From positions 1 to 27,639 of IMG/VR virus record IMGVR_UViG_3300001450_000206: DNA of 27,639 nt, one strand, 5' to 3'. The translations under genes and the position numbers were made by a program. This stretch comes from a virus. Positions 1 through 27,639 of the stretch are shown here, in pieces. The first letter of the stretch is position 1. The number at the start of each line of letters is the position of its first letter. Under the pieces are notes generated by a model that did not search any database, was not told where the DNA came from, and saw only the letters and a program-made list of their open reading frames with translations.

Positions 1-250
1 CCTGGCCACGATGCGCCTTCTGGGAACGACCACCAGCGATGATCTCGGAACCGGTTGCCACCTGCGTGACAGTACCGGGACCACCCGTGACAACGGCGAA
101 CTCACGACGCGGCCCCTTGAGGCTCGCGCGGTCCATGTTGCCGCCTTCAAGTACCTTGTCGAGCAGCGGGTGCCACTTGACGAAGAGTTCGGAGTACGCG
201 GGCATCAACTCATCGAGAGCAGTTGCCAGCACATCAGGAGAGATAGGCAT
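1..250 (-). CDS. probable major capsid protein, N-terminal part (cut by window edge)
   Basis: The reading frame is open from an ATG at 250 down to base 1 and gives 83 residues, beginning MPISPDVLATAL. It contains a Gly/Val/Thr-rich stretch (VVTGGPGTVTQVATG) and then SQKAHRG. The start overlaps the stop of the scaffold gene (TAATG) and is preceded by GGGGGCGG. The capsid call rests mainly on position: in tailed phages the gene directly after portal and scaffold usually encodes the major head protein. A conserved GGRxQ-like stretch near the N-terminus fits phage capsid proteins in general. The HK97 fold cannot be judged because the rest lies outside the window. A head decoration or head-associated protein is the main alternative. 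Confidence 0.6.
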   Translation of the reverse strand, partial: MPISPDVLATALDELMPAYSELFVKWHPLLDKVLEGGNMDRASLKGPRREFAVVTGGPGTVTQVATGSEIIAGGRSQKAHRGQ

Positions 251-1104
251 TACCGCCCCCTCTTACGTGGGTTGAGCGCTAGACGCGCAGCTTGCGAACG
301 AAGATCCCTGAACGACGTGGCTTCCACCGCTTCCGGTAGAGCCATTTGTTCACTCGACCGCGCCTGGGACGTAGCCCCAGCCGTGAGCGAAGCCCCAGGT
401 CGCGGGGCTGAAGGGCTCTCCGCCCCTCCTGATAGGCGCAACGCGTATTCGTCAGGAACACCGTCCGCCTTTGCCTGCCGTGCTGAATTCAGCGCGGCAG
501 CGGGGAGACGGGCCGCAGTGGCTGCCGTCTCCATCTCCCAACCTTCATCGAGAAGCGCCACGAACGTGGCCGCCAAGGTTTCGTTCTCGAAGAGGTCAGT
601 GTTTTCAGACTTGAACCACTTGGCGTACTGGTCGGCTTCACGCTCAATCGTGGCTTCGACGTTGGACTGGTAGTCCTTGTACGTCTTCTCCAAGTCCCCG
701 TACTTGGTCTCCCACTCGGAAGTTGCCTTCCCCTGGGCTTCCTCAATCTCTTTGATCTTCGCAGTGTACTCGGCGACACGCGGATCCTCCTTGCCGTCAA
801 GGAGTGAGTTGTACAAATCCTTTAAAGAAGTGGCGTCGTCCACCATCGAAGCGGCCTTGTCGTCGGCCCACTTCTGGTAGTAGCCCTGCATGGGCGTTGC
901 CCAGCCGCGAATTTGCTCGGGGAGGGTATCGACCTCACCCTTCCAAGCGTCCCATCCAAACTCATCAGCAGATGGAAAAGCAGCAGGCTGCTCCGTCGTG
1001 GACGGATTTACTTCGATATCAGATGCGCTACCCTCGGGAGCAGCCACTGCTTCTGGCGCGGGTGCTGCATCCACCACAGGCGCCACTGTCTCTTCGGACT
1101 CCAT
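250..1104 (-). CDS. head scaffolding protein
   Basis: This 284-residue protein would form the temporary inner core around which capsid subunits assemble. Its N-terminal ~50 residues are acidic and Ala/Pro/Glu-rich. The middle (about 75-185) is rich in Lys and Glu with heptad-like spacing, consistent with a helical coiled coil. The tail is Ser/Ala/Arg-rich and ends in a basic patch (NPRKRGR), the usual capsid-binding end of scaffolds. There are no cysteines. A TTG lies one codon upstream, but the ATG at 1104 is better placed after GGGAGG and overlaps the stop of the preceding gene as ATGA. The stop overlaps the capsid start. Composition and position between portal and capsid genes support the call; sequence-level homology was not tested. 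Confidence 0.75.
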   Translation of the reverse strand: MESEETVAPVVDAAPAPEAVAAPEGSASDIEVNPSTTEQPAAFPSADEFGWDAWKGEVDTLPEQIRGWATPMQGYYQKWADDKAASMVDDATSLKDLYNSLLDGKEDPRVAEYTAKIKEIEEAQGKATSEWETKYGDLEKTYKDYQSNVEATIEREADQYAKWFKSENTDLFENETLAATFVALLDEGWEMETAATAARLPAAALNSARQAKADGVPDEYALRLSGGAESPSAPRPGASLTAGATSQARSSEQMALPEAVEATSFRDLRSQAARLALNPRKRGR

Positions 1105-1355
1105 CAAGCCTCCCTATCGTTAGCGTTTCGAGCAGCTTCAATGCGGAATACTGCCAGTTGCGCGCGGGGAGACTTGCCTTTCTCGAACACAGACTCGGAG
1201 TCGCCGTCGTACTCTGCGTCGTTCTCGTCGTCTTCGTCGTAGTCTGATGCCATGATGAGGTCGTACCCGTGCTCTGACAAGACCCCACGGAGCTGGTCTT
1301 CGGAGTCGGGGGGATCTTCTTTCAGGTCCCGTAGTAGTTCGTTCATCATCGGCAT
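1104..1355 (-). CDS. small acidic protein of unknown function
   Basis: This 83-residue protein begins MPMMNELLRDLKED. It has a strongly acidic middle (SDYDEDDENDAEYDGDSES), followed by a short basic segment (EKGKSPRAQLAVFRIEAARNAND). An AGAGAG element lies about 5 bases before the start, and the stop overlaps the scaffold start (ATGA), so translation is probably coupled. I do not recognise the family. Its place between the portal side and the scaffold suggests a virion-assembly accessory or head-completion role, but nothing in the sequence proves this. Confidence 0.7.
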   Translation of the reverse strand: MPMMNELLRDLKEDPPDSEDQLRGVLSEHGYDLIMASDYDEDDENDAEYDGDSESVFEKGKSPRAQLAVFRIEAARNANDREA

Positions 1356-1379
1356 GAGATACTCTCTAGGACGTGTGTA

Positions 1380-1793
1380 CTAGACGAAAACTTTATTGTC
1401 AATCTCCCCGCGCTCCTTGGCTCTCTCCACTTTACGTTTTTCCTTCTGCTGGGCCAGGTCACGGTAGCCCCGTCGCTTCGCCATTCGCTCGGCACGCTCG
1501 CGACAGTCATCGACGTGACTACGCCAGGATGCTGAGTCAGAACTCATCATGTCCCAGCCTGGGTTCTGCTTCTTGTACTCGCGTAGCTCTGACGCAGACT
1601 CGAACGAACGCCCGATTTGGTTCACCTTCAGGGGCTTTGAGGGCATTGGTCCCACGGTCATCACAGCACCAATGCGGATAGTGATGCTCGAATGGCAGTC
1701 AGGGCAGACAGCGTTGTCTACGTCCGCCAGTGGGATGTACATGTCCGTGTAGTAGCCGCAGCCGCCGTCACAGCGGAAGTCATACATAGGCAT
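1380..1793 (-). CDS. FmdB-type zinc-ribbon protein
   Basis: The protein has 137 residues. The N-terminus matches the FmdB/Zn-ribbon_8 pattern: MPMYDFRC start, then Cys8 and Cys12, and a second knuckle Cys30-x2-Cys33 (CPDC). These four cysteines should bind one zinc ion. The second half is rich in Lys, Arg and Glu (RERAERMAKRRGY, QQKEKRKVERAKERGE) and probably helical and nucleic-acid-binding. FmdB-like ribbons are common among phage structural genes, but their role there is not established. The ATG at 1793 is chosen over Met3 because family members begin MPxYxF. It overlaps the stop of the HNH gene (TGATG). Confidence 0.75.
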   Translation of the reverse strand: MPMYDFRCDGGCGYYTDMYIPLADVDNAVCPDCHSSITIRIGAVMTVGPMPSKPLKVNQIGRSFESASELREYKKQNPGWDMMSSDSASWRSHVDDCRERAERMAKRRGYRDLAQQKEKRKVERAKERGEIDNKVFV

Positions 1794-2170
1794 CAGGCGA
1801 GTCCATATCGGCGAAGAGTCATCAAAGCTGTTTCAAGGTTGAGTGGTTGAACAGGAGACGTGGCTTGGCGGTGCCGCATCGAGTTGTAGCCCGAGGCCCC
1901 CTTTTGCCTGTTCATGTAGCGCGGCATGAGTTCCAGGTTGGCAATGTCGTTGGAGCCCCCTTGGGAGAGAGGGTCCTTGTGGTCAACCTCGATGTCCGTA
2001 GGTAGCTTCATGCCCAAGGTGTCTTCGGCAGTACGTCGTGCTCTGTTCCGTGCCCCTCGCAAAGCAACTTGCTCGGGCTTCCCATGAAACTGGGCATACT
2101 CGCGCTTGTAGTTCCGAGGTTTCCCGTTCTTCAGCGCAGGGGCGGCCGTTGGTGCCTTTGGTCCTTTCAT
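1793..2170 (-). CDS. HNH endonuclease
   Basis: A 125-residue protein with a compact HNH core. The first His lies in VDHKDPLSQGGSN (Asp63, His64), followed by NLELM and an NRQKG motif (about 87-91), which supplies the Asn and basic residues of the beta-beta-alpha-metal fold. No zinc-binding CxxC pairs are present. The N-terminus is basic (KPRNYKREYAQFHGKPEQ). It lies between the zinc-ribbon and portal genes. HNH proteins beside terminase and portal genes are known to help genome cleavage during packaging in some phages, and a free-standing homing nuclease is the alternative. It overlaps the portal stop as ATGA. Confidence 0.85.
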   Translation of the reverse strand: MKGPKAPTAAPALKNGKPRNYKREYAQFHGKPEQVALRGARNRARRTAEDTLGMKLPTDIEVDHKDPLSQGGSNDIANLELMPRYMNRQKGASGYNSMRHRQATSPVQPLNLETALMTLRRYGLA

Positions 2171-3966
2171 GACTTACTCCCAGGGTAACCCGGCCCACCC
2201 ATGGGGGTAATGGGCTTTGGTAGCTCAATGCCGGGCGGAAGCCCGCCTGCCACGAGGTTATCCTTCCCCATTCGCGCACCGGTCACTTCTTCAGGTGACG
2301 CTTCGGGAAGGGCCTGGGGAGGTCCCTGCCCACCTTCAGGTGCTGCTGGAGGTGGCTGCTGCTGACCAGGGGGCGCCAGGATGTCCTGCATCCCTAGCAG
2401 GTCAACCAGCTTGTGGATGAGCTTGTTCTTATCAACCGCCGGGCTCTCTAGCAGAAGAGGCATGTACTGCTGGAGCTTCTGAAGCTGGACGAGACGGTGA
2501 TTCTCGGTAGGGCTGTAAGGAATAGCAATGTAGTCGAAGTCCAGTGAGCGCTCGTTCGGATTGCGCCGGGGACGCATCGCCAGAGTCTGCCGGGTCAATT
2601 TCAACACGTCATGACTGTCCGTCAGCCGGACAGGAAGAACTGTGTTGGGGGGTAGAAATTCTTCGTAGATTCCGACAGTTTTGTCCGCGATAGAATCTAC
2701 ACTGTCTTCGATCATCTTGATGCGGCGTCCGTTGCGGGTCCGTGTCGCCGTATCCGCCAGTGCTACCTCGGTAGCAACATCGGCCACACCGACCACACCC
2801 CGGCTATACTGGGGGATGCCTAGGATGAACTCGATACCACTGTTGCAGCGGTCCCGCATGTCCTGGAACTCGGGACTGAAGCTCGGTGTGGGCGTCTGTC
2901 CGATGATGTCGCGGAGAGGCGCGTTGGCCTTGCCCTCGACAGCAATCATGGAGCCAGGTGAGTTCGCGTCCCGGAGGGCACTCATGAGGGCTTCAGGGTT
3001 GTCTACGAGGGCTGTGTTGACCATCGTGACAGGTGTGGACGTGTGCGCGTGCCACAACTCTAGCGTGTCAATCTCGTTCAGCCTGTCCTGTGACGAGGCG
3101 ATGAGCTTGATGTCGGAGAGCCCGCCGAGGTCGGTCATGTTCTCGTTGAACGTGACCAGCGTGAACGGGTTGCGGACGTACTTGTAGGGTAGCTCACCCT
3201 CGAACAGTGGGTCCTCCACGTCCTCTAGAACATGGTAGTAGCGGTCAGCCTCGAAGTCATAGACCTCGTAGACCGTGACCCACTTGTACACCTCAAGGCT
3301 GGCCTCGTTGACCATGGCCTTGTCCCGGACATAGTCCTTGAGCCACGTTGGGTAGCCTCCGTAGTGGGCTTTCTTCGCGACCGCAGGGTCATACTGAGAA
3401 GGGCGCCCATCGGCCCGAGGCTGCGACCGGGCTCTGAACTCTTCGTGTGTGAGGACCGTCACTTCCACGAGGTAACGGATGTCTGAAAACTTCTTTGCGG
3501 ACATATCGAAGAAGACCGAGCGGGGATCTACGTCGAAAATCTGCACGGACTCACGCTTGAAGTCCCAGATGGTCTTCGTGAAGCCCCGTCCGCAGATGGC
3601 AGTGTTTGTGGCTGTCTTCCACAGGGATGCGTGCAGCTTTGTTCTCTGAAAGACATCATTGATGAGTGCCTCGCGGAACTGTGCCGCAGGCTGGAGAGCC
3701 TCCTGCCGCGCCTTGACGGTGACCTGTGGGTTCTGAGGGCAGACGTTTGCGATCATCGTGTCGATGTACGCATAGGGGTAGTTCGTCTGGAAGTTCACAT
3801 CCTCTTCTTCCATCATGTCGCCGGAGCCGGACGGGCGGTCATCGTCTGACCCCCAGTACTCCGAGACATACCACGACCGCCAGCGGTCCCAATCTCGGCG
3901 TTCTACACGAGACTTGGTGCGGTGCGTCTTCAGAATCCCCTGAATCTGCTTCATGTTCAATGCCAC
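2167..3966 (-). CDS. portal protein
   Basis: About 600 residues. The portal is the dodecameric ring at one capsid vertex through which DNA is pumped and to which the tail attaches. Typical features are an N-terminal helical part (RVERRDWDRWRSWYVSEYW), an aromatic/Asn stretch before the body (NFQTNYPYAYIDTMIANV), a DVDPRSVFFD strand-turn, a long central body with ASSQDRLNEIDTLELW (portal stem helix region), and a Pro/Gln/Gly-rich C-terminus (PPGQQQPPPAAPEGGQG). Length fits P22-like portals. The frame stays open to an ATG at 4038, but that would overlap the previous gene by 62 bases. GTG at 3966 lies about 7 bases after GAGG and is preferred; ATG at 3954 is a third option. The terminase lies one gene upstream. 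Confidence 0.85.
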   Translation of the reverse strand: MALNMKQIQGILKTHRTKSRVERRDWDRWRSWYVSEYWGSDDDRPSGSGDMMEEEDVNFQTNYPYAYIDTMIANVCPQNPQVTVKARQEALQPAAQFREALINDVFQRTKLHASLWKTATNTAICGRGFTKTIWDFKRESVQIFDVDPRSVFFDMSAKKFSDIRYLVEVTVLTHEEFRARSQPRADGRPSQYDPAVAKKAHYGGYPTWLKDYVRDKAMVNEASLEVYKWVTVYEVYDFEADRYYHVLEDVEDPLFEGELPYKYVRNPFTLVTFNENMTDLGGLSDIKLIASSQDRLNEIDTLELWHAHTSTPVTMVNTALVDNPEALMSALRDANSPGSMIAVEGKANAPLRDIIGQTPTPSFSPEFQDMRDRCNSGIEFILGIPQYSRGVVGVADVATEVALADTATRTRNGRRIKMIEDSVDSIADKTVGIYEEFLPPNTVLPVRLTDSHDVLKLTRQTLAMRPRRNPNERSLDFDYIAIPYSPTENHRLVQLQKLQQYMPLLLESPAVDKNKLIHKLVDLLGMQDILAPPGQQQPPPAAPEGGQGPPQALPEASPEEVTGARMGKDNLVAGGLPPGIELPKPITPMGGPGYPGSKS

Positions 3967-3976
3967 AGCCACACCC

Positions 3977-4537
3977 TCACTCAGCGATGATTTCGTCCAA
4001 CGCCCGCTGGAGGCTTTGTATAGTTCGCGCTCTTTCAACGGCTTCCCGCCGGAGGTCCCCCTTGCGTGGGTACCGCGCCATCAGTTCCTGCTGCCTAATC
4101 CCTTCGGCTTCAGCGCGAGCCTGTTCCCATAACCTATTCAACTCTTTGAAAGCCATAGCGGACGCTGGTGCAGAACTGGCTCTGTGAAGTGTCTTGTTAA
4201 AAAGGGGGTATGTCGGGTCAGACGTGACCTTTTCACGGTAGTCGCGCATAAGAGCTTCATGAAGCTCGTGATGCGAAGCGTCGGGAGAAAGTCCTAGCTC
4301 TACTTTCCTTTCTGCTTGCAGTTTGTCCAATACCTTGCGCTGAATACGGTCTAGCTGGAACTGCGCAGTGCTCTCTTCCTTCTCTGCCCGCTCCTCGGCA
4401 AGGGCTTTTTCCGCAGCAGCTTCTCGCATCTGCCGCATCTTCACGACAGAAGGCGCTTGCTGAATCTTCTCTTGAGCGCGTGCTCTGATTGCTGCGGGGT
4501 CATCTTCGAGAACTTCTGTTTCTTCAGACTTTGCCAT
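3977..4537 (-). CDS. coiled-coil protein of unknown function
   Basis: This 186-residue protein lies between the large terminase and the portal. It is highly charged and Ala/Glu/Lys/Arg/Gln-rich (EKALAEERAEKEESTAQFQLDR), with almost no Gly or Pro in the first two thirds, so extended helices or coiled coils are likely. A short less helical stretch (TSDPTYPLFNKTLHR) separates a second helix (ELNRLWEQARAEAEGI). No signal peptide or cysteines are present. It starts 2 bases after the terminase stop, so translation is probably coupled. Position would suit a head-tail connector or terminase accessory factor, but I do not recognise the family. Confidence 0.7.
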   Translation of the reverse strand: MAKSEETEVLEDDPAAIRARAQEKIQQAPSVVKMRQMREAAAEKALAEERAEKEESTAQFQLDRIQRKVLDKLQAERKVELGLSPDASHHELHEALMRDYREKVTSDPTYPLFNKTLHRASSAPASAMAFKELNRLWEQARAEAEGIRQQELMARYPRKGDLRREAVERARTIQSLQRALDEIIAE

Positions 4538-4539
4538 AG

Positions 4540-6237
4540 CTATCGCCTACGTCGTGGGTAACGCGCTCGCACACGCCGCTTGTTAGACTTACTACCAGAC
4601 TTGCGGTACTCCTGCAACTGGTCGTACGTCATGTCACGGAAGAGAACCACATTCTCCAGGTCATCTGGGCGCTGGTTCTCTCTGTACCGGCGTGGAGCCG
4701 CCCGAGCCACCATACACACCAACTGAAGTGCGGACACTTTGTCCCAGTGGTGGCGGTCGCGCCGCTTGCCCTTCGTGCCTGCACCAAGCAACTCGGATGA
4801 CGCCGACCGCTCGGTCGACTTGTCCTCTCGGTACGAGCCCAGCTGCCCTACGGTGTCGGCGTCATTGAAGATCATCGTGTCCATCAGTGCATCCTGAAGG
4901 TAGGACAGCATCTGGGGAACGGACTTCGAGGTCGCCGCAATACCGGGCTTGTATGCCTTCTCGTAGTAGAGGTTCGGGTAGGCCATCTCTTCGAGTAGGG
5001 CGAGTGTGGCAACACCGACACCGTTGGACTCGACTGCCAGCAAGGCGTTGTTGTACTTACGCCCCACCGCATTGAGCCGCTTGGCGAAGTCTACCGGGTC
5101 TGTCGTGTCTCCGAAGCACGCTACCTGGGTCCACTCGTCGGCGTAAATCTTGAACACCTGGAAGGCAGCATGGTCGCGCGAGGCGTAGCCCGCTGGGTCG
5201 GCGCCGATGACGTAGACAGCCCCCGGCTGGGGCTGCTCGTACTCCATGTACGGTGCCTTCCACTCGAACAGCGACGACTCTTCGTGCTTCTTGAGCACGT
5301 CGGGACGGAAGACACACCCGACAGACGCAATCCAGCAGGACACGTCGTCGAACGGGTAGTACACCTTGAACAGGTCTGGGTTCCGCCGAATCTGGTCGTC
5401 AGTCTCCATCATGAGACGACGGAAAGCAAGGTGCTGCTTCTTCAGCCCGAGGTGTCCGTAGCGTTCGAGCAGCTTGATTTCGTCGTTTGTCAGGGCACTA
5501 TTACGGGGCCATGCCCGCATGTTGAGCTTGCCATCCCAGAAGGGGAAGAAGGCGTAGATCCACCGACCGTAGCCCCGCTTGGCGTTGCGGCACTGGTCCT
5601 TCCACCACTCTGCCGAGGGCATGGACATCGGAGCCGGCGTGGACTCTAGCAGGACGTGCGCGTGGTCACGGTTGATGATGGACGGGTAGATCATCGAGAA
5701 CTGTGTACCGGCAGCACGCCAGTACGGAAGCTCCGACCCATGGAAGTTGTCAGGTGACTGCCCGATGCCAACGGCGCCGGTCTCACCAGACAGAATCCGC
5801 ATCTTCCCTCCTTTGGAGAAGGAAAGCTGTCGGACCTCACGATTGGGAACAGTGGGAGCCCTGACGACCAAGGGCCAGTTCTCATGCATGAGGTGGACGC
5901 GCCGATGCAGATACTCGGCACGGTCTTTGGTGTCTGCGATACAGACGTGGTCATAACCCGGAGTGTAAGCGGCTTTTACGTAGCCACACAACTCCCCCGT
6001 GAGAGACTTACCACCCTGCCGATAGCCCAGAAGATTGAGCCACTTGACCTGCCCGGCGTCTGTGCGAGGCGGGTTTGAGTAGTACGACACCACCGTAGCT
6101 TGAAGCTTGTTGGTGATAGCGAACGGGTCGTACTTGATCTCCTGACCAGTCTTCTGGTCGATGATCTTCCCGTACGCCGCCAAGCTGATTGACGGGTCAC
6201 GGAGAGCATCGAGGGCTTCGGTAGGGAGAGCGCTCAC
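4540..6237 (-). CDS. terminase large subunit (DNA-packaging ATPase/nuclease)
   Basis: This 565-residue motor subunit drives DNA into the prohead using ATP and cuts the concatemer. A Walker A loop is at residues 71-78 (GYRQGGKS). An acidic segment that may carry the Walker B/catalytic Glu is at 165-172 (FHGSELPYW), and a coupling motif is near 198-203 (LESTPAP). The C-terminal RNase H-like nuclease shows GADPAG with Asp347, AVESNGVG with Glu403 and DRHHWDK with Asp494/Asp499. The basic tail is RRVRARYPRRRR. The start is GTG at 6237, overlapping the stop of the 55-residue gene (GTGA). No typical small terminase is recognisable nearby; one of the small genes upstream may fill that role. Confidence 0.95.
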   Translation of the reverse strand: MSALPTEALDALRDPSISLAAYGKIIDQKTGQEIKYDPFAITNKLQATVVSYYSNPPRTDAGQVKWLNLLGYRQGGKSLTGELCGYVKAAYTPGYDHVCIADTKDRAEYLHRRVHLMHENWPLVVRAPTVPNREVRQLSFSKGGKMRILSGETGAVGIGQSPDNFHGSELPYWRAAGTQFSMIYPSIINRDHAHVLLESTPAPMSMPSAEWWKDQCRNAKRGYGRWIYAFFPFWDGKLNMRAWPRNSALTNDEIKLLERYGHLGLKKQHLAFRRLMMETDDQIRRNPDLFKVYYPFDDVSCWIASVGCVFRPDVLKKHEESSLFEWKAPYMEYEQPQPGAVYVIGADPAGYASRDHAAFQVFKIYADEWTQVACFGDTTDPVDFAKRLNAVGRKYNNALLAVESNGVGVATLALLEEMAYPNLYYEKAYKPGIAATSKSVPQMLSYLQDALMDTMIFNDADTVGQLGSYREDKSTERSASSELLGAGTKGKRRDRHHWDKVSALQLVCMVARAAPRRYRENQRPDDLENVVLFRDMTYDQLQEYRKSGSKSNKRRVRARYPRRRR

Positions 6238-6401
6238 TTCTTCGCGAGAGCGTTGCGGGATGCTTCTCGAACCAGCTTCCGAATGTCCCGCGACTGACGC
6301 GCGTGGAGCTTAGACGCCCCCGTCAGCTGCTTCGACTGCTTTTTGTGCATCTTCGACGCACCGACTAGCTCTTTGCTAATCTTGTCTAGTTTCTTTTTCA
6401 T
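6234..6401 (-). CDS. small basic protein with internal repeats
   Basis: A 55-residue protein starting at an ATG with AGAGG about 6 bases upstream, and overlapping the terminase start as GTGA. It begins MKKKLDKISKEL and ends RNALAKK. It contains two near-identical 14-residue units (SKELVGASKMHKKQ and SKQLTGASKLHARQ) and a third decayed one (SRDIRKLVREASRN). This indicates a short helical repeat with strong positive charge. The function is unknown. Direct coupling to terminase translation makes a packaging or DNA-binding role plausible, and it is one candidate for an unrecognised small terminase or packaging helper, though it is short for that. Confidence 0.7.
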   Translation of the reverse strand: MKKKLDKISKELVGASKMHKKQSKQLTGASKLHARQSRDIRKLVREASRNALAKK

Positions 6402-6409
6402 GAAGACCT

Positions 6410-6568
6410 CTAGTACCCCATACTCGACTTAGACTTCTTCTTCTTTTTCTTCTTCGCGTGCTTTTCCATAGCAACAGCTGCTGCTCTGTGCGATGGCTTC
6501 TTGCCCTTTGCCGTTTTCTTCGAGGCCTTCTCGGCTTCTTGAATCTTCTTCCCATATCCAGTCGGCAT
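6410..6568 (-). CDS. very lysine-rich small protein
   Basis: A 52-residue protein with an excellent ribosome-binding site (GGAGGAG, 3-4 bases before ATG). It begins MPTGYGKKIQEAEK and contains KTAKGKKPSHRAAA and a run of seven lysines near residues 39-45, ending SKSSMGY. It has no hydrophobic segment. Such Lys/Ala/Pro-rich composition is typical of histone-like or virion DNA-neutralising proteins. No family can be named. It is one of five consecutive Lys-rich genes between the acidic protein at 7321 and the terminase. Confidence 0.65.
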   Translation of the reverse strand: MPTGYGKKIQEAEKASKKTAKGKKPSHRAAAVAMEKHAKKKKKKKSKSSMGY

Positions 6569-6576
6569 GACTCCTC

Positions 6577-6891
6577 CTACCACTTCACTCGGTTAGCCCA
6601 GTACGCCGCAGACAACTTGCCTCTGGCGATGTTCTTCGCGTGACGTGCCTTGAAGGACGCCCGCTTCTTCCGCATCTTACTGCCTTCGCCCGACTTGGGC
6701 TTGCCAGCTGTCTTCGCACCCTGCTCGCCAAAGCGAATCAGCTTGACCGTGTTGCCTTCCTTGGCCAACACGATGTGCGACTTCTTCGGGTGGTCAGGTG
6801 TCCGCTTGGGCTTGTTCACGCCCGAGAGCCCGTGCTTCTTCTTCAGTGACGCGGTGCGTGCAGCAACGCGGGATCTTGCACCTGCGGACAT
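6577..6891 (-). CDS. basic phage protein with C-terminal SFKARHxKNI...YWANRVKW domain
   Basis: A 104-residue basic protein. Residues 46-65 (GNTVKLIRFGEQGAKTAGKP) and 72-104 (KMRKKRASFKARHAKNIARG, then LSAAYWANRVKW) resemble a conserved domain I know from many marine and environmental phage proteins, where it occurs alone or at C-termini. Its function has not been established to my knowledge. An AGAGG element lies about 6 bases upstream of ATG 6891. The conserved His/aromatic/basic pattern and net positive charge suggest nucleic-acid binding. It belongs to the Lys-rich cluster before the terminase. Confidence 0.75.
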   Translation of the reverse strand: MSAGARSRVAARTASLKKKHGLSGVNKPKRTPDHPKKSHIVLAKEGNTVKLIRFGEQGAKTAGKPKSGEGSKMRKKRASFKARHAKNIARGKLSAAYWANRVKW

Positions 6892-6893
6892 GA

Positions 6894-7133
6894 CTACCTC
6901 TTCTTCCCTTTGTGAAGCCCGTGCTTGGCGTGCTGCTTGCCTGCCTTGCGCGCTTCGCGCTTCACTGCTGTGGCGCGGGCGTACTTCTTGCTAGGCATAC
7001 TACGGATGGCTGCCTCGGGGGCATAAGCCTCACCGGTCGCATCAGGCCCCTGCGTCGATGGCTTACCGGACTTGGTCCGCCACTTCTGCTGGGTCCACTT
7101 GACGAGAGAGCGCTGGGGCTTCTTCTTTGCCAT
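6894..7133 (-). CDS. small basic protein, DUF5872-like
   Basis: A 79-residue protein with the pattern LVKWTQQKWRTKSGKPST, then EAYAPEAAIRSMPSKKYARATAVKREARK. This resembles the DUF5872 family (WxxxKWxTxSGKPS followed by an Ala-rich helix and SxxEYAxTTxxKR-like segment), found in phages and some large eukaryotic viruses. The family name is from memory and should be confirmed by profile search. The C-terminus is Lys/His/Gly-rich (GKQHAKHGLHKGKKR). Its ATG overlaps the stop of the preceding gene (TGATG). Function is unknown; DNA binding is likely from charge. Confidence 0.7.
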   Translation of the reverse strand: MAKKKPQRSLVKWTQQKWRTKSGKPSTQGPDATGEAYAPEAAIRSMPSKKYARATAVKREARKAGKQHAKHGLHKGKKR

Positions 7134-7318
7134 CAGTCTTTGTACCCCCCGCCTGCCTTCTTATAGGCACGCGCGAGCATCTGGGCCTTACGCGCAGACC
7201 ACTGGCCAGGGGCGCCCCCCTTGCCAGCGGCCTTGACGCGCTCGAAGATTCGCTTGCGTTTTCCCGGCTGGGTGTAGTTCCCAGCTTTGTTTACCTGCGA
7301 TTTCTTCTTCTCGGCCAT
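7133..7318 (-). CDS. small basic protein, DUF6321-like
   Basis: A 61-residue protein. It carries NKAGNYTQPGKRKRIFERVK, then GKGGAPGQWSARKAQMLARAY and KKAGGGYKD. This matches a small conserved phage/environmental family that I recall as DUF6321 (NYTKPGMRKRIFxxIKAGxKGGxPGQWSARKAQML). The conserved Trp-Ser-Ala-Arg-Lys-Ala-Gln core and basic charge suggest nucleic-acid or nucleoprotein contact. No function is established. No clear Shine-Dalgarno element is visible, so translation may depend on the preceding gene, whose stop is 2 bases upstream. Confidence 0.7.
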   Translation of the reverse strand: MAEKKKSQVNKAGNYTQPGKRKRIFERVKAAGKGGAPGQWSARKAQMLARAYKKAGGGYKD

Positions 7319-7320
7319 GA

Positions 7321-7668
7321 CTACATGCCCGGCATCGGAGCGCCGCCCATGCCACCACCCATGTCGCCACCCATCGGAGGAGGCGGTGCCCCACCCATGT
7401 CGGCGCCCATGTCATCAGCGGGGCCTTCGCCGCCTTCCTTCTCGGCAAGGATGCCGTCGATCTCATCCCGCACAGCCTTCAGGGCGGGAACGGGAAGCTG
7501 ACCGAGGGCTTCCTTGACCTGGGGAGGAATTCCGCCCGCCATGTCCTCTTCCGGTGCTTCGTCAGCACCACCTTCCGGCATCTCGTCCTTGGGCTCGTCC
7601 TTCTCTTCGTCCTTGCCCATTGCCTTCTTGACGGCCCTATCGCGCAGACCTGCCATTGAATCAGCCAT
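7321..7668 (-). CDS. acidic protein with Gly/Met/Pro-rich tail
   Basis: A 115-residue protein with three regions. A short basic helix (MAGLRDRAVKKAMGK) is followed by an acidic stretch (KDEEKDEPKDEMPEGGADEAPEED). A predicted helix (PPQVKEALGQLPVPALKAVRDEIDGIL) then leads into a low-complexity tail of repeated (P)MGG(D/A)MGG units (about residues 85-115). It starts inside the end of the preceding gene (8-base overlap). No family is recognised. An acidic protein beside five strongly basic ones could form a charge-paired assembly, but that is only inference. Confidence 0.65.
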   Translation of the reverse strand: MADSMAGLRDRAVKKAMGKDEEKDEPKDEMPEGGADEAPEEDMAGGIPPQVKEALGQLPVPALKAVRDEIDGILAEKEGGEGPADDMGADMGGAPPPPMGGDMGGGMGGAPMPGM

Positions 7669-8092
7669 TCTTCACCTCAAGACGCTCAACGGCGCCGGTA
7701 GACATTTCTTCTGCGTCGAAGTAATCCCCGCGCAGCTGTTGTGCATTCCGCTTCACCTGTACGAGTGCCGTGATGACATCCGTGTAGGTGTTATCCGGGG
7801 TGCCATCGAGAGAGTTCTTCGCCGAGATGACGGAGAAGTTCAACTCGTGCCACTGCCGAAGCTCGACAGCCACAACGGGTGTGATGCGGCCCTCGATCAT
7901 CGCCGCCATGATTTCGCAGTTGAAGCGAATCATGTCGTCGTAGTCATTGATAGGGTTGTCCCTGATGAATGACGCGACTTCCTGGCGCTTGTCCTTCGGG
8001 ACAAGCATCAACCACTGGGCGTAGTCAGCCCCCGGTGTTCCCGCGTTGCGGGTCATCGAGGTGTTGTTCGCGCCTTTCTTCTTACGGGCCAT
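7661..8092 (-). CDS. conserved-looking protein of unknown function, small-terminase candidate
   Basis: About 143 residues. A basic, disordered N-terminus (MARKKKGANNTSMTRNAG) precedes a helical domain (YAQWLMLVPKDKRQEVASFIRDNP), an acidic/aromatic helix (DDMIRFNCEIMAAMIEGRITPVVAVELRQWHELNF) and a C-terminal helix (DVITALVQVKRNAQQLRG). Two adjacent ATGs are present; that at 8092 is 5 bases after GAGGG and is preferred to 8095. Length, helical content and placement upstream of the large terminase would suit a small terminase subunit, but no convincing HTH is visible, so this is only a candidate. Confidence 0.65.
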   Translation of the reverse strand: MARKKKGANNTSMTRNAGTPGADYAQWLMLVPKDKRQEVASFIRDNPINDYDDMIRFNCEIMAAMIEGRITPVVAVELRQWHELNFSVISAKNSLDGTPDNTYTDVITALVQVKRNAQQLRGDYFDAEEMSTGAVERLEVKNG

Positions 8093-8828
8093 CATATCCC
8101 TCGATCAAGTGTGTATCGCGGCGGTGCGTCAGCAAGCGGGGCTTCTTCCTCGTGTTGAAGATGAGGTGACCCAGAATCTTGCTGCTGTCGGTCCATGGTG
8201 CGAGGTCCTGCGGCCGGAACACAAACGGGGAATCTTGGAGCCGAGGGCGGGCCTCTCGCTCACCCCCGACGAGGTTGTACCACGAAGCCGGCAGAGGTGA
8301 CCGGTCAAAGTCGGTAGCCGTTGCCCACACCAGGAACGAAGGCCGCTCGTACGCCATGTAGGTGATAAAGTACCTCATGCGCTCGTGGAAGATGTCCAGA
8401 GCTACATCAAGGTGCTTCGACAGCTTGTCCATGTCCAGCCCATAGCAGTACGCCATCGTCGCAGCGTAGCCGTCGATGACATCTTTGTGGTTCGTGGGCA
8501 GGTGGCGGCGAAAATGGATTGATCCTAGCTCCCGAGGCGTAGGCACCAGGGAGTAGCGGAACGCCGGTAGGATGCTGGAGGGCCACGTCTTTGGCGAGAC
8601 GAACATGCGTTCCTGTAGAATCCAGTCACGGACAAATTCGTCCCCTCGAAGCATCATGTCGAGGGGTGCGAACACGTGACCTTTTGTCGCGTTGGGTTGC
8701 TTCAGCTTCTTCGAGCGCCATCGCAGAAGTGTCTGATAGGACTTCCCTGTAGTGCAACCCCGCACGGGCTTCTGGAGGATGAGTGCCAGAACCGCATTGA
8801 GGGCAGCAGGGCCTGCCTGTGCGGGCAT
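8082..8828 (-). CDS. protein of unknown function following the primase-helicase
   Basis: A 248-residue protein. The frame is open further upstream to 9188, but that part is antisense-like overlap within the primase gene; ATG 8828 forms a TAATG overlap with the primase stop and is the sensible start. The N-terminus (NAVLALILQKP, then a basic TTGKSYQTLLRWRSKKLKQP) could be a DNA-binding helix pair. The middle has LDMDKLSKHLDVALDIFHERMRYFITYMAYERP and the C-terminus is basic (NTRKKPRLLTHRRDTH). TTGKS resembles part of a P-loop, but no G-x4-GK[ST] and no Walker B are present. Family not recognised. Co-translation with the primase suggests a replication or packaging link. Confidence 0.7.
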   Translation of the reverse strand: MPAQAGPAALNAVLALILQKPVRGCTTGKSYQTLLRWRSKKLKQPNATKGHVFAPLDMMLRGDEFVRDWILQERMFVSPKTWPSSILPAFRYSLVPTPRELGSIHFRRHLPTNHKDVIDGYAATMAYCYGLDMDKLSKHLDVALDIFHERMRYFITYMAYERPSFLVWATATDFDRSPLPASWYNLVGGEREARPRLQDSPFVFRPQDLAPWTDSSKILGHLIFNTRKKPRLLTHRRDTHLIEGYDGP

Positions 8829-11284
8829 TAGTGAACACCCCGGTTGCCCATGAGCGTGTCCACCGCCGAGTGTCGGATGCCGATCCCCACCCAGGCACGC
8901 ACGCTCCGACGCACATTCCCGTTGTGGATGTACCGAGGCATTGCACGGAAGCCCCGCTCGGAGAGTTGCCGCCCAAACAACGGGTAGCCAACAGGCTTCT
9001 GGTAGAAGCTGTCGCACCAGCTCTTGTACGCGATGTACAAGTCCTTCTTTGGCGTGGCCTCGCCCGCATCCAGAATGCACGCCTCGGATAGGAACTCGGC
9101 GAGCATGTCCATCTCTTCCCGGTACTCGTTCGTCGCCATGCGAACCTTCTCGGGAGGACGCAGCCCATCCTTCTGCCAATCCCGGCAACCTTCGACCAGC
9201 TTACACAGGATGCCAGGGGCTTCCTTTTTCAACTTGTCCAGGAAGAACTGGTCTTTCTTCTCAATCTTCCGCTCCCACGGGAGACGCAGAACGCGACGCC
9301 AGATGCCCTCGTCGTTGCCCTTGATGATGGGCCGATGGTTAGCCGCGATAATGAGCTTGTGCGTCGGGTCGAACTCATAGAAGTCCTGGCGCATCTTCCG
9401 GGCACGGATGCGGTCGGAGCCCGTCAGCTGCTTGATGAGCGCCTCGGCAAACGGCTTGCCCTTCTCGACCTCACTGTTGGCCACGAACCGCACGCCCTCC
9501 AGGTCTGCCACCTCGGTAGGGTGAGACTCGTTCTGCTTCGCCATCAGGAGCCCTGGAGCGCCCTGGATGGCGTAGTCTCCCAGCACGTACATCAGGATGA
9601 GCAGGGCTGTCGTCTTTCCGTTCTGTCCGGTGCCCTCCATGAAGAGCAGGACCTGCTCGACGCAGAGCCCAGTGAGGCAGTAGCCGAAGAACCGGTGGAT
9701 GAACGCGACAGTATCAGGGTCACCCATGAAGGCATAGTCGAGAAACGTGTCCCACAGGGGGCATTCGGCGTCTTCTACCCATTCTACGGGGCTAACCTTG
9801 GTAATATAGTCCGTTCGGTCGTGCATCGAGAGCACGCCCGTACGGAGGTCGATTGTGCCGTTTTGGACGTTGAACAGCCAAGGATCCCGGTCTAGACGGC
9901 TGGATGTGACCGCCACGCCCTGCTCGGTGGACGCCAACTGCACCATAGCCCCGAGGGCGCGGGCCGATTCCGACCTTAGGGCGTGCTTCAGGAGGCGTTG
10001 CTGCTGTTGAGCGTCCGTACTGGAGGCAGCGGCGGCGAATATCCCGGCTACTGCTGCCTTTGCCCTACGATGAATCGCCCCATCCATATCTCGCTTCCAT
10101 CGCTTCCCGTTGTACAGGAACCACTGCCGATAGGTCACGCAGAACACCAGTTCGTGCTGAAATGCGGCCACCATGCGGCGTGCGTTGCCCAAATCCGTCA
10201 GATTCGGGGCAGTGGCGGACGATACGCGGACCTGGGCCGGGGATAGGGGGGCAGCCCCACCGAATGGCACTCCTGCCAGCTTTTGAAGGTTCTTCCACCC
10301 CTTTGAGCGGCCCTTCTTGTCCTTTTCGGCCCCCTTGCACGTCTTATGCAGGCAACCTGCGGCGATTCCGTTGTCTGCGAACTGGATGACGTACGCAGAC
10401 CGGTCGGTGTGGGTGTCATCCCAGGGGCATACGTCGAAAACCCACCGCCGACCGTTGCCCTGCCACGGACTTGGCCCCTGTGCCGCCGGAAAGTGGTCCT
10501 TCATGTACGTGTCGAGGGAGCCCGTGGGGGCATTGCCCTCTTTGGCGCCCGAATCGGGCAGCAACTGGGCCAATTCGTCCAGTTGTTCGCGCGTTACCGG
10601 CCCCCCGCAGGGCTTCTTGGACAACATGAGGGCGCGACGGTGGGGTCGCTCCTCCGTACTGTCCCCTTTCCGGGCCACAGTGCCGTACATCTTCCAGATT
10701 CGGGCCGGATTGAAGACCGTTGGGTCCACTTTGGCCCAGTCGTTGTCGAACAGGAAGCCCAGGACGGCCAGAATCCGCCGAATCACGTCCGAATCGGCCT
10801 CCTGCACCTGGTACATCAGGTGGTAGCCGTTGCCAGACGACCCAAACAGGGGGGTTGGCCAGCCCCGCTTCTTCAAAAACGAGACCATTGCGGCTGCGAG
10901 GGATGCTGCTTGTGCCTTTTCCTCGTCTGTGGAGGCGCAATCCTTCGGCCTCTCGGGGTCAATGTCGATGAGGAGCCATCGGGGGCTCAACACGTCGATG
11001 TCTTTGGCGAGTGCACCCCGTGATGCGGGGGAGGCTTGGTTCGTGATCGAACTCGTGACCGTCCCCTTCAACGGGTTGGGGGTGAAATAGACGCCTCCGG
11101 CGCCCATATCTGACAGCTGGGCCGCCGCAGCGGCCATCTTCTCTACGTCATCGAAGAAGCCCGAGAAGGTTCGGGGGCCTTCCGAGGTCGGAACGTGGAG
11201 GGCGCGAAGCTCGATGATCTGCCCCTCCTCACAGATGTACTGGAGAGCGGCAAGAACGTGCTCGGGAGATGCGACTAGGGACAT
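8828..11284 (-). CDS. primase-helicase (PrimPol domain + D5/P4-type SF3 helicase)
   Basis: An 818-residue replication protein that should synthesise primers and unwind DNA. The N-terminal PrimPol-like domain shows Asp107/Asp109 (LLIDIDPERP), SSGNGYH (149-155) and the family signature NPARIWKMYGTVARKG (192-207). A Cys/His group follows (CPWDDTH at 286, CLHKTC at 311-316), resembling the zinc-like segment of P4-family proteins. A D5_N-type linker is at about 465-515 (FNVQNGTIDLRTG). The helicase has Walker A GTGQNGKTT (551-559), Walker B/sensor segments LEGVRFVANSEVE and KLIIAANHRP, and Arg finger region GIWRRVLRLPWE (660-671). The ATG at 11284 follows GAGGCGG. It sits in the leftward arm with packaging genes, away from the other replication genes. 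Confidence 0.93.
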   Translation of the reverse strand: MSLVASPEHVLAALQYICEEGQIIELRALHVPTSEGPRTFSGFFDDVEKMAAAAAQLSDMGAGGVYFTPNPLKGTVTSSITNQASPASRGALAKDIDVLSPRWLLIDIDPERPKDCASTDEEKAQAASLAAAMVSFLKKRGWPTPLFGSSGNGYHLMYQVQEADSDVIRRILAVLGFLFDNDWAKVDPTVFNPARIWKMYGTVARKGDSTEERPHRRALMLSKKPCGGPVTREQLDELAQLLPDSGAKEGNAPTGSLDTYMKDHFPAAQGPSPWQGNGRRWVFDVCPWDDTHTDRSAYVIQFADNGIAAGCLHKTCKGAEKDKKGRSKGWKNLQKLAGVPFGGAAPLSPAQVRVSSATAPNLTDLGNARRMVAAFQHELVFCVTYRQWFLYNGKRWKRDMDGAIHRRAKAAVAGIFAAAASSTDAQQQQRLLKHALRSESARALGAMVQLASTEQGVAVTSSRLDRDPWLFNVQNGTIDLRTGVLSMHDRTDYITKVSPVEWVEDAECPLWDTFLDYAFMGDPDTVAFIHRFFGYCLTGLCVEQVLLFMEGTGQNGKTTALLILMYVLGDYAIQGAPGLLMAKQNESHPTEVADLEGVRFVANSEVEKGKPFAEALIKQLTGSDRIRARKMRQDFYEFDPTHKLIIAANHRPIIKGNDEGIWRRVLRLPWERKIEKKDQFFLDKLKKEAPGILCKLVEGCRDWQKDGLRPPEKVRMATNEYREEMDMLAEFLSEACILDAGEATPKKDLYIAYKSWCDSFYQKPVGYPLFGRQLSERGFRAMPRYIHNGNVRRSVRAWVGIGIRHSAVDTLMGNRGVH

Positions 11285-11292
11285 GTACCGCC

Positions 11293-11538
11293 TCAGACCA
11301 GGTTGAGTTCATCGTCACGGTGCCGCAGCACGTAGCTGAGCGCACTTCCGTGCGTGGCTACCCACTGCATCACAGCCGCGTGGCTGATCCGCCGCCGACC
11401 GTTCGGCAACTTCTCGGCGGGTAGCTTACCCTGTGCGACGATGCGACGGATATGCTGGGGGTGATAACCCAGGAGTTCCGCCACTTCTGGCATGGTGTAG
11501 TAGTCCCGGAGCTGAACCGGAGACGGGTTGTCGGACAT
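11293..11538 (-). CDS. excisionase-like winged HTH DNA-binding protein
   Basis: An 81-residue protein. Residues 13-60 (YYTMPEVAELLGYHPQHIRR, then IVAQGKLPAEKLPNGRRRIS) form the compact winged HTH typical of excisionase/MerR-like proteins: helix-turn-helix, then a wing with GRRRIS, then HAAVMQWV. It has a strong AGGAGG ribosome-binding site 4-5 bases before ATG 11538. It is the first gene of the leftward arm and faces the repeat-rich central region, so it may bind the operator repeats at its own promoter and regulate the arm. No integrase is present in the window, so a role in excision is not supported here. Confidence 0.85.
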   Translation of the reverse strand: MSDNPSPVQLRDYYTMPEVAELLGYHPQHIRRIVAQGKLPAEKLPNGRRRISHAAVMQWVATHGSALSYVLRHRDDELNLV

Positions 11539-11562
11539 CTGACCTCCTCGAAGTGAAGACCT

Positions 11563-11590
11563 TGTAGCACCTGTAGCACTCTGTTGTCAA
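11563..11590 (-). promoter_or_regulatory. candidate promoter of leftward arm with tandem operator
   Basis: Read on the minus strand, a perfect TTGACA (11590-11585) is followed after 18 bases by TACAAG (11566-11561). This resembles a sigma70-type promoter about 25-50 bases upstream of the HTH gene start. Two direct copies of GTGCTACA (plus-strand TGTAGCAC at 11563-11570 and 11572-11579, 9-bp period) overlap the spacer and -10 box. The same TGTAGCA core recurs in the nearby repeat cluster, so binding there by a phage regulator would repress the leftward arm. The promoter is inferred from sequence only. Confidence 0.5.
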
Positions 11591-11749
11591 AAAAACAGAT
11601 AAGCCCCTGCTGCCGCCGTTGCGCTTCAGTACATGGGTGTCGTCGTGACTGTGAATGAAACACCGACACATTCTGCATTGGTTGAAACCTTAGACGGACA
11701 AACCTCGACAATGCCACTATGGGTCGACAGTCACTGTCGATTCCGACTC

Positions 11750-12126
11750 TGTAGCCTAAGGCTACAACTTACTACAGGTTACTACGGGTTACTACACCCC
11801 GGTGTAGTAAGGAAAGTGAAGGTTCATCCAGGCGTCTCACCGATTACTACACTTACTACACTTTTCTCCCCATAGCGCCCTAGAGAAAGTACTCTGACCG
11901 TGCTACAATGTAGCAGGGTAAAACAGCTTTCTCTACTCTTATGGTCAACTAAAAGACTAAACGTAGTAAATTAGATATTACCCTGGTGCAACCAGAGGTA
12001 TCGCTACTACGCTTTTACTACACCCTTTTTTGAGTGGACGATACTGGAGGGAGCAGCGGCGATATGCTTACTACACTTTTGAGAGGCGACAGTGGAAAAG
12101 TGTAGTAAGCGTAGTAAGTTGTAGCA
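11750..12126. repeat. TTACTACA/TGTAGTAA iteron cluster (origin or operator candidate)
   Basis: This gene-free stretch holds many copies of a TTACTACA-like element and its complement. TGTAGCC-TAA-GGCTACA is at 11750-11766. Three tandem 10-bp units (TTACTACAGG, TTACTACGGG, TTACTACACC) run 11769-11798, and the last pairs with GGTGTAGTAA at 11801-11810. Two 9-bp TTACTACAC units are at 11844-11861. TGCTACA-A-TGTAGCA is at 11901-11915. Single copies are at 11962, 12004 and 12015. A 15-bp inverted repeat has arms at 12066-12080 and 12096-12110, followed by CGTAGTAA (12110) and TTGTAGCA (12119). The 9-10 bp phasing and mixture of direct and inverted copies suggest cooperative protein binding, as in replication origins or multi-site operators. 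Confidence 0.85.
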
Positions 12127-12172
12127 TCGGAGCCGAAACAAAACAGGTGTGCGTGTGGGGAGGGGTCTCTAA

Positions 12173-12237
12173 TGATAGTTGATAGTAGGAAAGGGGGGAT
12201 GCTTCGCCTTTGTCTATCACCGGATGATTTGTGATAG
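12173..12237. promoter_or_regulatory. TGATAGT tandem and CTATCAC/GTGATAG dyad
   Basis: Two back-to-back TGATAGT units occupy 12173-12186. A perfect dyad CTATCAC (12214-12220) - 10 bases - GTGATAG (12231-12237) follows. Dyads with the same arms occur twice in the second gene-free region (13930 and 13982), and the string CTATCACCGG is shared exactly between 12214 and 13982. This points to a shared operator for one DNA-binding protein acting on both rightward transcription starts. The binder is unknown. Confidence 0.6.
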
Positions 12238-12296
12238 TTGCTCGCCTCGCACTCCCCCGGCGCAGCTACGCTCCGGTGGGGCTCGGTCGTGCCACT

Positions 12297-12337
12297 GCCC
12301 TTGACACGTCAACCCTTAGCCCTTGACACGTCAACCC
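12297..12337. repeat. twin 19-bp direct repeat containing TTGAC-AC-GTCAA dyad
   Basis: GCCCTTGACACGTCAACCC occurs exactly at 12297-12315 and again at 12319-12337, a period of 22 bp (about two helical turns). Each copy contains the near-palindrome TTGAC-AC-GTCAA and also a perfect TTGACA that could serve as a -35 box. It could be a pair of repressor sites or duplicated promoter elements for the rightward arm. The flanking sequence is GC-rich with repeated GGACCGG strings and shows no clear -10 box. Confidence 0.65.
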
Positions 12338-12426
12338 CCAGCCGGACCGGACCGGCTAGGACCGGGAGAGAGGGACCGGGTACCCCGGATGGGGAGAGGT
12401 TCCGACCAGCTAGGCCGGGGGTCTAC

Positions 12427-12510
12427 CAGGTGAATACTGAACACCTGATCAGTATACTAGGGTCCCTGATTGTTACGGTTGGAGCGGGACAATTTAAATA
12501 GTTTTATAAA
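12427..12510 (+). promoter_or_regulatory. overlapping dyads, candidate promoter and AT-rich pocket
   Basis: Two interlocked inverted repeats are present: CAGGTG (12427-12432) with CACCTG (12442-12447), and ATACTGA (12434-12440) with TCAGTAT (12449-12455). Downstream, TTGTTA (12470-12475), 17 bases, then TTTAAA (12493-12498) resembles a promoter reading right. The stretch 12491-12510 (AATTTAAATAGTTTTATAAA) is the most AT-rich patch of this GC-rich window, so it could also be a duplex-unwinding element next to the iterons. Promoter and origin readings are both inferences. Confidence 0.4.
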
Positions 12511-12537
12511 GTTCTAGACTTCTGTGCCGCTGGGTTC

Positions 12538-12664
12538 AGTATGTGACTGTCAACGGGGCACACGGCCCCCACGACATACTCTCTGACAACCATATCGACG
12601 CGATCGAGTCCCACACAAGTGGGCACACGCACTCTGATTTATGTATCGCCGGCCATGTTGGCCG
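12538..12664 (+). other. structured 5' leader before the first rightward gene
   Basis: Three hairpins lie between the candidate promoter and the gene at 12688. A nested one has arms AGTATGT (12538-12544) and ACATACT (12574-12580) around GGGGC-ACACG-GCCCC. Next comes CCCAC-ACAA-GTGGG (12610-12623), then CGGCCA-TGT-TGGCCG (12650-12664), 23 bases before the start codon. They could protect or regulate the mRNA. None has a U-tract, so simple termination is unlikely. Confidence 0.4.
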
Positions 12665-12687
12665 TGCATAGAGAGAGTGAGGTAAGT

Positions 12688-13188
12688 ATGAGTAAGACTG
12701 ACGGCATGGAAATTTCGGCTTTTAAGATGAAGAACAAGGACCGCTACCTTGTCAAGTGCAAGTGGGCGGTGGGTTTCATCAACCGAAGTCGAGAGTTCGT
12801 TATGGACCAGGACCAGACGGAGTGGCTTATCGCCAACCTTCGTCCGGGAACGGAACAGCGCCTGCTCACCCACTACCGGGATGAGTTGGTCCGGATTGGG
12901 GCCTGGGGTGTCAAGGTAGAGGCGAAGGCCGAAACCGAGACGCTGATTGCTCCACCACCTGCAACGAAGTCCGGTAACACCGGGCCGCGTAAGGTGGAAC
13001 CGGCGAAGTTGAGCGCGCCGAAGAAGAAGAAGAAGCCAGCGCCTAAGGCGCAGGCCGAGACTTCTCTGTCCGACATTTTGTCGGCGGTTACTTCCCTGGG
13101 TGCTGCGTTCCAGACATTGTCTGGCCGCATGGACGCCGTGGAGGAGGCAGCAACGGAGCCCGCGTCCTCTGACGCACCGTTCGCCTAG
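12688..13188 (+). CDS. first rightward gene: protein with lysine-rich linker, unknown function
   Basis: A 166-residue protein. The frame is open from 12619, but ATG 12688 follows GTGAGGTAAGT and the hairpins, and is preferred. A compact N-terminal domain (about 1-75) starts MSKTDGMEISAFKMKNKDRY and contains the strand VKCKWAVGFINRSREFVM and a helix QDQTEWLIANL. A Lys/Pro/Ala linker follows (about 100-125, including SAPKKKKKPAPKAQ), then a C-terminal helix (LSDILSAVTSLGAAFQTLSGRMDAVEEAA) that could oligomerise. The arrangement resembles small DNA-binding or nucleoid-like proteins. No family is recognised. Being first behind the central region, it is likely an early gene. Confidence 0.75.
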   Translation: MSKTDGMEISAFKMKNKDRYLVKCKWAVGFINRSREFVMDQDQTEWLIANLRPGTEQRLLTHYRDELVRIGAWGVKVEAKAETETLIAPPPATKSGNTGPRKVEPAKLSAPKKKKKPAPKAQAETSLSDILSAVTSLGAAFQTLSGRMDAVEEAATEPASSDAPFA

Positions 13189-13197
13189 TAGCTACTC

Positions 13198-13234
13198 GCC
13201 GAGAGTGGAGGGTCCAACCCCCTTCGCTCTCGGC
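13198..13234 (+). terminator. strong stem-loop after the 12688-13188 gene
   Basis: A 15-bp stem with two G-U wobbles is formed by 13198-13212 (GCCGAGAGTGGAGGG) and 13220-13234 (CCCTTCGCTCTCGGC), with a 7-base loop. It begins 9 bases after the stop codon. A pyrimidine-rich tail (CTCTCTCTCCC) follows instead of a run of T, so it may terminate weakly or act as a processing/stability hairpin. Confidence 0.55.
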
Positions 13235-13305
13235 TTACCTCACCTCTCTCTCCCTGCTTTTGTTCTATGTAGAACCGCGCTGTTGCGGTATTGAGTGGAG
13301 AGTGA

Positions 13306-13413
13306 ATGAGGTTTCCAGAGACCCCTTTGGGGATCACCCTTTACGGCGCCCTGATGGGCGCCACGGTGGGTTGTCTAATTTTGGCCTTTCTCGCCACTTG
13401 GCAGTCATGCTGA
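13306..13413 (+). CDS. membrane micro-protein A (35 residues)
   Basis: A short frame begins at ATG 13306, 5 bases after GGAGAG within the GGAGAGTGA leader shared with nearby genes. It starts MRFPETPLGITLYGAL and has one hydrophobic span (about residues 9-31, GITLYGALMGATVGC then LILAFLATW) long enough to cross a membrane. It ends WQSC. The next micro-gene starts inside its last codons. Two overlapping single-span peptides are reminiscent of holin/antiholin-like or superinfection-exclusion peptides, but no family is recognisable. The coding region also folds into hairpins (for example GGCGCCC-TGAT-GGGCGCC at 13345-13362), so a structured RNA is the alternative. Confidence 0.5.
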   Translation: MRFPETPLGITLYGALMGATVGCLILAFLATWQSC

Positions 13414-13502
13414 CCTGGTGGGAAATCCTAATCATCGCGGGACTGCTTGCAGAACTCGCAATCGCGCTCGGGTGTTTTGTGTACCTAGCAGTGAGCAACT
13501 AG
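13407..13502 (+). CDS. membrane micro-protein B (31 residues)
   Basis: ATG 13407 overlaps the stop of the previous micro-gene (ATGCTGA). The peptide MLTWWEILIIAGLLAELAIA continues LGCFVYLAVSN and is almost entirely a single transmembrane helix, with a Trp-rich, Glu-containing N-terminal edge. Translation probably relies on coupling, since no independent ribosome-binding site is clear. It would insert in the inner membrane. Whether it forms pores, regulates lysis or blocks superinfection cannot be told. Confidence 0.5.
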   Translation: MLTWWEILIIAGLLAELAIALGCFVYLAVSN

Positions 13503-13513
13503 TAACCTTAGAA

Positions 13514-13531
13514 GCCCCCCTTCGGGGGGGC
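13514..13531 (+). other. G/C hairpin with TTCG tetraloop
   Basis: GCCCCCC-TTCG-GGGGGGC forms a 7-bp stem capped by the exceptionally stable UUCG tetraloop. It lies 11 bases after the micro-protein B stop and 14 bases before the next start codon. There is no U-tract, so it more likely protects the upstream RNA, guides processing or separates translation units than terminates transcription. Confidence 0.65.
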
Positions 13532-13545
13532 AATGGAGAGTGAGT

Positions 13546-13818
13546 ATGGACAAGAAGTACGCATTTGAGATCGTGGTGTGCGGTGGTGTCCGCACTTACT
13601 TCGGGCTCCGAAAGGGGCGCCTGCTTCACGGTGGCAGCACCCTGCCAGAGGCCATCCGGGCCTTGGCGGGAAAGTACGACAGGGCCGAGAGCTACTGGTA
13701 TGGCGCCCTCGAAGGTGCCGAGCGAGCGTTAGTCCTTAGGCTACTTGGCCTCAACGATGAAACTGCGGTTGAACTGATCAAGATGCACAAGCGCCGGGTC
13801 AGGGCGCGGCGCCGCTAG
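13546..13818 (+). CDS. small protein of unknown function with basic C-terminus
   Basis: A 90-residue protein. ATG 13546 follows GGAGAGTGAGT; a GTG two codons upstream is too close to the ribosome-binding site. The N-terminal half looks like a small beta-sheet domain (YAFEIVVCGGVRTYFGLRKG). A helical part follows (LPEAIRALAGKYDRAESYWY, ALEGAERALVLRLLG), and the tail is strongly basic (KMHKRRVRARRR), suggesting nucleic-acid or membrane-surface contact. No family is recognised. A large hairpin follows the stop, so this gene ends the first rightward group. Confidence 0.7.
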   Translation: MDKKYAFEIVVCGGVRTYFGLRKGRLLHGGSTLPEAIRALAGKYDRAESYWYGALEGAERALVLRLLGLNDETAVELIKMHKRRVRARRR

Positions 13819-13830
13819 CCCCTCGCCCCC

Positions 13831-13860
13831 GAGCCCCGCTGGTACACTCCGGCGGGGCTC
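13831..13860 (+). terminator. stem-loop terminator candidate
   Basis: GAGCCCCGC (13831-13839) pairs with GCGGGGCTC (13852-13860) around a 12-base loop, 12 bases after the stop of the 90-residue gene. No T-run follows (TGTGCGTCTTGG). The position, directly before a 770-base gene-free region, supports a terminator function. Confidence 0.55.
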
Positions 13861-13929
13861 TGTGCGTCTTGGTACCCCATCTGAACGCTTTGCCCACCCA
13901 ATGCAACGGTGCGGCAGCGGGAGGGGGCA

Positions 13930-14003
13930 CTATCACTCACTCACTCATGATAGAAGAAGCATAGGGGAGGGGGGAGGGGGACTATCACCGGTAGACATGA
14001 TAG
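13930..14003. promoter_or_regulatory. two CTATCA/TGATAG dyads in the second gene-free region
   Basis: CTATCA (13930-13935) - 12 bases - TGATAG (13948-13953), then CTATCA (13982-13987) - 10 bases - TGATAG (13998-14003). The arms equal those of the dyad at 12214-12237, and the second site shares the string CTATCACCGG with it. Placement upstream of the next gene group suggests a common regulator. The intervening DNA is G-rich (AGGGGAGGGGGGAGGGGG at 13962-13980) and could form a quadruplex on the plus strand. Confidence 0.6.
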
Positions 14004-14050
14004 ACCACCTCCCACCCGCACCGGCACCGGGGTGGAGGGGGGTAGTAGTA

Positions 14051-14116
14051 TGTCTATAGATGTCAATAGATGTCAATAGATGTAACAGTATGTCAATAGA
14101 TGTCAAGAGATGTAGG
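14051..14116. repeat. 10-bp tandem array, consensus TGTCAATAGA
   Basis: Consecutive 10-base units run TGTCTATAGA, TGTCAATAGA, TGTCAATAGA, TGTAACAGTA, TGTCAATAGA, TGTCAAGAGA and a terminal TGTAGG. Three are exact copies and the rest differ at 1-4 positions. The one-helical-turn period places every unit on the same DNA face, suggesting cooperative binding of several protein copies. It is neither a microsatellite nor CRISPR-like. It lies between the TGATAG dyads and the DUF932-like gene. Confidence 0.8.
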
Positions 14117-14449
14117 GGGCCTAACCGGGGGGAGACCTAGCTCGGCCCCCCCCTCTGATTAACAAGGGGGTAACTGGGGAATGGCTAGAGCTAACCAGGT
14201 AGAGCGTTAGCCTGGAGTAGTACTCTAGGTCTGTAGCATAGACTGGTATGACATGAGTGCAGCGGGCAGTAGAAGCGCCCATATCCCCCTTCCCTCCATT
14301 AGCTCTATGAGTTCTACTAGCTCTACTCCCTCTCTACTCCCTCTCTACAAATCCTATATCTCTAAACCCCTTGCAACTTATGGTCAGTCTACCTAGTTTC
14401 ATCCAGGTCTTTCTCTCACCAAAGTATAAGGCGCGGCGGCTCGACGACT
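14117..14449. other. gene-free stretch with short pyrimidine repeat
   Basis: No supported gene is seen here. It contains an 11-bp tandem unit CTCTACTCCCT (14321-14331, 14332-14342, partial to 14348). A G-rich segment at 14111-14170 gives way to a pyrimidine-rich segment (14280-14350). TTGCAA at 14371 is a weak -35 candidate for the downstream gene, without a convincing -10. Confidence 0.5.
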
Positions 14450-14550
14450 CGCCGATTGTCGGCGTTCGAGGCCCGGATGACATTTCGTGACTTGCCACCA
14501 GCCGGCCAGCGGCGCATCCTGGTGGGGCTTGACGGCACCGAGCCGCTGGC
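14450..14550 (+). promoter_or_regulatory. strongly structured leader before the DUF932-like gene
   Basis: Three stems are possible: CGCCGA-TTG-TCGGCG (14450-14464); CCACCAG (14495-14501) with CTGGTGG (14519-14525); and GCCAGCGGC (14505-14513) with GCCGCTGGC (14542-14550). The loop of the second stem contains the 5' arm of the third, so the two either form a pseudoknot or exclude each other. This is what an attenuator or switch needs. It ends 37 bases before the start codon. Function is inferred from pairing only. Confidence 0.45.
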
Positions 14551-14586
14551 ATCCTGACTTCCTTCCTTCTATATAGGAGAGTGACA

Positions 14587-16257
14587 ATGCCACTGAAGAT
14601 CGACAACGACACCAACACCAACACCAACAACGACGGAGCAACAATGTCTGAGCCCCTCATCGAACCCCTCATGATCCTCCGACGCCACGACCTCTTCCTG
14701 GTGACCTGCCTCGCCAAAACGGAGGCCATGGAGACCTACCAGAAGTACTCCCCCGATGACTACATGCTGGTCAAAGCACCCTGGGCTGAAGGCCCCGAGG
14801 ACTGGCAGAAGAACCCATGCACCGACCGGGACAAGTGGAACGCCTCCGTCAGCAACCCAGAGTGGGCCGCCAAGGGATGGACGTTCCACTGGCAGGCGTT
14901 GCCCCAGGGCTGGAACAAGCCCGAGGACAAGGCTGACGAGGACAAGCCCGACGCCATTGTCGAGGCTCCTAAGCCAGTGGCTGGGAAGACCATCCACCGT
15001 CACAAGGCCGAGGGTATTGCAGCCCTACAGGCAAACCTGAACAACGACGGCTGGGCCGTCAACCTCACTGGTAAGACCTGGTTCCCACCTGGCACCGAGA
15101 TGCTGGAGTGCGGCAAGCAGGTTGCCCGAAACCGTAGCTTGGAAGTGTCTAAGCTGCCTATGGCACTGTCTGAAACTGATGGGCTCCCTGCCTTGGTCCG
15201 TCTGGTCAAGGGTGAGCAGCGTGACTTGATCAACGCTGATGTCGCCAACATCAGCTACGAGCCTGGCATCATGAAGGTCAACGGCAAGCACTACGCAGTG
15301 GAGCCCCGGTGCCTCTGGCAGTTCCTGTCCCGGCATCACAAGTATGTCCCATTCAGTGAGCCTTGCATCAGTGGGTGTGCCCCGGACACCATTGCTACCT
15401 ACGTCAACGATGCGTTGAACCGCTACCGAAAGCTGTTCCCCATGTCGGGCAAGGGGAAGGAAGCACGGAAGTTCCAGTTCGGGACTCGCATCATCGACGG
15501 TATTCCCCAGCTATACCGTGCGAACAGCCGTAAGTACCTGCCGATGGATGCTCACATCGTAGCTCATGCTCACATCGAGGAGCTAAAGCGCCGGGGCATT
15601 GACGACGTTCACGTTGACTGGTCCTACAACCAGGAGACTGGTGACGCCACCATCTCCCTGCGGTACGCTGCTCCCCCTGACTTCGACTTCGCTGTCGGTG
15701 ACCCGATTGAGTTCGGTACTAAGGTCAGCACCAACGATGCTGGCTGGCGTTCGTACCGTCACGGTGGGTTCATCGTGCAGATTATCTGCATCAACTGCAC
15801 GATGACGAGCCACCCTGCCGACACTAATACCCGGCCTAAGCGTCATGCCAGTTCCTACAGCGCCACCAAGAGGGACGCCGACATCAAGGCGTACCGCAAG
15901 GTGATTGCCGCAGTCAGCGCCGACCTAGACCAGTTGGAGTCCGGGGCTCGCACCATTGGTGAGTACTGGGGTGTTCTCAAGCAGAAGCCCTTGGCACTCT
16001 ACGGCAAGACGCCGGGTGAGGCTCTGGCTGCATTGGCTAAGGGCTCTCCGATGGAGAAGGCACTTGGTGCAGCGGCACTGCCCCAGGTACTGCTTGACGC
16101 TTACAACAAGCAGCCCGGTGACTCTGTCTACGACGGCATCAATGCCATCACTCGGGCTGCTCACGAGTCCCGCTTCCTCAACCAGATTGAGCAGTTTGCT
16201 ACGGAACAGTACGTCGGCAGGGAGTTGCTGCCTGCACTGGCTCTCTCCCCCGCCTAG
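14587..16257 (+). CDS. DUF932-like phage protein
   Basis: Up to 556 residues. ATG 14587 follows GGAGAGTGACA. A second ATG at 14644 (MSEPLIEPLM) follows ACGGAGCAACA, and the 57 bases between are A/C-rich (Asn-Thr repeats if translated), like the untranslated leaders of neighbouring genes, so 14644 may be the true start. The C-terminal two thirds resemble DUF932 proteins: a self-contained domain with LWQFLSRHHKYVP, TIATYVNDALNRY, IRYAAPPDFDF-like strands and the signature WRSYRHGGFIVQIICINCTM, comparable to the family's R(L/A)xCTNxM motif. DUF932 proteins are widespread in phages and plasmids with unknown function. The family match is by eye and moderate. Confidence 0.6.
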   Translation: MPLKIDNDTNTNTNNDGATMSEPLIEPLMILRRHDLFLVTCLAKTEAMETYQKYSPDDYMLVKAPWAEGPEDWQKNPCTDRDKWNASVSNPEWAAKGWTFHWQALPQGWNKPEDKADEDKPDAIVEAPKPVAGKTIHRHKAEGIAALQANLNNDGWAVNLTGKTWFPPGTEMLECGKQVARNRSLEVSKLPMALSETDGLPALVRLVKGEQRDLINADVANISYEPGIMKVNGKHYAVEPRCLWQFLSRHHKYVPFSEPCISGCAPDTIATYVNDALNRYRKLFPMSGKGKEARKFQFGTRIIDGIPQLYRANSRKYLPMDAHIVAHAHIEELKRRGIDDVHVDWSYNQETGDATISLRYAAPPDFDFAVGDPIEFGTKVSTNDAGWRSYRHGGFIVQIICINCTMTSHPADTNTRPKRHASSYSATKRDADIKAYRKVIAAVSADLDQLESGARTIGEYWGVLKQKPLALYGKTPGEALAALAKGSPMEKALGAAALPQVLLDAYNKQPGDSVYDGINAITRAAHESRFLNQIEQFATEQYVGRELLPALALSPA

Positions 16258-16268
16258 TCGATCGAGTT

Positions 16269-16320
16269 CCGGGGTAGCTGGGTGAGTTCTTACTCACTCT
16301 CCCTCACCTAGCTACCCTGG
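16269..16320 (+). terminator. long stem-loop after the DUF932-like gene
   Basis: Bases 16269-16286 pair with 16303-16320 in an 18-bp stem containing two G-U pairs (core GGGTAGCTGGGTGAG against CTCACCTAGCTACCC), with a 16-base pyrimidine-rich loop. It starts 11 bases after the stop codon. An alternative shorter pairing GTGAG-TTCTTA-CTCAC lies inside. No T-run follows. It probably terminates or processes the transcript. Confidence 0.6.
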
Positions 16321-16405
16321 GCTCCATCGGGGCTCTGACTAACAGGGTGACATGCTCACTCTAGTAGCCAGCATCCCGCTGGGACACACGACACAGGACA
16401 CAGAC

Positions 16406-16540
16406 ATGATCAGTATCGCAAGTTTCCTCACGGTGCAGGAAGCCAGCGCCTTCTGCAGCAAGAGGGAGAACCGGAAGAAGAACCTGTTCATCATCCATGA
16501 GATGGACTGCCGATACCATGTCTACGACATGGACGCTTAG
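16406..16540 (+). CDS. small protein of unknown function (44 residues)
   Basis: ATG 16406 is preceded by CACAGGACACAGAC, the A/C-rich leader with AGGA typical of this arm. The frame is open from 16352, but the upstream part encodes the leader. The product begins MISIASFLTVQEASAFCSKR, continues ENRKKNLFIIHEMDC and ends YHVYDMDA. It has two cysteines and no membrane span. The family is not recognised. It is the first of a run of very small accessory genes. Confidence 0.6.
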   Translation: MISIASFLTVQEASAFCSKRENRKKNLFIIHEMDCRYHVYDMDA

Positions 16541-16542
16541 AC

Positions 16543-16779
16543 ATGTACGACCACTACATCCGATACACCAACGCACCCAAGGCATACGACTACCAGTATG
16601 TCCAGACCCTAGCAACAGTCGTCACCGACGGCACATCCTCGTGGGGCTCAACCTGGCGGAAGATTGCCGTCTCTGACTTGAAGCGGTTCAACGCATTCCA
16701 GGTAGGACGCTACGGTTCCGGCGGCTACTGGGCACAAGAAGAGCCCCCCGAGGGCTGGACCACAGACAACAACAACTAG
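16543..16779 (+). CDS. small aromatic-rich protein of unknown function
   Basis: A 78-residue protein starting 2 bases after the previous stop, so coupling is likely. It is rich in Tyr and Trp (YDHYIRYTNAPKAYDYQY, SSWGSTWRKI, GSGGYWAQEE) and ends in Asn repeats (TTDNNN) whose codons merge with the A/C-rich leader of the next gene. It probably forms a small beta-rich domain. No family is recognised. Such small proteins early in phage arms often modify host processes, but no specific target is indicated. Confidence 0.65.
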   Translation: MYDHYIRYTNAPKAYDYQYVQTLATVVTDGTSSWGSTWRKIAVSDLKRFNAFQVGRYGSGGYWAQEEPPEGWTTDNNN

Positions 16780-16802
16780 ACACAGCAACGGAGGACACAA
16801 CC

Positions 16803-16976
16803 ATGCCACGTACCAAGCGTACCAAGCCGAAGTACATCAAGCCGAAGCGCACCATTGTTCAGTACGAACTGGCTGACCTGCCTACCCTCGGCTGGCTCAC
16901 TGACGGTGAGTGTGGCGAGGAGAACTTCTACTTCACAACTGCGGACGGTGTCCGTGGTTTCATCAAGTGCTTCTGA
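16803..16976 (+). CDS. small protein with basic N-terminus, coupled to ArdA-like gene
   Basis: A 57-residue protein from ATG 16803, 10 bases after GGAGG in an A/C-rich leader. The N-terminus is strongly basic (MPRTKRTKPKYIKPKRT). The rest is an acidic/aromatic small domain (YELADLPTLGWLTDGE, ENFYFTTADGVRGFIKCF). The stop overlaps the next start as TGATG. The family is unknown. Adjacency and coupling to the acidic ArdA-like protein suggest shared control. Confidence 0.65.
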   Translation: MPRTKRTKPKYIKPKRTIVQYELADLPTLGWLTDGECGEENFYFTTADGVRGFIKCF

Positions 16977-17488
16977 TGTACGAACTTGCTTGCCACTGGG
17001 AACCGGTGGTGGAGATGGTGGCTAACGCTGCCCCCTTCGACAGGGGAAGCGCCGACGCCGATGCGCTTCAGAAAGCGCAAGACGAGCCTGCTTCCGAGCA
17101 GTCCCTCGAAGACCTGGCCTACGATTCCGTGGATCAGGAGATGATCGGAAACCTTAGCTACTACTTTGACTACACGAAGTTCGGGCGCGACTTGAAGATC
17201 GAGGGCGGTCTCACGAACCACCTCTACGAAGACCTCGAAGACGCCAAGAGCAAAGAGGATGAGGACGAGGTGGAGCGCATTGAGGAGGCCATAGAATACT
17301 ACGACAACTTGAGCGACCGGGAGGCCGGCGAGTACGCGATCGAGAACTTCTACGGCGAAGACAACATCCCGAAGAAGATTCTAGAGATGTACGTCGACTA
17401 CGCGAAGCTCGCACGAGACCTGAGCTACGACTACAACGAGTTGCGCCTGAAGGGTGGGCGCGTCTTTACCCTTCACGCGCACAACTGA
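16976..17488 (+). CDS. acidic ArdA-like antirestriction protein candidate
   Basis: A 170-residue protein. The frame continues upstream of 16976, but the TGATG overlap and the neighbouring gene fix ATG 16976. Two copies of an ArdA-type motif are visible: YFDYTKFGRDLKI (63-75) and YVDYAKLARDLSYD (139-152). Each is preceded by a helix with an acidic face (SLEDLAYDSVDQEMIGNL; LSDREAGEYAIENFYGED). The protein has 42 Asp/Glu against 16 Lys/Arg. ArdA proteins are elongated acidic DNA mimics that inhibit type I restriction enzymes, and the (F/Y)DYxxxxRDL segment is characteristic of their C-terminal domains. The usual ArdA N-terminus (xIYVxxLxxYNxGxxxG) is not evident, so this may be a rearranged or divergent member. 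Confidence 0.6.
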   Translation: MYELACHWEPVVEMVANAAPFDRGSADADALQKAQDEPASEQSLEDLAYDSVDQEMIGNLSYYFDYTKFGRDLKIEGGLTNHLYEDLEDAKSKEDEDEVERIEEAIEYYDNLSDREAGEYAIENFYGEDNIPKKILEMYVDYAKLARDLSYDYNELRLKGGRVFTLHAHN

Positions 17489-17575
17489 AGACCGAGGGCG
17501 ACGTGTCAAGCCTCAGCCGCAAAGTGTCTTCTTCTACTACATCTACACTCACAACTACGAACAACGGAGGACAAC

Positions 17576-17800
17576 GTGAACATCCACTGGAAAGACGTGC
17601 TTGATCAGGGACTACCCGTCCGGTTGCACCGATTCCCTGGGGGCAGTTGCTACCAAGCAATGACCCCCAAGGGGGAGGCGGTGGTGTACTGGACTGGAAA
17701 GGAGGCGATGGATGCCCAGCAAGTCCTAGACGGGCTGGTTGCAGTCAGTGCTGCCGCAGCAGAGCTACAGGCTCTGATGTGTGCCCTCGGAGGGTGGTAA
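17576..17800 (+). CDS. small protein of unknown function
   Basis: A 74-residue protein starting at GTG 17576, after ACAACGGAGGACAAC (GGAGG, 5-6 bases). It begins with a small beta-rich part (WKDVLDQGLPVRLHRFPGG, CYQAMTPKGEAVVYWTG). A helix follows (EAMDAQQVLDGLVAVSAAAAELQALM). No membrane span or metal site is seen. The next gene begins 2 bases after its stop, and the end of this gene supplies that ribosome-binding site (GGAGGG). The family is not recognised. Confidence 0.65.
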   Translation: MNIHWKDVLDQGLPVRLHRFPGGSCYQAMTPKGEAVVYWTGKEAMDAQQVLDGLVAVSAAAAELQALMCALGGW

Positions 17801-17802
17801 CC

Positions 17803-18258
17803 ATGCTGGATGAACGAGGCGCTGCGCTCTTGGCAGCGAGTCGGCGTCACGCCAACAAACAGAGATTCGAGCAAGCGGCAGAGGCTCTCCGGGATGCACT
17901 CGGGCACCTTACTTACTACAGCAAGCAGGTGCTAGGTGAGCACCTCGTCGGACACGATCGCTACCAGGCAGGGTACCTCCCCCGCCTCGCTGGGTACAGC
18001 GATACGGAACAATACACCGACCCCCAGGTCATGTTTTCGCTAGACCGGTTGATCGCCTCAACCAACCTGGGCATCGACATCGCAGAGGAAGCCCTCAAGT
18101 ACACGGATAAAGAGCTACGTCTCTACATCCACGACATGCAGAAGGTGAGGAAGTTGGCACAGGAGGCAAGTCGTGCCCTAGGAGTACGTAGGGTGCGAGG
18201 TGCGGAGGATGGAGTCGGAGTACGTAAGGTGCGAGGGGGACACGATGCGAAGTCATGA
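17803..18258 (+). CDS. helical protein of unknown function with repeated basic C-terminus
   Basis: A 151-residue protein from ATG 17803, behind GGAGGGTGGTAACC. It is mainly helical (ALLAASRRHANKQRFEQAAE, ALRDALGHLTYYSKQVLGEH, LDRLIASTNLGIDIAEEAL, LYIHDMQKVRKLAQEASRAL). The C-terminus contains a duplicated unit (GVRRVRG and GVRKVRG) produced by a 20-bp DNA repeat. The last 14 bases overlap the next gene. There is no known family. A phosphate-binding or DNA-binding helical bundle is possible but unproven. Confidence 0.65.
   Translation: MLDERGAALLAASRRHANKQRFEQAAEALRDALGHLTYYSKQVLGEHLVGHDRYQAGYLPRLAGYSDTEQYTDPQVMFSLDRLIASTNLGIDIAEEALKYTDKELRLYIHDMQKVRKLAQEASRALGVRRVRGAEDGVGVRKVRGGHDAKS
18181..18236 (+). 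repeat. 20-bp direct repeat, one mismatch
   Basis: GGAGTACGTAGGGTGCGAGG (18181-18200) recurs as GGAGTACGTAAGGTGCGAGG (18217-18236), a 36-bp period, just upstream of the next start codon (18245). The two copies keep the reading frame of the upstream gene (12 codons apart). Each carries GCGAGG, and the second is followed by GGG, forming the next gene's ribosome-binding site. A recent duplication is likely. Confidence 0.85.
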
Positions 18259-18460
18259 GGACCAAGAGCGGTGGGACGCCGCCGAAGATGCTGCCCTTGA
18301 CCATGAGGTAGCGGAAGCCCTTGAGCAGCTGCGGGATGAGTACCCCGACGACACAGACGAGGAGTTGATGGAGCGTCTGTATGAGGAAGCTGCCGACCGA
18401 TGCGGTTGCAGTGACCCCGGCTGTCCCTGCGACGGTCGGAAGCGGGGCGGCGCTCCCTGA
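18245..18460 (+). CDS. small acidic protein with C-terminal cysteine cluster
   Basis: A 71-residue protein from ATG 18245, 6 bases after GCGAGGGGG. Residues 1-50 are acidic and helical (DAAEDAALDHEVAEALEQLR, PDDTDEELMERLYEEAAD). Residues 53-62 (CGCSDPGCPC) hold four cysteines that could bind one zinc ion, followed by a basic tail (DGRKRGGAP). The family is not recognised. It may be a small regulatory or anti-host protein. Confidence 0.6.
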   Translation: MRSHEDQERWDAAEDAALDHEVAEALEQLRDEYPDDTDEELMERLYEEAADRCGCSDPGCPCDGRKRGGAP

Positions 18461-18463
18461 TTG

Positions 18464-18534
18464 TCGGCCTCGAACCTGCCGATGACAAACATTGACGAGC
18501 CAACCGGGCCGGCAGCGGAGTAGGCTGCTGCCGG
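18464..18534 (+). other. two hairpins between small genes
   Basis: TCGGC (18464-18468) pairs with GCCGA (18478-18482), and CCGGCAGC (18509-18516) pairs with GCTGCCGG (18527-18534) with a 10-base loop, extendable by two weaker pairs. They follow the stop at 18460 within the 106-base gap. The string GATTGTCGGC at 18459 also occurs in the structured leader at 14454. Termination or RNA processing is likely. Confidence 0.45.
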
Positions 18535-18566
18535 TCGCCACGACCACGACGACGACGGAGAACACA

Positions 18567-18893
18567 GTGAAGAACAAGGTTGTAATCAACACTGGCGGCT
18601 ACCGCTTTGAACTCTCGAACACTGCAAAGACGGTCTACGATGCCCTTGCTAAGCAGCAGGGCCTCCCGCCCCACAACTGGAAGGCAGACCCCGAGGGGTG
18701 GCACCTAGACCGGCACGACCCTGTGCTGGTTGAGGTCGTGGTACTACTCGGCAGGAGCGCGCACCGCTTCGCGGCCAGCCGCGCTGACCTACAGGTGGTG
18801 GAGATACCGGGCAACCAGTACTACATCCTGAACTATGACGGGGATGAGACCGTGCTTACCCCCGAGGGTGACCACTGGACGGTGATTGAGTAG
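18567..18893 (+). CDS. conserved phage protein, unknown function
   Basis: A 108-residue protein from GTG 18567, after ACGACGGAGAACACA. It shows the pattern INTGGYRFELSNTA, DRHDPVLVEVVVLLG, LQVVEIPGNQYYILNYDGDE. I know similar small proteins from many environmental and T4-like phages, with a GG-F-LS start, an RHDPxLVEVVEELG core and a (L)KIVEIPD...YDG end. No function is established for them. There are no catalytic motifs or membrane segments. It lies between the small accessory genes and the GP88-like gene. Confidence 0.75.
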   Translation: MKNKVVINTGGYRFELSNTAKTVYDALAKQQGLPPHNWKADPEGWHLDRHDPVLVEVVVLLGRSAHRFAASRADLQVVEIPGNQYYILNYDGDETVLTPEGDHWTVIE

Positions 18894-18937
18894 CCCCACA
18901 CAACGACACAACGACACAACGACACAGGACACATGAC

Positions 18938-19693
18938 ATGACCGACATCGACACCATCGAAGACAAGGTGCAGCGCCTCCTGCACGACGACCTGAAGCTG
19001 CTTAGCCGTAACGCTAAGCTGACTAAGACGGACACCACCGGCTTCTACGTCATGGGGCTCAACCTGTCGCCAGCCAAGGAGCACATGCAGTTTGGTGGCC
19101 GGCGTACCTCCTGTGCTTGGGCCACACAGTGCCAGTTCGCTTGCCTGAACAAGTCAGGCATGAACAACATACCGGCCCACGTTCTTACTCGTGTAGCTAA
19201 GACGCTCTTCCTCGAACGCCACCCGGATGAGTTCCACGCTAAGGTGGACGCCGAGCTAGCTCGGGAAGCGTTCCGTGCCCGCCGTCGTGGGTACAGTCTA
19301 GCGGTCCGCCCCAACCTCTTGTCGGACCGCATCAAGATGGCCAACACCATCGCAGAGCGGCACCCCACTGTACAGTTCAACGACTACACTGCCAGCCCGG
19401 TGGAGCTGCCTGGTCCCGACAACATGTACCGGACCTACAGCCGCAAGGAGACCTGGACATGGGAGCAGGTAGCGGGGCTTGTCCAGCGTGGCCTCAACGT
19501 CTCGGTAGTGTTCGACGTGAAGAGGGGAGCACCACTACCTACCGAGTCGTGGTGTGGCATGAGGGTCATCGACGGGGACACCCACGATGCACGGTGGACT
19601 GACCCGGCAGGGGTCATCGTCGGACTACGCCTCAAGGGCACTAAGGCTTCGATGCAGAACGCACGCAACAGCGGCTTCGCTGTCGCCGTCTAA
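18938..19693 (+). CDS. GP88-family phage protein
   Basis: A 251-residue protein from ATG 18938 after a long A/C-rich leader (CACAACGACACAACGACACA). It matches the GP88 (gene product 88) pattern: NLSPAKEH (42-49), a Cys group TSCAWATQCQFACLNKSG (Cys59, Cys65, Cys69), KTLFLERHPDEFHAKVDAEL, VRPNLLSDRIKM, VQFNDYTAS, NMYRTYSRKET, LNVSVVFDVKRG, WCGMRVIDGDTHDARWTDP and VIVGLRLKGTK. The family is common in phages and plasmids. Its function is unknown, and the conserved cysteines suggest metal or Fe-S binding. The family name is from memory, but the motif order is distinctive. Confidence 0.8.
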   Translation: MTDIDTIEDKVQRLLHDDLKLLSRNAKLTKTDTTGFYVMGLNLSPAKEHMQFGGRRTSCAWATQCQFACLNKSGMNNIPAHVLTRVAKTLFLERHPDEFHAKVDAELAREAFRARRRGYSLAVRPNLLSDRIKMANTIAERHPTVQFNDYTASPVELPGPDNMYRTYSRKETWTWEQVAGLVQRGLNVSVVFDVKRGAPLPTESWCGMRVIDGDTHDARWTDPAGVIVGLRLKGTKASMQNARNSGFAVAV

Positions 19694-19718
19694 CAACACA
19701 ACACACAGGAGAAATGAC

Positions 19719-20189
19719 ATGGCTGACACATACACTTGGGGACTCCCCACTAAGGCAAACTCCGCTTGGGGAGCCCGTGCTATTGAGGAGCTTGACGCTG
19801 GCTTCTCGTTAGTGTGGGACCGACAGAGCACCAAGGGCACCTTGCCTAAGGGCTTCGGCGATAAGCTGAACGCAGTGATGCCTGCGGCAAAGGTGGCGTT
19901 CAATCGCTTGCAGGAGCGGCAGGGCATTGGCTCTGGCTACCTTGCCGCTGGTCGGCATGTGCTGGTCGACCGGCCCTTCTTCATCCTCATCGCAGACACG
20001 AGGGGTAGCTGTGGCTACGTCTACCTCGTCGCGGAGATATGGCCCCGACGCTACGTCGAGGGGGACTGGGCTGTGTTCGTTGCCCCCAATGGGCAGACTC
20101 ACCGAGTCAGCCTGACGGATGAGCGCACCGACGTAGAAGCCCACTGGCGGGCGTTCGTTGCCCAATACTTCGAGAGCGACAACTCGTGA
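19719..20189 (+). CDS. protein of unknown function (156 residues)
   Basis: ATG 19719 lies 7 bases after AGGAG in the leader ACAACACACAGGAGAAATGAC. The N-terminus is Trp-rich (YTWGLPTKANSAWGARAIEE). A helix (KLNAVMPAAKVAFNRLQERQ) leads into a beta-rich part (HVLVDRPFFILIADTRGSCG, YVYLVAEIWPRRYVEGDWAV). The C-terminal helix ends with acidic residues. No known motif is visible. It probably forms an alpha/beta fold and acts in the cytoplasm. The family is not recognised. Confidence 0.65.
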   Translation: MADTYTWGLPTKANSAWGARAIEELDAGFSLVWDRQSTKGTLPKGFGDKLNAVMPAAKVAFNRLQERQGIGSGYLAAGRHVLVDRPFFILIADTRGSCGYVYLVAEIWPRRYVEGDWAVFVAPNGQTHRVSLTDERTDVEAHWRAFVAQYFESDNS

Positions 20190-20198
20190 CATGCACCC

Positions 20199-20215
20199 TG
20201 CCACGCAACGTGGCA
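20199..20215 (+). other. perfect 7-bp hairpin
   Basis: TGCCACG-CAA-CGTGGCA lies between the stop at 20189 and the start at 20243. It is followed by the A/C-rich leader and AGGAG. It may isolate the downstream ribosome-binding site or stabilise RNA. Confidence 0.5.
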
Positions 20216-20242
20216 CACTACACTGACAACAACAGGAGAACA

Positions 20243-20542
20243 ATGATGAGCGAACTAACAGCCCAAGAGAGCCCTGCGGAAGCTGCCGTGCGGCTCGCAA
20301 CCCGTAACCGCTGGGCAGTCGTGGCCGTGTGGCCTGCGGCCCACTTGAACGACGATGGGCAACCAGTGGCGTACACCGTCATCTGCCGGACCGAGCACCC
20401 GCATGATGAGGATGCACCCTTCGCTGTCCACATCATGCACACGCTCACGGGTGGTTTCAGTCACTTGGTCCACGGTGACTACGGCTTGACCCTTGAGGGG
20501 GCACAGCGGCTTGCCATCTTGCGTGCCCAGGAAGCCCGGTGA
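20243..20542 (+). CDS. small protein of unknown function before the helicase
   Basis: A 99-residue protein. ATG 20243 (or 20246) follows ACAACAGGAGAACA; upstream in-frame codons overlap a hairpin and leader, so they are excluded. A helix near residues 10-25 (SPAEAAVRLATRNRWAVVAV) leads into beta strands with His residues (VICRTEHPHDEDAPFAVHIM, THLVHGDYG-like), then a C-terminal helix (LEGAQRLAILRAQEAR). The stop overlaps the helicase start as TGATG. The function is unknown. Confidence 0.65.
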   Translation: MMSELTAQESPAEAAVRLATRNRWAVVAVWPAAHLNDDGQPVAYTVICRTEHPHDEDAPFAVHIMHTLTGGFSHLVHGDYGLTLEGAQRLAILRAQEAR

Positions 20543-21975
20543 TGCTTAGGGAGTTCGTCACTGACGGATTCCTCACGCCCTACCAGGAGGATGTCCTCGC
20601 AGACACACGCAAGGACATCTTCTTCCATTGGGCTTGTGGGGCCGGTAAGACAGCCGGGGCCTTCGTTTGGTTGTCCAAGGGTGCGCCAGACGAGAAGGTC
20701 GTCATCGTCACCCGAGCCCCGACCACAGCACAGTGGGTTAGAGAGGCACAGAAGTACACCACCCTGCGACCCGAGGTACTACGGGGCAAGGCGCCCTACG
20801 CCCCCCGGTCACACATCGTCGTGCTGTCCTGGGCTGTCGTCCGGGACTGGGCGCCCCATCTCATCCAGTGGGCACGGGGTTGTCCCCTTGCTGTAGTCTG
20901 GGATGAGATACACAAGGGCAAGTCGTGGAAGCGGAAGGAGAGGTTGGTCGCGAGGGATGGTAGCGTGTACCATAGCTGGTTGGATAACCGGGCAGCGGCT
21001 TGCGCTAAGCTGGCGAAGGCTTCGACCCGTCGACTCGGGCTAACGGCAACGCCGGTTAGGGACAGGCGCTCCGACCTCTGGGCACAGATGGACCTCGTCC
21101 AGCCCGGGGAGTGGGGCAGCAACTGGGAGTTCATCCACCGCTACTGTGACGCGAGGCCCGGTCGCTTCGGTGGCATTGACGCCACAGGGGAGAGCAACAC
21201 CGACGAGCTACGGCAGCGGCTAGAGCGTGTCATGTCCGTAGTGACGAAGGAGGAAGCGAGCAGGCACCTACCGCCCCTGACTCGAAGCCTCATCTACTTG
21301 GGTAAGGAGGAACAGAGTAGGCCAGCGGGCTTCAAGCAGGACATGAAGCAAGCATCCAAGCGAGGCAAGGGTGCCTTGTTCGAGATGAAGTTGTTGGAGG
21401 CAGCATCACGTAAGCGTGTCTGGATTGCAGACACAGTCAGGGATGCTGTGCTCGAAGACCAGCAGAAGGTGGTGGTCTTTACGGGACGACGCAAGGACGC
21501 TGAAGCCCTGGCGAAGCTCATCAAGACACGGCTCAAGGACAAGGCACCCATGTGGTGGGGGCACGGTGGTGTCTCGACCAAGGAGCGGGATGAGATGGTC
21601 TCGGCTTACGCCGCCACCGAGGTAGGGTGCGCGTTTGTAGGGACGACCGATGCCTTCGGTGAGGCAGTCGACGGGCTACAGAACACAGACCTAGCTGTGT
21701 TCGGCTTGCTACCTTGGACACCTGGCATGGTGACACAGGCAGAAGGCCGCTTTAGTAGGCATGGTTCGCAGAGGTCAGTCCACATCATGTACACTGTCGC
21801 AGAGGGCACAGTGGACGAGCATGTGGCGGACACGTTACTGGACAAGCTAGAGCAGGTTGTCAACACCATTGATGACCCGACGGCTGTTGGTATCGCTGAT
21901 ACTCTCGGTAGTACGGACGATGCTGACGATATTATCCAGAGTGTGTTTGACCTATTCGGAGGTAGTGATGAGTGA
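20542..21975 (+). CDS. SF2 (SNF2/DEAD-like) DNA helicase
   Basis: A 477-residue ATP-dependent helicase or translocase, likely for replication or recombination. The order of motifs is: a Q-like motif (LTPYQEDVL, 11-19), Walker A ACGAGKT (31-37), Ia (VVIVTRAPTTAQW), DEIH box (121-124), motif III LGLTATP (165-171), a C-terminal RecA-like domain with KVVVFTGRRKDAEAL, an AFGEAVDGLQNTD segment, and motif VI QAEGRFSRHGSQ. It lacks an obvious extra nuclease domain. ATG 20542 is used (a GTG 3 bases upstream is possible) and overlaps the previous stop. The HTH gene begins within its last codons. Confidence 0.9.
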   Translation: MLREFVTDGFLTPYQEDVLADTRKDIFFHWACGAGKTAGAFVWLSKGAPDEKVVIVTRAPTTAQWVREAQKYTTLRPEVLRGKAPYAPRSHIVVLSWAVVRDWAPHLIQWARGCPLAVVWDEIHKGKSWKRKERLVARDGSVYHSWLDNRAAACAKLAKASTRRLGLTATPVRDRRSDLWAQMDLVQPGEWGSNWEFIHRYCDARPGRFGGIDATGESNTDELRQRLERVMSVVTKEEASRHLPPLTRSLIYLGKEEQSRPAGFKQDMKQASKRGKGALFEMKLLEAASRKRVWIADTVRDAVLEDQQKVVVFTGRRKDAEALAKLIKTRLKDKAPMWWGHGGVSTKERDEMVSAYAATEVGCAFVGTTDAFGEAVDGLQNTDLAVFGLLPWTPGMVTQAEGRFSRHGSQRSVHIMYTVAEGTVDEHVADTLLDKLEQVVNTIDDPTAVGIADTLGSTDDADDIIQSVFDLFGGSDE

Positions 21976-22147
21976 CGATGTGAAGCTGCTGACTGTACGA
22001 GAAGTGGCAGACTGGTTGGGCTTGTCCATCCACGCCATCTACCGGAAGGTGCAGCAGAAGGAGATTCCCCACATGCGTATCGGCGAACGCACGGTACGCT
22101 TTAACCGGAGCAAGGTAGAAGCCTGGCTCAAACAACTGGAGCAGTAA
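21968..22147 (+). CDS. excisionase-family HTH protein
   Basis: A 59-residue protein from ATG 21968, 5 bases after GGAGG, overlapping the helicase end by 8 bases. Nearly the whole chain is an excisionase-type (HTH_17) domain: LLTVREVADWLGLSIHAIYR, KVQQKEIPHMRIGE, RTVRFNRSKVEAWLKQLEQ. The wing GERTVRF and helix SKVEAWL are characteristic. It is the second such protein in this window, distinct from that at 11293. It probably acts as a small regulator or recombination directionality factor; with no integrase seen, a regulatory role is more likely. Confidence 0.9.
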   Translation: MSDDVKLLTVREVADWLGLSIHAIYRKVQQKEIPHMRIGERTVRFNRSKVEAWLKQLEQ

Positions 22148-22150
22148 GAC

Positions 22151-22477
22151 ATGGCAGATGACACCTACAACGACAGCAACGACAGTGACGACAGCCACCT
22201 GAGTCCCTTCCTGAAGGTACTCCGGGACGCCATCGAGACACAAGGACCAGAAGACGGACTCGAACTTCTACGTGACCTGTTCACGGCGTGTGGGGCCACC
22301 GCCGCCATGAACCCGGTCGTGAGGGCCGACCCCTCCGTTGCTATGGAAATCATGCAGGAGGTGCTGACCGCGGCCATCATCGCCCATAATTCCGTGAAGG
22401 CAATGCGTACCATGCCGCAGGACGATGGCTCTGATGTCATCATCTGGATGAACAACCGAGTCGTCGGCGACGCCTGA
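22151..22477 (+). CDS. small acidic helical protein of unknown function
   Basis: A 108-residue protein starting 3 bases after the HTH stop. The N-terminus is a Ser/Asp/Asn-rich disordered segment (DDTYNDSNDSDDSHLS). The body is helical (FLKVLRDAIETQGPEDGLEL, LRDLFTACGATAAMN, AMEIMQEVLTAAIIAHNSVK). It ends with DDGSDVIIWMNNRVVGDA. It overlaps the nuclease start (TGATG), so it is co-translated with the recombination module and may be an accessory factor. The family is not recognised. Confidence 0.65.
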   Translation: MADDTYNDSNDSDDSHLSPFLKVLRDAIETQGPEDGLELLRDLFTACGATAAMNPVVRADPSVAMEIMQEVLTAAIIAHNSVKAMRTMPQDDGSDVIIWMNNRVVGDA

Positions 22478-23316
22478 TGCACTTGCTTGACCCCGGACCC
22501 AGCCGCAGGGGCTGGCACCGCCTACAGCTGGCGATGCAGTGCCCCCGCAAGTACGCCTTGTACATAGCCTCAAAGGCTACGCCGGGTCCGGTGTCAAGCC
22601 CCGCCCTCATCCGGGGCATCCTCCTACACCTTGCCTTGGCACACCACTACGCCCTCAAGCAGAACCCCAAGGCAGACATCTACACACCACTGGACGCAAT
22701 GAAGGAGAAGGTACGGAGCCAGCCCAACCCCGAGGAGTGGGACAAGCACAGCACCATCGTAGCAAGGACGTACCTACAGTACGACCTACACTGGGCTGCC
22801 GAGCGGTACCTCGTGTCCCAAGTTGAGCGGGAACTAGTTGGGCACATCCAAGACACCCTTCAGCCCGAGCCCTACCTCTACACACAGCGGGCCGACCTCA
22901 TCGTGCGGCACCCCCGGTCGGGGCTCTACTACATCGTCGACCACAAGACCACAGGGCGGCGGCCCTCCACGGCGGTCAAGTACTACACACTCTCGGGTCA
23001 GTTCCGAGGCTACAACTTCTTCGGTCGTTCCCTCTGGGGAGACCAGTATGGAGGGGTGCTACTCAACATGATTCAATGGCCCAAGAAGGATGGGTCTGCC
23101 ACTTTCTTACGCACGGAGCTTGCCACTGCGCCGTATGCGGATAAGACATTCAGAGACACAGTCATTCATGCAGAACGATTAATACGAGACCTTCGAGACA
23201 AGCACGGGCATGAGACAGAGGACCCAATGCACTGGCCCGCAGCACACCACGAGACAGCCTGTTGGACACCCTACGGGCCATGTAAGAACCACACACGATG
23301 CGAATGGGGAACATAG
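22477..23316 (+). CDS. Cas4/RecB-like PD-(D/E)XK exonuclease with Fe-S cysteines
   Basis: A 279-residue nuclease. The RecB-type core shows RGILLHLALAHHY (46-58, conserved Gly-His), RADLIVR (138-144, metal-binding Asp140), IVDHKTTG (153-160, Asp155-x-Lys157) and GQFRGYN (174-180, motif III Gln175). Cys22 (QCPRKYAL) together with Cys262, Cys269 and Cys275 near the end form the Cys-x(n)-Cys-x6-Cys-x5-Cys layout of 4Fe-4S-stabilised Cas4/AddB nucleases. It probably resects DNA ends for recombination-dependent replication with the following ATPase. It is not part of a CRISPR locus. Confidence 0.85.
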   Translation: MHLLDPGPSRRGWHRLQLAMQCPRKYALYIASKATPGPVSSPALIRGILLHLALAHHYALKQNPKADIYTPLDAMKEKVRSQPNPEEWDKHSTIVARTYLQYDLHWAAERYLVSQVERELVGHIQDTLQPEPYLYTQRADLIVRHPRSGLYYIVDHKTTGRRPSTAVKYYTLSGQFRGYNFFGRSLWGDQYGGVLLNMIQWPKKDGSATFLRTELATAPYADKTFRDTVIHAERLIRDLRDKHGHETEDPMHWPAAHHETACWTPYGPCKNHTRCEWGT

Positions 23317-23318
23317 AC

Positions 23319-24194
23319 ATGTTTGGATTGACGTACGGAAGGGCCAAGGTTGGCAAGACCTTGGCGCTAGTGAAGGCATTCCCACACGGGGTGTTCGTCG
23401 CTCCGAAGGGAGCGTTGACTTGTGCCAAGTACCTCGACTGGGAACCCAAGGTCATCGAGGTTCCGAGCAGCAAGGGGTTCAAGTACATCACGAACCTCGT
23501 GAAGCGTGCCTCCACGAAGTTCCCTGCGGTGGTGGTTGACGACCTGTCGCTCATCGCAGACACCGAGCTTCAGCAGTGCCGCGACATGGCACCAGGGTTC
23601 GCCGCCTTTGACCTGTTCAACAAGCGGCTGTACGAACTGCGCGATGCAGCCCGTGATGCCGAGTGCCACGTGTTCTTCGTCTGCCACGAGCAGCCCCCAC
23701 GTGAGGTGAAGAAGGACCAGTACAACCGCTACATCCCTGGGGCTCCACTCATCCCAGGGTGGCAGGCACCCGAGAAGCTACCAGCTATGGTGGACTTCTG
23801 TGCCCGCGTCGTCCACAACGACAGCGGCCCCGGCTGGCCCTTCATGTACGCCACTGGCCCTGACCAGAACTACATCCAAGGGGACCGCCTTGCTGTCCTC
23901 CCAAGCCAGTTCCCACTGAACCTGCGGGAAGCGATGCTAGGTGCAGGTCTCGACGTGCCTCGTCCAGAGCCCCTGGCGTGGATGGATGAGTACGTCGAGG
24001 CCACTGCCCAAGACCTGCTCGCAGAGAGCACAGAGAAGAGGCCCGACTACCGCCGCGTGATGACGGCGACCACGGGTGTCCTTGAACACAAGTCCCCCCA
24101 CCATGTCCGGTGGGTTCTCAACGACGCAATGGACCGCATGGTCCTGCGTAAACACCAACGAAACATGCTTGTCGATTTCATCGGCAACTACTAA
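23319..24194 (+). CDS. Sak4-like RecA-fold ATPase (single-strand annealing)
   Basis: A 291-residue protein. Walker A GRAKVGKT (7-14) and Walker B AVVVDDLSLI (70-79) define a single RecA-like core. A third strand HVFFVCHEQPP follows, matching small phage AAA/Sak4 ATPases that load or anneal ssDNA with a partner SSB. The C-terminus has a helical tail with LEHKSPHHVRWVLNDAMDRM. The frame opens at 23298, but ATG 23319 follows GGGGA and is 2 bases after the nuclease stop. Position between an exonuclease and an SSB-like gene supports a recombination role. Confidence 0.8.
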   Translation: MFGLTYGRAKVGKTLALVKAFPHGVFVAPKGALTCAKYLDWEPKVIEVPSSKGFKYITNLVKRASTKFPAVVVDDLSLIADTELQQCRDMAPGFAAFDLFNKRLYELRDAARDAECHVFFVCHEQPPREVKKDQYNRYIPGAPLIPGWQAPEKLPAMVDFCARVVHNDSGPGWPFMYATGPDQNYIQGDRLAVLPSQFPLNLREAMLGAGLDVPRPEPLAWMDEYVEATAQDLLAESTEKRPDYRRVMTATTGVLEHKSPHHVRWVLNDAMDRMVLRKHQRNMLVDFIGNY

Positions 24195-24209
24195 CAGAGG
24201 GTAAAGACA

Positions 24210-24734
24210 ATGAAGTTTGATTTCGGCAACACGTTCGTAGCTGTGGCACCCAGTCGCTCTGATGTCTTCCAGGTCGAGATTGTCACGACCGAGAAGACGG
24301 AGACCCGGAAGAACAGTGACCGCGTGAGGTTCCAGGCCCGCATCATCGAGGGCGCTAAGTCCGGCGATGGTGAGAAGAACTGTACTGTTCGGGATGGGTT
24401 CAACCTACCCAACTCGGGCGACGACTACATGGACGGGATGATGGCCCGCATGTGGATGCAGTTCTTCATCTCGGTGGGCTACTCCCAGGATGACATCCGG
24501 GGGAAGGGCTTCGACTTCGAGAAGACGAATGACTCTGGTGCCTTCGAGTACCTCGTGGGACGGACGGGCTACGTCAAGTACGCACCGGCGGACCCCGAGA
24601 ACGGACGCCAGTACCCCAACACCACGTGGTTGACCGCAGACCAGTACGCCGCAGCGACGAACGCACAGGACGAAGTGTCCGCCGCGCGGAGTACGTTCGG
24701 TGATTCCGTAGAGAAGATCTTGGAAATGGACTGA
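24210..24734 (+). CDS. SSB-like ssDNA-binding protein (DUF669-like)
   Basis: A 174-residue protein. It begins MKFDFGNTFVAVAPSRSDVF, then carries strand-rich segments (VEIVTTEKTETRKNSDRVRF, QARIIEGAKSGDGEKNCTV) and FEYLVGRTGYVKYAP, as in DUF669-type OB-fold proteins linked to Sak/RecT recombinases. The C-terminus is acidic (SVEKILEMD), a feature of SSBs that recruit partners. The start has GAGGGTAAAGACA upstream. It should bind ssDNA during replication and annealing. The family assignment is moderate; the acidic tail and neighbours are the main support. Confidence 0.7.
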   Translation: MKFDFGNTFVAVAPSRSDVFQVEIVTTEKTETRKNSDRVRFQARIIEGAKSGDGEKNCTVRDGFNLPNSGDDYMDGMMARMWMQFFISVGYSQDDIRGKGFDFEKTNDSGAFEYLVGRTGYVKYAPADPENGRQYPNTTWLTADQYAAATNAQDEVSAARSTFGDSVEKILEMD

Positions 24735-24741
24735 CCTTTTC

Positions 24742-24807
24742 GAGGAGAGGCTAGGCGGGCGGTATCCGTCCTGGAAGTCATGTGCCTGCCTGCCTAGCCC
24801 TCTCCTC
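24742..24807 (+). terminator. long imperfect hairpin before the polymerase gene
   Basis: GAGGAGAGGCTAGGC (24742-24756) pairs with GCCTAGCCCTCTCCTC (24792-24807) in a 15-bp stem with one bulged base; the loop is 35 bases. It starts 8 bases after the stop codon. TTTT precedes the stem instead of following it, so termination on the plus strand is not canonical, and an RNA-processing or attenuation site is equally possible. Confidence 0.55.
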
Positions 24808-24831
24808 CCTACACACTGACAGAGGACACAC

Positions 24832-27285
24832 ATGGACTGTGCCGACTGCGCCAACTGCCCCCTCCGTACGTACTGGGAGAAGAAGGGCGCCTGGCAACCT
24901 GTTCCCTTCGAGAGCAACGGTAGCGACATTCTCGTCCTCGGTGACGCCCCCTCCAAGCAGGATGCAGTGACCCGGCGTCCGTTTACGGATGCACATGGCA
25001 TCACTGTGATGGAAGAGCTACGCCGCATGGGTGTGGGTCAGAGGTTCGGCGTGGACTGGGGCAACCTCCTGGGCTGCCGTTGGCCTGACGACAACCCTAA
25101 GACGTACCTGGCTAAGCTGAAGGGACAGAACAGGCGTCGGGTCAAGGCAGGGAAGAAGCCTCTCCAGAGCCCCCTGAAGGCTTGCTGGGGCTACGTAGAG
25201 AAGCAGCTAGGTCGATACACCACTGTGCTCACGCTCGGCCCTCACGCCACCAAGGCGCTCCTCGATGGCAACCCCTCGTTGGAGGCTGTACGAGGTGGCC
25301 CAACGAAGGCAGGTGCGCTCAAGGTCCTGCCGACCTACCACCCCCGACTGCTCCAGGTGAAGCCCGAGCTACGGGAGGTCTTCGCTATCGACGTGGCGAA
25401 GATGCTCCGCTGGCATGACGATGCGCTCATGTGGCAGGACCCCGTGGTCCACTACCAACCCACTCCCGAGTTCGCCGCCGAGTGGTACCTGGCCAACCAG
25501 GGCAAGCAACTTGCCTACGACGTTGAGACGGATGGCGTGGACAGCCTCACCGCAGGGCTACGGTGCATCGGCATCGGCACGTCGAGTGAAGTCCTCATGC
25601 TGGGCTTCCTCTCCGTGGATGGGAAGACCCAGCTGTACAGCCCTGCTGATGAGGCGATGCACAAGAAGCTTCTGTGCAAGGTCCTCACCCACACAGCCTG
25701 GGTCAAGGTCGGGCACAACGCTGGGTACTTCGACAGGACCGTCATCGAGCAGCACCTGGGTGTCACCCCCACGCCCCTCATCGACACCATCCTCCTGCAC
25801 AAGCTGGCAGCGTCAGAGCACAAGCACCGCCTGGGCTTCGTTGCGTCCATGCTTCTCGACGTGCCAGCCTGGAAGGCAGACCACACGGGAGTCACAGCAC
25901 AGACTGACCGTGACCTGCATGAGTACTGTGCCACGGATGTAGCCGTCACAGCACGTGTGGTGAGGCCCCTTCAGGGGACGATGGCGTACCGTAGGCAGGA
26001 GCACCTCTACACCTTTGATGCCAAGGTGCAGGACCTCTGTGCTGGGATGCACCGCCTTGGGATGCGGGTAGACGAACGGCGCCGAGCCCAGCACGCTGCC
26101 GAGCAGACCGCCGAGGCTACGAAGTGGCTGCAAGTTATTCAGGAGGCACGCCCTGGTCTCAACCCACGCAGCACAGCACAGATGCGTGAGTTGCTCTTCA
26201 ACGACTGGGGGCTCCCACCGCATGACTACACGGACGCAGGTGAGCCCCGGACCAACGCTGCTTCGGTGCGGAACTTCTTAGTCAACCCACTGTTGGATGC
26301 GGAGCAGAAGCAACTGCTCAAGGCCATCAAGTTCTACCGTAGGGCAGACAAGCTGCTCGGCACCTACCTGCGCAAGCTGGCACCCGGCGCAGGAGTCGTC
26401 ACCCCCGAGGGCTACGTCCACCCAGACTACAACAGCCACGGGACAGTGACGGGGCGACTGTCTAGTTCCAACCCCAACTTCCAGAACATCCCCTTCTTCC
26501 TACGGGACATGTTCATCCCCCCACCGGGCTGTGTGTTCGTCGGGGCAGACTACGACCAGCTAGAGCTACGCTTCGCCGCAGCCCTCGCAGGTACACAGAA
26601 CTACCTCGATGCCTTCGAGAAGCAGGAGATTGACCCTCACAACCTGACGGCTGACCTCATGTTCGGGGACAAGTTCTGGCAGGCACAGGGAGCCCCGGAC
26701 ACGAAGATGGGCAAGGGTAAGGGGCAGTTCAAGAAGCTGCGGAACCTCGCCAAGGGCATCTGCTTCTCGTCCCTGTACGGGGCAGCCCCACCCAAGGTGC
26801 TGGAGATTATCCACCAGGCAGAGGACGACGAGGGCAACATGCTCTACGCCGACCTCGACTTACGACAGGTCCGTACCCTACATCGCACGTGGCTACAGCG
26901 TGCCTCCGAGTTCAAGGCATGGTGGAACCAGACCACTGATGAGCTACGCCACCTGGGCTACCTGACCGAGCCCGTGCTGAAGCGGCGCAGGTACTTTGCG
27001 GACATGGACTATAACGCAGCTTTGAACTACCGTGTCCAAGCCGGGGGCTTCGCGGTGGTGGCCAAGGCCATGATAGAACTGGTCGAGCAGCACCTGCCCT
27101 TCGACTACGGGCAGCGCACGGGCCTGGTCAACCAGCTGCACGATGCTGTGCTCTTCGCCGTGCCCGAGAGCCGCGCCGACCAGGTGTCACAGATTGTCAC
27201 AGAAACACTCACATCAACCGTCGCCGGACTACCGGTGACATTCACCGCAGAAGCAGAAGTAGGACAAACATGGAAGGACGTATGA
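24832..27285 (+). CDS. DNA polymerase I with N-terminal uracil-DNA-glycosylase domain
   Basis: An 817-residue replicative enzyme. Residues 1-195 resemble a family-4 UDG: cysteines C6-x2-C9, C82 and C118 (4Fe-4S ligands), GDAPSKQD (37-44, the GEAPG-like motif) and PTYHPRLL (167-174, HPS-like). A 3'-5' exonuclease follows: AYDVETDG (Asp230, Glu232), GHNAGYFD (294-301) and HEYCATD (Tyr365, Asp369). The polymerase has motif A GADYDQLELR (571-580), motif B LRNLAKGICFSSLYG with Arg637, Lys641, Phe645, Tyr649, and motif C LHDAVLF (Asp771), with Ala replacing the usual Glu. There is no 5'-3' exonuclease. ATG 24832 follows AGAGGACACAC. The stop overlaps the next start (ATGA). Confidence 0.95.
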   Translation: MDCADCANCPLRTYWEKKGAWQPVPFESNGSDILVLGDAPSKQDAVTRRPFTDAHGITVMEELRRMGVGQRFGVDWGNLLGCRWPDDNPKTYLAKLKGQNRRRVKAGKKPLQSPLKACWGYVEKQLGRYTTVLTLGPHATKALLDGNPSLEAVRGGPTKAGALKVLPTYHPRLLQVKPELREVFAIDVAKMLRWHDDALMWQDPVVHYQPTPEFAAEWYLANQGKQLAYDVETDGVDSLTAGLRCIGIGTSSEVLMLGFLSVDGKTQLYSPADEAMHKKLLCKVLTHTAWVKVGHNAGYFDRTVIEQHLGVTPTPLIDTILLHKLAASEHKHRLGFVASMLLDVPAWKADHTGVTAQTDRDLHEYCATDVAVTARVVRPLQGTMAYRRQEHLYTFDAKVQDLCAGMHRLGMRVDERRRAQHAAEQTAEATKWLQVIQEARPGLNPRSTAQMRELLFNDWGLPPHDYTDAGEPRTNAASVRNFLVNPLLDAEQKQLLKAIKFYRRADKLLGTYLRKLAPGAGVVTPEGYVHPDYNSHGTVTGRLSSSNPNFQNIPFFLRDMFIPPPGCVFVGADYDQLELRFAAALAGTQNYLDAFEKQEIDPHNLTADLMFGDKFWQAQGAPDTKMGKGKGQFKKLRNLAKGICFSSLYGAAPPKVLEIIHQAEDDEGNMLYADLDLRQVRTLHRTWLQRASEFKAWWNQTTDELRHLGYLTEPVLKRRRYFADMDYNAALNYRVQAGGFAVVAKAMIELVEQHLPFDYGQRTGLVNQLHDAVLFAVPESRADQVSQIVTETLTSTVAGLPVTFTAEAEVGQTWKDV

Positions 27286-27639
27286 GCAAAGAACTCAACG
27301 CAAAGTGGCTGGAACTGGTCGCGGCTGGCCGCGCCGAGTGGGCCGAGGGCATGCTCCGCATAGCGCCCGATCCGGCGACCGCCAACCCATGGAACGGCGG
27401 CCCTAGGCGTGAGCGCTACGAAGAGGACGCCCCGTACATCGAGGGTTGGTCAGAGGGCCCGTGGTACCCCGTGTGGTCGGACCACGCCACGCTGGGCGCG
27501 CTGGTGGGGCAAGTCGAGGCGCGGTACGGCGGGCCGGTGTGGGTCTTTTGGATAGAGACCGGCGAGTGCTCGATCCGCGTGCAGGGGCGATGGTTTGCCG
27601 GACCAACGAAGGCCGCTGCCCTGCTTGCTGCACTGGAGG
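27282..27639 (+). CDS. protein of unknown function, partial (cut by window edge)
   Basis: ATG 27282 overlaps the polymerase stop (ATGA), and the frame stays open for 119 residues to the window end. The sequence begins MSKELNAKWLELVAAGRAEW and is rich in Trp, Gly and Pro (WSEGPWYPVWSDHATLGA, YGGPVWVFWIETGE). It continues with a small alpha/beta domain containing SIRVQGRWFAGPTKAAALLA. The family is not recognised. Coupling to the polymerase suggests a replication-linked or early function. The C-terminus is missing. Confidence 0.65.
   Translation, partial: MSKELNAKWLELVAAGRAEWAEGMLRIAPDPATANPWNGGPRRERYEEDAPYIEGWSEGPWYPVWSDHATLGALVGQVEARYGGPVWVFWIETGECSIRVQGRWFAGPTKAAALLAALE

Follow-up and report, generated by a model that had tools for sequence, protein, structure and literature searches.

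The window analysed here, a virus record of 27,639 bp from IMG/VR taken at full length, consists of two divergent arms around a field of short repeats, the arrangement that the original prediction had described. The left arm, on the minus strand, encodes a portal protein, a terminase-like protein, a primase-helicase of 818 aa (8828-11284) and, as the first gene of the leftward operon, an HTH_17 protein of 81 aa (11293-11538; Pfam PF12728, E 1.3e-12). The primase-helicase combines an AEP-like N-terminus, a D5_N domain, a DUF5906 SF3 helicase and a C-terminal winged helix. The right arm, on the plus strand, encodes an SNF2-type helicase, an exonuclease, a Sak4-like protein and PolA with a UDG domain, and the repeat field lies between the arms, just 5' of the HTH_17 and primase-helicase genes. 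Satellites are recognized by the lack of capsid genes of their own, and the matches to a portal and a terminase large subunit set the window apart from them. Elsewhere in the right arm, a single ORF (24832-27285, plus strand) joins a uracil-DNA-glycosylase-like domain to a following family A DNA polymerase, and the ORF at 21857-22147 (plus strand) has a second HTH_17-like match (E 5.5e-6). Rfam and tRNA scans returned no matches.

The field is built from iterons of 7-8 bp with the core TGTAGTAA, arranged within 360 bp as two sets around an AT-enriched gap of about 100 bp. The window has 21 copies of the motif TGTAG(T/C)A, compared with a mean of 3.9 and a largest value of 12 in shuffled sequences, and 13 of these copies fall in 11563-12126; inclusion of the variant CGTAGTAA (11779, 11962 and 12110) and of the copy at 12004 brings the field to about 17 cores. 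For the motif [TC]GTAG[TC]A, the densest 564 bp hold 17 copies, whereas neither 500 Markov shuffles of the whole window nor 1000 shuffles of the local region ever placed more than 4 together. The expectation of more than 15 cores in about 560 bases, far above chance, is thus borne out.

The gene-proximal half (11769-11860, minus strand) comprises six sites, at 11853-11860, 11844-11851, 11803-11810 (inverted), 11789-11796, 11779-11786 and 11769-11776, which read >><>>> towards the primase with spacings of 9, 40, 15, 10 and 10 bp. It is followed by the gap (11861-11961; 58% A+T against 41% in the window), which is the probable melting region and contains a 7-1-7 dyad, TGCTACAATGTAGCA, at 11901-11915. 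The distal half (11962-12126), with sites at 11962-11969, 12004-12010 (degenerate), 12015-12022, 12068-12075, 12101-12108, 12110-12117 and 12120-12126, has a looser geometry than its counterparts in related loci. The tandem groups and dyads noted originally were recovered, namely 10-bp periodicity at 11769-11796, 9-10-bp periodicity at 11844-11860 and 12101-12126, a 10-2-10 dyad at 11789-11810 and the 7-1-7 dyad in the gap; the inverted repeat reported nearby spans 12063-12113, with arms of 18 nt that are 94% alike. No iteron cluster was found 3' of the window primase.

A second class of sites, TGTAGC(A/C), is represented by a tandem pair (11563-11578, plus strand, with TGTAGCA copies at 11563 and 11572) and by the dyads at 11750-11766 and 11901-11915, the former of which, TGTAGCCTAAGGCTACA, is specific to the window and adjoins the proximal half. 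These sites are absent from the corresponding region of two related loci, L029 and L048, and may serve regulation by the HTH_17 protein or by the initiator. Two copies had been said to overlap a candidate leftward promoter: the tandem pair indeed lies immediately 3' of a minus-strand TTGACA (11590-11585), which by eye marks a possible promoter, but a consensus scan did not call one. Between the field and this promoter lies an 8-1-8 dyad, TCGACAGTCACTGTCGA (11724-11740), found only in the window among three loci compared. On the other side, a 22-bp repeat beginning GCCCTTGACACGTCAACCC occurs twice in tandem (12297-12340); the copies are 91% alike, carry an inverted TTGAC/GTCAA and constitute a possible operator on the right side. 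The turning point of GC skew anticipated at the field does not stand out clearly in the window, and skew at the field in complete relatives is mixed.

A search with the primase-helicase yielded 18 relatives, most of them with 55-61% identity over most of the length, and the alignment of these led to 80 kept loci; 25 family loci, including the window, were mapped in full. In all 25, the primase gene is directly preceded by an HTH_17 gene and the repeat field lies upstream of the latter; in one of these loci, L017, the primase is cut by the contig end and the upstream field was recovered from the other end. The inner sites of the two sets are oppositely oriented in every mapped locus, the gap measures 87-124 bp (median 110), and its A+T content is 58-82% compared with 38-54% for the whole locus. 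In many halves an inverted site lies 40-46 bp from the inner pair, in some this distance is 50-58 bp, and some halves lack the inversion. In six complete or long relatives, no other part of the contig has the core packed as densely as this field. In L032 (601-830), the iteron field is preceded by a second dense cluster made up of 11 CTTGACA copies.

The letters of the core change from lineage to lineage: alongside TGTAGTAA in the window, we found TGTAGTCA, TGTAGTTT, TGTGGTTT, CGTAGTA, CGTAGAAA and [TC]GTAGACA, as well as AGTAGACA, TGTAGACG, TGTAACC, TGTAACCA, TGTAACAA, TGTAACCT and GGTAGCA. The clearest single case of core change with retention of the layout is the 10-2-10 dyad, which reads TTACTACACC-CC-GGTGTAGTAA in the window and TGACTACACTTGGGTGTAGTCA in L029 and L048, both arms having changed together. 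Because the loci are related, 25 loci do not amount to 25 independent trials, yet repeated changes of the core have left the layout intact. The prediction that relatives would carry a TGTAG(T/C)A cluster at the same divergent center therefore holds for the place of the field and fails for its letters: TGTAGTAA is lineage-specific and what is conserved is the layout.

The conserved gene next to the field encodes a plausible initiator. Pfam models match the primase-helicase in the order D5_N (PF08706, E 9.5e-31), DUF5906 (PF19263, E 3.6e-9) and Pox_D5 (PF03288, E 4.5e-5); the full protein matches the SaPI5 primase-helicase in structure (Z 20.8) and in sequence (E 2e-7), its helicase part matches both the SaPI5 enzyme and vaccinia D5, and for residues 1-246 the matches are archaeo-eukaryotic primases. 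Modelling gave a winged helix for the C-terminal 129 residues (pLDDT 82; winged helix at residues ~736-803). When the top Foldseek chains were re-examined, the leading matches were RFX DNA-binding domains (Z 8.0-9.4); next came, with Z 7.8 and an rmsd of 3.0 over 80 residues, the P4 origin-binding domain 1ka8 and, with Z 7.1, the terminal part of the ASFV PrimPol. Z values in the range of 7-8 can arise from a common arrangement, but the leaders are all winged helices, two of the three kinds coming from primase-helicases. The C-terminal domains of SaPI Rep and Cch2 are known to read iterons (PMC7581432). Judging from the model, the C-terminal winged helix of the primase-helicase is the likely iteron binder, and the HTH_17 protein is a less likely one. 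Covariation of the core with the protein is suggestive only: in a Mantel-type analysis controlled for the helicase, the partial r was 0.37 for residues 766-796 and 0.36 for an N-terminal window, which fails to separate the winged helix from the primase N-terminus. From the resemblance of its recognition helix to those of the TAAC type, L017 was predicted to have a TAAC core; the prediction was wrong, the core being GGTAGCA, and hence the recognition helix alone does not set the core.

The same geometry recurs beyond the family. Read outward, the annotated type-1 repeats of the P4 ori run >><>>> with spacings of 10, 43, 22, 11 and 10 bp, so that order and orientation are identical to those of the proximal half in the window and the spacing is similar, with the third interval off by 7 bp; about 3 in 10,000 random six-site arrays come as close to the P4 ori as does this half. 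In Bacillus phage phi105 (L175:5440-5700), unannotated GTAACA repeats 3' of gp60 are laid out as << gap 85-90 bp >> 44 bp < 13 bp >, with a very AT-rich gap, and we consider them to be the probable phi105 origin on the strength of this arrangement. Across the wider family, phages and prophages with the field 3' of the primase are numerous and include phi105, AcaML1 and Listeria phage B025. No iteron cluster was found beside the primase in TG1 and CallinAllBarbz, and in Pumpkins the sequence beside the primase has just a weak palindromic repeat, CGACGTC.

A complementary scan of viral contigs used two 18-base patterns of paired iterons and no protein reference. Records with at least 6 cores in 450 bp were taken as field records (n = 47, two known family members being left out), and 48 records with the pattern but without a field served as controls. 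A DUF5906 helicase is encoded in 26 of the 47 field records compared with 1 of the 48 controls (Fisher P ~2e-9, an optimistic value because the field records include near-duplicates); the remaining 21 field records, some of which are short fragments, have no DUF5906 match. Some of the proteins encoded next to fields are primase-helicases of the VapE or DUF5906 type that are unlike that of the window, and the geometry of these fields is related nonetheless. For the most part, same-core scans for closer relatives likewise led to other phages whose fields have a related geometry. Four loci (L357, L353, L366 and L184) have GTAGTCA/GTAGTAA fields of similar geometry and no recognized helicase nearby, and the field of L357 adjoins tail genes.

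Taken as a pattern of sequence, the field fits a bipartite replication origin of the P4/PICI type located 5' of its initiator gene. The repeats, their geometry, their position by the initiator gene, the domain layout of the protein and the change of core at constant geometry can all be read from the sequences themselves. Given the conserved position, the bipartite geometry, the match to the P4 ori and the link to the primase-helicase gene, the suggestion of an origin to which a phage initiator binds is well supported, and we consider it highly probable that the field is a replication origin whose core is read by the winged helix of the primase-helicase, with two rings loading at the gap. We infer the following course of events. 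The primase-helicase would be produced from the operon beside the field, and its C-terminal winged helix would read the 7-8-bp core, such that initiator subunits occupy both iteron sets. With the inner sites opposed across a gap of ~100 bp, two helicase rings could form in a face-to-face arrangement and melt the gap; loaded on opposite strands, they would then move outward, each with its own primase, the AEP domain priming DNA synthesis and replication proceeding bidirectionally.

Conceivably, the field is an origin but the iterons are read by the HTH_17 protein, which would then recruit the helicase in a manner similar to lambda O, a protein that recruits the host helicase through P. The HTH_17 protein has a DNA-binding fold, its gene lies directly between the field and the primase gene in the mapped family loci, and the window resembles L029 and L048 in its divergent HTH_17 recognition helix as well as in its GTAGTnA cores. 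Against this stand fields of the same geometry for which no HTH_17 gene was found upstream of the primase: such a gene was detected there in just 2 of the 49 wider loci tested, so that the HTH_17 protein is unnecessary for the layout; none was found in phi105, and some field loci from the DNA-only scan have no match to the HTH_17 model of the window family. Moreover, HTH_17 distance does not track core distance (partial r 0.02, helicase controlled). With the HTH_17 protein alone as the query, no relatives were found in viral contigs or phages. We regard recruitment by HTH_17 as unlikely; the protein probably regulates the operon or assists as an accessory factor.

The other possibility raised originally, a transcriptional switch, would make the field an operator array at divergent promoters, with the HTH_17 protein or a repressor as its ligand and no origin involved. 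The position between the divergent arms, the two TGTAGCA copies near the possible leftward promoter and the window-specific TGTAGC dyads are compatible with such a role, but the P4 ori geometry is retained in phages whose field follows the primase on its 3' side and is remote from that promoter, and the DNA-only scan links fields to helicase genes. Furthermore, an HTH_17 operator array would be expected only where an HTH_17 gene is present, and the same geometry occurs in phages without one; a switch as the main role is accordingly quite improbable. Iteron arrays also mark plasmid centromeres, and the field might thus be a partition centromere or a packaging signal; the conserved gene partner is, however, a primase-helicase, and we assign this alternative hardly any weight.

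If the field is indeed an origin read by the primase-helicase, one origin grammar might be common to P4, PICIs and a broad spectrum of phages whose primase-helicases are of the SF3 or VapE type, a generalization that we regard as evenly balanced between true and false. Under this grammar, an inner pair of sites 8-10 bp apart would be followed by an inverted site ~42 bp further on and by 2-3 sites at 10-bp spacing, usually mirrored across a melting gap of ~100 bp; the assembly of the rings would fix the geometry, and the letters of the core would shift along with the winged helix. On this view, origins of the PICI type would be no peculiarity of satellites but a general phage design that can be placed on either side of the initiator gene. 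The layout was found in phages with structural genes, in phi105, beside several primase-helicase families and on either side of the gene. Fixed geometry combined with changing letters would provide a natural set of matched initiator-origin pairs, with which changes in winged-helix specificity and the positioning of helicase rings on DNA can be tested; the same pairs can also show whether a satellite takes over the origin used by its helper or keeps clear of it. In addition, the layout offers a simple means to find origins in uncultured phages.

Among known systems, the plasmid pRN1 (orf56/orf904) resembles the window in that a gene for a small DNA-binding protein is followed by a primase-helicase gene and in the combination of AEP, SF3 helicase and winged helix; its origin, unlike the window field, is formed not by iterons but by a stem-loop on the 3' side of the gene (PMC4234260). 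Phage phi105 shares the geometry and a D5-type primase-helicase, and differs in the location of the field 3' of the primase, in its core and in that no HTH_17 gene was found before the primase. With P4, the window shares short iterons in helical phase and an SF3 primase-helicase with a C-terminal origin-binding winged helix, the fold match being moderate. The P4 core is GGTGAACA as opposed to TGTAGTAA, and P4 ori and crr are 4.5 kb apart, whereas the halves in the window are separated by only ~100 bp and there is no separate distant crr. The window field also differs from the P4 origin in its placement 5' of the operon. The alpha protein of P4 has a TOPRIM-type primase (PMC4234260), in contrast to the AEP-like primase of the window, and P4 is a satellite, whereas the window represents a phage with portal and terminase genes. 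The PICI origins consist of two iteron sets around an AT-rich region, located 3' of rep (PMC6092414); the window, like PICIs and SaPIs, has two iteron sets flanking an AT-rich region beside a pri-rep gene and an initiator of the SaPI5 primase-helicase kind, but its field is 5' of the HTH_17-primase operon and, unlike PICIs, the element carries portal and terminase genes. In open papers, to which the search was largely confined, we found no description of the layout in such phages. Origins of the P4/PICI type are a known kind; what is new here is the element, namely a phage that carries portal and terminase genes, the placement of the field on the 5' side of the HTH_17-primase operon, and the observation of a single geometry with changing letters that spans P4, phi105, the window family and VapE-type phages.
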